Below are positions 1-64,000 of a stretch of DNA of 64,000 nt, in pieces. The stretch lies in contig NZ_QBDT01000001.1 of NCBI RefSeq assembly GCF_004124325.1, positions 3,100,001 to 3,164,000 on the forward strand. Reading direction: 5' to 3'. The notes under the pieces are model-generated. The model ran no database searches and was not told the origin of the DNA. It saw only the letters and a program-made list of their open reading frames with translations. A program made the position numbers and the translations under genes. Origin of the DNA: Streptomyces sp. L2. GTDB lineage: Bacteria; Actinomycetota; Actinomycetes; Streptomycetales; Streptomycetaceae. The first letter of the stretch is position 1. Each line of letters starts with the position of its first letter.

Positions 1-2
1 TG

Positions 3-608
3 TGGGTCCTCACCGACGAGATCTACGAGCACCTGGTGTACGGCGACGCGGTGTCCGTGTCCCTGCCGGCGCTCCTGCCCGAGCTGCGCGACAAGTGCGT
101 CGTGGTCAACGGCGTGGCGAAGACGTACGCCATGACCGGCTGGCGCGTGGGCTGGGTCATCGGCCCGAAGGACGTCGTCAAGGCCGCGACGAACCTCCAG
201 TCGCACGCCACGTCGAACGTCTCCAACGTGGCCCAGGTGGCCGCCCTGGCCGCCGTCTCCGGCGACCTGGAGGCCGTCGCGACGATGCGCGAGGCGTTCG
301 ACCGCCGCCGCAAGACCATCGTGCGGATGCTCAACGAGATCGACGGCGTCCTCTGCCCCGAGCCCGAGGGCGCGTTCTACGCCTACCCCTCGGTGAAGGA
401 GCTGATCGGCAAGGAGATCCGCGGCAAGCGCCCGCAGAACAGCGTCGAGCTGGCCGCGCTCATCCTGGAGGAGGCCGAGGTCGCGGTCGTCCCGGGCGAG
501 GCCTTCGGCACGCCGGGCTACCTGCGGCTGTCGTACGCCCTCGGTGACGAGGACCTGGTCGAGGGCGTGAGCCGCATGCAGAAGCTGCTGGCGGAGGCCA
601 AGGCCTGA
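3..608 (+). CDS. aspC: Pyridoxal-phosphate aminotransferase, aspartate type (5' end outside window)
   Basis: This is the C-terminal half of a class I/II aminotransferase; the reading frame is open from base 3, so the start lies upstream of the window. The family uses a PLP Schiff base to move an amino group between aspartate (or a related amino acid) and 2-oxoglutarate in the cytoplasm. The frame opens with DEIYEHLVY, typical of the PLP-pyridine-binding Asp/Tyr region. It then shows [13 protein letters not shown], in which the Lys is the expected Schiff-base residue. Near the end, YLRLSYA contains the Arg that binds the substrate carboxylate. A strong hairpin follows the stop. The class is secure, but the preferred amino acid is inferred from similarity. 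Confidence 0.9.
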
Positions 609-634
609 GCAGGCCCCGTCGTAGCAGGAGCGGA

Positions 635-671
635 ACAGGAGCACCGGGGAGCGTCCCCGGTGCTCCTGTTC
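635..671 (+). terminator. Strong intrinsic terminator after the aminotransferase
   Basis: A perfect 16-bp inverted repeat (635-650 and 656-671) with a 5-nt loop lies 27 bp after the stop codon. There is no long T tract, which is usual for Streptomyces terminators. Confidence 0.85.
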
Positions 672-741
672 ATTTGTGCGAGCAAGACCACGTACGGGGA
701 AACAGCTACCGGTGGGGCGGCGCGTGCGGCAGGATCCTGGG

Positions 742-1782
742 ATGGAGCGTGTACGTGACCTCTCTGAGCTGCCGAAAGCCCATCTGCACCTGCACTTCAC
801 CGGCTCGATGCGGCCGGGGACCGTCCTGGAGCTGGCCGACAAGCACGGCGTCCGCCTGCCCGAGACCCTGACGGAGGCGCTGACCGGCGGGGAACCGCCC
901 CGGCTGCGCGCCACGGACGAGCGCGGCTGGTTCCGCTTCCAGCGGCTGTACGACGCGGCGCGTTCCTGCCTGCGGGAGCCGGAGGACATCCAGCGGCTGG
1001 TCCGGGAGGCCGCCGAGGAGGACCTCGCGGACGGCTCGGGCTGGCTGGAGATCCAGGTGGACCCGACGTCGTACGCCCCCCGCCTGGGCGGTCTCATCCC
1101 GGCGCTGGAGATCATCCTGGACGCCGTGGAGACGACCGCGCGGAACACCGGGCTCGGCATGCGGGTCCTGGTCGCCGCCAACCGCATGAAGCACCCGCTG
1201 GACGCCCGCACACTGGCCCGGCTCGCGGTGCGGTACGCCGACCGGGGCGTGGTCGGCTTCGGGCTGTCGAACGACGAACGGCGGGGCATGGCGCGGGACT
1301 TCGACCGCGCGTTCGCGATCGCCCGCGACGGCGGCCTGCTCGCGGCCCCGCACGGCGGCGAGCTGACCGGCCCGGCGTCCGTCCGGGACTGCCTGGACGA
1401 CCTCGACGCGGCCCGGATCGGGCACGGGGTGCGGGCGGCGGAGGACCCGCGGCTGCTGCGCAGGCTGGCCGACCGGGGCGTGACCTGCGAGGTGTGCCCC
1501 GCCTCGAACGTGGCCCTCGGCGTGTACGAGAAGCCCGAGGACGTCCCCCTGCGGACGTTCTTCGAGGCGGGAGTCCCCATGGCCCTCGGCGCCGACGACC
1601 CCCTCCTCTTCGGCTCCCGGCTCGCGGCCCAGTACGAGCTGGCCCGCGAGTACCACGGCTTCACCGACGCCGAGCTGGCGGAACTGGCCCGCCAGTCGGT
1701 CCGCGGCTCGGCCGCCCCGGACGACGTCAAGGCCAAGCTGCTGGCGGGCGTCGACGACTGGCTCAGCGCCCCGGCCGTCTGA
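742..1782 (+). CDS. add: Adenosine deaminase
   Basis: Predicted zinc-dependent adenosine deaminase, 346 aa, converting adenosine to inosine in purine salvage. The amidohydrolase-type motifs appear in order: AHLHLHFTGSMRP near the N-terminus supplies the first metal histidines, PHGGE supplies the third His and the catalytic Glu, ARIGHGVRA the next His, and GADDPLLF the paired aspartates. Length is normal for the family. The frame is open from 676, but the ATG at 742 places the conserved LPKAHLHLH motif at the usual distance from the N-terminus, so it is preferred. The gene stands alone after a terminator, and its stop is nearly back to back with the convergent TetR gene. Relatives could act on other aminopurines such as N6-methyladenosine or adenine. 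Confidence 0.88.
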   Translation: MERVRDLSELPKAHLHLHFTGSMRPGTVLELADKHGVRLPETLTEALTGGEPPRLRATDERGWFRFQRLYDAARSCLREPEDIQRLVREAAEEDLADGSGWLEIQVDPTSYAPRLGGLIPALEIILDAVETTARNTGLGMRVLVAANRMKHPLDARTLARLAVRYADRGVVGFGLSNDERRGMARDFDRAFAIARDGGLLAAPHGGELTGPASVRDCLDDLDAARIGHGVRAAEDPRLLRRLADRGVTCEVCPASNVALGVYEKPEDVPLRTFFEAGVPMALGADDPLLFGSRLAAQYELAREYHGFTDAELAELARQSVRGSAAPDDVKAKLLAGVDDWLSAPAV

Positions 1783-1783
1783 C

Positions 1784-2425
1784 TCAGGCGTGCTCGGCGG
1801 CCACGGAGATCCCGGCCAGCAGGGTGCGGGCCAGCCGGACGGCGAACTCGTCGGCCGCCGGGCGCGTGTCCGCCGAGTCGTACGCGAACGCCCGCTGCGC
1901 GCAGGCCCCGAGGAGGAGTGAGGCGGCGGCGAAGGGGTCGGCGTCGGGGGCGATGCGGCCCAGTTCGCGTTCGGCGCGCAGGTAGGCGGTCAGTTCCTCG
2001 ATGGGCATGTGCGCGCCGGAGCCCATCTCCCGCATCGCCTCGTCGTGCCGGCGTTTGAGCTGCGTCTCGGCGTAGAGCGAGGCGGCGATCGGGAAGCTCT
2101 GGTCGTAGAACAGGGCGGCCTGGTGGGCGATCTCCGTGAGGTTCTCCTCCAGGGTGCGGCGGCCGGGCTCGGCGGCGAGGCTGCGCAGCAGCGGGGTGAG
2201 GCGGGGCAGCCGCTCGTGCAGTACCCGGATGAACAGCTCCTCCTTGCTCGCGAAGTGCTTGTAGAGAGCCGCCTCGGAGCAGCCGGCGGCCCTGGCGATC
2301 TCCTTGGTGGTGGTGCGCGCCAGCCCGAGGGTGAGCATCAGCTCGTGGGCGGCGTCGAGGATGCGGACGCGGGCCGGGGGCTGCTGGGGAGCCGGTTTCT
2401 GCTGCATGAGGCCCAAGGATTCCAT
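1784..2425 (-). CDS. TetR-family transcriptional regulator
   Basis: Predicted 213-aa TetR-type repressor. After a short Gln/Pro-rich leader, an N-terminal helix-turn-helix runs over about residues 18-65, with TTTKEIARAAGCSEAALYKHF as the recognition region shortened here to its core: KEIARAAGCSEAALYKHF. The C-terminal ligand domain is helical and not assignable to a ligand. It is divergently placed from an NmrA-like NAD(P)-binding protein, and the shared upstream region holds two palindromes that look like its operators, so it probably represses itself and its neighbour. An internal ATG at 2407 is an alternative start; neither start has a clear ribosome site. Confidence 0.85.
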   Translation of the reverse strand: MESLGLMQQKPAPQQPPARVRILDAAHELMLTLGLARTTTKEIARAAGCSEAALYKHFASKEELFIRVLHERLPRLTPLLRSLAAEPGRRTLEENLTEIAHQAALFYDQSFPIAASLYAETQLKRRHDEAMREMGSGAHMPIEELTAYLRAERELGRIAPDADPFAAASLLLGACAQRAFAYDSADTRPAADEFAVRLARTLLAGISVAAEHA

Positions 2426-2452
2426 GTGGTGGCCGACGGACTTGACGGGTGG

Positions 2453-2468
2453 GTGAGTACTTACTCAC
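2453..2468. promoter_or_regulatory. Palindromic operator 1 for the TetR regulator
   Basis: GTGAGTA-CT-TACTCAC, 7-bp arms around a 2-nt centre, lies 28 bp upstream of the TetR start. Its outer half-site GTGAGT is the same as in the second palindrome 32 bp away. Confidence 0.7.
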
Positions 2469-2483
2469 TCTAGGAGAAGGCAT

Positions 2484-2501
2484 GGTGAGTGAACACTCAC
2501 C
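2484..2501. promoter_or_regulatory. Palindromic operator 2 for the TetR regulator
   Basis: GGTGAGTG-AA-CACTCACC, 8-bp arms, centre 32 bp (about three helical turns) from the first palindrome. Both lie between the divergent TetR and NmrA-like genes, as expected for one repressor controlling both promoters. Confidence 0.7.
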
Positions 2502-2545
2502 CACCTCGCTCGGGAGAACCCACGCGATCAGCAGGAGTGCAGCTC

Positions 2546-3178
2546 ATGAATCTCACCGTTTTCGGGGCCACCGGCGGCATCGGCCAGGAGATCGTCCGGC
2601 AGGCCCTCGCCGCGGGCCACCGGGTCACCGCCGTCGTTCGCGATCCGGCACGGCTGACGGTCCGGGGCGACGGCCTGGAGGTGTTCCGCAGCGACCTGGG
2701 CGACGCGGAGTCCGTGCGCGCGGCGGTCGCGGGCCGGGACGCCGTGCTGTCCGGTCTGGGCGCGCGCAGCCGCAAGGACGCCGGTGTGGCGACCCGGCTG
2801 ACCCGCACGGTCCTGGCCGCGATGGAGGCCGAGGGCGTACGACGGCTGCTCCTGGTGAGCGCCGGCCCGGTCGGTCCCGCACCGGAGCAGGAAGGGGCCG
2901 TCGACCGTGCCGCGCGCGGACTGGTCTCCGCGCTGCTGAAGGACGTCTACGCCGACCTGCGCGAGACGGAGGCCGAGGTGGCCCGCAGCACCACGGAGTG
3001 GACGGTCGTCCGCCCGCCGCGCCTCCAGGACAAGCCACTCACCGGCACCTACCGCACGGTGGTCGGCGGCTTCCCGCCGCGCGGCCGGTTCATCGCCCGC
3101 GCGGACGTGGCCCACGCGATGCTGACGATGACCGACGACCCGGCGACGGTGAAGCAGGGGGTCGGCGTGGCCTACTAG
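2546..3178 (+). CDS. NmrA-like NAD(P)-binding oxidoreductase
   Basis: Predicted 210-aa atypical short-chain dehydrogenase. It starts directly with a Rossmann fold, NLTVFGATGGIGQEIVRQ, whose GATGGIG glycine motif binds NAD(P). LLLVSAG and WTVVRPP match the central strands of NmrA-like/YwnB-like proteins. It is short enough to be a single-domain reductase or nucleotide-sensing protein; the substrate is unknown. The ATG at 2546 follows a GCAGGAG ribosome site and puts the first strand at the N-terminus, so it is chosen over the upstream ATG at 2489. It is divergent from the TetR gene and probably its regulated target. Confidence 0.8.
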   Translation: MNLTVFGATGGIGQEIVRQALAAGHRVTAVVRDPARLTVRGDGLEVFRSDLGDAESVRAAVAGRDAVLSGLGARSRKDAGVATRLTRTVLAAMEAEGVRRLLLVSAGPVGPAPEQEGAVDRAARGLVSALLKDVYADLRETEAEVARSTTEWTVVRPPRLQDKPLTGTYRTVVGGFPPRGRFIARADVAHAMLTMTDDPATVKQGVGVAY

Positions 3179-3198
3179 GTCCAGAAATTGGACGCCCG

Positions 3199-4278
3199 TC
3201 AGAGGCCGACGCCCACCGTCACCGGCTCGTTGACCAGGGTGACGCCGAAGGCCTCCCGGACCCCGGCCACGACCTCACGGGCGAGCGCCAGGAGGTCCTC
3301 CGTGGTGGCCTCGCCCCGGTTGGTCAGAGCGAGGGTGTGCTTGGTGGAGATCCGGGCGGGACCGGTGCCGTAGCCCTTGGTGAAGCCCGCCTTGTCGATG
3401 AGCCAGGCGGCGGAGGTCTTGGTACGGCCCTCCCCCGCCGGGTAGGCGGGGGGCTCGGCCCCGTCGCCCAGGCGCTCCCGCACGCGCGCGTGGAAGGCGG
3501 CGAAGTCGGCGTCCGTGAGGATCGGGTTGGTGAAGAACGAACCGGCCGACCAGGTGTCGTGGTCCTCGGGGTCGAGCACCATGCCCTTCCCGGCGCGCAG
3601 CTTCAGCACGGTCTCGCGGGCCGCGGCGAGCGGCACGCGTGCGCCCGGCTCGACACCGAGCGCCCGGGCGGTCTCCGCATATTTGAGGGGCGCCGACAGT
3701 CCGGCCGCGTCCTCCAGCTCGAAGCGGACCCGCAGCACGACATGGCGCTCGGGGTCGGCCTTGAAGCGGCTGTGCCGGTAGGAGAAGGCGCACTCCTCGT
3801 TGGTCAGCGTCACGGTCTCGCCGGCCCGGCGGTCGTACGCGATCACCTCCGTGATCGTCGAGGAGACTTCCTGGCCGTAGGCGCCCACGTTCTGGATGGG
3901 GGTCGCGCCCGCGGAACCGGGGATCCCGGCGAGACACTCGATCCCGGCGAGCCCTGCCTCGACGGTGCGGGCCACGGCGTCCGTCCAGACCTCTCCGGCG
4001 GCCAGCTCCAGCGTCGTACCGCGCAGTTCGACGCCGCGCGTGGCGATGCGCAGGGCGGTGCCGTCGAATCCCTTGTCTCCGATGACCAGGTTCGACCCGC
4101 CGCCGATGACCAGCAGCGGCGTCCCGCTGTCGTCGGCCTCCCGGACAGCGGCGATCACCTCGGCGTCGGTGGTCGCGGTGACCAGCCGGGCCGCGGGTCC
4201 ACCGAGCCGGAAGGTGGTCAGCGGGGCGAGGGGGGCATCGTGGAGTACCTGCACGCGCCCAAGACTACGAGACGCCAC
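3199..4278 (-). CDS. murB: UDP-N-acetylenolpyruvoylglucosamine reductase
   Basis: MurB reduces UDP-GlcNAc-enolpyruvate to UDP-MurNAc with NADPH and FAD, the second committed step of peptidoglycan precursor synthesis in the cytoplasm. The FAD-binding region shows TTFRLGGPA and LLVIGGGSNLV. The substrate domain has GIPGSAGATPIQNVGAYGQE and a later GSFFTNPI segment carrying the catalytic Ser, with a conserved AAWLIDKAGF near the C-terminus. At 359 aa it fits the longer actinobacterial form. The start is uncertain: GTG at 4278 or GTG at 4254 both fit, and neither has a strong ribosome site. It ends about 20 bp from the convergent NmrA-like gene. Confidence 0.93.
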   Translation of the reverse strand: MASRSLGRVQVLHDAPLAPLTTFRLGGPAARLVTATTDAEVIAAVREADDSGTPLLVIGGGSNLVIGDKGFDGTALRIATRGVELRGTTLELAAGEVWTDAVARTVEAGLAGIECLAGIPGSAGATPIQNVGAYGQEVSSTITEVIAYDRRAGETVTLTNEECAFSYRHSRFKADPERHVVLRVRFELEDAAGLSAPLKYAETARALGVEPGARVPLAAARETVLKLRAGKGMVLDPEDHDTWSAGSFFTNPILTDADFAAFHARVRERLGDGAEPPAYPAGEGRTKTSAAWLIDKAGFTKGYGTGPARISTKHTLALTNRGEATTEDLLALAREVVAGVREAFGVTLVNEPVTVGVGL

Positions 4279-4303
4279 CGACAGCCCCGCGTGGCGCTGC
4301 GCA

Positions 4304-4351
4304 CGCGCGCGCGTAGGGCCCGATTTCCGAATCGGGCCCTACGCGCGCGTG
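4304..4351 (-). terminator. Long perfect hairpin after the MFS exporter gene
   Basis: A 20-bp perfect inverted repeat (4306-4325 and 4330-4349) with a 4-nt loop, flanked by alternating CG steps. It lies 41 bp after the stop of the minus-strand MFS gene and before murB, so it most likely terminates the exporter transcript. Confidence 0.8.
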
Positions 4352-4390
4352 CGGATGGCGGCGGTCTCGGCTGACCCGCCGGGAAGGGCG

Positions 4391-5827
4391 TCAGTGGACG
4401 GCCGTGGCCGGTTCCGTGGTCCGCTCCGCCGTCTCGACCACCCGGCCGGTCCGGCGGCGCGCCGGGATCACCAGGGCCGCGACCGCCGCGAGTGCGACCA
4501 CGGCGGCGCCGGTGACGAGGGCGGGCCGCAGGCCGTCGACGAAGTTCTGCGCGGACTCGTAGCCGCCCTGGGCGGAGAAGATCGACGACATGACGGCGAT
4601 GCCGAGCGCGCCGCCCACCTCCCGCAGCGCGTTGTTGGCGCCGGAGGCGATGCCCTGCTCCTGCGGACGGACGCTGGACATCACCAGGTTGGCGGCGGGC
4701 GCGAAGTACAGGGCCATGCCGACACCGCTGATGATCAGACCGGGCAGCTGGGCGGCGTAGGAGGCGTCCGCGGTGACCACGTAGGCCAGGTAGCCGAGCC
4801 CGGCGGCCTGGAGGAACAGGCCCGCGGCGACGACCGGACGGCCGCCTATGCGGTCGGAGAGGATCCCGGCGACGGGCGCGACCAGCATCGGCATCCCGGT
4901 CCACGGCAGCATCCTCAGGCCCGCCTCGGTGGGCGAGTAGCCGAGCACGCCCTGCATGTACTGGCTGAGCAGGAAGATCGAGCCGAACATCCCGACGAAC
5001 ATCAGCAGGCTGGCCGCGTTGATCCCGGAGAAGGCGCGGGAGCGGAACAGCCGCATGGGCAGCATCGGGTTCTTCGCGCGGGAGCTGTACCGCACGAACC
5101 CGGCCAGCAAGGCCGCGCCGGAGAACAGGGCGGTCAGCACGAGGGAGTCGGTCCAGCCGTCGGCGGGGCCGCGGACCAGGCCGTACACGATTCCGAACAG
5201 CCCGCCGCTGGCCAGCAGGGTGCCGGGAACGTCGAGCCGGGCGCCGGCGCCGTACGACTCGGCGAGGCGGAGACGGGCGAGCGGCAGCAGCGCCAGACCG
5301 ATCGGGACGTTCAGCCAGAAGATCCAATGCCAGGACACGTGTTCGGTGAGGCTGCCGCCGATGAGCGGTCCGGAGGCGACCGCCAGCCCGTTGACGGCAC
5401 CCCATATGCCGTACGCCGTCCCACGCTTCTCGACGGGCACGGCCGCCGTCAGCAGCGTCAGGGTGAGCGGCATCATCACGGCCGCGCCGACGCCCTGGAC
5501 CGCGCGGGCCGCGATGAGGGAGTCGATGCCGGGCGCCATGGCCGCGGCCGCGGAGGCGCCGGTGAAGACGGCGAGCCCGGCGAGGAAGAGCCGGCGGCGG
5601 CCGAAGCGGTCGCCGAGCGCGGCGCCGAACATCAGCAGGACGGCGAAGGTGAGCGTGTAGGCGCTCACCGTCCACTCCAGGTCGTCCAGCGCACCGCCGA
5701 GGTCCTGGCGGATGGAGGGCAGCGCGGTGGTGACGACGAGGTTGTCGAGGGCCGCCATGAACCCGGCGACGCTGGTGATGACGAGGGCCCAGGCGGCGCC
5801 CCCGCGACGTGCGGTCTGCTGTGACAT
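4391..5827 (-). CDS. MFS drug exporter, EmrB/QacA (DHA2, 14-TM) type
   Basis: Predicted 478-aa proton-driven multidrug exporter of the inner membrane. Loop 2-3 shows the MFS signature GDRFGRRRLFLAG. Motif C of antiporters is visible as GLAVASGPLIGGSLTEHVSWHW, read here as GPLIGG followed by WHWIFWLNVPIG, typical of the DHA2 branch. About fourteen hydrophobic segments can be traced. The ATG at 5827 is preceded by an operator-like palindrome that also occurs before the upstream TetR gene, which points to substrate-induced derepression. It ends at a long hairpin. The exported compound cannot be read from sequence. Confidence 0.9.
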   Translation of the reverse strand: MSQQTARRGGAAWALVITSVAGFMAALDNLVVTTALPSIRQDLGGALDDLEWTVSAYTLTFAVLLMFGAALGDRFGRRRLFLAGLAVFTGASAAAAMAPGIDSLIAARAVQGVGAAVMMPLTLTLLTAAVPVEKRGTAYGIWGAVNGLAVASGPLIGGSLTEHVSWHWIFWLNVPIGLALLPLARLRLAESYGAGARLDVPGTLLASGGLFGIVYGLVRGPADGWTDSLVLTALFSGAALLAGFVRYSSRAKNPMLPMRLFRSRAFSGINAASLLMFVGMFGSIFLLSQYMQGVLGYSPTEAGLRMLPWTGMPMLVAPVAGILSDRIGGRPVVAAGLFLQAAGLGYLAYVVTADASYAAQLPGLIISGVGMALYFAPAANLVMSSVRPQEQGIASGANNALREVGGALGIAVMSSIFSAQGGYESAQNFVDGLRPALVTGAAVVALAAVAALVIPARRRTGRVVETAERTTEPATAVH

Positions 5828-5859
5828 CGCTCCCCCAGTGGGTGATGAGATCCCGCTGA

Positions 5860-5879
5860 TTAGTTATTGATGACTAACT
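5860..5879. promoter_or_regulatory. TetR operator in front of the MFS exporter
   Basis: TTAGT-TATTGATG-ACTAACT. The half-sites and the central TTGA match the site at 6524-6545 (in reverse complement GTTAGT-GATTGAGT-ACTAACT), so the same TetR protein probably binds both. Confidence 0.75.
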
Positions 5880-5946
5880 TCTGTGGTCATGAGGCGGCCC
5901 CGAGGACGCCCGGCGAAGGGGCGCCCGCCCCTCTCGTTTCGTTCCG

Positions 5947-6516
5947 CTACTTCTCCAGCCGGCCGGCGATCCGGGCCGACGGGTACATCGACTGCCACAC
6001 CCGGTGCTGGGGCGGAAACCCCATGGCGGTGAGGGTGTTGACGAGCATCCCGTACGCCAGGAATGTCGTCGTCTCGTTGTCGTCCGCGCCGAGCGGCAGG
6101 TGCACGGTGTCCCAGAGCTTCATCCAGCCGGCGCGGACGGCCTCGCCGAACTCGTGGTCGCCCTCCGCCTCGGCCGCCGCCACGGTGATGTACGTCTGCA
6201 TCTGCATCTGGAGCTTCTCGGGGTGCTCGGTGATCAGCCGCACGTACGCGGCGGCCATGGCGTGCAGGGCCTCCTCGCCGTGCAGCCCCTCGGCCGCCTC
6301 CTCGAAGATCCGGCACGTGTCGGCCACGCACCGCAGCGACGCGGCGGCGAAGATCGCTTTCTTCCCCGGGAAGAGCCGGAAGAGGTACGGCTGCGACACA
6401 CCGACCCGCTTGGCGATCGCCTCGGTGGAGGTGCCGTAGTAGCCCCTCTGCGCGAACTCCGCGATCGCCGCGCGGACGACGCTCTCGCGCCGCTCTTCTG
6501 CGCTCATCCTGACCAT
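5947..6516 (-). CDS. TetR-family regulator of the adjacent MFS exporter
   Basis: Predicted 189-aa TetR-type repressor. The N-terminal helix-turn-helix (about residues 10-57) contains GYYGTSTEAIAKRVGVSQPY and then LFRLFPGKKAIF, a typical recognition helix and following helix. The C-terminal domain has no identifiable ligand. It lies upstream of the MFS gene on the same strand, 119 bp apart, and each gene carries a matching palindrome before its start, so it is very likely autoregulated and represses the exporter. The ATG at 6516 lacks a ribosome site and the transcript may be nearly leaderless; the in-frame ATG at 6507 is an alternative start. Confidence 0.87.
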   Translation of the reverse strand: MVRMSAEERRESVVRAAIAEFAQRGYYGTSTEAIAKRVGVSQPYLFRLFPGKKAIFAAASLRCVADTCRIFEEAAEGLHGEEALHAMAAAYVRLITEHPEKLQMQMQTYITVAAAEAEGDHEFGEAVRAGWMKLWDTVHLPLGADDNETTTFLAYGMLVNTLTAMGFPPQHRVWQSMYPSARIAGRLEK

Positions 6517-6523
6517 GGGAGAA

Positions 6524-6545
6524 AGTTAGTACTCAATCACTAACT
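6524..6545. promoter_or_regulatory. TetR autoregulatory operator
   Basis: Perfect inverted repeat AGTTAGT-ACTCAATC-ACTAACT, 7-bp arms with an 8-nt spacer, 7 bp before the TetR start. It shares half-sites and core with the site before the MFS gene. Confidence 0.75.
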
Positions 6546-6582
6546 AAGTCAAGGAGTGGCCTGCGGCGCGGGAGGGGCGGTC

Positions 6583-6713
6583 GGGCCGCGGGCGCGGGAC
6601 CGGCGCGCGGGCCGCGGGCGCGGGACCGGCGCGCGGGCCGCGGGCGCGGGACCGGCGCGCGGGCCGCGGGCGCGGGACGAGGCGGTCGGGCCGCGGGCCC
6701 GGGACCGGCGGGC
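6583..6713. repeat. Tandem 26-bp GC-only repeat, about five copies
   Basis: Three identical 26-bp units start at 6583, 6609 and 6635, followed by a 27-bp variant and a fifth degenerate copy. The units begin GGGCCGCGGGCGCGGGAC. They are almost entirely G and C and lie between the TetR operator and the terminator of the MaoC genes. Open frames across them are artefacts of composition. Related but looser copies continue to about 6770. Confidence 0.85.
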
Positions 6714-6776
6714 AGCAGGGCGGCGGGCGCGGGGCCGGCAAACAACAAGGCGGCGGGCGCGGGACCGGGCGAACGG

Positions 6777-6811
6777 GTAAGGGGCGCCCTCCCTGGAGGA
6801 GCGCCCCTTAC
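6777..6811 (-). terminator. Terminator of the rpmG-MaoC transcript
   Basis: Inverted repeat with 11-bp outer arms (6777-6787, 6801-6811) and an inner CCTCC/GGAGG extension with a 2-nt loop. It lies downstream of the second MaoC gene on the minus strand. Confidence 0.8.
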
Positions 6812-6816
6812 CTCAG

Positions 6817-6856
6817 GCCTTCATGCCTTCGTGCCTTCATGCCTTCATGCCTTCAT
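6817..6856. repeat. Five tandem copies of the octamer GCCTTCAT
   Basis: Five back-to-back 8-mers (the second is GCCTTCGT) lie between the MaoC stop and its terminator. This is a simple-sequence tract that could change copy number by slippage. No reading frame uses it. Confidence 0.85.
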
Positions 6857-6888
6857 GACGTCACGCCTTTGCCGCGCCTCGCCCCGCC

Positions 6889-7317
6889 TCAGGCCAGTCG
6901 GACGACCGCCCGGGACATGCCGAGCACCTTCTGGCCACTGCTCATGGCCGTGAGGTCCACCCGCACGGTGTTGTCGTCCAGCTTGGCCGCGACCTTGCCA
7001 CTGACCTCGATCACGGCGCCCTGGTCGTCGTCGGGGACGACGACGGGCCGGGTGAAGCGCACCCCGTACTCGACGACGGCGGCCGGGTCGCCGGTCCAGT
7101 CAGTGACCACGCGGATCGCCTCGGCCATGGTGAACATGCCGTGCGCGATGACGTCCGGCAGACCCACCTCCTTGGCGAACCTCTCGTTCCAGTGGATGGG
7201 GTTGAAGTCCCCGGAGGCACCCGCGTACCGCACGAGCGTGTCGCGGGTTACGGGGAAGGTCTGCGCCGGCAGTTCGGTGCCGGCCTCGACGTCGTCGTAC
7301 GCGATCTTCGCCGTCAT
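6889..7317 (-). CDS. MaoC-family (R)-specific enoyl hydratase/dehydratase subunit, HadB-like
   Basis: Predicted 142-aa hot-dog fold protein. The catalytic hydratase-2 motif is present as GDFNPIHWNERFAKEVG followed by VIAHGMF, giving the Asp/His pair that adds water to or removes it from an acyl thioester. In mycobacteria the homologous HadB is the catalytic half of the (3R)-hydroxyacyl-ACP dehydratase and sits beside rpmG, as here. Streptomyces makes no mycolic acids, so the substrate must be another acyl chain. The stop of the upstream partner lies 7 bp before this ATG, so the two are translated from one transcript and probably form a heterodimer. Confidence 0.87.
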   Translation of the reverse strand: MTAKIAYDDVEAGTELPAQTFPVTRDTLVRYAGASGDFNPIHWNERFAKEVGLPDVIAHGMFTMAEAIRVVTDWTGDPAAVVEYGVRFTRPVVVPDDDQGAVIEVSGKVAAKLDDNTVRVDLTAMSSGQKVLGMSRAVVRLA

Positions 7318-7324
7318 CGGTCCC

Positions 7325-7777
7325 TCACGCCTCCTCGGCCGCGCGGGCCACGAGCTTGGTCCAGGCGGTCACGACGTGCTCGCCGGCCTCGTCGTGCACC
7401 TCGCCGCGGATGTCCAGGATGTCGTTGCCGGCGAGGGACTTGATGGCCTCGATGGTGGAGGTGACGGTGAGCCGGTCACCGGCGCGCACGGGACGCTTGT
7501 AGGCGAACTTCTGGTCGCCGTGCACGACGCGGCTGTAGTCCAGGCCGAGCTGCGGGTCCTCGATGACCTGTCCGGCCGCGCGGAAGGTGATGGAGAACAC
7601 GAACGTCGGGGGCGCGATCACATCGGGGTGACCGAACGCCTTGGCGGCCTCCGGGTCCGTGTACGCCGGGTTGCCGTCCCCGACGGCCTCCGCGAACTCG
7701 CGGATCTTCTCGCGACCCACCTCGTAGGGCGCGGTGGGGGGGTAGGTCCGCCCCACGAAGGACTGGTCGAGCGCCAT
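7325..7777 (-). CDS. MaoC-like dehydratase partner, HadA-like (UPF0336 type)
   Basis: Predicted 150-aa hot-dog protein that lacks a clear Asp-His hydratase pair; the equivalent region reads GDGNPAYTDPEAAKAFG and IAPPTFVF. This is the pattern of HadA-type subunits, which bind the acyl chain while the neighbour supplies catalysis. The ATG at 7777 is preceded by AGGAGG at ideal spacing, so it is preferred over the longer frame starting at 7960. It lies downstream of rpmG and directly upstream of the HadB-like gene, an order conserved across actinobacteria. Confidence 0.85.
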   Translation of the reverse strand: MALDQSFVGRTYPPTAPYEVGREKIREFAEAVGDGNPAYTDPEAAKAFGHPDVIAPPTFVFSITFRAAGQVIEDPQLGLDYSRVVHGDQKFAYKRPVRAGDRLTVTSTIEAIKSLAGNDILDIRGEVHDEAGEHVVTAWTKLVARAAEEA

Positions 7778-7878
7778 GGCCCGGCACCTCCTGATGTCTG
7801 CTGTGTTGGACCGGAAACCCACTGGATACCGGTCGTCGCTACCGGATCGATACCGGCCGGTACCGAGGCCACAAACGA

Positions 7879-7912
7879 CGCGAGGCCGCCCCCGGCAGGG
7901 GACGGCCTCGCG
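7879..7912 (-). terminator. Hairpin between rpmG and the HadA-like gene
   Basis: Arms of about 15 bp with one mismatch (7879-7893 and 7898-7912) directly after the rpmG stop. It probably ends or attenuates the tRNA-rpmG transcript. Confidence 0.7.
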
Positions 7913-7923
7913 TACGAGCCTGT

Positions 7924-8088
7924 TTATCGCGTTTCGCGGTGCGCGGTGTGCGCGTTGCAACGCGGGCAGTGCTTCTTCATCTCAAGACGGTCCGGGTTGT
8001 TACGCCGGTTCTTCTTGGTGATGTAGTTCCGCTCCTTGCACTCCACGCAGGCCAGCGTGATCTTCGGGCGGACGTCGGTGGCAGCCAC
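7924..8088 (-). CDS. rpmG: 50S ribosomal protein L33
   Basis: A 54-aa L33, a small protein of the large ribosomal subunit near the E site. The zinc-ribbon cysteines are intact: CVEC near residues 14-17 and CPRC near 41-44, so this is the zinc-binding (C+) form. The middle reads [17 protein letters not shown], the L33 signature. Translation starts at GTG 8088 after an AGGAG ribosome site. The gene follows tRNA-Met and tRNA-Thr on the same strand and is followed by a hairpin, so it is probably part of a tRNA-rpmG transcript. Streptomyces often carries a zinc-free paralogue elsewhere. Confidence 0.96.
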
Positions 8089-8178
8089 GTGAGTGCTCCT
8101 AGGACGAACGGATTGACTGATTTAACGCAAGCAAGAGTAGCCGATCGAAGGACCGACCCCGCAATCGGCTACTGTCAG

Positions 8179-8251
8179 TAGCGGTGACCGGACTTGAACC
8201 GGTGACACAGCGATTATGAGCCGCTTGCTCTACCGACTGAGCTACACCGCT
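8179..8251 (-). tRNA. tRNA-Met (CAT)
   Basis: A 73-nt cloverleaf with acceptor AGCGGTG/CACCGCT, D-arm TAGCTCAGTCGGTAGAGC, anticodon loop CTCATAA and T-arm GGTTCAAGTCC. The paired first base suggests the elongator rather than the initiator. CCA is not encoded. It lies 45 bp downstream of tRNA-Thr. Confidence 0.95.
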
Positions 8252-8296
8252 TTGATGAGATCAGCCCCGCCTCGCGACGGGAACCTCTCACACCAG

Positions 8297-8369
8297 AGCC
8301 CCAAAACGGAATCGAACCGTTGACCTTCTCCTTACCATGGAGACGCTCTGCCGACTGAGCTATTGGGGC
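8297..8369 (-). tRNA. tRNA-Thr (GGT)
   Basis: A 73-nt cloverleaf: acceptor GCCCCAA/TTGGGGC, anticodon loop ATGGTAA giving anticodon GGT, T-arm GGTTCGATTCC. CCA is not encoded. It is the first gene of the tRNA-Thr, tRNA-Met, rpmG run, an order shared with mycobacteria. Confidence 0.95.
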
Positions 8370-8380
8370 GAGCGATGAAG

Positions 8381-8410
8381 ACATTACACGCTCCGCCGCC
8401 GTTCGCCCAA
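8381..8410 (-). promoter_or_regulatory. Candidate promoter of the tRNA-Thr/tRNA-Met/rpmG transcript
   Basis: On the minus strand, TTGGGC (8410-8405) and TAATGT (8386-8381) are separated by 18 bp. The -10 element ends 11 bp before the tRNA-Thr 5' end. Confidence 0.5.
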
Positions 8411-8721
8411 ATCCGTATCCATGCCCTCACGGCGACCCGTGCCCGGGGTCCCCTGACCGCCCCTCGACCGCCCCATCGGCCCCGCGTGAGCCGCCCGTTC
8501 ACGCACGCGGACCGCCGGCACCGGACGGGCGGCGGCACAGCGCCGCGAGGAACGCACGTACCGCCCTGGGGGGACCCGCCGGTACGACTATTGCGCTCCT
8601 CCGCGACCCGCGCGGCTCGCCACCCTAGGCTCGACCCACTCTGCGTGATCTTGACTCCTCCGTCCGCCCCTCCCCGGTCCCCAGCCCCCGGCCCTCTCTC
8701 TCCCCGATCTCCTGGAGTGCG
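8411..8721. other. Intergenic region before the amidohydrolase-like gene
   Basis: A 311-bp stretch between the tRNA promoter and the next gene. It is very GC-rich at 8430-8590. A GGAG ribosome site lies just before 8722. I see no convincing gene, repeat or structured RNA. Confidence 0.4.
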
Positions 8722-9990
8722 ATGCCCGACAGCCAGCCGCAGCCGCCCTCGTCGTCGAACTCGCCGGGATCCTCCACAGGGCCCGATCAGGCCGCCCTCC
8801 TGCTGTGCGGAGCGCGGCTGACCGACGGCCGGACCGTGGACGTACGGCTGGGCGGCGGGCGGATCGAAGCGGTCGGTACGGCGGGCAGCCTCGCCCCGGG
8901 TCCGGCCCGGACGAGCGCCGCGCGCGTGGACCTGAGCGGCTACCTGCTCCTCCCGGCGCCGGCCGAGCCGCACGCGCACGCGGACACGGCCCTGACCGCA
9001 GAACCAGATGGCCCGGTCTCGTACGCCCCCGAGGACGTCCAGCGCCGGGCGACGGAAGCGGCGCTGCTCCAGCTCGGTCACGGCGCGACCGCGTTGCGCG
9101 CACACGTGCGCGTGGGCGACCTCCAGGGCCTCGGTGCCCTGGGCGCCGTCCTCCAGGCCCGCCGTTCCCTGCGGGGACTCGTGGAGCTGACCACGGTGGC
9201 GATGCCGCGGGTGCTGACCGGGGTGGCCGGGGCGGAGGGGCTCGCCGTGCTGCGGGACGCGGTGAAGATGGGGGCGTCCGTCGTGGGCGGCTGCCCCGAC
9301 CTGGACCCGGATCCAGCCGGCTATGTGGAGGCGGTCCTGGAGGTCGCCTCGGAGCACGGCTGCCCGGTGGACCTCCACACGGACGCCGCCGACCCGGCCC
9401 GGCTGTCGCGTCTCGCGGCGATGGCGGGGGGTCTGCGCCCCGGCGTGGCGATCGGCCCGTGCTCCGGACTCGCGCGCCTGCCCGGCGAGGCGGCGGGCCG
9501 GCTCGCGGACCAGCTGGCGGCGGCCGGGGTGACCGTGGTGTGCCTGCCCCAGGGCGGCTGCGACGGCGTGGACCTGCGGGGCACGGCTCCGGTACGGCTG
9601 CTGCGCGCGGCCGGGGTACGGGTCGCGGCGGGCAGCGGCGCCCTGCGGGACATGTCCAACCCGGTCGGCCGGGGCGACCCGCTGGAGGCCGCTTACCTGC
9701 TCGCCTCACGTGGCGGCCTGCGCCCCGAGGACGCCTACGACGCGGTCAGCGCCTCGTCCCGTGCCGTCCTCGGGCTGCCCCGGGTACGCGTGGAGGCGGG
9801 CTTCCCCGCCGAGCTCCTGGCCGTCCGCGGCGACCACCTGGCGGGCGCGCTCTCGCTGGCGTACAGCCGCATCGTCGTCCACCGGGGCCGCGTGGTGGCC
9901 CGTACGAGCGCGGTCCGCGAGTACTGCAACACGGCGGCGTCGTCGTCCGATCCGGGCCTGCCACGGCAGGGTCGCGGCGAGTTGTCCTGA
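8722..9990 (+). CDS. Cytosine-deaminase-like amidohydrolase, apparently lacking key metal ligands
   Basis: Predicted 422-aa protein with the fold of CodA-type amidohydrolases. EPHAHADTALTAE (His84, His86) matches the first metal site and VDLHTDAAD (His219) the third His. The usual Glu after that His is Ala. The usual SHxxSL motif reads GPCSGL (His replaced). The usual Asp in the GTDNVRDP-type motif reads GSGALRDMSNP. GRGDPLE and the C-terminal strand domain are still conserved, so the fold is intact while three of the residues needed for metal binding and deamination are missing. It may be a pseudoenzyme or a binding protein. ATG 8722 follows a CTGGAG ribosome site. Confidence 0.75.
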   Translation: MPDSQPQPPSSSNSPGSSTGPDQAALLLCGARLTDGRTVDVRLGGGRIEAVGTAGSLAPGPARTSAARVDLSGYLLLPAPAEPHAHADTALTAEPDGPVSYAPEDVQRRATEAALLQLGHGATALRAHVRVGDLQGLGALGAVLQARRSLRGLVELTTVAMPRVLTGVAGAEGLAVLRDAVKMGASVVGGCPDLDPDPAGYVEAVLEVASEHGCPVDLHTDAADPARLSRLAAMAGGLRPGVAIGPCSGLARLPGEAAGRLADQLAAAGVTVVCLPQGGCDGVDLRGTAPVRLLRAAGVRVAAGSGALRDMSNPVGRGDPLEAAYLLASRGGLRPEDAYDAVSASSRAVLGLPRVRVEAGFPAELLAVRGDHLAGALSLAYSRIVVHRGRVVARTSAVREYCNTAASSSDPGLPRQGRGELS

Positions 9991-10147
9991 GCCGGGCGGG
10001 GAGCGGCTGCCGGGGGATGTTGTCGGGCGCGTGTCGGGGCACGGCGGCGGCGCGTGTCAGGGCACGGCGGCGCGGGCCCACCGGCGGTTCCCGGCGCGCC
10101 GGTAACTCGTGCGGCGGAGGCGGCCCTTCGGGCGTACGGTCGGTCCC

Positions 10148-10804
10148 ATGCGCATTGTCATCGCTGGTGGTCATGGTCAGATCGCGTTGAGGCTGGAGCG
10201 GCTGCTCGCCGCGCGCGGGGACGAGGTCGCGGGGATCATCCGCGCGGCGGAGCAGGGCGACGACCTGAGGGCGGCCGGCGCGGAGCCCGTTCTGCTGGAC
10301 CTGGAGTCCGCCTCGGTCGAGGAGGCGGCGGCGTGTCTGCGGGGCGCCGACGCTGCGGTCTTCGCGGCGGGCGCGGGCCCGGGCAGCGGTACGTCCCGCA
10401 AGGACACGGTGGACCGGGGCGCGGCGGTGCTGTTCGCGGACGCGGCCGTCAGCGCGGGCGTACGCCGTTTCGTGGTGGTCTCCTCCATGGGCGCCGACCC
10501 CGCGCACCAGGGCGACGACGTGTTTGACGTCTACCTGCGCGCCAAGGGAGAGGCCGACGCGTACGTCACCCGTCAGGACGCCCTCGACTGGACGATCCTG
10601 CGGCCCGGCGCGCTGACGAACGACGCGGGCACCGGCCTGGTCCGCCTGGAGGCGCACACCGGGCGCGGTCCGGTCCCGCGGGACGACGTGGCCGCCGTCC
10701 TGGCGGAACTGGTGGACACCCCGGCCACGGCCGGTCTGACGCTGGAGCTGATCAGTGGCTCGGCCCCGGTGTCGGTGGCGGTGAAGTCGGTAGCGGGGAA
10801 CTGA
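10148..10804 (+). CDS. NmrA-like/SDR NAD(P)-binding protein
   Basis: Predicted 218-aa single-domain Rossmann protein. It begins MRIVIAGGHGQIALRLERLL, where GGHGQIA replaces the more usual GATGxxG, as in YwnB/YfmJ-like atypical SDRs. FVVVSSMGA and DWTILRPGAL are the conserved strand ends. The catalytic Tyr-Lys region reads YLRAKGEAD, close to the atypical-SDR YxxxK. The likely role is reduction of, or redox sensing through, NADPH; the substrate is unknown. ATG 10148 is chosen because the Rossmann strand starts immediately; an upstream in-frame start at 10109 would add an Arg-rich leader without a strand. It stands alone. Confidence 0.8.
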   Translation: MRIVIAGGHGQIALRLERLLAARGDEVAGIIRAAEQGDDLRAAGAEPVLLDLESASVEEAAACLRGADAAVFAAGAGPGSGTSRKDTVDRGAAVLFADAAVSAGVRRFVVVSSMGADPAHQGDDVFDVYLRAKGEADAYVTRQDALDWTILRPGALTNDAGTGLVRLEAHTGRGPVPRDDVAAVLAELVDTPATAGLTLELISGSAPVSVAVKSVAGN

Positions 10805-10869
10805 GGCGGCCCGCCACAAGTCGACACGGCCGCCCACCTCAGTGGCCGGCCCGGCCCGGCCTCGTCCGG

Positions 10870-11082
10870 TCAGAAGAGCGGCAACTGCCCGGGAAAGTGC
10901 GGCACAACGTACCCGTCCAACGCCGGCTGGACGGCCCCGAGTTGCGCCTGCTGCCGCGACCCGGAACAGGAGACGAGTTCCCCGTTCTCCCGCGCCCCGG
11001 GCGGATCGTGCCGGGCGAACCGCCCGGCGACGACGGCGATCTCACGGCGGCACACGGGACAGGTTCTCCGACGGGACGACAT
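10870..11082 (-). CDS. Small zinc-ribbon-like conserved hypothetical protein
   Basis: A 70-aa protein with CPVCRREIAV near the N-terminus and an isolated Cys in VSCSGS, preceded by HDPPG. CxxC plus His and Cys could bind one zinc. The C-terminus is Gln/Pro-rich (PHFPGQLPLF). I do not recognise a function. It lies between the NmrA-like gene and tRNA-Tyr, on the strand opposite to the NmrA gene. Similar short proteins occur in other Streptomyces from recall, but the size makes the call moderate. Confidence 0.6.
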   Translation of the reverse strand: MSSRRRTCPVCRREIAVVAGRFARHDPPGARENGELVSCSGSRQQAQLGAVQPALDGYVVPHFPGQLPLF

Positions 11083-11138
11083 GCCGTCAGTGTGCCCCCA
11101 CCCGGCCCGGACCTACCGCCCCGCGCCCCAACACGAAG

Positions 11139-11181
11139 AAACCCCCTCCGACCTGCCGAAAAGGCTGGTCGAAGAGGGTTT
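11139..11181 (-). terminator. Terminator of tRNA-Tyr
   Basis: Imperfect hairpin AAACCCCCTCCGACC / GGTCGAAGAGGGTTT with a short A-rich loop, starting 10 bp after the tRNA-Tyr 3' end. Confidence 0.7.
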
Positions 11182-11190
11182 CATCCCGTG

Positions 11191-11272
11191 TGGCGGCGCC
11201 AGGATTCGAACCTGGGAAGGCTGAGCCGGCAGATTTACAGTCTGCTCCCTTTGGCCGCTCGGGCACACCGCC
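11191..11272 (-). tRNA. tRNA-Tyr (GTA)
   Basis: An 82-nt class II tRNA with a long variable arm. Acceptor GGCGGTG pairs with CGCCGCC through one G-U, the anticodon loop CTGTAAA gives GTA, and the T-arm is GGTTCGAATCC. CCA is not encoded. No integrase or duplicated 3' end is seen nearby. Confidence 0.95.
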
Positions 11273-11498
11273 GGGTTGTGCTGCCCGGCGAACCCCGCTT
11301 TTCGGCGGTGCTCCCCGGCAACGACGTAAACAATACCCGATGCAGAGGGGTGCTTCGCCACCCGATTGATCTCCACCCTGAGGGCGTGGGGTGGCTAGGC
11401 TGGTGCGGATGTGGCCCGGCGGTGTGCCGGGCCCGGCGGCCGTCACCGCACAGCCGGCACGCACCCGATTCGCACCCCGATACAAGGAGCCACAGGAC

Positions 11499-11987
11499 AT
11501 GGCCGACTCCAGTTTCGACATCGTCTCGAAGGTCGAGCGGCAGGAGGTCGACAACGCCCTCAACCAGGCCGCGAAGGAGGTCTCGCAGCGCTACGACTTC
11601 AAGGGTGTGGGCGCCTCGATCGCCTGGTCCGGTGACAAGATCCTGCTGGAGGCGAACTCCGAGGAACGGGTCAAGGCGGTCCTCGACGTCTTCCAGTCCA
11701 AGCTGGTCAAGCGCGGTATCTCGCTGAAGGCGCTGGACGCGGGCGAGCCCCAGCTGTCCGGCAAGGACTACAAGATCTCCGCGTCGATCCAGGAGGGCAT
11801 CTCCCAGGACAACGCGAAGAAGGTGGCGAAGATCATCCGCGACGAGGGCCCGAAGGGCGTGAAGGCCCAGGTGCAGGGTGACGAGCTGCGGGTCAGCTCC
11901 AAGAGCCGCGACGACCTGCAGACCGTGATCTCCCTGCTGAAGGGCAAGGACTTCGACTTCGCCCTGCAGTTCGTGAACTACCGGTAG
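11499..11987 (+). CDS. YajQ-family nucleotide-binding protein
   Basis: Predicted 162-aa YajQ-family (UPF0234) protein with two ferredoxin-like subdomains. It begins [20 protein letters not shown], the family signature, and contains SQRYDFKG and LQFVNYR at the usual positions. Family members bind nucleotides, including cyclic di-GMP in some bacteria, and can act as effector or chaperone-like proteins; binding has not been shown for this sequence. Because c-di-GMP controls Streptomyces development, a signalling role is possible. ATG 11499 follows an AAGGAG ribosome site. The gene is monocistronic, divergent from tRNA-Tyr. Confidence 0.93.
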
Positions 11988-12083
11988 TCCGGCAGGACAC
12001 CGGCGCCGGCTCGGCGAGCCGGACCCGCGCGCGAGGGGCGGGGCCCGTCCGGGTGCCCGCCCTTCGCCGCGTCCGGGCGCGGT

Positions 12084-12350
12084 TCAGTCGCGCGAGTTGC
12101 CGAACAGGATGCGGTAGACGATCAGCAGGACCAATGAGCCTCCCACCGCCGCCGCCCAGGTGGCGCCGTCGTAGAAGTGCTTGCTGACCGGGTGGTCCAG
12201 CCAGCGCGCGGAGATCCAACCGCCGATGAACGCGCCCGCGACGCCGATGAGGGTCGTCCCGATGAAGCCGCCCGGGTCGCGCCCCGGAAGCAGCAGCTTG
12301 GCGATGGCCCCGGCCAGCAGCCCCAGAATGATCCAACCGATGATGCTCAT
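12084..12350 (-). CDS. GlsB/YeaQ/YmgE-family stress-response membrane protein
   Basis: An 88-aa integral membrane protein with about three transmembrane helices. MSIIGWIILGLLAGAIAKLL at the N-terminus and GTTLIGVAGAFIGGW in the middle are the Gly-rich helices of the transglycosylase-associated protein family (GlsB, YeaQ, YmgE). Members are induced by envelope or general stress in other bacteria, with unknown biochemistry. An insertion in the loop (SARWLDHPVSKHFYDG) is longer than in E. coli members. It is monocistronic with about 160 bp to the next gene upstream. Confidence 0.88.
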   Translation of the reverse strand: MSIIGWIILGLLAGAIAKLLLPGRDPGGFIGTTLIGVAGAFIGGWISARWLDHPVSKHFYDGATWAAAVGGSLVLLIVYRILFGNSRD

Positions 12351-12512
12351 GCCGTGAACCTGCCCTCCCGTGCCACGCCCGCACTGTTCCGCCCGTGTGA
12401 AATCGGTTCGGATCGTCCGTCGAGCGCGTGTTCGTGCCGTGTTGAGGAAGAGGACGCCCCGGGTCCGTCACCTGGTTGCGGCCGGCACACGGGTGCGACG
12501 CAGCGGTGACTC

Positions 12513-13082
12513 CTAGGCCACCTCGGCGCGGGCCGTGCGTATGCGGAACTCCGTCCAGGGAGCCAGGTCGTCCGTTCCGTCGTTGGTCTCCTCGTACCAG
12601 CCGGCACGGTCGAGCCAGGTGCGCAGCCAGTCGGTGAGGGTGGGCGCGTCCACGTACCACGCGGTGTCGGCGTCGTGGGCGTTCGGCTCGAAGAGCAGGA
12701 CCGGGGCTTGAGGACTACGGCAGTCCACGCACGCGTACATCCCGCAGCCCCAGTGGGACACCGGCAGGACACCCTCGGGCCAGGGCCAGTCCGGGTCCTC
12801 GCTGCCGTCCTTGCGGTGGGCGAGGTACTGGGCGACGGCGGCGGGTTCGCCGGAGGGCGCGCTGTCGAGCAGCGGCAGCAGGCCGTAGGAGGGACCGAAG
12901 CCGCCGTCACCCACGCGGCGGTAGAGCGCGGCGAGGAGGGGCGGCAGGCGGAAGCCGAGCGCGGTCTCGGCCCGGTCGAGCGTGGCCGCGTCGACGGGGG
13001 CGGGCAGGGAGGTCCAGCCCCAGGGCCGGGAGGCGCGGGCCTCGGCCGCCACACGTGTCAGCAACTGCTCGGTCTCGGTCAT
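12513..13082 (-). CDS. SMI1/KNR4 (SUKH) family protein
   Basis: Predicted 189-aa SUKH-domain protein. LDRAETALGFRLPPLLAALY followed by RRVGDGGFGPSYGLLPL is the SMI1/KNR4 signature. The C-terminal part, with WYVDAPTLTDWLRTWL, matches the remaining helices. Bacterial SUKH proteins are often immunity proteins to polymorphic toxins, but stand-alone copies like this, with no adjacent toxin, may simply be scaffold or housekeeping proteins. ATG 13082 is the most likely start, since the upstream frame to 13190 has no SUKH sequence. The isolated context gives no further hint. Confidence 0.75.
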   Translation of the reverse strand: MTETEQLLTRVAAEARASRPWGWTSLPAPVDAATLDRAETALGFRLPPLLAALYRRVGDGGFGPSYGLLPLLDSAPSGEPAAVAQYLAHRKDGSEDPDWPWPEGVLPVSHWGCGMYACVDCRSPQAPVLLFEPNAHDADTAWYVDAPTLTDWLRTWLDRAGWYEETNDGTDDLAPWTEFRIRTARAEVA

Positions 13083-13394
13083 GGCTTCATCATGCAAGAC
13101 GCCACTGACATTCGGTCGCGCCTGTGGACAACTCGGCCATTGTGGAAAACTCCGGCGGACAAGGGTCCTTGACGGACACTCAGGCGGCACTCGGGCAGGG
13201 CTCGGGCGTCAGGCAGACGGGCAGGGCAGCGACGCCCTTCGCCTCAGGGCGTTCCGAACGGGCTCGTGCCGTCAGATGGCCCCACGCCCGTCGCATGCGC
13301 CACGAGCGGCCTTCCGTTTAACAGGAACGCGCGCCCGGCTGATACTTGTGTTCAGCAGACAGTGCCGGCGGAGCGACCTGGAGAGGTGCCGATC
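13083..13394. other. Intergenic region with two DnaA-box-like sequences
   Basis: A 312-bp gap between divergent genes. TTGTCCACA occurs on the minus strand at 13131-13123 and TTTTCCACA at 13149-13141, 18 bp apart. The rest is featureless. The GAGAGGTG before 13395 could serve as the ribosome site of the YccF gene. Confidence 0.45.
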
Positions 13395-13796
13395 ATGAAG
13401 GTGTTCAACCTGCTGCTCAACATCCTGTGGCTGATCCTGTGCGGCCTCTGGATGGCGGTCGGCTACCTGATCGCCGCCCTGATCTGCTTCGTTCTGATCA
13501 TCACCATCCCGTTCGGCATCGCGTCGCTGCGCATCGCGGGGTTCGTGCTCTGGCCCTTCGGGCGGACGACCGTCGAGCGGCCGGACGCCGGGGCGGGATC
13601 GTTCATCGGCAACGTGATCTGGGTGATCTTCGCGGGCTGGTGGCTGGCACTCGCTCACCTGGTCACGAGCATCCCGCTGTTCCTGTCGATCATCGGTATC
13701 CCGTTCGGGTGGGCCAACCTGAAACTGATCCCCATCTCCCTGATGCCGCTGGGACGTGAGGTGGTCCCGTCGGACGCGGGATTCGCCGGGCGCTGA
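13395..13796 (+). CDS. YccF-domain inner-membrane protein
   Basis: Predicted 133-aa membrane protein with two copies of the YccF domain. Each copy is a hydrophobic helix pair ending in a Pro-Phe-Gly motif: IITIPFGIASLRIAGF in the first half and SIIGIPFGWANLKLI in the second. LWPFGR and LMPLGR close the copies. Function is not established in any member that I know of. ATG 13395 follows a GAGAGGTGCCGATC leader and begins with the first hydrophobic helix, so it is preferred to the upstream in-frame ATG at 13266. It is monocistronic. Confidence 0.88.
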   Translation: MKVFNLLLNILWLILCGLWMAVGYLIAALICFVLIITIPFGIASLRIAGFVLWPFGRTTVERPDAGAGSFIGNVIWVIFAGWWLALAHLVTSIPLFLSIIGIPFGWANLKLIPISLMPLGREVVPSDAGFAGR

Positions 13797-13892
13797 GCGC
13801 ACACGGCGGAATCCGCAGCCTGGGTGCCATCGAGCCCGCCCCCGTCCACCCGCGCGGGATGACCGCCGTGGCCGTCATGACCGCCATGGCCG

Positions 13893-14792
13893 TCACTGAG
13901 CGTCCGCGTGCCCCCGCGCCGCCTCCTCGGGCGTCCTGGGGCTGTCCGCCGCGGGGATGCGGGACAGGGCGAAGACGCCCGTGACGATCAGCGCGATGCC
14001 CAGGACCTCGGGGACCAGCCACCAACCGGCCCTGACGTGCTCCTCATAGACGAGGATGCCCAGCGTCAGACTCACCGTGGCGTCGCCGAGGGTGAGCGCG
14101 GGCTGCGAGGCGACGAGCGGCCCCGCCTGCATCGCGTTCTCCAGCAGGAACAGCGCGGCCACCCCGGCCGCCCCGAACGCGTAGCTCTGCCAGGAGAGGA
14201 AGAACGCCACCAGCCCGTCGTCGGCCAGGATGTGCATCGCTGTCTTCATCAGCCCCGCCGTCAGCGCGTAGCTGACGGCCGCCGCCGTACCCAGCATGGC
14301 CGCACGCGCCCGTCCCTCGGGGCGTTTGAGGGCCACCAGGGACAGCACGACGACGACTCCCGCGCAGACGGCCAGCGCGGGCAGCCAGCGGTCGATCTCC
14401 ACGCGCGTCCGGTTGCCCGAGGGCGACGCGCCGGCCAGCGCCACCCCCAGCCCCGCCACCACCCCGGCCACCGCGAACCAGGCGAGGCGGGGCATGCCGT
14501 GGTGGGCGAAGAGCGACGCCACGAGCAGAGTGAACGGCAGTTCGAGGACGAACAGCGGCTGCACGATCGTCAGCGCGCCCGTCACCAGCGCCAACGCCTG
14601 GAACACCCCCGCGAGGATCACCGTGAGAATCCCGGCGAGCCAGACGGGCCGCCGCAGCAGGTCGAGGATCAGCCCCGCGCGGAATCCCTGTGACCGGGGC
14701 ACGCTGAGGGCCGCCCGGCGCTGAAGCACCGTGGCGAAGGCATTGCTCAGCGCCGCTGACAGGGCGAAGAACACCGGCAGCAGGAAGTGCAC
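13893..14792 (-). CDS. DMT-family (EamA-like) membrane transporter
   Basis: Predicted 299-aa inner-membrane protein with about nine to ten hydrophobic helices arranged as two EamA-like halves. It begins HFLLPVFFALSAALSNAFAT, with QRRAAL and TIVQPLFVLELPF following, as in the DMT transporters annotated in many Streptomyces. The substrate is unknown. The open frame extends upstream to 14957, but that part is low-complexity Arg/Pro sequence over repeats. GTG 14792, with GGGGAAG just before it, puts the first helix at the N-terminus and is preferred, although the ribosome-site spacing is short. The C-terminus after residue 280 is polar. Confidence 0.75.
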   Translation of the reverse strand: MHFLLPVFFALSAALSNAFATVLQRRAALSVPRSQGFRAGLILDLLRRPVWLAGILTVILAGVFQALALVTGALTIVQPLFVLELPFTLLVASLFAHHGMPRLAWFAVAGVVAGLGVALAGASPSGNRTRVEIDRWLPALAVCAGVVVVLSLVALKRPEGRARAAMLGTAAAVSYALTAGLMKTAMHILADDGLVAFFLSWQSYAFGAAGVAALFLLENAMQAGPLVASQPALTLGDATVSLTLGILVYEEHVRAGWWLVPEVLGIALIVTGVFALSRIPAADSPRTPEEAARGHADAQ

Positions 14793-14926
14793 CTTCCCCA
14801 GGGTGACGAGATCGGCGCCGATCCGCGATCCGAGCGGCACGGGTGCCCTGCGGGGGCCGTACGACCGGCGGAACCCGAGGAACGGGCGGGACCCCGGGGA
14901 GGGAAGCGGTGCGACTTCCGGGACCC

Positions 14927-15034
14927 GCGCCCCGTACGACCGCCGCGCCCCGCACAACGGCCGCGCCCCGTACGACCGGCGCGCCCCGCACGACCGGCGT
15001 GCCCCTCACGACCCCGCGCGCCCCTCACGGCCAT
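14927..15034. repeat. Tandem array of about six 18-bp units
   Basis: Units beginning GCGCCCCGTACGACCGGC or close variants start at 14927, 14945, 14963 and 14981 and continue in degenerate form to 15034. The array fills the intergenic region between the divergent DMT and MFS genes. Confidence 0.85.
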
Positions 15035-15082
15035 CGGCCCGGCCGCCCCGAGACCGCCATCGGCCCGGCCGCCCCGAGACCG
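15031..15082. repeat. Exact 26-bp direct duplication
   Basis: CCATCGGCCCGGCCGCCCCG plus AGACCG is present twice back to back (15031-15056, 15057-15082), immediately after the 18-bp array. The rest of the gap to 15194 is GC-rich, with a GAGAGGAG ribosome site before the MFS gene. Confidence 0.9.
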
Positions 15083-15194
15083 CCACCGGCGCCCGGCGTC
15101 GGATCGCGGGCCGGCTGTCCGGCGCCGAGAATGAGCACGAGGGCGCTCTGCCCGCCACGGTCCCGCGACGGCGTCGCCGAGAGGAGCGGACCGG

Positions 15195-16622
15195 ATGCGT
15201 ACACGGTCCTCAGCACGGACGTCGCCCGCGATCGCGCCCCCCGCCCACCGGACCGGGGCCTTCGTCGCGGTGGCCGTCGCGCTCTTCTGCATCCAGGTCG
15301 ATTTCTTCGCCCTCAACCTGGCCATCCCGGGCATCACCCGGGACCTCGACGTCACCGCGTCCGCCGCCCAGTGGACCCTGTCGGCGTACATGCTCGCGAT
15401 CGGCTGCTGCTTCATCGTCGGCGGGCGGCTCGGCGACGTGTACGGGCGGCGGCCCAGCCTGCTGTGCGGCCTCGCGCTGTTCACGGCCGGCTCGGTGTTC
15501 TGCGCCCTGGCACCCGGTCTGGGGCTCCTGGTGGGCGGGCGGATCGTGCAGGGCGTCGGCGCCGGAGTCGTCATGCCCGTGTCCGTCTCGGTGATCAGCA
15601 ACGCCTTCCCGGACGAGACCCGGGCACGCGCGCTGGGCGCCGCCTTCGGCATCGCCAACATCGGCACCGCGCTGGGCCCGTTCGTCGGCGGTGGCTTCAC
15701 CGAGGGTCCGGGATGGCGGTGGATCTTCTGGCTGCTGGCGCCGCTGAGCGCCGTGTCCCTGCTCATCGCCGTACGGCATGTGCCCGACTCGCGCGACCCC
15801 GCCGCGCCCCGCCAGTTCGACCTGCCGGGCTGCTTCGCCCTCATGGGCGCGCTCGCCTCGCTCACGATCGCGGTCGAGCGCGGCAGCGCCTGGGGCTGGG
15901 ACAACGAGCGGACCCTGGCCCTGTTCGGGGTGGCCGCCGTCCTCGGCTATGCCTTCGTGGTGCGCGAACGCCGCGTGCGTCACCCGCTGGTCGACCTGAA
16001 CCTGTTCCGGAACATCCCGTACGTCCTGGTCACCGGCATGGGCTCGGTCTGCAACATGGGCTACGGCGTCACGGTCTTCGTCGCCACGCTCTATCTGCAG
16101 GGTGTGCGGGGGCTGTCCCCGCTGATGGCGGGCATCGTCTTCCTCGCCCCCGCCCTGGTCGTCGCCCTCACCGGCCCGCTGGGCGCGCGGCTGGCGCCGT
16201 ACCTGCCGGGTGAGGTGGTGATGGCGCTCGCCGGAGCGGTCGCCGGCAGCGGCATGATCGTGTTCAGTCTGGTCACCGCCTGGTGGCTGTACATCCTGGT
16301 CTTCGCCTGGTGCACGCTCGGCCTCGGACTGGGCTGGACCTTCTCCAGCGTCGCCACCCAGGAGGTCGTGTCCCCCACGCGCGCGGGTGAGGCGTCGGGC
16401 GTGGTGCTGACCGCTCTCGTCACCCTGGGTGCCGTCGCCCTCGCCGCGGTTGCGGCGGCCATCGCCGCGATGACGCCGGAGCAGCCACCCGCGCACGCGT
16501 ACGACGCCATCCTGGTCGTCGGCGGGATCGTGATCCTGCTCGGTTCGCTGACGACCATGGGCGTACGGCACCGGCTCGCCTCACGCGGGATGGTGCCCCC
16601 GTTGTCGTCACGCGCGCGGTGA
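15195..16622 (+). CDS. MFS transporter, DHA2 (EmrB/QacA) type
   Basis: Predicted 475-aa membrane transporter with about fourteen helices. The first loop signature is GGRLGDVYGRRPSLL and motif C is visible as ALGPFVGGGF followed by WRWIFWLLAPLS, both typical of 14-TM drug:H+ antiporters. No regulator is adjacent, unlike the MFS exporter at 4.4-5.8 kb. The start ATG 15195 has GAGGAG eight bases upstream. The N-terminal 20 residues are polar, then helix 1 begins. The stop lies 38 bp from the convergent htpX gene. Substrate unknown. Confidence 0.88.
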   Translation: MRTRSSARTSPAIAPPAHRTGAFVAVAVALFCIQVDFFALNLAIPGITRDLDVTASAAQWTLSAYMLAIGCCFIVGGRLGDVYGRRPSLLCGLALFTAGSVFCALAPGLGLLVGGRIVQGVGAGVVMPVSVSVISNAFPDETRARALGAAFGIANIGTALGPFVGGGFTEGPGWRWIFWLLAPLSAVSLLIAVRHVPDSRDPAAPRQFDLPGCFALMGALASLTIAVERGSAWGWDNERTLALFGVAAVLGYAFVVRERRVRHPLVDLNLFRNIPYVLVTGMGSVCNMGYGVTVFVATLYLQGVRGLSPLMAGIVFLAPALVVALTGPLGARLAPYLPGEVVMALAGAVAGSGMIVFSLVTAWWLYILVFAWCTLGLGLGWTFSSVATQEVVSPTRAGEASGVVLTALVTLGAVALAAVAAAIAAMTPEQPPAHAYDAILVVGGIVILLGSLTTMGVRHRLASRGMVPPLSSRAR

Positions 16623-16660
16623 CCCGCGCGCGTGCCGGTGCCGGGCGGCGGCCGACGCCG

Positions 16661-17524
16661 TCACCCCTGGCGGCCGGCCATCCGCTCCAGCCGAGCGATG
16701 CGCTCCGCCATGGGCGGGTGCGTGGAGAACATCTTCGACAGGCCCTGACCGGGACGGAACGGGTTCGCGATCATCATGTGGCTCGCGGTCTCGATCCGCG
16801 GTTCGGGAGGCAGCGGAAGCTGCTTCGTGCCGGTCTCCAGCTTGCGCAGCGCGCCGGCGAGGGCGAGCGGGTCGCCGGTGAGCTGGGCACCCGAGGCGTC
16901 CGCCTCGTACTCCCTGGAACGGCTGATCGCCAGCTGGATGAGGGTGGCGGCGAGCGGGCCCAGGATCATGATCAACAGCATGCCGAGGAGGCCGGGGCCG
17001 TCGTCGTCGTCCGAACGGCCGACCGGGATCAGCCAGGCGAAGTTCACCAGGAACATGATCACCGAGGCGAGTGCGCCGGCGACCGACGAGATGAGGATGT
17101 CGCGGTTGTACACATGGCTCAGCTCGTGACCGATGACACCGCGCAGTTCGCGCTCGTCCAGCAGGCGCAAGATGCCCTCGGTGCAGCACACGGCCGCGTT
17201 GCGCGGGTTGCGGCCCGTCGCGAACGCGTTGGGGGCCTCCGTCGGGGAGATGTACAGCCGGGGCATGGGCTGGCGGGCCTGCGTGGACAGTTCACGCACC
17301 ATCCGGTAGAGCCCCGGGGCCTCGAACTCGCTCACCGGGCGGGCGCGCATCGCCCGCAGGGCCAGCTTGTCGCTGTTCCAGTAGGCGTACGCGTTCGTGC
17401 CGAGCGCGATCAGGACCGCGACGATCAGCCCCGTCCGGCCGAAGAAGCTGCCGATGACGATGATGAGCGCGGACAGACCCCCGAGGAGTACTGCGGTCCT
17501 GAGCCCGTTGTGCCGGCGGTGCAC
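16661..17524 (-). CDS. htpX: HtpX-type membrane zinc metalloprotease
   Basis: Predicted 287-aa M48B protease that degrades misfolded membrane proteins at the cytoplasmic face. The zinc motif is [13 protein letters not shown] (HExxH), and the third ligand Glu lies in [11 protein letters not shown]. Two N-terminal helices ([20 protein letters not shown] and the next) and two more flanking [10 protein letters not shown] match HtpX topology. [19 protein letters not shown] is the conserved pre-HExxH segment. GTG 17524 is chosen because GGAGG lies seven bases upstream; the longer frame to 17596 adds unlikely residues. It is downstream of the partial nuo cluster but separated by 165 bp. Confidence 0.93.
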
Positions 17525-17689
17525 GGTACGCCCTCCAAGTCGTGCGGCAGGGGAACCCCTTGGTCCAGTGGACCCTTCCGCTCTGGTCAACGCCACGCGG
17601 CCGCCGCGAGTTCCCCGCCGTCCACGGCGGCACGCGTCGGCCGTACGGGTGACGTGCCCTTATGCCGTCCGCGCGCGCCTGGAGGGTGA

Positions 17690-19213
17690 TCAGAACAGGC
17701 CGTTGGCCGCGAACCGCAGGACCAGTTGGGGTGCCCCGGACAGGGCAACGCCGAGGACGCCGGTGAGGGCGAGGGCAGCCGTCAGGGGCACGGGCACGCG
17801 ATGCCGCGCGGCCTCGCCCTCGGGGGCGCGGAACAGCAGTGCCGTCCACTGGAGGTAGTAGAAGAGGGCGATCACGACATTGACGGCCATGACGACGGCG
17901 AGCCAGCCGAGGCCGGCGTCGACGGCCGCCGCGAACACGGTGACCTTGGCGAAGAGCCCGATGACACCGGGCGGCAGTCCGGCCAGGCACAGTAGGAAGA
18001 ACGCCATCAGGAGGCCGGTCAGCGGGTTCGACGCGTACAGGCCGCGGTAGTCGCTCACCCGGTTCAGCGACCTCGTACGGCCCACCAGCGCGGCCACCGC
18101 GAAGGCACCGAGGTTCACGACGGCGTACATGAGGGCGTAGGCGACGGTGGAGCCGATCGCCTTCTGGGCGTCCTCGGCGTACCCGGCGGCGGCGATCGGC
18201 ACCAGCAGGTAGCCGGCCTGGCCGACGGAGGACCAGGCGAGCAGCCGTACGGCGCTGTACGCGCGCGTGGCTTTCTGGCGGAGCGCGCCGACGTTGCCGA
18301 CGGTCATGGTGAGGGCGGCCAGCCAGGCGAGTGCCGGCCCCCAGACGTCGGCGTACGAAGGGAAGGCGACGACGGTGACGAGGATCAGCCCGGAGAAGCC
18401 GACCGCCTTGCCGACGACCGACAGGTAGGCGGCGATGGGCAGGGGGGCTCCCACGTAGGTGTCGGGCACCCAGAAGTGGAAGGGGACGGCGGCCGTCTTG
18501 AAGGCGAAGCCGACCAGGGTGAGGACGACGCCGGTCTGGGCGAGGGTGTGGAGTTGCCCGTCGACGTGCTGGATGCGCTGGGCCACCTGGGTGAGGTAGA
18601 GCGTGCCGGTGGAGGCGTAGACGAAGCTGACGCCCATGAGGCTGACCGCGGTGGCGGTGACCGAGGACAGGAAGAACTTCAGGGCGGCCTCGGACGACCG
18701 CTTGTCGCCGTGCCGGATGCCGACGAGGGCGAACGCGGGCAGCGAGGCGACCTCCAGGGCGACGATCAGGGTGGCCAGGTCGCGGGAGGCGGGCAGCAGG
18801 GCTGCGCCGGCCGCGGAGGACAGCAGCAGGAACCAGAACTCACCCGCGGGGACGCGCCGGCGCTCGTCGTCGACGTTCGTCACCGACAGCAGGGCCGCCA
18901 GCAGGGCGCCGCCGAGGACGAGGAACTGGATGACGAGGGTGAAGTGGTCGGCGGTGTAGCTGCACGCGCGCACGTGGCCGGGTACGCAGAAGGTGCTGCG
19001 GTGGCCGTCCAGCAGCGGCAGGAGCGTCAGCGCGGCGGCGGCGAGGCCCGCGACGGATACCCAGCCGAGGACGGCCTTGCGCGCCTCGGGGACGAAGAGG
19101 TCGGCGACGAGCACGCCGATCGCGACGACGGCCGTGAGGGTGGGCGGGGCGATCGCGAGCCAGTCGACGGACTGCACCGCGGACGCGGCCAGCGGCTGGG
19201 CCAGGGCGCTCAT
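17690..19213 (-). CDS. nuoN: Complex I subunit NuoN (partial nuo cluster)
   Basis: Predicted 507-aa antiporter-like membrane subunit of NADH:quinone oxidoreductase, with about fourteen helices. It pumps protons in the membrane arm. The conserved Lys/Glu helices are present, for example LIVALEVASLPAFALVG and GFAFKTAAVPFHFWVPDTY. ATG 19213 overlaps the nuoM stop by four bases (ATGA), so translation is coupled. It is the last gene of the ten-gene cluster. A second NuoN ends at 62372 and is clearly a separate paralogue. An in-frame upstream extension to 20059 runs through nuoM and is an artefact. Confidence 0.93.
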   Translation of the reverse strand: MSALAQPLAASAVQSVDWLAIAPPTLTAVVAIGVLVADLFVPEARKAVLGWVSVAGLAAAALTLLPLLDGHRSTFCVPGHVRACSYTADHFTLVIQFLVLGGALLAALLSVTNVDDERRRVPAGEFWFLLLSSAAGAALLPASRDLATLIVALEVASLPAFALVGIRHGDKRSSEAALKFFLSSVTATAVSLMGVSFVYASTGTLYLTQVAQRIQHVDGQLHTLAQTGVVLTLVGFAFKTAAVPFHFWVPDTYVGAPLPIAAYLSVVGKAVGFSGLILVTVVAFPSYADVWGPALAWLAALTMTVGNVGALRQKATRAYSAVRLLAWSSVGQAGYLLVPIAAAGYAEDAQKAIGSTVAYALMYAVVNLGAFAVAALVGRTRSLNRVSDYRGLYASNPLTGLLMAFFLLCLAGLPPGVIGLFAKVTVFAAAVDAGLGWLAVVMAVNVVIALFYYLQWTALLFRAPEGEAARHRVPVPLTAALALTGVLGVALSGAPQLVLRFAANGLF

Positions 19214-20784
19214 CGGGTGCCTCCTGCGAGGAGCTGCTGGACGGCCGGGTCGGTCAGGCCGAGCAGGGCCTTGGGCCACAGTCCGGCGAGGACGGTGAGG
19301 GTGACGAGCGGGGTCCAGGCCGCGAACTCGTACCCGTGGACGTCGGCGAGCTTCGGGGTCTGCTGCTCCACGGAGCCCATGCAGACGCGGCGCACCACGA
19401 CCAGCATGTACGCGGCTGTCAGCAGGGTGCCGAAGGCGCCGATGGACATGAAGGTGAGGAAGGCGGGCCGGCTGAGGCCGGCGCCGGGCTGGAACGCGCC
19501 GAACAGGGAGAGCATCTCGCCCCAGAACCCGGCGAGTCCGGGCAGCCCGAGCGAGGCGACGGCGGCGAAGGCGAGCAGTCCGCCGAGCCGTGGCGCCTTG
19601 CCGTAGAGGGCGGCGCCGGTCTCCTCCGCGAGGGTGTCGAGGTCGGTGGTGCCGGTGCGGTCCTTCAGCCCGCCGACCAGGAAGAAGAGCAGGCCGGTGA
19701 TGAGGCCGTGGGCGATGTTGGCGAACAGGGCGCCGTTCACGCCGGTCGGGGTCATGGTGGCGATGCCGAGCAGGACGAAGCCCATGTGGCCGACGGAGGA
19801 GTAGGCGATCAGCCGCTTCAGGTCGCCCTTCGCGCCCCGTTTGGCGAGGGCCAGGCAGGCCAGGGACCCGTAGATGATCCCGACGACGGCGAAGGCGGCG
19901 AGGTACGGCGCGAAGGTGCGCAGACCGTCCGGGGCGACCGGCAGCAGGATCCGGACGAACCCGTACGTGCCCATCTTCAGCAGGACGCCGGCGAGCAGGA
20001 CCGAGCCGACGGTCGGCGCGGAGGTGTGGGCGTCGGGCAGCCAGCTGTGCAGCGGCCACATCGGCGTCTTGACGGCCAGCCCGATCCCGATCGCCAGAAC
20101 GGCGATGACCTGCACGGATGTGCTCAGTGACCGGCCGTTGTCAGTGGCGAGTGCCACCATGTCGAACGTGCCCGCCTTGATTCCGATCAGGAGCAGGCCG
20201 AGCAGCATGACGACGGAGCCGAGCAGGGTGAAGAGGATGAACTTCCAGGCGGCCCGGGTCCGTCCCTCGCCGCCCCAGCGGGCGATGAGGAAGTACATCG
20301 GGATGAGCACCATCTCGAACGCGAGGAAGAACAGCAGCAGGTCGAGGACGGCGAAGGTCGCGAGGGTGCCGGACTCCAGGAGCAGCAGCAGTGCCACAAA
20401 TGCCTTCGGGGTCGGGCCCGACGGCATCTTGAAGTAGGAGTACAGCGCGCAGAGGAAGGTCAGCAGCGCGGTCAGGACCAGGAGGGGGAGCGAGATGCCG
20501 TCGATGCCGAGGTGGATCCGCACGTCGAGCGCGGGGATCCAGCTGATGTCGGTCGTGGCCTGCATCGTGGACGGGTGGTCGTGGTCGAAGCCGACCGCGA
20601 GGGCGATCGCCGCGGCGAGGACGACCCCGGTCACGGTCACACCGTGGCGGAGTACGGCCTGGTCGGGCGACTTCCCCTTCAGCCCGGGCGGGGCCGGCAG
20701 GAGGGCCGCCGCGGCGCCGAGGAGAGGGCCGACGACGACGAACGCCAGAAGGACCTGCATCACGGACTCGTTGATATCGATCAC
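19210..20784 (-). CDS. nuoM: Complex I subunit NuoM (partial nuo cluster)
   Basis: Predicted 524-aa antiporter-like proton-pumping subunit with about fourteen helices. Conserved segments include FLAFEMVLIPMYFLIARWGG and AVKTPMWPLHSWLPDAHTS, which hold the Glu and Lys of the proton channel, and YSSVGHMGFVLLG. It follows nuoL with 6 bp between and overlaps nuoN by four bases, so the L-M-N block is translationally linked. The start ATG 20784 is somewhat upstream of a second ATG (MQVLLAF) that would shorten the N-terminus by eight residues. Confidence 0.93.
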   Translation of the reverse strand: MIDINESVMQVLLAFVVVGPLLGAAAALLPAPPGLKGKSPDQAVLRHGVTVTGVVLAAAIALAVGFDHDHPSTMQATTDISWIPALDVRIHLGIDGISLPLLVLTALLTFLCALYSYFKMPSGPTPKAFVALLLLLESGTLATFAVLDLLLFFLAFEMVLIPMYFLIARWGGEGRTRAAWKFILFTLLGSVVMLLGLLLIGIKAGTFDMVALATDNGRSLSTSVQVIAVLAIGIGLAVKTPMWPLHSWLPDAHTSAPTVGSVLLAGVLLKMGTYGFVRILLPVAPDGLRTFAPYLAAFAVVGIIYGSLACLALAKRGAKGDLKRLIAYSSVGHMGFVLLGIATMTPTGVNGALFANIAHGLITGLLFFLVGGLKDRTGTTDLDTLAEETGAALYGKAPRLGGLLAFAAVASLGLPGLAGFWGEMLSLFGAFQPGAGLSRPAFLTFMSIGAFGTLLTAAYMLVVVRRVCMGSVEQQTPKLADVHGYEFAAWTPLVTLTVLAGLWPKALLGLTDPAVQQLLAGGTR

Positions 20785-20790
20785 GCCTGC

Positions 20791-22785
20791 TCACGCTCCC
20801 GTGGCGACGAGGAGGACGGCGACCGTCAGGACGACGGTGCCGGCGAGCAGCGCGCTCACATAGGTCTGCACATTGCCGGTCTGGGCGCGCCGGACGCCGG
20901 CCCCGAGCAGCCGGGGCAGGGCGGCGGCACCGCGGACGTAGGTCTCGACGACCTCGCGGTCCAGGAAGCGGACGAGGTCGGCGCCGGCCCGGACCGGGCG
21001 GACGAACAGCGCCGTGTACACGGCGTCCAGGTGGAAGCCGGCGGCCGCGTGCCGGTGCAGCGGCCCGAGCAGCAGCCGTCCGGGGTCCGCCGGGTCGGGC
21101 GCGTAGGCGATGTCGCCGTACGCGGGCTCGTGGCTGGCGATGGCCTCCGCCTCGACCAGTCCGGCGTCGCCCTCCGGGTGGGCGGCGACGGCACCGAGGG
21201 GGACGCGGGCGGCGAGCGCGGTGGTGCGCTGCCAGGCGCCGTAGGTGACGAGTCCGCCGACGACGGCGAGGCCGGTTCCCAGGATGGAGGTGGTCAGGGC
21301 CGGGGTCAGGTCGCGGCCGTCGAACCAGCCGGGCAGCGAGCGGTAGGCGAGGCCGCCGAAGGCGAGGGAGGGCACGGCGAGCACCCACAGGACGACGGTC
21401 ATGGTCAGGGGCTGGCGTCCGTGGTCGGGGGCGTCGGCACCCCGGCCGCGGAAGGCCAGCAGCCACAGCCGGGTCGCGTAGGCGGCGGTCAGCAGGGCGG
21501 TGACCAGCCCGGCGACGAGGACGATCCAGCCGGCGGCGCCGGGCGCGTGGTCGGTGTGGCCGTGGGCGGCCTGTTCGGCGGCCCCGAGGACGGACTCCTT
21601 GGAGAAGAAGCCGCTGAACGGCGGGATCGCGGCGAGCGCGAGCAGCGCCACGGTCATCGTCCAGTAGGCGTCCGGGACCCGGTCGGCGAAACCGCGCATC
21701 CGGGACATGGCGGCCAGCGAGTTGGTGCCGGCGGCGTGGATGACCACGCCGGCCGCGAGGAACAGCAGCGCCTTGAAGGCGCCGTGCGAGAGGAGGTGGA
21801 AGACGGCGGCGGCGCGGTCGCCGACGGCGAGGGCGCCGGTCATGTAGCCGAGCTGACCGATCGTCGAGTAGGCGAGGACGCGTTTGATGTCGTCCTGGGC
21901 GAGCGCGGCGATCGCCGACCCGGTCATGGTGACGGCGGCCATGACGGCGAGGACCAGCATCGCGGCCGCGGAGGCCTCGAAGACGGGGAGGAGTCGGGCG
22001 ATGAAGTAGACGCCGGCGGCCACCATCGTCGCGGCGTGGATCAGCGCCGACACCGGGGTGGGGCCGGCCATCGCGTCGGGGAGCCAGGTGTGCAGCGGGA
22101 ACTGCGCCGACTTGCCGGCGACGCCTGCGAGCAGCAGCAGGGCGATCACGGTCGGGTGGTGCAGCCCGCCGCTCGTGACGGCGCCGAGCACCCGGGTGAT
22201 GCGGAACGACCCGGCGTCGGCGGCGAGCGCGAACAGGCCGATCAGGAACGGGACGTCGCCGAGCTTGGTGACGAGGAAGGCCTTCAGGGAGGCGGCGCGG
22301 GCCTCGGGGGTCTCCCAGTAGTGGCCGACCAGGAAGTAGGAGCAGATGCCCATGACCTCCCAGCCGACCAGCAGCAGCATCAGGTCGCCCGAGTAGACGA
22401 CGAGGAGCATCGCGGAGGTGAACAGGGAGACGAGAGCGGCGTAGGAGGGGTAGCGCGGGTCGTCGCGCAGGTAGCCGGTGGAGTAGATCTGCACGCAGCT
22501 CGCGACGAACGCGACGAGGACGGCGACGAGCGCGGCGAAGCCGTCGATGTGCAGGGCCAGTTCGACCGGCACCGAACCGGTGGGCGTCAGCTCGGTGTGC
22601 GCGTCGAGGGCCCGGCCGCCGCCCTGGCGTACGGCGACGAGGGCGGCCAGCGCCAGCGCGGCCAGGGGCGGCAGCACGGCGAGGGGGCGGACGAACCCGG
22701 GCGCGGTCCGGCCCAGCAGAAGTCCGCCGACCGCGCCGAGGAACGGCAGGAGGGGGACGAGCACGGCGAGGGTGGTCGTGGTCAC
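20791..22785 (-). CDS. nuoL: Complex I subunit NuoL (partial nuo cluster)
   Basis: Predicted 664-aa largest antiporter-like subunit of the membrane arm, with about sixteen helices including the lateral amphipathic helix expected near the C-terminus. [18 protein letters not shown] and [20 protein letters not shown] are the hallmark NuoL motifs; [19 protein letters not shown] is also conserved. The C-terminal part after residue 480 is less conserved and Ala-rich. The start overlaps the nuoK stop (22782-22785). It belongs to the A-B-C-H-N cluster without D-G subunits. Confidence 0.94.
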
Positions 22786-23162
22786 GCGGTGGCCTCAGCC
22801 TTCTCGGCCGCGGGGGTGTCGCCGTCGGGGCCCCCGGGCGTGGGACCTTCGGCGGTGTCGCGGAGCTTGTCGATGTGGGAGGTGCCGCGGTTGCGGTGGA
22901 CGGCGAGGACGATCGCCAGGCCGATGCCGATCTCGGCGGCGGCGATGGCGATGGTGAACAGGGTCAGTGCCTGGCCGGAGTGCAGGCTGTCCTCGGCGGC
23001 CCGGCTGAGCCAGACGTCGAAGGCGACCAGGTTGAGGTTGACGGCGTTGAGCATCAGCTCGACCGACATCAGGACCAGGATCGCGTTGCGGCGGGCGAGG
23101 ACGCCGTACAGGCCGGTGCAGAACAGGAGGGCGGAGAGCACGGCGGGATAGGCGAGGTGCAT
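22782..23162 (-). CDS. nuoK: Complex I subunit NuoK (partial nuo cluster)
   Basis: Predicted 126-aa membrane subunit, somewhat longer than the usual 100 because of a C-terminal polar extension (about 25 residues rich in Gly, Pro and Glu). The core three helices are intact; [15 protein letters not shown] carries the conserved Glu of helix 2, and [19 protein letters not shown] carries the Glu of helix 3 in the NuoK family. Its ATG shares its A with the nuoJ stop codon TGA. The tail after ILD... is specific to this copy and has no known function. Confidence 0.92.
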
Positions 23163-23881
23163 CAGCGGGCACCTTCCTGCTCGGCCTCACTCGTCCGGGT
23201 GATCCGAGGGGCATCCGGGGACGAAGGGGAACTCGCGGAGGCGGCCCGGGAGTTCTCGGATCGTGGCGGTTGCTCCGCCTTCGCCTTACGGGACAGGACG
23301 ATCGCGCCGACCAGTGCCGCGAGGAGGAGGACGGACAGCGCCTCGAAGGGCAGGACCCAGTTCTGGAACAGGCTCTCGCCGGTGACGTGGGTGGTGCCGG
23401 CGGGCGGCCCGTCCAGGTCGATCCAGGTGGTGCGGAAGGCGTCGGCGACCACCCAGACCAGGCAGCCGGCGGCGGCCGCGGCGACGGTCAGGGCGGCCCA
23501 GCGGTTGCCGGAGTCGGCATCCGGTGAGCGTCCGATGGGGGCCCTGGTGAGCATCAGACCGAAGAGAAGGAGGACGACGACGGCACCGACATAGATGAGG
23601 ACCTGCACCCAGGCGATGAACTCGGCGGTGAGCAGGAGGTATTCGACGGCGAGGCCGCCTAGGGCGACGATCAGCCACAGGGCGGCGTGCACCAGCTGCC
23701 GGGTGGTGACCGTGACCAGCGCGGCGCCGAAGGTGACCAGCCCGACGAGGAGGAACGCGATCTCGACGCCGGTCGGGGACAGGAAGCCGTGACCGCCGCT
23801 TCCGGCGGCGGTGGGCGTGGCGTGGGCCGCGGTGGTCGTGGCACGGGCCGCGGTGGCAGCGGCGGCTGCGGCGAGGCTCAC
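23162..23881 (-). CDS. nuoJ: Complex I subunit NuoJ (partial nuo cluster)
   Basis: Predicted 239-aa five-helix membrane subunit. The conserved stretch [20 protein letters not shown] with the following LLLFGLML is the NuoJ signature, including the pi-bulge helix region. The N-terminus has an Ala-rich leader (about 30 residues) and the C-terminus a Ser/Pro/Arg tail. GTG 23881 overlaps the stop of nuoI by four bases and is preferred to the in-frame upstream start at 24010, which would lie within nuoI. It couples NuoK to NuoH in the membrane arm. Confidence 0.9.
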
Positions 23882-24453
23882 GAGTCCCCCTCCTGTGGTT
23901 CGGCCTGGGTGGCGGCCAGTTTCTCGGCGGTCTTGCGGGCGGCGGCGATCTCCTTCGGCTCCTCCGCGCCGGCGTCGAGCGCGGGCGGCGCCGGGACGGT
24001 CCACATCCACTCGCGAAGCTTGTCCCGCTCATGAGTGAGTTCGCGGATGTCGGTCTCGGCGTACTCGAACTCCGGGGACCAGAACAGGGCGTCGAAAGGA
24101 CACACCTCGATGCAGATACCGCAGTACATGCACAGGGAGAAGTCGATGGCGAACCGGTCGAGGACGTTGCGGCTGCGCTCACGGCCGCCGGGTACCGCGG
24201 CCGGCATCGTCTCCTTGTGGGAGTCGATGTAGATGCACCAGTCCGGGCACTCGCGGGCGCACAGCATGCAGACCGTGCAGTTCTCCTCGAACAGGCCGAT
24301 CACGCCGCGGGTGCGGGGCGGCAGGTCGGGCAGGGCGTCCGGGTACTGCTCGGTGACGGTCTTCTTCGTCATCGTGCGCAGGGTGACGGCGAGGCCCTTG
24401 GCGAGGCCGGAGCCGGGGATGCGGGGCCGGGTGGGCGGGAGTCGCTCGGCCAT
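23878..24453 (-). CDS. nuoI: Complex I subunit NuoI, two [4Fe-4S] ferredoxin-like (partial nuo cluster)
   Basis: Predicted 191-aa peripheral subunit that carries clusters N6a and N6b. Both motifs are intact: [12 protein letters not shown] and [18 protein letters not shown]. The N-terminus ends in [18 protein letters not shown], as expected for the membrane-docking helix. The C-terminus has an extra 40-residue Ala/Glu tail. The start overlaps the nuoH stop by one base. In a normal complex it passes electrons from NuoG to NuoB; because NuoE, F and G are absent from this cluster, a soluble ferredoxin could feed NuoI here, which is inference. Confidence 0.93.
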
Positions 24454-25421
24454 CAGGAGATCACCACCTTCACGATGCCGGTGAGGGCGATCTGGGCGAG
24501 GGAGAGGGGGACGAGGAGGGTCCAGGAGAGCTTCTGCAGCTGGTCCTCGCGCAGGCGGGGGTAGGTCACGCGGAGCCAGATGACGACGAAGGCGAGGATC
24601 GCGGTCTTCAGCAAAGTCCACAGCCAACCAAGGCCGTCCGCGCCCCAGGGGCCGTGCCAGCCGCCGAGGAAGAGGACGGTGGTCAAGCCGCACAGGACGA
24701 CGATGCCGGCGTACTCGGCGAGGAGGAACAGAGCGAAACGCAGACCGGTGTACTCGGTGTACGCGCCGAAGATGATCTCCGAGTCGGCGACGGGCATGTC
24801 GAAGGGAGGACGCTGCAGTTCGGCGAGGCCGGCCACGAAGAAGACGATCGCGCCGACGATCTGCCAGGGCAGCCACCACCAGTGGAAGGCGTGCAGGATG
24901 CCCGGGAGGGAGACGGTGCCGGCGGCCATGGCGACCGAGGCCGCGGTAAGCAGCATCGGGAGTTCGTAGGCGAGCAGCTGGGCGGCCGTGCGCAGACCGC
25001 CGAGCAGGGAGAACTTGTTCGCGCTGGCCCACCCGGCCATCAGCGAGCCGAGGACGCCGACGCCCATCACCGCGAGCACGAAGAACACGCCGGCGTCCAC
25101 GACCTGGCCGACGGCTCCCTCGCCCGGTCCGATCGGGATGGCGAGCAGGACGAGGAGGTACGGCAGGAGGGCCACGGCCGGGGCGAGCTGGAAGACGCGG
25201 CGGTCGGCGCCCGCCGGGACCACGTCCTCCTTCTGCGCGAACTTCACGCCGTCCGCGACGAGCTGGGCCCAGCCGTGGAAGCCACCGGCGTACATCGGGC
25301 CGAGGCGGCCCTGCATGTGGGCCATCACCTTGTGCTCGGTCTGGCCGACGATCAGGGGGAAGGTGAGGAAGACGACGAACACGACGAGGAGACGCAGGAC
25401 GACGTCCAGAGCGTCGTTCAC
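24453..25421 (-). CDS. nuoH: Complex I subunit NuoH (partial nuo cluster)
   Basis: Predicted 322-aa membrane subunit forming part of the quinone pocket, with eight helices. ERRVMAxxQ-type start is altered to [33 protein letters not shown] follows, as expected, and [10 protein letters not shown] and [20 protein letters not shown] carry the conserved acidic loop. [17 protein letters not shown] closes the family core. It is translationally coupled on both sides (nuoC stop overlap, nuoI start overlap). The loss of the usual ERR to EHK is a small deviation worth checking. Confidence 0.93.
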
Positions 25422-26833
25422 TGCGGGCCTCCTGCGGGGTCGTCGGGGGTACGGTCCGGGGACTGGGCACGAGACGGCTTCGGGGATTCCCCGGCTGGTT
25501 TCTCGGGGCGCGGCCCTGGGGACTGCTCCGGTTCCGGTTCCGGAGACTTCTGCGGTCCCGGCGCCTGGTCAGGGTCCGCCTCCGGCTGCCGCTGAGGCTC
25601 CGGCTGCCGCTCGGTCTCCGGCTGCTCGTCGAACGCCGGGCGGGCGTGGTGCCAAGGGGCGTCCGAGCTGCGGGTGGAGGTAGGGCGGCGGGCGGGGCGG
25701 CCCGCGTCGTCCTGGGCCGCCGGTGCGGCCGGTTCAGTCGGTTCAGTCGGTGCGGCCGGTTCGGCCCGTTCGGCCCGTTCGGCCCGTGTCGGTTCCGTCG
25801 GCTGGGGGCGCTGGGCGGCCGAGCCGTCCGATGCCGTGCGGGCGCGGCGCGGTGGGCGTACCGGTGCCGTGGCGGGCTCATGGGCCACCGAGGCCTCAGC
25901 GGCCGGGCCTTCCGGGGCCGCGGCCTGCGCGGCGTCGCCCTCGGCCGCGGTCTGCTTCCGCACCGCCGCGTCCTCGGCCGGCGCGGCGGCCTGGCTCACC
26001 GAGCCCTCGCTCGCGCTCCGCGTCCGGCGCGGCCTCGCGCCGGCACCGGCCCCCGCTCCGGCGGCGGCAGGACCACCGGCGCCCGTGGATCCGGCCGTCC
26101 CGGCCGTTCCCGTCGTATCCGGCTCCGTGGGGCGGGCCTGGCCGGTCGAGCCCTCCGCGGCCGTGCGGGTGCGGCGCGCCGGGCGTTCGCCTGGCGCGCG
26201 GGACGGGCGGTCTCCCGCCGTGCGGGCCGCCGCGCCGCGGGCGGGGCGGGCTGGGGCCGGTGGGAGCTGGCCCTTCAGGGGGCCCCACTCGTTCGGGTCG
26301 GGGACGCCGGGGGGCAGCATCTGGCGGCGCTTGGGCCCCGCGTGGTCGGACTCCCCCGGCTCCTTGGCGCCGGGCCAGGCCTTGGCGACGCGGGCCGCGA
26401 GGACGAAGTCCTTGCGCAGGGGGTGGCCCTCGAAGTTGTCCGGGAGCAGGAGGTGGTCCAGCGCCGGGTGGCCGTCGAAGGTGATGCCGAACATCTCGTG
26501 GGTCTCGCGCTCGTGCCAGGCGGCGCCCGCGTAGACGCCGACGGCGGAGGGCAGGGTGGGCGCCTCGTGCGGCACGGTCGTCCGTACGAGCAGCCGGCGG
26601 ACGGGGTGCAGGGCGGCGACGTGCGCGGAGACACGGAAGCCCACGCCCGGTTCGTCGACGGCGCTCAGCCAGTCGAAGTAGGTGCAGGACAGGGTCGTAC
26701 GGGCCGTGTCCAGGGCGGTGAGCCAGGCGGACGAGGGGACGTCGACGGTCAGGACCTCGTACGACTCCTCGGCCGTGGCGTCCGCGCCGAAGAGCTCCTC
26801 TGCGGGGGCGGGCAGCCAGCCGACCGTGCTCAT
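25418..26833 (-). CDS. nuoC: Complex I subunit NuoC with a long disordered C-terminal tail
   Basis: Predicted 471-aa protein. Residues 1 to about 188 are a NuoC domain: [18 protein letters not shown] and HPLRKDFVL are the 30-kDa-subunit signature that binds NuoD. Residues about 189-471 are low-complexity, rich in Ala, Pro, Glu, Arg and Gly, and hold four loose copies of an [14 protein letters not shown] motif, ending in Pro/Glu/Gln runs. No NuoD domain follows, although NuoC is often adjacent or fused to NuoD. ATG 26833 overlaps the stop of nuoB by four bases. The tail is unexplained; it could be a flexible tether. Confidence 0.88.
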
Positions 26834-27456
26834 GGCGTCTCTCCCTCGACGGGGGCCGGGGGCCGGACCAGGCCGCTCTGCAGGGCTGCGGCGGACGGGC
26901 GGGCGGGCCCGGTGCCGTAGCGCTCGCCCAGGGACTCGCGGGCGATCTTCTCCTGGAGCTTGAGGATGCCCTGGAGCAGCGCCTCGGGCCGGGGCGGGCA
27001 GCCGGGGACGTACACGTCGACCGGGATGATCTGGTCGACGCCCTTGGTCACCGAGTACGAGTCCCAGTACGGGCCGCCGCAGTTGGAGCAGGCGCCGAAG
27101 GAGATGACGTACTTCGGCTCGGGCATCTGCTCGTACAGGCGCTTCACGGCCGGGGCCATCTTGTCCGTGACCGTGCCCGACACCACCATCAGGTCGGCCT
27201 GGCGGGGTCCGGGAGCGAACGGGATGACGCCGAGGCGGATGAAGTCGTGGCGGGCCATCGACGCGGCGATGAACTCGATGGCGCAGCAGGCGAGGCCGAA
27301 GTTGAAGACCCAGAGGGAGTAGCGGCGGCCCCAGTTGAGGACCACCTTCATCGGCTCGGGTGCCAGCCGGGCCAGCGTCCCGAGCCGCTTGGGTTCGGGC
27401 AGCAGAACGGGGGGCTCGGCGGCGGGCGGCGGAGTCGAGGAGGCGTTCACGTCCAT
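26830..27456 (-). CDS. nuoB: Complex I subunit NuoB (partial nuo cluster)
   Basis: Predicted 208-aa subunit that holds the terminal [4Fe-4S] cluster N2, next to the quinone site. The ligands are present: LACCAIEF (vicinal cysteines), [16 protein letters not shown] and [14 protein letters not shown]- and C-terminal Pro-rich extensions make it longer than usual. Its ATG at 27456 overlaps the nuoA stop by ten bases, so it is preferred over the in-frame upstream starts. Because NuoD is missing from the cluster, the partner that completes the quinone pocket would have to come from the other nuo operon. Confidence 0.94.
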
Positions 27457-27863
27457 GCCAGGACTCCCTTCTTGTACGCGTAGAGGAGGCCCACGGCGAG
27501 GAAGCCGAGGAAGACGAACATCTCCACGAGGGTCGTCGCGCCGTAGCCGGGGGCGGCGAAGACCGTCGCCCAGGGGAACAGGAAGACGGAGTCGACGGCG
27601 AAGATGACGTACAGGAAGGCGTAGACGTAGTAGCGGACCTGGGTGTGGGCCCAGCCCTCGCCCACGGGGTCGACGCCGCACTCGTAGGTGAGGAGTTTCT
27701 CCGGGGTGGGCACGACGGGCCGCAGCAGCCGGCCGGCGCCGAACGCGACCGCGACGAAGAGCACGCCGACCAGGGCGAGCAGTCCCACCACCGAGTAGGA
27801 CCGGAAATACCCGGCCGCGATGTCCGCGGCGGCGACCGTCGGGCCCCCCAACGTCTCCCGCAC
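27447..27863 (-). CDS. nuoA: Complex I subunit NuoA, first gene of the partial nuo cluster
   Basis: Predicted 138-aa three-helix membrane subunit. [16 protein letters not shown] is the conserved NuoA loop, and [20 protein letters not shown] with LFPWA is the second helix region. It opens a ten-gene minus-strand cluster (A-B-C-H-I-J-K-L-M-N), and the genes overlap or nearly touch from here to 17690, so the whole run is one transcription unit. The promoter must lie in the 221-bp region shared with the divergent sensor kinase; I cannot define it exactly. Start ATG 27863. Confidence 0.92.
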
Positions 27864-28084
27864 CGTCCGTCCCTCGCTCCCTGACCTGGTGACCTTGGTG
27901 AACTCTGTGATCCCGGATGATCCGAGGATCCGTACGCAGGGGAGTCTAGGCCCCGATAAAGAGAGGGTAAGCAGCCTGTCACGCCGTGAGACGCGGGGCC
28001 CCCAGGGGGTGGGGTTTTCCCCCGGCGCACCCGGGCGGCGAACCGCATGGCGCGAAGGGTGCCCGGCACGGCAGGCTGACCGGT

Positions 28085-29323
28085 ATGACCGCTCCCATTC
28101 CCGCCGCCGACCGGGCCGACGGCCACGGCCGGCCCGGCGGCCTTGACCGGGCCGAGGCCCACCACGGGGCCGGCGGCTCCGACCGGCTGCCGCCGGCCCG
28201 GTTCGCCTACCCCGCGCAGACCTGGAAGGAGATCGCGCATCTCCTGCTGAACCTCCCGGTGGCCGTGTTCGGCTTCGTCTACGTGGTCACGGTGCTGTTC
28301 ACCAGTGCCGCGCTCACCCTCACCGTCATCGGACTGCCGATGCTCGCGGCCTGTCTCCTCGGCGCCCGGCAGCTGGGAAAGCTGGAGCGGACGCGGGCCC
28401 GGGCGCTGCTCGGAGTGCGGGTCGACGAGCCGTCGCCACTGCCCATCTCCAAGGGGCGCGGCGGTCCGGTGCAGCGGCTGTGGATGGCGCTGAAGGACCC
28501 GGTGGGCTGGCGGACGCTGCTGTACGACTTCATCCGGCTGCCCTGGGGCATCCTCACGTTCGTCACCGCGCTGACCTCGCTGTTCGTGCTGTGGCCGGTG
28601 CTGCCGTTCATCGCGCGGGGGCTGACCAACGTGGACCGGGCGATGGTGCGGGGCCTGCTGTCGCCGTCGGACGAGCTGGAGCGCCGTATCGCCGAGCTGG
28701 AGTCGGACCGGGGGGTCGTGGTCGACACGGCCGCCGCCGATCTGCGCCGCATCGAACGTGACCTGCACGACGGCGCCCAGGCCCGGCTCGTCAACCTCGC
28801 GATGGGGCTCGGTCTGGCCAAGGAGAAGCTGCTGGAGGACCCCGACGCCGCCGCGGCGATGGTGGAGGAGGCGCACGGCGAGGTGAAGCTGGCGCTCCAG
28901 GAGCTGCGGGACCTGGCCCGGGGCATCCATCCGGCCGTCCTCACCGACCGGGGCCTGGACGCGGCCCTGTCCTCCGTGGCGTCCCGCTGCACGGTCCCGG
29001 TGAAGGTGACCGCCGACCTGCCGACCCGGCCGGCCCCGGCCATCGAGGGCATCGCCTACTTCACCGTCTCCGAGCTGCTGCAGAACATCAGCAAGCACAG
29101 CGGCGCCCGGAACGCCTCGGTCGATGTGTGGCGGGCGGAGCAGCGCCTCCTCATCCAGGTCCAGGACGACGGGCGGGGCGGCGCCCGGCTCGACGGCGGC
29201 ACCGGCATGAGCGGCCTCGCGGACCGGCTGGGCGCGGTGGACGGCCTGTTCGTCGTCGACTCCCCGCCCGGCGGCCCGACGGTCGTGACGGCGGAGCTGC
29301 CGTGGCGGGACCGCAGGGAGTAG
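28085..29323 (+). CDS. Sensor histidine kinase 1 (HisKA_3 type)
   Basis: Predicted 412-aa membrane sensor kinase. About residues 45-190 form a putative sensor domain with four helices (for example AVFGFVYVVTVLFTSAALTL). The phosphoacceptor helix is RIERDLHDGAQARLVNLAM (His in DLHDGAQ), typical of NarX-family kinases. The ATPase core shows SELLQNISKHSGARNASV, QDDGRGG and GMSGLADRLGAV. It is nearly duplicated by the next gene. It starts 221 bp from divergent nuoA, so it may respond to a membrane or respiratory signal, but that link is only positional. ATG 28085. Confidence 0.9.
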   Translation: MTAPIPAADRADGHGRPGGLDRAEAHHGAGGSDRLPPARFAYPAQTWKEIAHLLLNLPVAVFGFVYVVTVLFTSAALTLTVIGLPMLAACLLGARQLGKLERTRARALLGVRVDEPSPLPISKGRGGPVQRLWMALKDPVGWRTLLYDFIRLPWGILTFVTALTSLFVLWPVLPFIARGLTNVDRAMVRGLLSPSDELERRIAELESDRGVVVDTAAADLRRIERDLHDGAQARLVNLAMGLGLAKEKLLEDPDAAAAMVEEAHGEVKLALQELRDLARGIHPAVLTDRGLDAALSSVASRCTVPVKVTADLPTRPAPAIEGIAYFTVSELLQNISKHSGARNASVDVWRAEQRLLIQVQDDGRGGARLDGGTGMSGLADRLGAVDGLFVVDSPPGGPTVVTAELPWRDRRE

Positions 29324-29587
29324 CGGCGCGCCCCCCACGCACCCACACCGGGCCACCACGCGCCCCCGCCCAGTGCTGCCACGCGCCCCGCACCGATCCG
29401 CGCCGCGCGCCCCCGCACCGCACCACCACGGACCCCCACTCCCACCGGCCGGCCGGCGCCCTCCAAGGTGGGGAAAACCCCCCGCTCAAGACGCCGACGG
29501 ACTCCATGGCTCGCGGGGCCGCGGTGCGGGAGCGTGGGAGTACGGCAGGAAAACGCCGCCAGGACGAGGAGAAACGGGACTCCACCG

Positions 29588-30943
29588 ATGACCACGGAGT
29601 ATGGGCACCACGGACCGTACGGCCCCTACGGGCAGCGGCGCGGGCAGGCCGGCACCGGGCGCCGCCACCGCATCCCCGCGCCCCTGCGCGCGCCCTTCGA
29701 GGGCCGCACCTGGCGCGAGCTGGGCCATGTGCTGCTGGGCTTCCCGATCGCGATCGTGATGTTCGTGTGGTCGGTGACCATGGTCTCGCTCGGCGCGGGC
29801 CTGCTGGTGACCTTCCTCGGCATCCCGGTGCTGGCCGCCGCGCTCGCGGGCTGCCGGGGCTTCGGGGTACTGGAGCGGGCACGCGCCCGCGCCCTGCTGG
29901 ACCTGGAGGTGGCCGACCCGGAGCCGCTGCGGGCGCGCAAGCCCGGGGCGCTCGCCTGGATGGGCGCGGTCCTCAAGAGCGGCACCTCCTGGCGGCACCT
30001 GCTGTACGCGCTGCTGCACTTCCCGTGGGCGGTGTTCTCGTTCACGGTGACGGTGGCGTTCTGGACGTACGGCTGGGCCACGCTGACGTATCCGCTGTGG
30101 TTCTGGGTCTTCCCGGCGTACGTGGGCCAGGGCGGCATCCAGCTGTACGGCGACGCGCACCACAGCGTCTATCTCGACAATCCGTTCGAGATCACCCTGA
30201 CCGCGCTGGTCGGGCTGCTGTTCACGCTGGCCACGCCGTGGATCGTGCGGGCGCTGACGACGGTGGACGGGCTGCTGGTGCGCGGTCTGCTCGGGCCGAC
30301 GCGGCTGTCGGCGCGGGTGGTGGAGCTGGAGTCGGACCGGGGGGTCGTGGTGGACGCGGCCGCCGCCGACCTGCGGCGTATCGAGCGCGATCTGCACGAC
30401 GGCGCGCAGGCCCGGCTGGTGGGCCTGGCCATGGACCTCGGTCTGGCCAAGGAGAAGCTGCGGGAGGACCCGAAGGCCGCGGCCCGCATGGTCGACGAGG
30501 CGCACGGTGAGGTGAAGACGGCGCTGCAGGAGCTGCGGGACCTGGCCCGGGGCATCCACCCGGCGGTGCTGACCGACCGCGGTCTGGACGCGGCCCTGTC
30601 CTCCGTGGCGTCCCGCTGCACGGTGCCGGTCAGGGTGGAGGTCGATCTGCCGGCCCGGCCGGCGCCGGCCATCGAGGGGATCGCCTACTTCACCGTCTCC
30701 GAGCTGCTGCAGAACATCAGCAAGCACAGCGGCGCCCGGAACGCCTCGGTGGACGTGTGGCGCTTCGAGGACCGGCTGATGCTCCAGGTCACCGACGACG
30801 GCGTGGGCGGCGCGGACCCCGCCGGGGGCTCGGGCCTCGCCGGACTGGCCGGACGCCTGAACGCGGTGGACGGGATCCTCGTGGTGGACTCCCCGGCCGG
30901 CGGCCCCACCCGCGTCACCGCCGAACTCCCCTGGCGCGGCTGA
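29588..30943 (+). CDS. Sensor histidine kinase 2 (HisKA_3 type), paralogue of the previous gene
   Basis: Predicted 451-aa kinase with the same plan: putative sensor domain with four helices (AIVMFVWSVTMVSLGAGLLV and later ones), RIERDLHDGAQARLVGLAM with the phospho-His, then SELLQNISKHSGARNASV, TDDGVGG and GLAGLAGRLNAV. Nucleotide identity to the first kinase is very high across the catalytic core (about 28.7-29.1 kb against 30.3-30.75 kb) and low in the sensor domain, so the two share an ancestor and probably differ in input. A response regulator follows 254 bp downstream. ATG 29588. Confidence 0.9.
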   Translation: MTTEYGHHGPYGPYGQRRGQAGTGRRHRIPAPLRAPFEGRTWRELGHVLLGFPIAIVMFVWSVTMVSLGAGLLVTFLGIPVLAAALAGCRGFGVLERARARALLDLEVADPEPLRARKPGALAWMGAVLKSGTSWRHLLYALLHFPWAVFSFTVTVAFWTYGWATLTYPLWFWVFPAYVGQGGIQLYGDAHHSVYLDNPFEITLTALVGLLFTLATPWIVRALTTVDGLLVRGLLGPTRLSARVVELESDRGVVVDAAAADLRRIERDLHDGAQARLVGLAMDLGLAKEKLREDPKAAARMVDEAHGEVKTALQELRDLARGIHPAVLTDRGLDAALSSVASRCTVPVRVEVDLPARPAPAIEGIAYFTVSELLQNISKHSGARNASVDVWRFEDRLMLQVTDDGVGGADPAGGSGLAGLAGRLNAVDGILVVDSPAGGPTRVTAELPWRG

Positions 30944-30950
30944 ACCCCCG

Positions 30951-31010
30951 CGAAACCCCGGGAAACCCCAGGAAACCCCGCGACACCCCGCGACACCCCG
31001 CGACACCCCG
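30951..31010. repeat. Tandem 10-bp repeat CGACACCCCG and variants
   Basis: Six consecutive 10-mers, of which three are exact CGACACCCCG and the first three are CGAAACCCCG, GGAAACCCCA, GGAAACCCCG. It lies between kinase 2 and the response regulator. Confidence 0.85.
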
Positions 31011-31197
31011 CGAGGACGCCCGGGAAACCGGGCCCCCGCCCGCACCGACCCGCCCGCACCGAGTTCCTCACACCCCCCGCGCCCACGTGCGACGGCACCC
31101 CGAATGCTGGAATGCTGGACCACGTGACGGACGTACACCGGACGTACGCCGTTCGGGCACCGGGAAGACCGGGCAGGCTGTGGGGGGCCGAAAGATC

Positions 31198-31869
31198 GTG
31201 GAGGACAGGGTGCGGGTGGTCATCGCCGAGGATTCGGTGCTGCTCAGGGAGGGCCTGACCCGGTTGCTGACCGACCGCGGGCACGACGTGGTGGCCGGTG
31301 TCGGGGACGCGGAGGCGCTGGTCAAGACGATCGCCGACCTGGACGCGCAGGGCGCGCTGCCCGACGTGGTGGTGGCGGACGTGCGGATGCCGCCGACCCA
31401 CACCGACGAGGGTGTGCGGGCCGCCGTACGGCTGCGCAAGAGCCACCCCGGGCTGGGGGTGCTGGTGCTGTCGCAGTACGTGGAGGAGCGCTACGCCACG
31501 GAACTGCTGGCCGGTTCGAGCCGGGGTGTGGGCTATCTGCTGAAGGACCGGGTCGCCGAGGTGCGCGAGTTCGTGGACGCGGTGGTGCGGGTGGCCGAGG
31601 GCGGTACGGCGCTGGACCCGGAGGTCGTCGCGCAGCTGCTCGGGCGGAGCCGTAAGCAGGACGTGCTGACGGGGCTCACCCCGCGGGAGCGCGAGGTGCT
31701 GGGGCTGATGGCGGAGGGGCGGACGAACTCGGCGATCGCCCGGCAGCTGGTGGTCAGCGACGGGGCGGTGGAGAAGCACGTCAGCAACATCTTCCTGAAG
31801 CTGGGGCTGGCCCCGAGCGACGGCGACCACCGGCGGGTTCTGGCCGTGCTGACCTATCTGAACTCCTGA
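31198..31869 (+). CDS. NarL/FixJ-type response regulator
   Basis: Predicted 223-aa two-component regulator. The receiver (about residues 1-120) has VRVVIAEDSVLLREGL and VVVADVRMPP, with the phospho-Asp in the latter and a conserved Lys in LLKDRV. The LuxR-type helix-turn-helix (about residues 150-215) is LTPREREVLGLMAEGRTNSA followed by IARQLVVSDGAVEKHVS and NIFLKLGL. The two upstream kinases are the likely partners. Start is GTG 31198 or GTG 31210; 31198 is chosen on homology of the first residues (EDRVRVVIAED), with a weak ribosome site for both. Confidence 0.9.
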   Translation: MEDRVRVVIAEDSVLLREGLTRLLTDRGHDVVAGVGDAEALVKTIADLDAQGALPDVVVADVRMPPTHTDEGVRAAVRLRKSHPGLGVLVLSQYVEERYATELLAGSSRGVGYLLKDRVAEVREFVDAVVRVAEGGTALDPEVVAQLLGRSRKQDVLTGLTPREREVLGLMAEGRTNSAIARQLVVSDGAVEKHVSNIFLKLGLAPSDGDHRRVLAVLTYLNS

Positions 31870-32168
31870 ACGGCTGACATTGTGTCAGCACGGTGTCAGG
31901 TCCGCCCGCTTCCGTGGAGTCCTCAGAACGTGATTCCGGGCCGCGGAGCGGGTGCACGGCGAGAACCGGACAACACGCGGCGAGCGTCTTCGAGCAAAGC
32001 TCCGGGGGGTCGGGAAATCATGAGCAGGCAGGGCGACAGACCGTCTCACCCAGCCGTCCATCATGCGGATGGTCCCGGGAAGGCGACCCTTACCGACGTA
32101 GGGTTGATCCTGGGACGGTCCGTGGGACGACCACGCCCGGACAGCCGCCTCGAAGGAGGTCCAGTTCA

Positions 32169-34089
32169 GTGACCAGCCAGGTCAGCAGCCCAGAGGAGCA
32201 GACCGACCAAGCAGTCGTCGGAGAGCAGCGCGCACCGGGTGGAGCGAAGGACGTACGGCGCCTGGACCGGGTGATCATCCGGTTCGCGGGGGACTCGGGC
32301 GACGGCATGCAGCTCACCGGTGACCGGTTCACCTCGGAGACCGCGTCGTTCGGCAACGACCTCTCCACCCTGCCGAACTTCCCCGCCGAGATCCGCGCCC
32401 CCGCCGGCACCCTGCCCGGCGTCTCCAGCTTCCAGCTCCACTTCGCGGACCACGACATCCTCACCCCGGGCGACGCGCCGAACGTGCTGGTCGCGATGAA
32501 CCCGGCCGCCCTGAAGGCCAACATCGGCGATCTGCCGCGCGGCGCCGAGATCATCGTCAACACGGACGAGTTCACCAAGCGGGCCCTGCAGAAGGTCGGC
32601 TACGACGCCTCCCCGCTGGACGACGGCTCGCTCGACGGCTACCACCTGCACCCGGTGCCGCTGACGACCCTCACGGTGGGGGCGCTGAAGGAGTTCGACC
32701 TCTCCCGCAAGGAGGCCGAGCGCAGCAAGAACATGTTCGCGCTGGGCCTGCTGAGCTGGATGTACCACCGGCCGACGGAGGGCACCGAGAGGTTTCTGAA
32801 GACGAAGTTCGCGAAGAAGCCCGAGATCATGGCGGCGAACATCGCCGCGTTCCGCGCGGGCTGGAACTTCGGCGAGACGACGGAGGACTTCGCGGTCTCC
32901 TACGAGGTCGCCCCGGCCGCGCAGGCCTTCCCGGTCGGCACCTACCGGAACATCTCCGGAAACCTGGCGCTGGCCTACGGCCTGATCACCGCCTCCCGGC
33001 AGGCCGACCTGCCGCTGTTCCTCGGGTCGTACCCGATCACCCCGGCCTCGGACATCCTGCACGAGCTGAGCCGGCACAAGAACTTCGGTGTGCGGACCTT
33101 CCAGGCGGAGGACGAGATCGCGGGCATCGGCGCGGCGCTGGGCGCGGCGTTCGGCGGCTCGCTCGCGGTGACGACGACGTCCGGTCCCGGTGTCGCGCTC
33201 AAGAGCGAGACGATCGGCCTGGCGGTCTCCCTGGAGCTGCCGCTGCTGGTCGTCGACATCCAGCGCGGCGGCCCCTCCACCGGTCTGCCGACCAAGACGG
33301 AGCAGGCCGACCTGCTGCAGGCGATGTACGGCCGCAACGGCGAGGCGCCGGTCCCGGTGGTCGCGCCGAAGACGCCGGCCGACTGCTTCGAGGCGGCCCT
33401 GGAGGCCGCCCGGATCGCGCTGACGTACCGGACGCCGGTCTTCCTGCTCTCCGACGGCTACCTGGCCAACGGCTCCGAGCCGTGGCGGATCCCCGACCTG
33501 GACGAACTGCCCGACCTGCGCGTCCAGTTCGCGTCCGGCCCCAACCACACGCTGGACGACGGCACCGAGGTCTTCTGGCCGTACAAACGGGACCCGCAGA
33601 CCCTCGCCCGGCCCTGGGCGGTGCCGGGCACGCCGGGCCTGGAGCACCGCATCGGCGGCATCGAGAAGCAGGACGGCACGGGCAACATCTCCTACGACCC
33701 GGCCAACCACGACTTCATGGTCCGCACCCGCCAGGCCAAGGTGGACGGCATCACCGTCCCGGACATCGAGGTCGACGACCCGGACGGCGCGCGCGTCCTG
33801 GTCCTGGGCTGGGGCTCCACCTACGGGCCGATCACGGCGGCGGTACGGCGGCTGCGCGCGGCCGGCGACTCGGTCGCGCAGGCCCACCTGCGCCATCTCA
33901 ACCCGTTCCCGCGCAACCTGGGCGAGGTGCTCGGGCGGTACGACAGGGTCGTGATCCCCGAGATGAACCTCGGGCAGCTCGCCACCCTGATCCGGGCGAA
34001 GTACCTGGTCGACGCCCGCTCGTACAACCAGGTCAACGGCATGCCGTTCAAGGCGGAACAGCTCGCCTCGGCGCTGAAGGAGGCCATCG

Positions 34090-34097
<8 letters not shown>
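32169..34097 (+). CDS. korA: 2-oxoacid:acceptor oxidoreductase subunit alpha (KorA-like)
   Basis: Predicted 642-aa fused gamma-alpha subunit of a 2-oxoacid:ferredoxin oxidoreductase (2-oxoglutarate being the usual substrate). The gamma-like N-terminal domain shows VIIRFAGDSGDGMQLTGDRF; the pyrimidine domain shows FLGSYPITPASDILHELS, ISGNLALAYG and TTTSGPGVALKSETIG. It oxidatively decarboxylates a 2-oxoacid with CoA, making acyl-CoA and reduced ferredoxin in the cytoplasm. GTG 32169, after GGAGG, is chosen over the 92-codon upstream extension. It overlaps korB by eight bases. Confidence 0.92.
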
Positions 34098-35151
<1,054 letters not shown>

Positions 35152-35179
35152 GCGCCGTTCTTCACCGTAAACGTCCGCT

Positions 35180-35614
35180 TCACGAGGCCCGGGACTTCTC
35201 CTCCCGGGCCTCGTCGTATGTCCGCGCCTTGGCCTCCCGGGCCTCGTCGTAGGCCAGGCGGGCCTTCTCGATGTCGGCCAGGCGGGCGTCGGTCCAGCCG
35301 GCGAGCGCGCGCACCTGTTCGGCGGCCTCGCGGCCGAGTGCGGTGAGGGAGTAGTCCACGCGGGGCGGGATGACCGGCTTGGCGTCCCGGTGGACCAGGC
35401 CGTCGCGCTCCAGGGTCTGCAGGGTCTGGGCCAGCATCTTCTCGCTGACGCCGCGCCCCCACCGGCCGACGGCCCGGCGCAGCTCGCTGAACCGGTACGG
35501 CCGGTCCAGCAGCTCGATCAGCACGAGCACGCCCCAACGGCTGGTCAGGTGCTCCATGACGAGGCGCTGCGGGCACAGGCCCCCGCCCTCCACGCTCTGG
35601 TCACTTACTGCCAT
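35180..35614 (-). CDS. HxlR-family (DUF24) redox-sensing repressor, QorR-like
   Basis: Predicted 144-aa winged-helix regulator. The HxlR domain has PYRFSELRRAVGRWGRGVSE and LTQTLQTLERDGL-type sequence. Cys14 in GGGLCPQRL is the single N-terminal cysteine that senses quinones or oxidants in QorR/HypR/YodB-type members. The C-terminus carries two copies of the helix YDEAREAKAR/YDEAREEKSR, likely dimerising. It is divergent from qorB, so it probably represses it until Cys14 is modified. An operator-like repeat lies between the two genes. Confidence 0.88.
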   Translation of the reverse strand: MAVSDQSVEGGGLCPQRLVMEHLTSRWGVLVLIELLDRPYRFSELRRAVGRWGRGVSEKMLAQTLQTLERDGLVHRDAKPVIPPRVDYSLTALGREAAEQVRALAGWTDARLADIEKARLAYDEAREAKARTYDEAREEKSRAS

Positions 35615-35617
35615 GCC

Positions 35618-35642
35618 AGTACCTTACTTCAAAGTGGATACT
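35618..35642. promoter_or_regulatory. Putative HxlR/QorR operator
   Basis: AGTACCTTACTT-CA-AAGTGGATACT is an imperfect inverted repeat with AGTA and ACTT outer and inner elements in both arms, 4 bp before the regulator start and 65 bp before qorB. Confidence 0.6.
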
Positions 35643-35706
35643 TTCTTTTGGTTAGCGCCTCCTCTACGGTTAGTGCCAGACGCACCCCACAAGGAGACCG
35701 CACATC

Positions 35707-36561
<855 letters not shown>

Positions 36562-36600
36562 CCCGGCCGCAACCGCCTCCGGCCCGGCGAGCACACACTC

Positions 36601-36642
36601 CTGCCTGTCATGACCGTATGCCGATACGGGCATGACAGGCAG
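36601..36642. terminator. Near-perfect 19-bp inverted repeat after qorB
   Basis: Arms 36601-36619 and 36624-36642 pair with one mismatch, with a 4-nt loop. It is less GC-rich than neighbouring terminators and lies 58 bp before the rarD start, so it could also be an operator. No T tract follows. Confidence 0.65.
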
Positions 36643-36700
36643 GGGTCTCCGGCGTTACCGTCTTCCTCGCGTGCGTGTGTGAGGTGAGAAGGAGGGGCCC

Positions 36701-37768
36701 GTGGCCGGGACGACCAGGGGTGAGCAGCGGACAGGCATGCTGAACGGCATAGCCGCGTACGGCCTGTGGGGGCTGGTCCCCCTGTTCTGGCCGCTGCTGA
36801 AGCCCGCCGGGACGACGGAGATCCTGGCCCACCGGATGGTGTGGTCCCTGGTCTTCGTGGCCGCCGCGCTGCTCTTCGTACGACGCTGGGCCTGGGCCGG
36901 GGAGCTGCTGCGCCAGCCCCGGCGGCTGGGGCTCGTGGTGGTGGCCGCCGCGGTCATCACCGTGAACTGGGGCGTCTACATCTGGGCGGTGAACTCGGGT
37001 CACGTGGTCGAGGCGTCCCTCGGCTACTTCATCAACCCGCTGGTCACCATCGCCATGGGCGTCCTCCTGCTGAAGGAGCGGCTGCGGACCGCGCAGTGGG
37101 CGGCGGTCGGCGTCGGCTTCGCCGCGGTCGTCGTCCTGACCGTCGGCTACGGCCGCCCGCCGTGGATCTCCCTCTGCCTCGCCTTCTCCTTCGCCACCTA
37201 CGGCCTGGTCAAGAAGCGGGTCGGCCTCGGCGGCGTCGAGTCGCTGACCGCGGAGACCGCGGTCCAGTTCCTGCCCGCGCTCGGCTACCTGATCTGGCTC
37301 GGCGCGCACGGCGACGCCACCTTCGCGACCGAGGGCGCCGGACACGCCGCCCTGCTCGCCTCGACCGGCGTCGTCACCGCGCTGCCGCTGGTCTTCTTCG
37401 GCGCGGCGGCGATCCGCCTGCCGCTGTCCACCCTCGGACTGCTCCAGTACCTGGCCCCCGTCTTCCAGTTCCTGCTCGGCATCCTGTACTTCCACGAGGC
37501 CATGCCGCCCGAGCGCTGGGCCGGCTTCGGCCTGGTCTGGGTCGCCCTGACCGTGCTCACGTGGGACGCGCTGCGCACCGCCCGCCGCACGGCCCGCGCC
37601 CTCGCGACGGCGAGGGCGGCGGAGACGGTCCTCGCCGCGGAGAGCACGGTCGCCGCCGCCGTTCCCGGTACGGAGGCCGCCGTGGCCACTGCCGTCGCCG
37701 GCCCGGAGGCCGCCGTGGCCGACGGCGAGAGCGGGCTCGGCCTGGCGGACGAGGTCGGCGCGGGCTGA
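36701..37768 (+). CDS. rarD: EamA-family transporter, RarD type
   Basis: Predicted 355-aa membrane protein of the RarD branch of the drug/metabolite transporters. It has about ten helices over residues 12-300: GIAAYGLWGLVPLFWPLLKP is the RarD first-helix signature, ILAHRMVWSLVF, NWGVYIWAVNSGHVVEASLGYFINPL shortened to NWGVYIWAVNSG, and FQFLLGILYFHEAMPPERW the last helix. A 55-residue Ala/Val/Glu tail follows the last helix and is not typical. GTG 36701 is preceded by AAGGAGGGG. Function is not known; RarD was named for chloramphenicol resistance in Pseudomonas. Confidence 0.9.
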   Translation: MAGTTRGEQRTGMLNGIAAYGLWGLVPLFWPLLKPAGTTEILAHRMVWSLVFVAAALLFVRRWAWAGELLRQPRRLGLVVVAAAVITVNWGVYIWAVNSGHVVEASLGYFINPLVTIAMGVLLLKERLRTAQWAAVGVGFAAVVVLTVGYGRPPWISLCLAFSFATYGLVKKRVGLGGVESLTAETAVQFLPALGYLIWLGAHGDATFATEGAGHAALLASTGVVTALPLVFFGAAAIRLPLSTLGLLQYLAPVFQFLLGILYFHEAMPPERWAGFGLVWVALTVLTWDALRTARRTARALATARAAETVLAAESTVAAAVPGTEAAVATAVAGPEAAVADGESGLGLADEVGAG

Positions 37769-37805
37769 CACCGGTCCCGCCGCACGTGGTCTATATGTGG
37801 TCGGC

Positions 37806-38276
37806 ATGACACAGTCGCCTGCCCCCGCCCCGCTGCACTTCAAGCTCGTCATCGACGCGGCCGATCCGCACACCCAGGCCGACTTCTGGGCGGCCGCCCT
37901 GCACTACGAGCCCGAGGACAACAGCGCGCTCGTCGAACGCCTGCTGGCCGCGGGCGCGCTGCCCGGCGCGGCCACCGTCGAGTACCACGGGCGGCCCGCC
38001 TTCCGCGACCTGATCGCCGTACGGCACCCCGGCGACCCGTACGACGAGAACACCGGCACCGGCCTCGGACGGCGGCTGCTCTTCCAGCGCGTCCCTGAGG
38101 CGAAGTCCGTCAAGAACCGGCTGCACCTCGACCTGCACGCGCCGGCGGGCCGCCGCACGGACGAGGTGGCCCGGCTGGAGGCCCTGGGCGCGCGGGTCCT
38201 GCGCGAGGTGGACGAGCCGGGCGGGCGGTGGACCGTGATGTGCGACCCCGAGGGCAACGAGTTCTGCGTGCAGTGA
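37806..38276 (+). CDS. VOC-family (glyoxalase-like) protein
   Basis: Predicted 156-aa protein with two beta-alpha-beta-beta-beta modules of the vicinal oxygen chelate fold. The first is LHFKLVIDAADPHTQADFWA, the second NRLHLDLHAP and DEVARLEALGARVLRE, ending with CDPEGNEFCV, the characteristic VOC C-terminus. His and Glu residues that could bind a metal are present (HLDLH and the terminal E), but no substrate can be assigned. It lies on its own after rarD and is convergent with the following minus-strand gene. Confidence 0.85.
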   Translation: MTQSPAPAPLHFKLVIDAADPHTQADFWAAALHYEPEDNSALVERLLAAGALPGAATVEYHGRPAFRDLIAVRHPGDPYDENTGTGLGRRLLFQRVPEAKSVKNRLHLDLHAPAGRRTDEVARLEALGARVLREVDEPGGRWTVMCDPEGNEFCVQ

Positions 38277-38292
38277 CCGCCGGCGGGACGGC

Positions 38293-39315
38293 CTACGGCC
38301 GGGCCGCCGCCTTGGCGGCACGGTCGGTCAGCCGGACCATGCGGGCACGCGCGGACTCCAGCGGCTCCGGGTCGCTCGCCGCGGGGCCCGGCTCTGTCGC
38401 GAGGTCCGTCCACAGGCCGATCAGGTCGCGGCCCAGGCGCAGCCCCTCCTCCGGGTCCCGCACGGCGCGCCAGGCTGTCGCCGCGCTGCGCACGTTGTCG
38501 TAGGCCGCGTCGGTGTCCGACGCCCGCCTGCGCTGCCCGGCGAGGTCGAGGGAGAGCCGGAAGGAGCGGATCGGGTCGCCCGCCAAGTAGGCGATGTAGG
38601 CGGTCAGTTCCCGCAGGTGCAGCACCTCGACATGGTGCGGGCCCAGCACGGCGGACGCCTGCTCGACGGTACGGTCGGCCAGGTCCGCCGCCGCCTCGAT
38701 ACGGCCGTCCCGCACCGCCTCGTTGATCCTGGCCAGCGGCTCGGCGAGCAACTCGGCGCCCTCGGCGGTCTCGGTGAGCGGCCCGTCTCCGAGCACCTCC
38801 TCGGCCACGGCGTCGAACCCGCGCGCGGGGGTGGGAGAGGAAGACGAGGGGGAAACGGGCTCCGGGTCGTGCAGGGGAACGGGCGGCATGGGGGTGGGCG
38901 GGGTCGGCGGCGGTGTCACGGCGGGGGCCGGTCCGAACTGGCCGGTCGGAGCGTGCGCAGGCTTCGGTGTCACCGGCGGAGCCGTCCGCTGAACCGGCGG
39001 AGCCGTCCGCTGGGCCGGCGGAGTCACCCGCATCGGCCTGCCCGCGACCTTGCTGGCGCCGTCCGCGCTCACCTCCAGCGGCACCACGCAGCCGGCGCCG
39101 TCGTCGTGGACGGTGGCGTGTATCGAGCCGCCCAGGCTGATGGCCAGGCGCTGGAGGTGGTCGAGGACCGCCTGCTGGACCTCGACGCCCGGGGCCACCA
39201 CGACCGGTGTGCCGTCGACCGTCGCCGCGCCCGTGCCGGACACCCGGACGCTCACCATCGCCGGATGCGCCGCGGGCTCCTGTGCCCGCTCCTTCTCGAA
39301 GCTGAGTCGAGGCAT
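38293..39315 (-). CDS. Hypothetical protein with TPR-like C-terminus
   Basis: Predicted 340-aa protein of unknown function. Residues 15-95 form a compact domain with AVLDHLQRLAISLGGSIHATVHD shortened to QAVLDHLQRLAISLG, and about residues 100-165 are Pro/Thr-rich, probably a flexible linker. Residues 170-330 are helical and contain TPR-like segments such as LADRTVEQASAVLGPHHVE and LRLGRDLIGLWTDL. The N-terminal domain does not look like FHA, PAS or HATPase to me. ATG 39315 has GAGG before it; ATG 39327 is an alternative. It is alone on its strand. Confidence 0.6.
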   Translation of the reverse strand: MPRLSFEKERAQEPAAHPAMVSVRVSGTGAATVDGTPVVVAPGVEVQQAVLDHLQRLAISLGGSIHATVHDDGAGCVVPLEVSADGASKVAGRPMRVTPPAQRTAPPVQRTAPPVTPKPAHAPTGQFGPAPAVTPPPTPPTPMPPVPLHDPEPVSPSSSSPTPARGFDAVAEEVLGDGPLTETAEGAELLAEPLARINEAVRDGRIEAAADLADRTVEQASAVLGPHHVEVLHLRELTAYIAYLAGDPIRSFRLSLDLAGQRRRASDTDAAYDNVRSAATAWRAVRDPEEGLRLGRDLIGLWTDLATEPGPAASDPEPLESARARMVRLTDRAAKAAARP

Positions 39316-39430
39316 CGGTTTCCTCACTCCCCCGGCGTCACGATCCGGTCGTACGCGTCCTACCGACCAGTCTGTCCGCTCAGCTCGGCTCCCACGTCAC
39401 CGCAACGTCACAGCCTCGCACCAGGGAACC

Positions 39431-39460
39431 TGGACGCAATCTAATGCGTATGCATATGAT
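39431..39460 (+). promoter_or_regulatory. Candidate promoter of the flavin reductase gene
   Basis: TGGACG (39431-39436) and TATGAT (39455-39460) are 18 bp apart in an AT-rich patch, about 50 bp before the ATG at 39511. The patch also contains TGCATATGATGCA, a possible regulator site. Confidence 0.5.
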
Positions 39461-39510
39461 GCACACGCCTTTATTCGTCGGGCACTATTCATCTCATCCC
39501 TGGGGGACCC

Positions 39511-40104
39511 ATGAGCCGCCGCTTCCTCTTCGTGCTGGGCAGCGCCCGCACCGAGGGCAACACCGAACTGCTGGCCCGCCGGGCCGCCGAACAGCTGCCC
39601 CCGGACGTCGAACAGCGCTGGATCCGTCTCGCCGACCACCCGCTGCCGGACTTCACCGACCTGCGGCACGACAGCGACCACGTCCGGCCGGCCCCGGACA
39701 CCAACGCCGGACTGCTGCTGGACGCCACGCTCGCCGCGACCGACATCGTCATCGCGTCCCCGCTCTACTGGTACTCGGTCTCCAACCTCACCAAGCGCTA
39801 CCTGGACTACTGGGCGGGCTGGCTGCGCACCCCGGGCGTCGACTTCAAGGCGACCCTGGCCGGGCGCACCCTCTGGGGCGTCGCCGCGCTCGCCGACCGC
39901 GAGCCGTCCGTCGCCGACCCCCTGGTCGGCACGCTCAACAACGGAGCCGCCTACCTGGGCATGCGCTTCGGCGGAGTCCTCCTGGGCAACGGCACGGCCC
40001 CCGGCGACGTACTGAAGGACACCGAGGCCCTGACCCAGGCCAAGACGTTCTTCACCCAGAACCCACCCCTGGCCCGCTTCCCCCACCAGGCGCCCGCAAC
40101 CTGA
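39511..40104 (+). CDS. NADPH-dependent FMN reductase family protein
   Basis: Predicted 197-aa flavodoxin-like protein. FLFVLGSARTEGNTELLARRA is the flavin-phosphate loop, shortened to GSARTEGNTELL; ASPLYWYSVSNLTKRYLDYW is the region that stacks on the isoalloxazine. Members reduce FMN or quinones or azo compounds with NADPH. No partner monooxygenase lies next to it. It has its own promoter-like sequence and is followed by a terminator. ATG 39511 is chosen; the next upstream in-frame Met is absent. Confidence 0.85.
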   Translation: MSRRFLFVLGSARTEGNTELLARRAAEQLPPDVEQRWIRLADHPLPDFTDLRHDSDHVRPAPDTNAGLLLDATLAATDIVIASPLYWYSVSNLTKRYLDYWAGWLRTPGVDFKATLAGRTLWGVAALADREPSVADPLVGTLNNGAAYLGMRFGGVLLGNGTAPGDVLKDTEALTQAKTFFTQNPPLARFPHQAPAT

Positions 40105-40123
40105 TCGATCCCCGGTGCGGATG

Positions 40124-40140
40124 GCGCCCCGAAGGGGCGC
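40124..40140 (+). terminator. Terminator of the flavin reductase gene
   Basis: Perfect 7-bp GC stem GCGCCCC-GAA-GGGGCGC, 20 bp after the stop; a common Streptomyces terminator form. It may also serve the convergent ABC permease transcript. Confidence 0.7.
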
Positions 40141-40229
40141 GGGGCTGTGTCCGACATGCGGCTCCGCCGCGTGAGCGCGACAAGCCCCCACGGGCCTGCA
40201 CAAAACCCGCGCCACCGCCGGAGGCACCC

Positions 40230-41183
40230 TCACACAGTGATGTCCTTCGTCGTGAACCGCGCCCACGCCAGCGACCCGAAGACCGCCGCGTACAGCCCTT
40301 GCAGCGCGAGGTTCTTCGTCAGGTCGTCCCAGTAGACGGGATCGCGCATCAGGTCGGCGAAGGACAGCCAGTAATGGGAGAAGAAGTACGGCTGCAGGGC
40401 GTGCAGCTGGGGGATCTGGTCGAGGATCTGGACGGTGATGAGCAGGCCGACCGTGGTCGCCATCGCCGCGATCCCGCTGTTGGTCAGGGTCGACACGAAC
40501 AGGCCGAGGGCGGCGACCCCGACCAGTGACACCGCGACGACCAGGGCAATGAGCAGCGCCCGGCCCAGTCCTTCACCGAACCCGATCCGGGTCCCGGAGA
40601 TGGTTGTCAGACCGCCGAGCGGGAACAGCAGCGCGCCGACGATCAGGGCGGACACGACGACGACCAGCGTAGCCAGCAGGCAGAACGCCAGGACCGTCGT
40701 GTACTTGGTGAGCAGCAGGCGAGTGCGGCCGGCCGGGGCGACCAGCAGATAGCGCAGCGTCCCGGCACTCGCCTCGCCCGCGATCGCGTCGCCCGCGACG
40801 ACACCGACCGCCATCGGCAGGAAGAACGGCAGGGTCGCCGCGAGCGCCGTGAACACCAGGAACAGGCCGTTGTTGGTGATCTGCGCGATGAACGCCGGGC
40901 CGCCCCCGTTCCCGCCGCCCGCCGACGAGCCCCCGCTCGTCTCGGCCTTCACCGCGATCCCGACCAGGACCGGTACCGCCGCCAGCACCCCGAGCAGCGC
41001 AAGGGTGCGCCAGCGCCGGACCGTGGTGGCCAGTTCGCTGCGCAGCAGCCCGAACGTCCACAGCGGACTCGGCGGCCGCCGCCCGGCCGGAGACCGCGTC
41101 TCCCGTGCGCCCGGTGACCCGGCCTCCACCGCCTCCGCCGCCTTCACCGCCCCCGGCACCTCTGCCGGTTCAGCCCGCGACAT
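40230..41183 (-). CDS. ABC-2 type transporter permease
   Basis: Predicted 317-aa membrane protein with six helices in the ABC-2 fold. A long N-terminal segment (about 45 residues, Ala/Pro-rich) precedes helix 1, and a large Gly/Ser-rich extracytoplasmic loop (SSAGGGNGGGP) lies between helices 1 and 2. AGDAIAGEASAGTLRYLLVA is the conserved coupling-helix segment. The start overlaps the stop of the ATPase gene by 14 bases, so it is a subunit of the same exporter. It is the last gene of the operon and the substrate is unknown. Confidence 0.87.
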   Translation of the reverse strand: MSRAEPAEVPGAVKAAEAVEAGSPGARETRSPAGRRPPSPLWTFGLLRSELATTVRRWRTLALLGVLAAVPVLVGIAVKAETSGGSSAGGGNGGGPAFIAQITNNGLFLVFTALAATLPFFLPMAVGVVAGDAIAGEASAGTLRYLLVAPAGRTRLLLTKYTTVLAFCLLATLVVVVSALIVGALLFPLGGLTTISGTRIGFGEGLGRALLIALVVAVSLVGVAALGLFVSTLTNSGIAAMATTVGLLITVQILDQIPQLHALQPYFFSHYWLSFADLMRDPVYWDDLTKNLALQGLYAAVFGSLAWARFTTKDITV

Positions 41184-42162
41184 CGAAACCCTCCCCCGTG
41201 AGCGCCACGAACGCGTCCTCCAGGGAGGCGCGTTCGAGCTGGAATCCGCGGACCCGGACGCCCGCCGCGACGAGGGCCGCGTTCACCTCGGCCAGGTCCC
41301 GCTCGGGCGGCTCCCCGGTCACCCGGTCGCCGTCGGCGGTCACGTCCCCCACGCCCTGCTCCTTCAGCACCCGGGCCGCCTCGCCGGGATCCGGTGTGGT
41401 CACCACCAGCCGGCCGCGCGCTCCGGCGGCCAGGTCGGCCACCGCGCCCTGCGTGATCAGGCGGCCCCGGGCCATCACCGCCGCGTGCGTGCACACCTGC
41501 TCGATCTCGTCGAGGAGGTGGGAGGAGAGGAAGACGGTCGTGCCGTCGGACGCCAGTTCCCGCACCAGTGCCCGGATCTCCCGCATGCCCTGCGGGTCGA
41601 GGCCGTTGGTGGGCTCGTCCAGGACCAGCAGCCGGCGCGGCTGGAGCAGCGCGGCGGCCAGGCCCAGGCGCTGCTTCATGCCGAGCGAGTACGCCCGGGC
41701 CCTCTTCCTCGCCGCGGCCGTCAGGCCCACCCGGTCCAGCGCGGCGGCGACCCGCGCACGCCGGGTGCGCGGGTCGGCGGCCGGGTCGGCGGCGTCGTAG
41801 CGCAGCAGGTTGTCCCGGCCGGAGAGGAAGCCGTACAGGGCGGGGCCCTCGATCAGCGCCCCGACCTCGGGGAGGACGGTGCGCGCCGAGCGGGGCATGG
41901 GGCGCCCCAGGACGTGCGCCGTGCCCGAGGTCGGCTCGATCAGACCCATCAGCATGCGGATGGTGGTGGTCTTGCCCGAGCCGTTCGGGCCGAGGAAGCC
42001 GAAGACGCTGCCCGCCGGGACGGTCAGGTCGAGACCGTCCACGGCGAGCTGGCCGCCGCGGTAGCGCTTGGTGAGGCCGCGCGTGGCGATGACGTGCGCC
42101 GCGGTGTCACCCTCCCGCCGGCGTTCGGCCGCGTCCCGCTCCGTGACGGACCGTGCGTACAT
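41170..42162 (-). CDS. ABC transporter ATP-binding subunit
   Basis: Predicted 330-aa ATPase. Walker A is FGFLGPNGSGKTTT, the signature motif SLGMKQRLGLAAALLQ, Walker B LLVLDEPTNGLDPQG, and the H-loop HLLDEIEQ. The last 100 residues form a regulatory domain as in DrrA-type exporters (VVTTPDPGEAARVLKEQG). It pairs with the ABC-2 permease downstream and the LolA-like protein upstream, which are in the same direction with short spacing. ATG 42162 has GGAGG just before it and is preferred to GTG 42177, which would add five residues. Confidence 0.9.
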   Translation of the reverse strand: MYARSVTERDAAERRREGDTAAHVIATRGLTKRYRGGQLAVDGLDLTVPAGSVFGFLGPNGSGKTTTIRMLMGLIEPTSGTAHVLGRPMPRSARTVLPEVGALIEGPALYGFLSGRDNLLRYDAADPAADPRTRRARVAAALDRVGLTAAARKRARAYSLGMKQRLGLAAALLQPRRLLVLDEPTNGLDPQGMREIRALVRELASDGTTVFLSSHLLDEIEQVCTHAAVMARGRLITQGAVADLAAGARGRLVVTTPDPGEAARVLKEQGVGDVTADGDRVTGEPPERDLAEVNAALVAAGVRVRGFQLERASLEDAFVALTGEGFDVAG

Positions 42163-42195
42163 CGGCTCCCCCTCCACTCGTCTTGCCCGGAAGGG

Positions 42196-43398
42196 TCACT
42201 TCCCTTCGTCGGCCGCCTTCACCAGGGCCTCCTTGGTGACCGCGCCGGCGTAGACCTTGCCGTCGTCGGTGATCAGGGCGTTGACCAGGCGGGTGGAGAA
42301 CACCGTGCCCTTGCCGAACGAGCCCGAGACCTGGTCACCGAGCGAGCCGAGGAAGCCGCCCAGGTCGCCGGCCTTGGAGCCGGTCGGCAGGCCGCCCTTG
42401 GAGCCGGTGTCGAAGGTGGCGATGGAGGTCCAGCCCTTGCCGAGGACCTTGGCGCCCTCCATGCCCTGGGCGAGCCGGCCGCCGGGCTTGCCGGCCTCGT
42501 GCCGGGGCGCCTTGTGCTCCCGCTTCCCCTCGGTGACCTTCGCGCCCTTGGGCGGGGTGAAGTCGAAGGCGGAGGCGCCCGGCGCGGAGAAGGAGACCTG
42601 GGTGAATCCGGCGTCGAGGACGGCGGCGCCGCCGCTCTTCGGCGTCAGCGTGAACTTCAGCGGCATGCCGGTCTTCGCGTCCACCGCGATGCTGATCGCG
42701 CCGACCGTCGTACCGGACTGCTTCGGTGTGATCAGCAGCTTGTAGGCGTCGCGCCCGGCGACCCGCTCGGTGCCGTCGACGGTGACGGACGTGGTGTCGT
42801 CGACCGACTTCAGGGCCTCGTCGGCGAAGTCCTTCGGCGTGGCCGGCGGCTCCGCGCGGTGCTGCTTCCCGGAGTCGGCGTCGGTGGAGTGGTAGACGTC
42901 GTTGCTCTTGCTGTCGTAGCCCCAGACGTCCTTGCCGTCGTGGATGAGGCTGTACTCGGACCCGCTCTCCAGCAGGGACAGCTTCTGCTTGTCCGGGCCG
43001 TCCTCGGCCACGCGCAGGGTGTGCGTACCGGAGACGAGTTCGGTCAGCTTGGACTGCGGGTCGGCGGACGAGCCGTCCCCGTCGCCCTTGGCCATGCCGG
43101 ACGCGAGGCCGCCCTCCAGGCCGCCCAGGTTCGGCAGTCCGAGGTCGGCGCTGAACCTCACGGTGCCGGACAGCTGCTGCACGTCCGACTTCGCGATCTT
43201 CTCGATGAGCTGCTGGGCGGTGATCTTCGGCAGGTCGGGGTCACCCGAGGCGGCCAGCGCCGGGACCAGCCCGATCGTGATCGCCGCCACCCCCACCACC
43301 GCGACCGGGACCGCGTACCGGGCGGCCTTGCGGCGCGCCGAGGGCCGGTCCTCGTCGTGCGCGGCGCCCGACACGTCGTCGGTTTCGTACGGTGCCAT
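42196..43398 (-). CDS. LolA/DUF2092-like secreted protein with membrane anchor
   Basis: Predicted 400-aa protein. One N-terminal helix (ARYAVPVAVVGVAAITIGLVP) follows a charged leader, so it is exported and membrane-anchored or cleaved. The extracytoplasmic part starts PKITAQQLIEKIAKSDVQQL and continues with SGTVRFSADLGLP and VWGYDSKSNDVYHSTD, which resembles LolA/MucB-like beta-baskets that bind acyl chains. GRDAYKLLITPKQ and KTGMPLKFTL fit the same family. A Gly-rich linker precedes a last small domain. ATG 43398 follows GGAGGT. The ABC exporter genes follow on the same strand, suggesting transfer of a lipid-like substrate. Confidence 0.8.
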   Translation of the reverse strand: MAPYETDDVSGAAHDEDRPSARRKAARYAVPVAVVGVAAITIGLVPALAASGDPDLPKITAQQLIEKIAKSDVQQLSGTVRFSADLGLPNLGGLEGGLASGMAKGDGDGSSADPQSKLTELVSGTHTLRVAEDGPDKQKLSLLESGSEYSLIHDGKDVWGYDSKSNDVYHSTDADSGKQHRAEPPATPKDFADEALKSVDDTTSVTVDGTERVAGRDAYKLLITPKQSGTTVGAISIAVDAKTGMPLKFTLTPKSGGAAVLDAGFTQVSFSAPGASAFDFTPPKGAKVTEGKREHKAPRHEAGKPGGRLAQGMEGAKVLGKGWTSIATFDTGSKGGLPTGSKAGDLGGFLGSLGDQVSGSFGKGTVFSTRLVNALITDDGKVYAGAVTKEALVKAADEGK

Positions 43399-43718
43399 GT
43401 GTGCCTTACCTCCGTCGTCGGCGGCGGCTGTCGTCACGCTGGTCCCCCTGAGCCGCCATTCTCACCCGAATCGGTGAGGAGTGGTGATTTCCGTGGTTTC
43501 CATCTCACCAAATCGGCCGTGAGGAAGCGTCAGACCTCGGAGCCAACTCGTGTACGACTGCGGTATGACATGCCGGGGCGGCATCTCCCCCGACCCGTAG
43601 GGGTCGTACGGGAGACACCGACGATGCGGGTCGGGCACGCGGGACCGTGTACGGCGGGACCGCGGGACTGCGGCTTCCGACGACGATGAGGCGAACGGGC
43701 GTTCAGGCATCCGGGCGT
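43399..43718. other. Intergenic region with two similar palindromes
   Basis: A 320-bp gap upstream of the LolA-like operon. CTCACCCGAATCGGTGAG (43461-43478) and CTCACCAAATCGG-CCGTGAG (43504-43523) are similar palindromes 44 bp apart. A further small hairpin (CGACCC-GTAG-GGGTCG region) lies near 43590-43610. A terminator for the polyprenyl synthase gene is not obvious. Confidence 0.5.
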
Positions 43719-44729
43719 TCAGCCCGCGCGGTGCACCACCGCGTCGCACAGTTCGAGCAGCGCGGCCTTGGAGTCGCACTCGGGCAGCGGCGCGAGCGCG
43801 GAGCGCGCCTCCTCCGCGTAGCGGACCGTGTCGCGGCGGGCCTGCTCCAGCGCGGGGTGCGCGCGCAGCGCGGCCAGCGCCTCGGCGTGCCGGGCGTCGT
43901 CGCTGAGGTCGGAGTCGAGCAGCGCGCACAGCGCGACGTCCTCGGCCAGCCCGAGCCGGGCCGCCCGCTCGCGCAGCCGGAGCACGGGCAGGGTCGGGAT
44001 CCCCTCGCGCAGGTCGGTGCCGGGGGTCTTGCCGGACTCGTGGGAGTCGGAGGCGATGTCCAGGACGTCGTCGGCGAGCTGGAAGGCGACGCCGAGCCGT
44101 TCGCCGTACTGGGTGAGGACGTCGACGACCGTCTCGTCGGCGCCGGACATCATCGCGCCGAACCGGCACGAGACGGCCACCAGCGAGCCGGTCTTGCCGC
44201 CCAGCACGTCCAGGTAGTGCTCGACGTGGTCGCGGCCGTCCGTGGGGCCGGCGGTCTCCAGGATCTGCCCGGTCACCAGCCGTTCGAACGCGAGGGCCTG
44301 CACCCGGACCGCCTCCGGCCCGAGGTCGGCGAGGATCTGGGAGGCGCGGGCGAAGAGGAAGTCGCCGGTCAGCACGGCGACGGAGTTGCCCCAGCGGGTG
44401 TTGGCGCTGGCCACACCGCGTCGTACGGCGGCCTCGTCCATCACGTCGTCGTGGTACAGCGTCGCCAGGTGGGTCAGCTCCACGACGACGGCGGACGGGA
44501 CGACACCGGGTGCGTAGGGGTCACCGAACTGTGCCGCGAGCATCACCAGGAGCGGCCGGAACCGCTTCCCGCCGGCCCGGACGAGGTGCTGCGCGGCCTC
44601 CGTGATGAACGGGACCTCGCTCTTGGTGGCCTCGAGCAAGCCTTCCTCGACAGCCGCCAATCCGGCCTGGACATCGGCTTCCAGAGCCTGGTCCCGCACG
44701 CTCAGCCCGAACGGCCCGACGACGGTCAC
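43719..44729 (-). CDS. Long-chain polyprenyl diphosphate synthase
   Basis: Predicted 336-aa trans-isoprenyl diphosphate synthase that builds the polyprenyl side chain of menaquinone or a similar lipid from IPP. First aspartate-rich motif: LYHDDVMDEAAVRRG (DDxxD); second: QLADDVLDIASD. GGKRFRPLL is the substrate arginine region. The residues before DDxxD (ATLY) are typical of long-chain enzymes, and the length and heptaprenyl/octaprenyl-like pattern support a menaquinone role, but chain length is inferred. It lies between the LolA-like operon and the transglycosylase, upstream region of 720 bp. Confidence 0.9.
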   Translation of the reverse strand: MTVVGPFGLSVRDQALEADVQAGLAAVEEGLLEATKSEVPFITEAAQHLVRAGGKRFRPLLVMLAAQFGDPYAPGVVPSAVVVELTHLATLYHDDVMDEAAVRRGVASANTRWGNSVAVLTGDFLFARASQILADLGPEAVRVQALAFERLVTGQILETAGPTDGRDHVEHYLDVLGGKTGSLVAVSCRFGAMMSGADETVVDVLTQYGERLGVAFQLADDVLDIASDSHESGKTPGTDLREGIPTLPVLRLRERAARLGLAEDVALCALLDSDLSDDARHAEALAALRAHPALEQARRDTVRYAEEARSALAPLPECDSKAALLELCDAVVHRAG

Positions 44730-45191
44730 GAGGGGTCTCCTGTCTGCTGGTGTCTGCTGGCGATTACACGGTTTGTCGATAGGTCGCTGCCATCACTCAA
44801 GTCAGCGTATCCGGTCAGCTTTCGATCACCGCTAGCGCCCACCGCTACAGGCCGGGCCGTACCGGACCACTCCCGGCAGGCCCGCGATCGGATGACAGGA
44901 ACGGACATTTATCGACTTAACGGATTCAGCGAGATTTGCACAAAAGCACGCATCCCCGAGAACCACGGACACGGATGGCGGTATTCCGGGACGAGCAAAT
45001 CCCCCATGTCTGATTTTGCATAATTTGCCATTTCGTGAATTGGGTCACGCGAGCCCCGTACCGCCCCATGGCGCATTTCCTCCGCATCCCCCCTTGCCCC
45101 ACCGGCCAGTTGAGGATTGGCGGCTGCAAAGGATCAAGTACTCGAAACGGTACAGACCAAGGTCAACTGATGCGTTGTGTGAATCCGGTAC
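44730..45191. other. Intergenic region upstream of the polyprenyl synthase and transglycosylase genes
   Basis: A 462-bp stretch between divergent genes. 44880-45010 is AT-richer than its surroundings (for example TTTATCGACTTAACGG), which suggests promoters, but I cannot place -35 and -10 elements with confidence. No reading frame with codon bias is seen. Confidence 0.4.
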
Positions 45192-45221
45192 TTGTTCCCG
45201 ACATGTGCTCTCGCATACGTT
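45192..45221 (+). promoter_or_regulatory. Candidate promoter of the riboswitch-controlled transglycosylase gene
   Basis: TTGTTC (45192-45197) and TACGTT (45216-45221) are 18 bp apart; transcription would start near 45228-45230, just before the first base of the riboswitch P1 stem at 45231. Confidence 0.65.
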
Positions 45222-45230
45222 CCCGGCCGT

Positions 45231-45378
45231 CGGACGGACGCCGAATCCTGCCACCGCCCGACACCACCCATCGACGAACTCATTTCGTGTGGCAGGAGCG
45301 GGGGACCCAGGTAAGTCGCCGGACCGGACGGCACTCGTCGTACCGGAACGGCTAGGGGTGAAGTCGTGCCGCCGTCCG
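45231..45378 (+). promoter_or_regulatory. ydaO-type c-di-AMP riboswitch
   Basis: The motifs of the ydaO class are present in order: CGCCGAATCCTGCCA, GCAGGAGCGGGGGACCCAGG and later GCTAGGGGTGAAGTCG. The ends CGGACGG (45231-45237) and CCGTCCG (45372-45378) pair to form P1. It lies 72 bp before a transglycosylase gene. In Streptomyces this class is known to control cell-wall hydrolases such as rpfA, and it represses when c-di-AMP binds. The assignment rests on motif recall; no covariance model was run. Confidence 0.85.
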
Positions 45379-45450
45379 CGCGGCGCGACCGGGCACCTCC
45401 CCGCCCGAACCCGACAGCTCACCTCGCAGGCGACGGAGAGGAACATCCCC

Positions 45451-45939
45451 ATGTCTGCTGCCGCCCAGCACCGCCGCCCCCGCACCCGCCGCCTCGTCCG
45501 CACCCTCGCCGTCGCCGGCACCGGTGCCGCCGTCCTCGCGCTCCCCCTCATCGGCGCCACCAGCGCCTCCGCGGCCACCACCACCTCCGCGACGCCCTCC
45601 ACCACCCTCGCCGGCTACCCGAACAACCTCGACGGCTGGATCCGCGAGTCCCTGGCGATCATGGCCGAGCGGCACATCCCGGGCACCTACGACGGCATCT
45701 ACCGCAACGTGATGCGCGAGTCCTCCGGCAACCCCGCCGCCATCAACCTCTGGGACTCCAACGCGGCCGCCGGCACCCCGTCCAAGGGCCTGCTCCAGGT
45801 GATCGACCCGACGTTCACCGCCTACCACGTGCCCGGCACCTCCTTCGACCCTTACGACCCGGTCGCGAACATCACGGCCGCCTGCAACTACGCGGCCGCC
45901 CGCTACGGCTCCATCGACAACGTGTTCGGCGCATACTGA
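45451..45939 (+). CDS. Secreted lytic transglycosylase-like (SLT) peptidoglycan hydrolase
   Basis: Predicted 162-aa secreted protein. A signal peptide with twin-Arg-like leader and hydrophobic core (LVRTLAVAGTGAAVLALPLI) ends at TSASA/A. The mature protein is a small goose-lysozyme-like SLT domain: YRNVMRESSGNPAAINLWDS with the catalytic Glu in RESSGN, then SKGLLQVIDPTFTAYHVPG and NITAACNYAAARYGSID. No cell-wall anchor or LysM module is seen. It cleaves peptidoglycan glycan strands outside the membrane and is probably controlled by c-di-AMP through the riboswitch upstream. ATG 45451. Confidence 0.9.
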   Translation: MSAAAQHRRPRTRRLVRTLAVAGTGAAVLALPLIGATSASAATTTSATPSTTLAGYPNNLDGWIRESLAIMAERHIPGTYDGIYRNVMRESSGNPAAINLWDSNAAAGTPSKGLLQVIDPTFTAYHVPGTSFDPYDPVANITAACNYAAARYGSIDNVFGAY

Positions 45940-45965
45940 GGCCGGCGATCCCGGCCCTGGACTCG

Positions 45966-46778
45966 TCAGGGGCTCGGGAACAGTCTTTCGAGGACGACGG
46001 CGATGCCGTCGTCCTCGTTCGACGCGGTGACCTCGTCGGCGACCGCCTTCAGCTCGGGATGGGCGTTCGCCATGGCGACACCGTGCCCGGCCCACTCGAA
46101 CATGGGGATGTCGTTGGGCATGTCCCCGAAGGCGACCGCCCGCTCGGCCGCCAGCCCCAGGTGAGCGGCGGCCAGCGCGAGACCCGCCGCCTTGGTGACC
46201 CCGCACGGCTGGAGCTCCACGGTCCCGGGGCCCGACATGGTGACCGTGGCCAGCGAATCGACCGCCCCGCGCGCGATGGTCGCCAACTCGTCGTCCGACA
46301 GGGTGTGGTGGCGCAGCAGCACCTTGCTGATCGGCGCGCGCCACAGGTCGTCGCGCCGGCCGACCCGCACGGCCGGCAGCGTGGGGTGCGGCATCCGGTA
46401 CCCCGGCTCGATCAGCGTGAGCCCGTCCACGCCGTCCTGGTCGACGGCCGCATACACCTGGCCCACCTCGGCCTCGATCTTGCCGAGCGCGGTTTCCGCC
46501 AGCTCCCGGTCCAGGCGGACGGACCACAGCAGACGGCCGGCGCCGGCGTCGTACACCTGCGCGCCCTGTCCGCACACCGCGAGCCCCGTGCAGCCCAGCT
46601 CCTTGAGGAGCGGCCGCACTCTCGGTGCCGGGCGGCCGGTGACCACCAGGTGCCGTGCCCCGGCGCGCGCCACCCTCGCGAGCGCGGCGCGCGACCATTC
46701 GGAGACGGTGTCGTCACCGCGCAGCAGCGTTCCGTCCAGGTCGGTGGCGACGAGTGAATATGCGGGGGAGGCGGCCAT
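45966..46778 (-). CDS. HAD-family Cof-type phosphatase
   Basis: Predicted 270-aa haloacid dehalogenase of the Cof/YbiV type. Motif I LVATDLDGTLLRGDD holds the nucleophile Asp and acid/base Asp, motif II is HLVVTGRP, motif III GVTKAAGL with the Lys, and motif IV FGDMPNDIPMFEWAG. The cap domain lies between motifs II and III (about residues 85-190). Members dephosphorylate sugar phosphates, pyridoxal phosphate or flavin intermediates; this one cannot be assigned a substrate. It is convergent with the transglycosylase gene, 26 bp apart, and monocistronic. Confidence 0.9.
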   Translation of the reverse strand: MAASPAYSLVATDLDGTLLRGDDTVSEWSRAALARVARAGARHLVVTGRPAPRVRPLLKELGCTGLAVCGQGAQVYDAGAGRLLWSVRLDRELAETALGKIEAEVGQVYAAVDQDGVDGLTLIEPGYRMPHPTLPAVRVGRRDDLWRAPISKVLLRHHTLSDDELATIARGAVDSLATVTMSGPGTVELQPCGVTKAAGLALAAAHLGLAAERAVAFGDMPNDIPMFEWAGHGVAMANAHPELKAVADEVTASNEDDGIAVVLERLFPSP

Positions 46779-46960
46779 GATCAGAGAATACGGACATCGC
46801 GCCCCACCGACTCACCCTGTCCTTTCGCTCAGTTGTGTGCCCGCTGCCCCCAAGTGGTGCCCGCGGGCGCCGTGATGGCGCCGCACGGGGACCGGAGGCG
46901 CGCGGGACACGGGGGGCGGGCGTTGCGACGGACCGGCGCGAGGACGCCGGGACGCATCGT

Positions 46961-47041
46961 CCGGCGGCGGTCCGCCAGGGCATGCATCCTCCCGGCGGCG
47001 GTCACCGCGGGGCGCCTCCCCCGGCGGCGGTCCGCCGGGGG
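46961..47041. repeat. GC-rich repeats and hairpin downstream of the flavoprotein gene
   Basis: CCGGCGGCGGTC occurs at 46961, 46992 and 47021. The last copy forms a perfect 10-bp stem CCCCCGGCGG-CGGT-CCGCCGGGGG (47018-47041), 17 bp after the stop of the minus-strand flavoprotein, and probably terminates it. Confidence 0.65.
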
Positions 47042-47057
47042 CCGTCAGCCCCGGCCG

Positions 47058-48260
47058 TCAGCCGTGTGCTGCCGCCAGGTGTTTCGCCAGCCGTGGGGAG
47101 GCGAACTCCGTGCCGCAGACGAACCGCATCACCGGCCCGAACGAGGACGCCGCCGGAAGACCGGTGAAGTACAGGCCGGGCACGGAGGAGACGTAGCCGG
47201 CGCCGAGCCTGGGCGCGCCCCGGCTCACCGCGAGCCGCGTGCGCAGCTCGTGGCCGAGGAAGTCCATCGCCGCGATGTCCACGCGGTAACCGGTGGCCGC
47301 GATGACGTGGTCGGCGGTCAGCCGCTCGCTGCGGCCGCCGTGCGTGCGGACGGTGAGCACGGGACGGCCGTCCGGCGCCTCCGCGCCCGCCACCCGGGCC
47401 ACGTCCGTGACCTGCACGGTGCCCTCGAAGCGCTCGCGCAGCCACCAGGCGCCGAGCGGACCGAGAACCCGGCGGACCAGATAGTGCCGGGTCTGTTCCG
47501 GGAGGAAACGGTAGGGGTCGGCGTAGTAGCTGAGCGCCCACAGGGACCACGCGCGGCCGAACGGCGACTCGGGGCGGAGCCTCGGCTGCTTCCACGGCGG
47601 CGCCCCGAAGGCGACCCGGCCGCGTCCGCGCGCCACCACCCGCACCCGGGCGCCCGCCTCCGCCGCCAGCGCCGCCGTCTCCAGGGCGGACTGGCCGGCG
47701 CCGATGACGATCAGGTCCTTGCCGGCGAAGCGGCTCAGGTCGTGGTGCTGGGAGCTGTGGGAGAGCGGAGCGGTCGGGGCGGGCCCGTCGGGCGCGGCCC
47801 CCGCCAGCTCCGCCGGCAGGTGTTCCAGCCCCGACAGGCCGGTGGCGACCACCACCGCACGTGCGGTGAACAACTCACCCGAGTCCAGCTTCAGTTCGAA
47901 GGCGCCGCTCTTGTCCCGGTCCACGGAGACGACCCGCACCCGCTCCAGGCCGGGCACCAGCTTCTCCTGGAACCACTCGCCGTAGCCGATGAACGTCTCC
48001 GCCGGGATGATGTCCTCGTCGGTCACCAGCCGGCGGATGCCGGCGGCGTCACAGTAGTCGCCCAGGGTGTGGCCGGGCTGCGGGCAGTCGAAGCTGGAGG
48101 CGACCGGGGTCGACTTCAGGAGCATGCCCTCGGGCATGTGGTCGCGCCAGCTGACCATGGGGTCGCCGAAGACGCGGACGGGGATGCCGCGCGCCCGCAG
48201 ATGGGCGGCGGTGGACAGGCCGAACGGCCCGGCCCCGATGACTGCAACCGGTCGGATCAC
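47058..48260 (-). CDS. FAD/NAD(P)-binding monooxygenase-like flavoprotein
   Basis: Predicted 400-aa flavoprotein with two Rossmann motifs. The first is VAVIGAGPFGLSTAAHLRAR for FAD at the N-terminus; the second LIVIGAGQSALETAALAAEA at about residues 184-203 for NAD(P)H. VIAATGYRVD precedes the C-terminal part, as in the CzcO/lysine-N6-hydroxylase-like group. GTG 48260 is the start. An ATP-grasp protein lies 120 bp upstream in the same direction, so they may be cotranscribed; both recall amino-acid modifying pairs, but the substrate is unknown. No biosynthetic cluster surrounds them. Confidence 0.85.
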   Translation of the reverse strand: MIRPVAVIGAGPFGLSTAAHLRARGIPVRVFGDPMVSWRDHMPEGMLLKSTPVASSFDCPQPGHTLGDYCDAAGIRRLVTDEDIIPAETFIGYGEWFQEKLVPGLERVRVVSVDRDKSGAFELKLDSGELFTARAVVVATGLSGLEHLPAELAGAAPDGPAPTAPLSHSSQHHDLSRFAGKDLIVIGAGQSALETAALAAEAGARVRVVARGRGRVAFGAPPWKQPRLRPESPFGRAWSLWALSYYADPYRFLPEQTRHYLVRRVLGPLGAWWLRERFEGTVQVTDVARVAGAEAPDGRPVLTVRTHGGRSERLTADHVIAATGYRVDIAAMDFLGHELRTRLAVSRGAPRLGAGYVSSVPGLYFTGLPAASSFGPVMRFVCGTEFASPRLAKHLAAAHG

Positions 48261-48303
48261 GAAGTCCCTCCCCAGGAACGCGGTGCGCCACCTTCGTGGC
48301 CTT

Positions 48304-48400
48304 GCCTACTTCGCGGTGGTGCGGTGACCTGCCTGTTTCGCGGTGGTGCCTGTGACTACTTCGCCGTGGTCCTGTGACGTGCCTACTTCGCGGTGGTGTG
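48304..48400. repeat. Four tandem copies of the 3' end of the ATP-grasp gene
   Basis: GCCTACTTCGCGGTGGTG or close variants occur at 48304, 48331, 48356 (shortened) and 48380. The copy at 48380-48399 is the true end of the ATP-grasp gene (its last codons plus stop); the other three follow the stop and duplicate it in degenerate form. Confidence 0.8.
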
Positions 48401-49648
48401 GCCGCCGCGGCGGTTGGTCCGCCACAGCTGGTAGAGGTGCTTCGCGCCCGGACGCACGAAGCGGGCGAGCATCGTGAGGAACGGCAGCGGGTCGTCGCCC
48501 GCGAACCAGGCCAGCTCCGTCCCGCTCGCCCGCGCCGGCGCGTGCGGCGTCGTATAACCGCTGCGGCGGTAGGCGAGGAGGGCGGGCAGGTCGATGTTCT
48601 CCACGACATAGCGGTGGCCGGCCCGCTGCTCCCCCTCCGGAACGGGACGGCCGGTCAGGTGCAGGTGCTGTGCCCGTACGACGTCCACGCCCGACTCGCT
48701 CTCGAAGAGCCGGAACTGGGCGCCCATGCGGGGGTTGAAGTCGAGGAGTTTGTACTGTCCGTCGCGCCGGTCGAAACGCAGGTCCAGGTCGATGATGCCG
48801 CTGAAGCCGATCTGCTTGATGAAACGTGCGGCGAGGTCCGCGAGTTCCGGGTTGTCGACGACGTACGCGTTCGCCGTCATGCCCGCGTGCGGTGGCCAGG
48901 AACGGACCTTGACCCCGGTGAACAGGGCGAGCGGGGCGGAGTCGGCGTCGAAACAGGCGTGCACGATCCAGTCCTCGGCCTCCTCCCTCGGCAGGTACTC
49001 CTGGAGGATCACCCCCGGCCGCTCGCCCCAGTCACGGGCGAGTTCGAGCAGCCCCGCGCGGGTGGCGATCCTCGTGGTGCCGTTCACCGCGGGCCGGGTG
49101 CGCCGGACGAACGCCTCACGGTTCTTGGCCACCACCGGGAAGCGCGCCGTTCCCGCGAACGCGGCGATGTCCTCGTACGACTGCGGGAAGGCGGCCGCGG
49201 GCGTCGCGAGGCCGTGCTCCACGCACAACTCGTGCAGCCCCTGCTTGCTGGCCAGCCGGCGGGGCAGTCCGGGCTCCACGCGCGGGAAGAGGAACGAGCC
49301 GGCCAGCTCGTCCTGGTGCTCGGCGATCAGGACGGCGGCCTCCTCATCCGTGGGGATGAGGACGGCCGGCCGGCCGATGCGCCGCCCGACGCGCAGCAGG
49401 CCGTCGACCAGATGGCCCGGGTCCTCCGCGCCGGTCGTCGGCCACACGAACGCCCGGGTGAGGTACCGGGAGGCGGCGGCCGGCGTGTAGCGGTCCTCGG
49501 TGATCGCGTACATGGGGACGCCCAGACGGCCCAGGCTGCGGATCGCGCCCACGCCGCCGTGGTGCAGCGGGTAGTCGCCGAACTTGACGATCAGTCCGGG
49601 CACTTCACGGTCCGCCTCGACTGGCACACCGACGGAATGTACGGCCAC
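48383..49648 (-). CDS. ATP-grasp domain carboxylate ligase-like protein
   Basis: Predicted 421-aa protein. The ATP-grasp core runs over about residues 120-330: AVLIPTDEEAAVLIAEH, RFPVVAKNREAFVRRTRP with the ATP-binding Lys, ILQEYLPREEAEDW, and SGIIDLDLRFDRRDGQYKLLD ending LLDFNPRMGAQF, the metal-binding Glu/Asn pair replaced by Asp/Asn. Such ligases join a carboxylate to an amine through an acyl phosphate. GTG 49648 has a GGGGGGACCC leader and is preferred to the start at 49702. It probably forms an operon with the flavoprotein downstream. Its 3' end is repeated in tandem after the stop. Confidence 0.8.
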   Translation of the reverse strand: MAVHSVGVPVEADREVPGLIVKFGDYPLHHGGVGAIRSLGRLGVPMYAITEDRYTPAAASRYLTRAFVWPTTGAEDPGHLVDGLLRVGRRIGRPAVLIPTDEEAAVLIAEHQDELAGSFLFPRVEPGLPRRLASKQGLHELCVEHGLATPAAAFPQSYEDIAAFAGTARFPVVAKNREAFVRRTRPAVNGTTRIATRAGLLELARDWGERPGVILQEYLPREEAEDWIVHACFDADSAPLALFTGVKVRSWPPHAGMTANAYVVDNPELADLAARFIKQIGFSGIIDLDLRFDRRDGQYKLLDFNPRMGAQFRLFESESGVDVVRAQHLHLTGRPVPEGEQRAGHRYVVENIDLPALLAYRRSGYTTPHAPARASGTELAWFAGDDPLPFLTMLARFVRPGAKHLYQLWRTNRRGGHTTAK

Positions 49649-49942
49649 GGGTCCCCCCACGTGTCCCCCTACGGACCGGATCCACCCCGTCCGTGTCCCC
49701 AAAGGACGCTAAGCCGGAATTGCCCACTCCCACAAGGCCCTTTCGGACATTGCGAACTCTTTAGACACCGTCCGGGACACCGCCCGCGCATCCCAAGGGG
49801 CACTGCCCAAGACACCCGGCACACCCGTAACGTGTGGCGCGACCACATGGAACACAGCGGCGTCACCGGAGCGATCATGTGTGACGCCACCCCATGGAAC
49901 GCAACGCCACGCATGGCCAGGAAGAGAGTGAGGCAGCACCCC

Positions 49943-51160
49943 ATGCCCCCCTTCGACGTTGCCGAGGGCGACCCCTTCGGTCCGCACAACCTTCCCTACG
50001 GCGTGTTCTCGCCCTCCGGCAGCACGGAGCGGAGGGTCGGCGTCCGCCTCGGTGACCACGTCCTCGACGCCGGAACCGCGGCCACCGCACTCGGCTCGCC
50101 CTACGCCTCCCTGCTCGCCCGGCCCACCCTCAACCCGCTGCTCGCCGCCGGCCGCACCACCTGGTCGGACGTGCGGCGCGCCCTCACCGCTTGGGTGACC
50201 GTCCCCGCGCACCGCGAGACGATCGAGCCGCTGTTCCACCCGTTGTCGCAGGTCACCCTGCACCTGCCGTTCGAGGTGGCGGACTACGTCGACTTCTACG
50301 CCTCCGAGAACCACGCCCGCAACGTCGGCCAGATCTTCCGCCCGGACGCCGAGGACTCGCTGACCCCCAACTGGAAGCATCTGCCGATCGGCTACCACGG
50401 CCGCTCCGGCACGGTCGTCGTCTCCGGCACCGACGTCGTACGGCCCTCCGGCCAGCGCAAGGCACCGGCCGACCCGGCACCCGTCTTCGGCCCGTCCGTC
50501 CGGCTCGACATCGAGGCCGAGGTCGGCTTCGTCGTCGGCACGCCCTCCGCCATGGGCCGGCCGGTCGCACTCGGCGACTTCCGGGAGCACGTCTTCGGGC
50601 TGTGCCTGCTCAACGACTGGTCGGCGCGCGACATCCAGGCCTGGGAGTACGTCCCCCTCGGCCCGTTCCTCGGCAAGTCCTTCACCACGTCGGTGTCGGC
50701 GTGGATCACCCCCCTGGAGGCGCTGGAGGACGCGCGCGTGGCCCCACCGGAGCGCACCCACACCCTGCTGCCCTACCTGGACGACGCGGCGCCCGAGGTG
50801 GACCCCGGCGGCTACGACCTGCGGATCTCCGTCGCCATCAACGGCCACGTGGTGTCCGAGCCGCCGTTCTCCACCATGTACTGGACGGCCGCCCAGCAGC
50901 TCGCCCACATGACGGTCAACGGCGCCTCCCTGCGCACCGGCGACCTGTACGGCTCGGGCACGGTGAGCGGCCCCGAGCCGGCCCAGCGCGGCTCGCTGCT
51001 GGAGCTGACCTGGAACGGTCGCGAGCCCCTGGAACTCCCCGACGGCAAGCGTGCCTTCCTGGAGGACGGCGACGAGGTGACCCTGACGGCGTGGGCACCC
51101 GGCGCGGACGGGGTCCGCGTGGGTCTCGGCGAGGTCCGCGGGCGGATCGTGGCGGGCTGA
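49943..51160 (+). CDS. fahA: Fumarylacetoacetase
   Basis: Predicted 405-aa fumarylacetoacetate hydrolase, the last enzyme of tyrosine and homogentisate catabolism, giving fumarate and acetoacetate. The N-terminal SH3-like domain (about 1-115) precedes the catalytic domain. Metal and active-site motifs are DYVDFYASENHARNVG, IEAEVGFVVG and LLNDWSARDIQAWEYVPLG with PFLGKSF. These match human FAH closely in the same order. The other homogentisate genes are not in this window. ATG 49943 gives the conserved start PFDVAEGDPFGPHNLPYGVF. It is divergent from the ATP-grasp gene with a 294-bp gap. Confidence 0.95.
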   Translation: MPPFDVAEGDPFGPHNLPYGVFSPSGSTERRVGVRLGDHVLDAGTAATALGSPYASLLARPTLNPLLAAGRTTWSDVRRALTAWVTVPAHRETIEPLFHPLSQVTLHLPFEVADYVDFYASENHARNVGQIFRPDAEDSLTPNWKHLPIGYHGRSGTVVVSGTDVVRPSGQRKAPADPAPVFGPSVRLDIEAEVGFVVGTPSAMGRPVALGDFREHVFGLCLLNDWSARDIQAWEYVPLGPFLGKSFTTSVSAWITPLEALEDARVAPPERTHTLLPYLDDAAPEVDPGGYDLRISVAINGHVVSEPPFSTMYWTAAQQLAHMTVNGASLRTGDLYGSGTVSGPEPAQRGSLLELTWNGREPLELPDGKRAFLEDGDEVTLTAWAPGADGVRVGLGEVRGRIVAG

Positions 51161-51371
51161 ACGGGCCCGAGGCCGAGGGGTACCGGAAGGCGGGTACCGG
51201 GTGCGGGCCGGACGGTGGCGCCGGTGGCGATTCGGTCGCCTCCGACACCTGACTCAGGGCGGCTCTCCCCGTCATACTGACGGGGACACGCACGCGTGGC
51301 CCGCCTTCGGGCCGTGTCGCCCGTACCACCCGACACCCGCACCCTCTCGGACCAGGAACCGGAGCCCCGGC

Positions 51372-52310
51372 ATGACCGTCTGCCTGCTCCTGCTGACCGT
51401 CGTCGGCCTGACGGCCGCCGTACCGGCCCCGCGCGCGCTGACCCGGGCCGCCTGGACGGAACGGGAACCCGTGGTCGCGCTGTGGGTCTGGCAGTGCCTG
51501 GTCGCGACAGTGCTGCTGAGCTGCCTGACCGGGCTGCTCCTGGGCGCGGCGGCCGTCTTCCACACGGTCCGCGACCGGGTCTTCGCGCCCGCCCCGCCGG
51601 CCGTGACCGCCGCCTACGACCTCTCCGCCGCCCCGGTCTGGGCGGTCGCCCTCACCGTGCTGCTGGCCTGCGGCGCCGCCTGGACGACCGCCATGCTGGC
51701 CCGGGAACTCGCCGAGGCCCGCAGACACCGCGGCCGGACCCGGGCCCACCTGAGGGACCGCGCCCCGGACCTGCCCGGGGGTCTGCCGGCCGCGCGGGGG
51801 CCCATGCTGGTGCTGGAGGACGAGTACCCGGACGCCTGGTGGATGCCGGGCCACCCGCCGCAACTGGTCGTCACCACAGGGGCGCTGCAGCGCCTGACCG
51901 ACCACCAGCTGGACGCCGTCCTCACGCACGAGCGCGGCCACGCCCGCGCCCACCACGACTGGCTGCTGCACCTGTCCACGGCGCTGGCCACGGGCTTCCC
52001 CCACGTCCCGCTGTTCGCCCACTTCTGCGACCAGACGCACCGCCTGGTCGAACTGGCCGCCGACGACACGGCGTCCCGCCGCTGCGGCCACCTCACCACG
52101 GCCCTCGCCCTGATCGAACTGAACCAGCACCGCGGCGTCCTGTCCTGCGCCTCCAGCCGCCGCCTCCTGGGCGAACGCGTGGACCGGCTCCTGGAGCCGC
52201 CTCCGCGTCTGCTCCGGCGGCACCGGGCGCTGACGACGACGGTGGCCGCGCTGGTGCCGTTGCTCCCGCTGCTGATCACGTTCGCGCCGGGGCTGACGGC
52301 ACTGTCCTGA
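51372..52310 (+). CDS. M56/M48-type membrane metallopeptidase
   Basis: Predicted 312-aa integral membrane zinc protease. HERGHARAHHDWLLH carries HExxH, and VELAADDTASRR supplies the downstream acidic ligand. Helices lie at about residues 1-20, 35-60, 85-110 and 270-300, flanking the catalytic domain. Such M56-like proteins in Streptomyces often accompany a BlaI/MecI repressor; none is adjacent here. It may regulate by cleaving a membrane or cytoplasmic protein. The upstream 211-bp region has no clear feature. The GntR gene follows in the same direction. Confidence 0.87.
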   Translation: MTVCLLLLTVVGLTAAVPAPRALTRAAWTEREPVVALWVWQCLVATVLLSCLTGLLLGAAAVFHTVRDRVFAPAPPAVTAAYDLSAAPVWAVALTVLLACGAAWTTAMLARELAEARRHRGRTRAHLRDRAPDLPGGLPAARGPMLVLEDEYPDAWWMPGHPPQLVVTTGALQRLTDHQLDAVLTHERGHARAHHDWLLHLSTALATGFPHVPLFAHFCDQTHRLVELAADDTASRRCGHLTTALALIELNQHRGVLSCASSRRLLGERVDRLLEPPPRLLRRHRALTTTVAALVPLLPLLITFAPGLTALS

Positions 52311-52412
52311 GTGGCAGAACCTGCTGAATCCGCTGGAAAGCCGCAGTTCAGAGCAGGGGTTGGGCGACCGCTGAGTGGCGCAACATTCCCGCAACACCAC
52401 TTTCCCTATCGG

Positions 52413-53222
52413 ATGAGTATGGTTCCAGCCATGCCAGCCACCGACCGCCCCCGAGACTCCGCCGGTCCGGGCGCCGCGACCACCGTCGCCGCCCACCGCA
52501 CCCGGCGTCGGCTGCGTTCGGACCGGGCCCGGCAACTCGCGGACCTGCTGCGCCGGCAACTGATCACCGGCACCTTCCCGGCCGGCACCCTCCCCCACGA
52601 GTCCACCCTCGCCACCGACTACCGCACCTCCCGCAACACCGTCCGCCAAGCCCTGGACCTGCTCCGGACGGAGGGCCTGGTCAAGCGGCAGCCGGGAGTC
52701 GGCACCGTGGTCGTCGCCCAGAAATACCCCCATGGGCTCGACCGACTGATGGGCCTCGCGGAAACCCTCCACGAACACGGCCACGTCACCAATGAGGTCC
52801 GCGCCATGGGCCCCGTCCCCGCACCGGCCCCGGTCGCCGAACGCCTCCACGTCACACTCGGCACCGAAGTCCTCCACATCGAACGCCTGCGCCGCCTCAA
52901 CGGCCTCCCCCTCTCCCTCGACGACACCTACATCCCGCTCGACCTCGGCACCGCCCTGCTCGGCACCGACCTGGAGAACACCGACGTCTTCCGCCTGCTG
53001 GAAGCCATCACCGGACAGCACCTCGGTCACGCCGACATCACCCTGGAGGCGGTCAACGCGGACAGCCACTCCGCGGCCGTGCTCCAGGCCCCCCGGGGCG
53101 CGGCCGTCCTCATGCTGGAACGCCTCACCCACCTCGGCGACGGCCGGCCCGTCGACCTGGAGTTCATCCGCTTCCGCGGCGACCGCATCACCATGAGCGG
53201 CCTGCTGCACCGGTCGCTCTAA
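52413..53222 (+). CDS. GntR-family regulator with UTRA domain
   Basis: Predicted 269-aa HutC-type regulator. The winged helix (about residues 35-100) shows GTFPAGTLPHESTLATDYRT shortened to LPHESTLATDYRTSRNTV, then RQALDLLRTEGLVKRQPGVG. The UTRA ligand domain follows (PLSLDDTYIPLDLGTALL, later VLMLERLTHLGDGRPVDLE). It opens a six-gene operon with a ferredoxin 45 bp downstream, so it probably senses the transported compound or a product of the flavoprotein. The start is ATG 52413, 52419 or 52431; none has a ribosome site, and a leaderless transcript is possible. Confidence 0.87.
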   Translation: MSMVPAMPATDRPRDSAGPGAATTVAAHRTRRRLRSDRARQLADLLRRQLITGTFPAGTLPHESTLATDYRTSRNTVRQALDLLRTEGLVKRQPGVGTVVVAQKYPHGLDRLMGLAETLHEHGHVTNEVRAMGPVPAPAPVAERLHVTLGTEVLHIERLRRLNGLPLSLDDTYIPLDLGTALLGTDLENTDVFRLLEAITGQHLGHADITLEAVNADSHSAAVLQAPRGAAVLMLERLTHLGDGRPVDLEFIRFRGDRITMSGLLHRSL

Positions 53223-53267
53223 ACCGCGCCCCAACCACCCCTGCCTGCACGTTTCCTGGAGACAGCC

Positions 53268-53495
53268 ATGCCCATGGTGCCCCAGCGGGCCGACGTGCCC
53301 GTGACCATCGACGAGTCGAAGTGCATCGACGGCTGCACGCTGTGCGTGGACATGTGCCCGCTGGACTCCCTCGCCATCGACGAGAGCAACGGCACCGCGT
53401 ACATGCACGTCGACGAGTGCTGGTACTGCGGCCCCTGCGCGGCCCGCTGCCCCACCGGAGCCGTCACCGTCAACATGCCCTACCTGCTCCGGTGA
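53268..53495 (+). CDS. AprB-like two-cluster ferredoxin
   Basis: A 75-aa ferredoxin with eight cysteines for two [4Fe-4S] clusters. The first motif is CIDGCTLCVDMCP (Cys19, 23, 26, 30; CX3CX2CX3C), the second ECWYCGPCAARCPTGA (Cys51, 54, 57, 61). The Trp in ECWYC and the CX3C start resemble the beta subunit of adenylylsulfate reductase (AprB), though AprB is longer. It would carry electrons to or from the flavoprotein at the end of the operon. ATG 53268 follows CCTGGAGAC. The next gene starts 14 bp downstream. Confidence 0.9.
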   Translation: MPMVPQRADVPVTIDESKCIDGCTLCVDMCPLDSLAIDESNGTAYMHVDECWYCGPCAARCPTGAVTVNMPYLLR

Positions 53496-53509
53496 GAGGC
53501 CGAACCACC

Positions 53510-54853
53510 ATGAAACGCACAGCAACCGCCCTGTCGGCCGCCGTACTCCTCCTCCCCCTGTCCGCCTGCGGCGGCAGCGCTCAGGCAGGCAGCGGCACCA
53601 CGGTCACCGTCACCATCGGCTACCAGTCCAAGACCATCAACACCGTCACCGCCGGAACGCTCCTGCGCTCCCTCGGCTACTTCGAGCGGCAGCTCGACGC
53701 CCTGCACGACGGCCACACGTACAAGGTCGACTGGCAGGACTACGCCACCGGTGCCCCGATCACCGCCCAGATGACAGCGGGGAAGATCGACATAGGTTCC
53801 ATGGGCGACTTCCCGCTCCTGCTCAACGCCGCCCGCGGCAAGCAACTCGGCCGCCCCACCCACCTGGTCTCCGTCACCGGCTACAACCTGCGTGGCGGCC
53901 TCAACACCGTGGTCACGGCGCCCAGTTCCGCTTTGACGGACCTGAAGGACCTGAAGAGCAAGAAGGTCTCCACGAGCATCGGCTCCGCCGCCGACGGCAC
54001 GCTCGTACGGGCGCTGCAGCGCGCCGGAATCGACCCGAACACCGGCATCGCGAAGCTGAACCAGCAGCCCGCCGTGGGGGCTTCGTCGCTGTCCGCCGGC
54101 AACGTGGACGCGTTGTCGCAGTTCGTCGCCTGGCCGGGCCTTCTCGCCTACCAGGGCAGGGCGAAGGCCCTGTACGACGGCGCCCAACTGAACCTGCCCA
54201 CGTTCCACGGGGTCACAGCCCGCGCGGACTTCGCCGGGCAACGGCCCACCGTCCTGGAAGCCTTCCTCAAGGCCCAGACCGAGGCGACCGACTACCTGAA
54301 CGCGCACCCGGTCACCGCCGCCGAGAAAGTCGCCGAAACAACCGGCCTCCCGGCCGAAGTCGTCTACCTCTACAACGGCGCCCACGGCACCGCCACCTTC
54401 GACCCGGCCGTCAAACCCCGCCTGGTCTCCGCACTGAAGCAGGACGTATCCGTACTGAAGGCGGCCAAGCTGACCGGCGACATCGACGTGGACTCCTTCG
54501 TCGACGACCAATACGTGAAGCACGCTCTCGGCGCCGGCTACACACGACGCCTCACCGCCGCACCCCCACCCGCCCGGAGCGAGGTGTGGCCCAAGGGCAG
54601 CGAGAAGACAACGGCCTTCACCTCCCCCCGGCGACTGCTGGCCTACCTCGCCAGGCATCCGGACGGCATCCGGGCCGCCTACGTCCCCGACACCACCACC
54701 GGCACCCTCTGGTTCGCCGACAAGTCCGTCTGGGTGGCCGACGGCAGCCGGTTGCTGCCCTTCGTCACCCCGGCGACCGCCCAGGCCTACGTCTCCGGCC
54801 ACCAGGACGCCCGGACGGTCCCGTACCGAGAAGCACTGGAGCGGGCCTCATGA
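53510..54853 (+). CDS. NitT/TauT/SsuA-type substrate-binding lipoprotein with NosL-like C-terminal domain
   Basis: Predicted 447-aa lipoprotein. The lipobox LPLSACGG places the acylated Cys at residue 20. Residues about 32-335 form a periplasmic-binding-like domain of the sulfonate/nitrate/taurine type: VTIGYQSKTINTVTAGTLLR, TAGKIDIGSMGDFPLL and LSAGNVDALSQFVAWPG. Residues about 357-447 are an extra domain with SPRRLLAYLARHPDG, YVPDTTTGTLWFADKSVWV and FVTPATAQAYVSGHQDARTV, which resembles NosL, a copper-binding lipoprotein family. NosL metal residues are not obvious. It overlaps the permease start by four bases. Confidence 0.85.
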   Translation: MKRTATALSAAVLLLPLSACGGSAQAGSGTTVTVTIGYQSKTINTVTAGTLLRSLGYFERQLDALHDGHTYKVDWQDYATGAPITAQMTAGKIDIGSMGDFPLLLNAARGKQLGRPTHLVSVTGYNLRGGLNTVVTAPSSALTDLKDLKSKKVSTSIGSAADGTLVRALQRAGIDPNTGIAKLNQQPAVGASSLSAGNVDALSQFVAWPGLLAYQGRAKALYDGAQLNLPTFHGVTARADFAGQRPTVLEAFLKAQTEATDYLNAHPVTAAEKVAETTGLPAEVVYLYNGAHGTATFDPAVKPRLVSALKQDVSVLKAAKLTGDIDVDSFVDDQYVKHALGAGYTRRLTAAPPPARSEVWPKGSEKTTAFTSPRRLLAYLARHPDGIRAAYVPDTTTGTLWFADKSVWVADGSRLLPFVTPATAQAYVSGHQDARTVPYREALERAS

Positions 54854-55764
54854 TCCGGTTCCCCCTGGCCCGATATGCCCTGCGCGTGGCGTCGCTGGCC
54901 GCCGCGCTCGGCCTGTGGCAGTTGCTGACCGGTCTGGACGTCGACCTGTGGCTGCGGTTCTCGCAGTTCCCGACGGTCACCGACGTGGCTCGCGCCTTCG
55001 GCGACCGGCTCTCCGGCGCCGACTACTGGACCGACCTCACCGACAGCCTGACCCGCATCCTCACCGGCTTCGGGCTGGCCGCAGCCCTGGGCGTGACGAC
55101 GGGCGTGCTCGTGGCACGTTCGCGCCTCGCCGAGGACCTTCTCGGCCCCGTCCTGGAGGTCGTCCGCCCGATACCCGCCATCGCGCTCGTCCCCGTCGCG
55201 ATCCTGCTCTTCCCCTCCAACGAGCAAGGCATCGTCTTCATCACGTGCACCGCCGCCTTCTTCCCCGTGCTGGTCTCCACCCGGCACGCGGTACGCGCGC
55301 TCGCCCCCGTCTGGGAGGAAGCGGTACGCACGCTCGGCGGCGGCCGGATGCGGATCCTCGCCTCGGTCGTCCTGCCCGGCGCGCTGCCCGGCATCTTCGG
55401 CGGCCTGTCGGTCGGCATCGGCGTGTCGTGGATCTGCGTCATCTCCGCCGAGATGATCTCCGGCCAGTACGGCGTGGGCTACCGCACCTGGCAGGACTAC
55501 ACGGTGGTGAACTACCCAGGCGTCTTCGTCGGCATGGTCACGATCGGGGTCCTCGGCTGGGTCACCTCCACGGCCGTCGAACTCCTCGGCCGACGTCTGA
55601 CCCGCTGGCTCCCCCGCACCTCGTACGTCCCCGGCGGACGCGCCCGCGCGCCCCGGCCGGCCACCGTCGAACCCGCCTCCCACGGCAAACCCCAGTACCA
55701 GGCCAAAACCGAGCACGAGCGCCAGAACGACGCCGAGGAGGCCCACGATGAGCACCTCGTCTGA
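54850..55764 (+). CDS. ABC transporter permease, NitT/TauT/SsuC type
   Basis: Predicted 304-aa membrane permease with about six helices. The EAA loop is visible as EEAVRTLGGGRMRILASVVL with PGALPGIFGG, and GVSWICVISAEMISGQYGVG closes the conserved region. It works with the binding lipoprotein upstream and the ATPase downstream, which are all coupled by overlaps (54850-54853 and 55748-55764). A 45-residue polar tail follows the last helix. Family members carry nitrate, sulfonates, taurine or thiamin precursors; the substrate is open. Confidence 0.92.
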   Translation: MIRFPLARYALRVASLAAALGLWQLLTGLDVDLWLRFSQFPTVTDVARAFGDRLSGADYWTDLTDSLTRILTGFGLAAALGVTTGVLVARSRLAEDLLGPVLEVVRPIPAIALVPVAILLFPSNEQGIVFITCTAAFFPVLVSTRHAVRALAPVWEEAVRTLGGGRMRILASVVLPGALPGIFGGLSVGIGVSWICVISAEMISGQYGVGYRTWQDYTVVNYPGVFVGMVTIGVLGWVTSTAVELLGRRLTRWLPRTSYVPGGRARAPRPATVEPASHGKPQYQAKTEHERQNDAEEAHDEHLV

Positions 55765-56539
55765 GACCGTCACCGCCGCCCCGGCCACACCCCTGCCGGA
55801 CGCCGGACGCGGCACGCGGCTCACCCTCCGCGCCACCGTCCTCGGCCGGCCGGGCGCCCCCGTCCTGCGGGACGTCGACCTGGACATCGCGCCCGGGGAG
55901 ATCCTCACCGTCGTCGGCCCCTCCGGCTGCGGCAAGTCCACGCTGCTGCGCACACTCGCCGGACTGCTCTCCCCGCTGGCCGGTGCGGTCGAGCAGGACG
56001 GCACCGCACTGACCGGCCCGTCCGCCGACCGGGCGCTGGTGTTCCAGGACGACACGCTGCTGCCCTGGCGCTCGCTGCGCGCCAACGTCGAACTGCCCCT
56101 CGCCATCAAGGGAGTGGCACGCTCGGACCGCCGTACCGAAGCCGAGTCCTGGCTGGCCCGGGTCGGGCTGTCCGCACAGGCCCGGCAGGTACCGCACCGC
56201 GTTTCGGGCGGGCAGCGCCAGCGCGCGCAACTGGCCCGCGCGCTGGCCGGCAGCCCCCGGGCGGTCCTCATGGACGAACCGTTCGGCGCGCTCGACGCCC
56301 AGACCCGGGCCGGCATGCAGGACCTGCTGGTCGACGTGTTGCGGGGCACCGGCGCCACCGTCGTCTTCGTCACCCACGACGTCGACGAAGCCCTCTTCCT
56401 CGGCGACCGGGTGGCGCTCCTCGGCTCCGGCCGGCTGTCCGCCGTACACGACGTTCCCCGCCCGCGCGAGCGCGGCGCCCTCGACGACCCGGCCCGCTCG
56501 GCCCTGCGCCGCTTCGTCCTCTCCTCGCTCGGCACCTGA
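55748..56539 (+). CDS. ABC transporter ATPase, NitT/TauT/SsuB type
   Basis: Predicted 263-aa ATPase. Walker A is VVGPSGCGKSTLLR, Q-loop VFQDDTLLPWRSL, signature VSGGQRQRAQLARALAG, Walker B AVLMDEPFGALDAQTR and H-loop FVTHDVDEALFLGDR, as in SsuB/TauB/NrtD. The start overlaps the permease stop by 17 bases. Eleven bases after its stop, the flavoprotein gene begins with GTG, so the transporter and the flavoprotein are in one transcript. Confidence 0.94.
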   Translation: MSTSSETVTAAPATPLPDAGRGTRLTLRATVLGRPGAPVLRDVDLDIAPGEILTVVGPSGCGKSTLLRTLAGLLSPLAGAVEQDGTALTGPSADRALVFQDDTLLPWRSLRANVELPLAIKGVARSDRRTEAESWLARVGLSAQARQVPHRVSGGQRQRAQLARALAGSPRAVLMDEPFGALDAQTRAGMQDLLVDVLRGTGATVVFVTHDVDEALFLGDRVALLGSGRLSAVHDVPRPRERGALDDPARSALRRFVLSSLGT

Positions 56540-56550
56540 AAGGCACCCTG

Positions 56551-59331
56551 GTGGCCACCCACGCGAACGCCCCCGCGCGAACCCCCCTGGAGATTCCCGC
56601 CGTCAGCGACGCCGACGAGCTGGTCTGCGACGTCCTCGTCATCGGCGGCGGAACCGCCGGCACCATGGCGGCCCTCACCGCCGCCGAGCGGGGTGCGGAC
56701 GTCCTCCTCCTGGAGAAGGCCCACATCCGCCACTCCGGGGCGCTCGCCATGGGCATGGACGGCGTCAACAACGCGGTCGTCCCCGGCCGCGCCGACCCCG
56801 ACGACTACGTCGCCGAGATCACCCGCGCCAACGACGGGATCGTCGACCAGTCCACCGTCCGCCAGACGGCCACCCGCGGGTTCGCGATGGTCCAGCGACT
56901 GGAGTCGTACGGGGTCAAGTTCGAGAAGGACGAGCATGGCGCGTACGCGGTCCGCCAGGTGCATCGCTCCGGCTCGTACGTACTGCCGATGCCGGAAGGC
57001 AAGGATGTCAAGAAGGTCCTGTACCGGCAGTTGCGGCGTCGTGAGATGCGGGCGCGGATTCGTCTGGAGAACCGGGTGATGCCGGTGCGCGTGCTGACGT
57101 CGCCGGACGACGGGCGGGCTGTCGGCGCCGTCGGGTTCCACACCCGCACCGGTGCCTTCGTCACCGTCCGCGCGGGGGCGGTCGTCCTCGCCACCGGCGC
57201 CTGCGGCCGCCTCGGACTGCCCGCCTCCGGCTACCTCTACGGCACCTACGAGAACCCCACCAACGCCGGCGACGGATACGCCATGGCCTACCACGCCGGC
57301 GCCGAACTGACCGGTATCGAGTGCTTCCAGATCAACCCGCTGATCAAGGACTACAACGGGCCCGCCTGCGCCTACGTCGCGAACCCCTTCGGCGGCTACC
57401 AGGTCAACCGGCACGGCGAGCGCTTCGTCGACTCCGACTACTGGTCCGGACAGATGATGGCCGAGTTCGCCGCCGCGGTCGCCGGCGACCGCGGGCCGGT
57501 GTACCTCAAGCTCAGCCATCTGCCCGAGGAGTCGGTCTCCGCCCTCGAGTCGATCCTGCACTCCACCGAGCGGCCCACCCGCGGCACCTTCCACGCCGGC
57601 CGCGGGCACGACTACCGCACCCACGACATCGAGATGCACATCTCCGAGATCGGCCTGTGCGGCGGCCACTCCGCCTCCGGCGTCCGCGTCGACGCACACG
57701 CCCGTACGACGGTCCCCCGCCTCTACGCCGCCGGGGACCTCGCCTGCGTCCCGCACAACTACATGATCGGCGCCTTCGTCTTCGGTGACCTCGCGGGCGC
57801 CAACGCCTCCCAGTACACGGCGTACCAGGGGGAGCTTCCCGCGGACCAGGTGCGTGAGGCGCACGAGTTGATCTACCGCCCGCTGCGCCATCCTGACGGT
57901 CCGCCGCAGCCCCAGGTCGAGTACAAACTGCGCCGCTTCGTGAACGACTACGTGGCACCGCCCAAGTCCGGGGCCCGGCTCTCCCTCGCCGTGGAGGCCT
58001 TCGAACGGATGCGCGCCGACATCGCCACGATGGGTGCCCGCACCCCGCACGAGCTGATGCGCTGCGCCGAGGTCACCTTCATCCGCGACTGCGCGGACAT
58101 GGCCGCGCGTGCCTCCCTGGCCCGCACGGAGTCCCGCTGGGGCCTCTACCACGACCGCGTCGACCATCCCCGGCGCGACGACGCCTCCTGGTTCCACCAT
58201 CTCGACCTGCACAAGTCCCCCTCTGGTGTCATGGAGTTCACGGCCCGCCCCGTGGCTCCCTATCTGGTCCCTGTCGAAGGGTTCACGCCGGTCGGCGGCC
58301 CTTCCCGCCGGCTGGGCGAGGTCCGTCCCGAGGACGTGGCCACGGCCGGCCCGCGCGACACAGCCCCGGTCGCGGTGGGACCGACGTCCTCCCGCGCGGC
58401 AGTGCTCGCCGGCGAGGGCACCGTGAACAGTGCCTCGCCCCGGCTGCTGGAGCTGCTGGAGCTGGCCGAGCAGGAGCCGGATCTGGCTTCCCTCCGGCCC
58501 TACTTGGCCGACTCCGAGCCCGCGGTCCGTCGTACAGCCGTCTCCGTCCTCACCGAGACCGTGCCGACGGGCAGCGGTCTGGCCCTGGCGGGCGCCCTCG
58601 CCGATCCCGACGCCGAGGTCCGCGCCGCCGCCGCGGCCTCACTGCGCGAACTCGTCGAGACCCTGCCGCCCGACCCCGCCCTCGGTGACGCCCTCACCCG
58701 CGCGCTCACCGAACCCGACCCCGTGGTCCGCGCCGCCGCCGTCGACGTCCTGCGCGCCCTGCGGCTGGGTGACGCCGATGTGTTCGCCGTGCTGCTGGAC
58801 GACCCCGACATCACCGTCCGCGTCGAGGCCGTACGTGCGCTCGTGTCGGTCGACGCCGTCGCACCGCTGACGGGCGCTGCGGACGATCCCTCCCGGGAGG
58901 TCCGCGTCACAGTGGCCAAGGCCCTGGCGGTGGTCGGTTCGGCGCCCGGGAGCGGGCCGGACAGGACACTGCTCAGCCGCGCCCTGGACCGGCTCACCGA
59001 GGACGCCGACCCGCTGGTGCGGGGTGCCGCGCTGGAGGCGATGGCCTCCACCGGCTGCCCGGAGCCTCTCGCCACCCGCGCCGTGGCGGCCCTGGCCGAC
59101 CCGGCCTGGCAGGTGCGGTCGGGCGCCGCCACCGCCCTGTCGGCCGCGTCCCCCGAGACGGCGGTACCGGCCCTCGCCAAGGCCCTCGGCGACCCGAACG
59201 CCGATGTCCGCAAGGCGGCGGTCCTGGCCCTGACCCGGCATCGCACCACCGCCGAGGCCCGTGCGGCCCTCGCGACAGCCACCTCCGACTCGGACGCGGA
59301 CGTCAGGGCGTACGCGGCACGGGGCTGGTGA
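56551..59331 (+). CDS. AprA/fumarate-reductase-like flavoprotein fused to HEAT repeats
   Basis: Predicted 926-aa protein. Residues about 25-575 are a flavoprotein of the fumarate reductase/APS reductase alpha type: DVLVIGGGTAGTMAA (FAD), RHSGALAMGMDGVNN, GTYENPTNAGDGYAMAYHAG, CGGHSASGVRVD and LYAAGDLACVPHN. SGALAMGMDGVNN and NAGDGYAMA match AprA better than SdhA. Residues about 632-926 are nine HEAT-like repeats, each ending in xxVRxxAxxAL-type helices (for example LADPDAEVRAAAAASLREL). It closes the operon and its partner is the AprB-like ferredoxin. Cytoplasmic; substrate unknown. GTG 56551. Confidence 0.88.
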   Translation: MATHANAPARTPLEIPAVSDADELVCDVLVIGGGTAGTMAALTAAERGADVLLLEKAHIRHSGALAMGMDGVNNAVVPGRADPDDYVAEITRANDGIVDQSTVRQTATRGFAMVQRLESYGVKFEKDEHGAYAVRQVHRSGSYVLPMPEGKDVKKVLYRQLRRREMRARIRLENRVMPVRVLTSPDDGRAVGAVGFHTRTGAFVTVRAGAVVLATGACGRLGLPASGYLYGTYENPTNAGDGYAMAYHAGAELTGIECFQINPLIKDYNGPACAYVANPFGGYQVNRHGERFVDSDYWSGQMMAEFAAAVAGDRGPVYLKLSHLPEESVSALESILHSTERPTRGTFHAGRGHDYRTHDIEMHISEIGLCGGHSASGVRVDAHARTTVPRLYAAGDLACVPHNYMIGAFVFGDLAGANASQYTAYQGELPADQVREAHELIYRPLRHPDGPPQPQVEYKLRRFVNDYVAPPKSGARLSLAVEAFERMRADIATMGARTPHELMRCAEVTFIRDCADMAARASLARTESRWGLYHDRVDHPRRDDASWFHHLDLHKSPSGVMEFTARPVAPYLVPVEGFTPVGGPSRRLGEVRPEDVATAGPRDTAPVAVGPTSSRAAVLAGEGTVNSASPRLLELLELAEQEPDLASLRPYLADSEPAVRRTAVSVLTETVPTGSGLALAGALADPDAEVRAAAAASLRELVETLPPDPALGDALTRALTEPDPVVRAAAVDVLRALRLGDADVFAVLLDDPDITVRVEAVRALVSVDAVAPLTGAADDPSREVRVTVAKALAVVGSAPGSGPDRTLLSRALDRLTEDADPLVRGAALEAMASTGCPEPLATRAVAALADPAWQVRSGAATALSAASPETAVPALAKALGDPNADVRKAAVLALTRHRTTAEARAALATATSDSDADVRAYAARGW

Positions 59332-59454
59332 GGTTCCTGCCCTGCCCATAGCCTGCCGCACCGCCCGGGCCCGGGGCCCGGCAATGCCTCGACGGCGGCT
59401 CACGCGGGTCGGCGACGGCACGGTCGGCCGGATCTGGCCGCGTCCGGATCCGGG

Positions 59455-61464
<2,010 letters not shown>

Positions 61465-61736
61465 CGTCCTGTCCCCCGTACGTCGTCCCTCGCGTCGTCC
61501 CTCGACCACTGCGTCCACGATAGGCGTCCGCACCGACAGCGGCGGACCACTGTCCACAGGCGACCCTCACTTGTCATATCAACCCATTGGACCCTCCCGG
61601 ATAGCCGCCTCCTGCCGCCGGGGACAGGCTGCTGGAGCGGGTCGGAGCGGGGCCCGGCCGCCTTTCCCCCTGGCCCGCGCTTCTCCCCGCGTCCCCGCCC
61701 TTTTCCCGTGCCGACCGTCCCAAGGAGCCCCACCTC

Positions 61737-62291
61737 ATGATCGCTCGCCTCGCCGCTGCCGCCCTCGCCCTGGTCTCGGCGCTCGCCGTGCCCGTCTCGG
61801 CGTCCGCGCACACCACCGCCGACGCCGGCCCGCGCGCTTCCGCCCCGTCCATGTCCGTCGACGAGCAGCTGGCCGAGGCGTACGCGGCGACGTCCCAGTA
61901 CCGCTATCTGCCGCTCGCGACCGCGGACGGGTACGAGGCCCATCTGTGTCTGGCCCGCCCCCAGGGCGGCATGGGCTTCCACTACTTCAACCCGTCCCAC
62001 TACGGCTCCCTCGACCCGAAGAAGCCCGGCGGGCTCCTCTACGAGCAGGGCGCCGACGGCAAGCGGCGGCTCGTCGGCGTGGAGTGGGTCGTCCCGGTCA
62101 CCGGCAAGGACCAGAAGCGTCCCAGCCTCTTCGGACACGACTTCGCCGGCCCCATGCCCGGCCACTATCCCGGCATGCCGCGCCACTACGACCTGCACGT
62201 CTGGCTCTACAAGAAGAACCCGAACGGCATGTTCGACCAGTGGAACCCGGACGTGAAGTGCCCCGCCTCGACCTCGTCCTCCATGTCCTAG
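61737..62291 (+). CDS. Secreted His/Met-rich protein of unknown function
   Basis: Predicted 184-aa exported protein. Signal peptide: MIARLAAAALALVSALAVPV followed by SASA/H. The mature part starts EQLAEAYAATSQYRYLPLAT and contains MGFHYFNPSHYGSLDP, HDFAGPMPGHYPGMPRHYD and WNPDVKCP, with Cys in LCLARP and VKCP that could pair. The many His and Met residues are consistent with copper or heme binding, but this is inference; I do not know a named family. Widespread similar secreted proteins exist from recall. It is divergent from recQ and ends at a strong terminator. AAGGAG precedes ATG 61737. Confidence 0.75.
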   Translation: MIARLAAAALALVSALAVPVSASAHTTADAGPRASAPSMSVDEQLAEAYAATSQYRYLPLATADGYEAHLCLARPQGGMGFHYFNPSHYGSLDPKKPGGLLYEQGADGKRRLVGVEWVVPVTGKDQKRPSLFGHDFAGPMPGHYPGMPRHYDLHVWLYKKNPNGMFDQWNPDVKCPASTSSSMS

Positions 62292-62316
62292 GGCTCTCCG
62301 GGTCCCCGCGCACGCG

Positions 62317-62353
62317 ACGGCCCCGGTTCCTCACCGGGAGGAACCGGGGCCGT
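62317..62353. terminator. Bidirectional terminator between the secreted protein and nuoN
   Basis: Perfect 16-bp inverted repeat ACGGCCCCGGTTCCTC/GAGGAACCGGGGCCGT with a 5-nt loop, 25 bp after the plus-strand stop and 18 bp after the minus-strand nuoN stop. Confidence 0.85.
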
Positions 62354-62371
62354 ACGGCCGTACCGGCCGGG

Positions 62372-64000
62372 TCAGCGCACGAACACGCCCGCCTGGTTGG
62401 CCAGGTCCAGGAAGTACTGCGGCGCGACGCCGAGCACCACGGTGACGGCCACGCCCACGCCGATCGCCGCCATGGTCAGCGGCGACGGAACGGCCACGGT
62501 CGGGCCGTCGGCCTTCGGTTCGCTGAAGAACATCAGCACGATGACGCGGATGTAGAAGAACGCGGCGATCGCCGAGGAGATCACACCGATGACGACCAGC
62601 GGGACGGCACCGCCGCCCGCGGCCGCCTTGAAGACGGCGAACTTCCCGGCGAAACCGGAGGTCAGCGGAATACCGGCGAAGGCCAGCAGGAACACCGCGA
62701 ACACCGCCGCGACCAGCGGGGAACGGCGGCCGAGCCCCGCCCACTTGGACAGGTGGGTCGCCTCGCCGCCAGCGTCGCGGACCAGCGTGACCACGGCGAA
62801 CGCGCCGACCGTCACGAACGAGTACGCCGCCAGGTAGAACAGCACGGACGACACGCCGTCCTTCGTGGTCGCGATGACACCCGCGAGGATGAATCCCGCG
62901 TGGGCGACCGACGAGTACGCCAGCAGCCGCTTGATGTCGGTCTGCGTGATGGCGACGATCGCGCCGCCCAGCATGGTGATGATCGCCACCGCCCACATCA
63001 CCGGCCGCCAGTCCCAGCGCATCCCGGGCAGGACGACGTAGAGCAGCCGCAGCAGCGCGCCGAACGCCGCGACCTTCGTCGCCGCTGCCATGAAGCCGGT
63101 CACGGGGGTCGGAGCGCCCTGGTAGACGTCGGGCGTCCACATGTGGAACGGGACCGCGGCCACCTTGAACAGCAGGCCCATCACGATCATGGCGGCGCCG
63201 ATCAGCAGCAGCGCGTCGTTGCCCATGGTGTTGGCCAGCGCCGGATCGACGTTGGTGACCGTGCCGTCGACGACCTGCGCGATGCGCGCGTACGTCACCG
63301 AACCCGAGTAGCCGTACAGGAGCGCGATGCCGAAGAGGGTGAACGCCGAGGCGAACGCGCCCAGCAGGAAGTACTTGACCGCGGCCTCCTGCGACATGAG
63401 CCGCTTGCGGCGGGCCAGCGCGCACAGCAGGTACAGCGGGAGCGAGAACACCTCCAGGGCCACGAACAGTGTCAGCAGGTCGTTGGCCGAGGGGAACACC
63501 AGCATGCCGGCGACCGCGAACAGCAGCAGCGGGAACACCTCTGTCGTGGTGAACCCGGCCTTCACGGCGGCCTTCTCGCTGTCGCCGCCGGGGACGGCTG
63601 CGGCCTGTGCGGCGAAGGAGTCGACCCGGTTGCCGTGCGTCTCCGGGTCCAGGCGCCGCTCCGCGAAGGTGAACAGGGCGACGAGACCGGTCAGCAGAAT
63701 CGTGCCCTGCAGGAACAGCGACGGGCCGTCGACCGCGATCGCGCCCATGGCCGCGATGTGCGCCTTCGTGGTGCCGTATCCGTCGGCGGCCAGCGCGATC
63801 ACCGCCGCGAACGCCGCGCACAGGGAGACGGCGGACACGAACAGCTGGGCGTAGTAGCGGGACTTGCGCGGGACGAACGCCTCGACCAGCACGCCGACCA
63901 GCGCCGCGCCGACGACGATCAGGGTCGGCGACAACTGACCGTATTCGATCTTCGGCGCGCCGATCTTCGCGATCGGGTCGGCCGCTGTTGTCCACAGGCT
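62372..64000 (-). CDS. nuoN: Complex I subunit NuoN, 3' part (start beyond window edge)
   Basis: The minus-strand frame is open from base 64000, so the start lies outside the window; 542 residues are visible. It begins TTAADPIAKIGAPKIEYGQL, then runs through about fourteen helices with ALEVFSLPLYLLCALARRKR, KVAAVPFHMWTPDVYQGAPT and YSSVAHAGFILAG. It is the proton-pumping NuoN of a second, presumably complete, nuo operon, whose other genes would lie to the right of the window. It differs from the NuoN of the partial cluster at 17.7-19.2 kb. The TTG at 63934 is not a real start. Confidence 0.94.
   Translation of the reverse strand, partial: SLWTTAADPIAKIGAPKIEYGQLSPTLIVVGAALVGVLVEAFVPRKSRYYAQLFVSAVSLCAAFAAVIALAADGYGTTKAHIAAMGAIAVDGPSLFLQGTILLTGLVALFTFAERRLDPETHGNRVDSFAAQAAAVPGGDSEKAAVKAGFTTTEVFPLLLFAVAGMLVFPSANDLLTLFVALEVFSLPLYLLCALARRKRLMSQEAAVKYFLLGAFASAFTLFGIALLYGYSGSVTYARIAQVVDGTVTNVDPALANTMGNDALLLIGAAMIVMGLLFKVAAVPFHMWTPDVYQGAPTPVTGFMAAATKVAAFGALLRLLYVVLPGMRWDWRPVMWAVAIITMLGGAIVAITQTDIKRLLAYSSVAHAGFILAGVIATTKDGVSSVLFYLAAYSFVTVGAFAVVTLVRDAGGEATHLSKWAGLGRRSPLVAAVFAVFLLAFAGIPLTSGFAGKFAVFKAAAGGGAVPLVVIGVISSAIAAFFYIRVIVLMFFSEPKADGPTVAVPSPLTMAAIGVGVAVTVVLGVAPQYFLDLANQAGVFVR

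Follow-up and report, generated by a model that had tools for sequence, protein, structure and literature searches.

A widespread operon joining an AprA-like flavoprotein, a small ferredoxin and an SsuA-type importer in Streptomyces sp. L2

The six-gene operon at positions 52431-59331 on the + strand of the window is real, and we read it as a regulated system for the uptake and conversion of a small organosulfur anion, in which a ferredoxin-driven enzyme would act on the sulfo group and free sulfite. We infer the substrate, the redox direction and the product of the enzyme, and assign this reading a probability of roughly 45%. The window is the whole stretch of DNA that was analyzed, 64,000 nucleotides from Streptomyces sp. 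L2 (GCF_004124325.1, contig NZ_QBDT01000001.1, positions 3,100,001-3,164,000, forward strand). The gene set is widespread and its function is so far uncharacterized: a literature search on the function of the flavoprotein family and the operon returned no paper tied to the system, and passages of PMC8305402, PMC12892962, PMC8557817, PMC2996968 and PMC7661421 hold no content tied to the operon.

Layout and conservation of the operon

A preliminary description, made from the sequence alone, had placed six co-oriented genes here, and all of them were found on the + strand with matching Pfam domains (Table 1). Read 5' to 3', they are spaced by gaps of 45 and 14 bases, overlaps of 4 and 17 bases, and a final gap of 11 bases. 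The regulator could begin at an in-frame ATG at 52413, as first supposed, but 52431 is the alignment position of the start in most of 20 relatives. Upstream lies a putative operator, which is not recognizable in one of the 21 aligned rows (L163). An exact copy occurs once in each of five genomes, at this operon; other matches in these five genomes, with two to three mismatches, were no more numerous than in the control and thus gave no sign of a wider regulon.

Within the order of the host, a flavoprotein homolog above the family cut-off was present in 69 of the 197 genomes sampled, and in all 20 loci fetched from those 69 genomes the GntR regulator, ferredoxin, binding protein, permease and ATPase genes lay upstream of the flavoprotein gene in identical order. 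Because of this frequency and this preserved order, the grouping is not due to chance. The ferredoxin gene is within 5 kb of the flavoprotein gene and on the same strand in 109 of 109 loci, which, together with the order in the 20 relatives, rules out chance neighbors with unrelated functions. Of at least 587 places ranked by likeness to an Acidithiobacillus protein, the top 80 served as the genome loci, and Pseudomonadota therefore dominate the residue and neighbor counts.

What recurs is an AprA-like flavoprotein, a small 2x[4Fe-4S] ferredoxin, an SsuA/NMT1-type importer, a HEAT protein and a dedicated regulator, often with DUF971 or Mrp. The set occurs in Actinomycetota, Pseudomonadota and Cyanobacteriota, with copies in Acidithiobacillus and Thiobacillus, and its retention in relatives across three phyla bears out the earlier view that the genes form one unit. 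In Pseudomonas putida the set presumably lies near PP_0205 to PP_0211, on which we found nothing in the literature.

Table 1. Genes, domains and upstream elements of the operon, in window coordinates
Feature	Positions	Strand	Basis
Conserved upstream block, GTGGC-GATC type	52311..52321	+	Window and 20 relatives aligned; putative function
Conserved upstream block, CAG-TCA	52344..52350	+	Window and 20 relatives aligned; putative function
Putative operator with a pair of CGCAACA repeats spaced 11 bases apart	52376..52397	+	Recognizable in 20/21 aligned rows
GntR/UTRA regulator	52431..53222	+	PF00392, PF07702
AprB-like 2x[4Fe-4S] ferredoxin, 75 aa, without AprB tail	53268..53495	+	Fer4_7
SsuA/NMT1-type binding lipoprotein	53510..54853	+	PF09084 (NMT1)
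Binding protein C-terminal extension, NosL-like in some relatives	54578..54850	+	Window protein itself below NosL cut-off
ABC permease	54850..55764	+	PF00528 (BPD_transp_1)
ABC ATPase	55748..56539	+	PF00005 (ABC_tran)
Flavoprotein-HEAT gene, entire	56551..59331	+	NF010374 1634 bits; FAD_binding_2 + Succ_DH_flav_C + HEAT_2
Flavoprotein AprA-like FAD domain, residues 1-580	56551..58290	+	NF006131 852 bits; alignments, tree
Flavoprotein HEAT-repeat domain, about residues 646-923	58486..59319	+	PF13646 and other HEAT models

Family and active site of the flavoprotein

The flavoprotein belongs to a family that already has sequence models: it is a full-length member of NF010374 (PRK13800; residues 13-925, above the cut-off of 1196) and matches NF006131 (PRK08275) with its FAD domain. 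Its fusion to HEAT repeats was absent from the preliminary gene description. Models of better-known relatives scored far below their cut-offs, with 124 bits against 641.75 for aprA (TIGR02061) and 107 bits against 452.75 for NadB (TIGR00551). The closest solved sequence, at 190 bits, is 8a8o, the PAPS reductase of Methanothermococcus thermolithotrophicus, which likewise has a ferredoxin-type beta subunit; this match agrees with the initial assignment of the flavoprotein and ferredoxin as an AprA/AprB-like pair. The phylogeny suggested at the outset was run in part. In a 24-row tree the family did not group with a known enzyme but formed a separate clade beside AprA and the PAPS-reductase-like enzyme; a branch with 100/100 support split it from SdhA/FrdA, and NadB also stood apart. 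NadB was rejected as an identity on its profile score and on this separation.

The databases name both models as the flavoprotein subunit of fumarate reductase/succinate dehydrogenase, and this label looks misleading. His232, Arg287, Arg390, Thr244 and Glu245 of E. coli FrdA, which we take to be its catalytic residues, are missing in 94 of 94 aligned rows (loci L054 and L120 are each entered twice). With the profile scores and the tree also separating the family, and nothing but the shared fold family and the automatic names in its favor, we give practically no credence to an identity as fumarate reductase or succinate dehydrogenase.

The AprA columns differ from one another in what they retain. 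Asn74 and His398, which contact the sulfate group in AprA according to PMC2211403, are kept in all 94 rows, corresponding to Asn73 and His373 in the window protein, and His446 is retained in the family as well. Arg265 and Trp234 are replaced throughout, by Leu and Tyr, and so are most of the nucleotide-pocket residues tested; the adenine-clamp Leu278, the one column taken from the Arg317/Leu278 pair, is Ala, Thr or Gly in every row. Retained sulfate contacts alongside an altered nucleotide pocket are features that go beyond the preliminary description. Since most of the AMP pocket known from APS reductase is rebuilt here, a nucleotide is an improbable leaving group.

The system resembles AprBA in pairing an FAD subunit of a shared fold family with a 2x[4Fe-4S] ferredoxin that has a Trp between cluster and FAD, and differs from it in the replaced residues, in the missing AprB tail, in being linked or fused to HEAT repeats and in having its own ABC importer. 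True AprA and the present family coexist in a Thiobacillus and in a Hydrogenophilales metagenome-assembled genome, where TIGR02061 gives 908-1094 bits to the former and 110-111 bits to the latter. An ordinary AprA was rejected on these grounds: the low model score, the separate true AprA in two genomes and the replaced Arg265 and Trp234.

The match to 8a8o would suit an APS or PAPS reductase of the assimilatory kind placed in an atypical context, but we hold this identity to be highly improbable. Arg265 and Trp234 are retained in AprA and in PAPS-reductase-like rows, including 8a8o and an Ilyobacter protein taken as its relative, and the present family lacks both. The Ilyobacter gene adjoins cysC, cysD and a GTPase gene, whereas no cysC, cysD or cysN is annotated in the named plasmid loci, and CysH/CysD-type genes are found elsewhere. 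The residues and the differing cys context led us to reject an ordinary PAPS reductase. Judged by sequence, the enzyme is neither an ordinary APS reductase nor a fumarate reductase.

Ferredoxin, importer and candidate substrate

The ferredoxin scored 34 bits with the aprB model TIGR02060, below the cut-off of 135.65. Eight Cys and a Trp are common to it and its relatives, and an equivalent of the electron-transferring Trp48 of AprB is present in 109 of 109 loci.

A predicted model of the binding protein (pLDDT 86) was used for a structural search, in which the best matches, covering mainly residues 28-350 rather than the C-terminal extension, were the sulfonate and taurine binders SsuA and TauA; nitrate, bicarbonate and pyrimidine binders followed close behind. 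The SsuA model TIGR01728 gave 125 bits against a cut-off of 163.5. The extension had not been described before. The NosL model (PF05573, cut-off 24) gave 29.2 bits in L125, 16.1 in L043 and 13.3 in L037, with no match listed for the window protein. Precomputed NosL matches were present for three of the 120 relatives listed. Compared with SsuABC and TauABC, which work with the SsuD or TauD oxygenase, the operon lacks SsuD, TauD and an FMN reductase, its importer is instead partnered by a ferredoxin-linked flavoenzyme, and its binding protein has an additional C-terminal domain.

The preliminary suggestion that a small sulfur compound is imported stands as the best guess, with the fold nearest to SsuA/TauA and with sulfite exporters or sulfonate genes adjoining some copies. 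A TauE gene suspected beside the Acidithiobacillus L045 cluster was looked for and is absent. The same family and importer might instead serve a sulfur-free small molecule, such as a nitrogen oxyanion, a carboxylate, a thiamin-like heterocycle or another NitT/TauT ligand, with the nearby sulfur genes coincidental. NMT1-type binders serve many ligands, several of which rank close in the fold list, most loci have no sulfur-related neighbor, and thiCOSG adjoins one copy. The retained Asn and His, the sulfur enzymes that are the nearest kin of the flavoprotein, and the sulfonate binders at the head of the fold matches all argue against this alternative, which we consider unlikely but a serious contender.

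Proposed mechanism and its significance

Under the organosulfur reading, the SsuA-like lipoprotein and the ABC transporter would bring in the anion, as family and fold suggest. By homology with APS reductase, the small ferredoxin would dock on the flavoprotein, and its two clusters would hand electrons to FAD by way of the conserved Trp; both this Trp and the cluster cysteines are observed. Reduced FAD could then attack the sulfo group, held by the retained Asn and His, to give an N5-sulfite adduct. The sulfite released would be assimilated by ordinary sulfite reductase, and in some hosts a TauE-type exporter may dispose of it. The HEAT, DUF971 and Mrp proteins probably aid cluster loading or complex assembly.

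The complex might also run oxidatively, with an imported sulfite- or sulfinate-like compound being oxidized and its electrons passed to ferredoxin. APS reductase is reversible and works in reverse in sulfur oxidizers (PMC2211403), and there are the copies in Acidithiobacillus and Thiobacillus. FdxA with NADPH-type reductases, found in 13 of 101 loci, would fit electron supply, however, sulfite exporters would then be unexpected, and two genomes already hold an ordinary AprA alongside; we regard this direction as quite improbable.

The reductive reading leads to a wider proposal, possible though on balance doubtful: that soil actinomycetes, proteobacteria and cyanobacteria free the sulfur of sulfonates, or of other compounds that carry a sulfo group, by a new, oxygen-independent means, in which a ferredoxin-driven relative of APS reductase cleaves the sulfo group at flavin N5. 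This would be unlike the routes that use oxygenases, thiamin diphosphate, lyases or glycyl radicals. Organosulfur is a main form of soil sulfur (PMC4267179). If the proposal is true, a large family labeled fumarate reductase would be a sulfur-acquisition enzyme, APS-reductase chemistry would reach beyond nucleotide sulfates, and a reductive route that frees sulfite from organosulfur would be added. The gene set is concrete and open to testing in tractable hosts.

Gene unit, distribution and partner genes

The gene set given in the preliminary description was borne out by Pfam, NCBIfam and the coordinates, although the HEAT domain had been overlooked there; the observation as a whole was confirmed and extended. 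Among the four flanking ORFs scanned, three look unrelated to the operon (FAA hydrolase, M48-type peptidase and RecQ-type helicase) and the fourth had no Pfam match.

Features of the operon and of related loci
Feature	Location	Description
Window	G000:C1:3100001-3164000	host genome of 8.07 Mb
Conserved element	window:52376-52397	22 bases, two CGCAACA repeats 11 bases apart, upstream of the GntR gene (alignment)
Operon	window:52431-59331	six genes head-to-tail, spacing +45, +14, -4, -17 and +11 bases: GntR+UTRA; double [4Fe-4S] ferredoxin; NMT1/SsuA-type binding protein; permease; ATPase; FAD protein with C-terminal HEAT repeats (Pfam, NCBIfam)
Binding-protein C-terminal extension	window:54578-54850	NosL-like in some relatives
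Nostoc plasmid locus	L038:9031-14185	two HAD hydrolases, methyltransferase, GNAT and VOC protein between flavoprotein and ferredoxin genes; amidase gene beyond
Leptolyngbya LysR gene	L125:5307-7343	LysR regulator carrying a fused NMT1-type binding domain, next to the flavoprotein gene
Mesorhizobium AR07 plasmid HEAT gene	L154:9972-10929	annotated as two overlapping pieces
Ilyobacter plasmid locus	L157:5303-10634	APS-reductase-like flavoprotein and ferredoxin lined up with cysC, cysD and a GTPase gene

Flavoprotein relatives with species names were nearly all Streptomyces at 91-94% identity (120 listed relatives, the window's own entry aside). Within the order, 69 of the 197 genomes sampled had a homologue over the family cut-off, and the gene set is therefore accessory; in the phylum sample, matches at E 1e-150 or better occurred in 5 of 159 genomes, our own counted. 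As proposed earlier, we sought the six-gene set elsewhere, and the five upstream genes preceded the flavoprotein in unchanged order in all 20 fetched loci. A plasmid search matched 55 records spanning Tsukamurella, Nostoc, Rhizobium, Paraburkholderia, Acinetobacter and Acidithiobacillus, six of them partial (half of the query or less covered) and one, from Ilyobacter, a distant relative at 25% identity.

Of at least 587 places located by the genome search, 80 were retained and counted together with eight plasmid loci. Across these 88 loci, some on cut contigs, the counts were flavoprotein 88, ferredoxin 88, HEAT 85, GntR 83 and DUF971 65; the transporter counts, which may include unrelated ABC paralogues, were ATPase 73, binding protein 72 and permease 68. 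In the annotated loci read from Pseudomonadota and Cyanobacteriota, HEAT has a gene of its own. Actinomycetota show either a fusion with the flavoprotein or, in a second Streptomyces type, an unfused HEAT gene next to it. This split version occurs in L141-L144 (genomes G083, G145, G099 and G073), and G073 and G083 carry the fused version as well. That the two can be fused suggests a joint action of HEAT and flavoprotein. An Mrp/NBP35 iron-sulfur carrier is present in all four cyanobacterial loci; plant HCF101 joins such domains (Mrp/NBP35, DUF971), and we infer that both may help in cluster loading.

The binding-protein extension contained no conserved Cys, Met or His by eye in a 12-row alignment. 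The genes inserted in the Nostoc locus could possibly be processing steps of a larger substrate. A SelO-type gene lies near the cluster in L116, L120 and L125 (a Hydrogenophilales and a Thiobacillus genome; a cyanobacterium).

Placement of the flavoprotein

The nearest solved sequence was the Methanothermococcus PAPS reductase alpha subunit (190 bits), followed by AprA (105) and SDH (about 80). The phylogeny suggested earlier, with AprA, FrdA, SdhA and NadB, returned the family as its own clade in a 24-row tree (support 91/98, slightly under the tool's star). Its sister was AprA plus a PAPSR-like row (100/100), a relation that the long branches make less sure than the 100/100 split of all these from SdhA, FrdA, NadB and three further own-genome homologues. 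A true AprA accompanied a family member in two of six genomes searched, one Thiobacillus and one Hydrogenophilales metagenome-assembled genome, where the aprA model scored true AprA at 1094 and 908; 961 bits versus 111 and 110 bits for the family. The Ilyobacter flavoprotein and ferredoxin may represent a bacterial enzyme related to the methanogen PAPS reductase.

Active-site residues and ferredoxin

The most telling result is the residue table, whose 94 rows represent 92 distinct loci, mostly Pseudomonadota, with the AprA Arg317 column left out. The catalytic FrdA residues His232, Arg287, Arg390, Thr244 and Glu245, and the FAD-linking His, were missing from every row. The family already has sequence models, and the active-site columns give their name no support.

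AprA Asn74, His398 and His446 were retained in 94/94 rows. According to PMC2211403, Asn74 and His398 touch the sulfate oxygens of APS, and a contact with the nucleotide side is proposed for His446. Uniform replacements across all rows were Arg265 to Leu, Trp234 to Tyr, Trp144 to His, Gly274 to Cys and Phe277 to Val; Tyr95, Glu141, Gln145, Val273 and Leu278 were likewise always changed, to varying letters, the loop near 141-145 being the least sure stretch of the alignment. Retention of Asn74 and His398, with most nucleotide-side columns changed, shows the sulfo-group site kept in part and most of the AMP site rebuilt.

At all 109 loci the ferredoxin has the AprB tryptophan; of the matched stretches, 108 contain eight cysteines and one contains nine. 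AprB has a tail, whereas the family's ferredoxin lacks it. By analogy with the flavin-N5 attack on sulfur proposed for the PAPS reductase (PMC10322725), the family's enzyme might act in the same way.

Regulation and overall reading

The conserved element could be made out in 20 of the 21 rows aligned. Five genomes were searched for it, and each has a single exact copy, located at this operon in the window's own genome and at the corresponding position in the other four; in these genomes, copies with two to three mismatches were no commoner than control matches. This pattern points to a dedicated local regulator; the simplest candidate would be the GntR protein, as a sensor of the imported compound. 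The Leptolyngbya LysR fusion looks as if it were a sensor of the imported ligand, and Pseudanabaena loci L126 and L151 have annotated LysR genes of similar length.

Searches on function among open-licence papers in PubMed Central yielded none that could be tied to this family. For the observed residue pattern, gene unit and family placement, the best reading is an enzyme derived from APS reductase and driven by ferredoxin, for which we infer the substrate, direction and product: it would act on an imported organosulfur anion and release sulfite.
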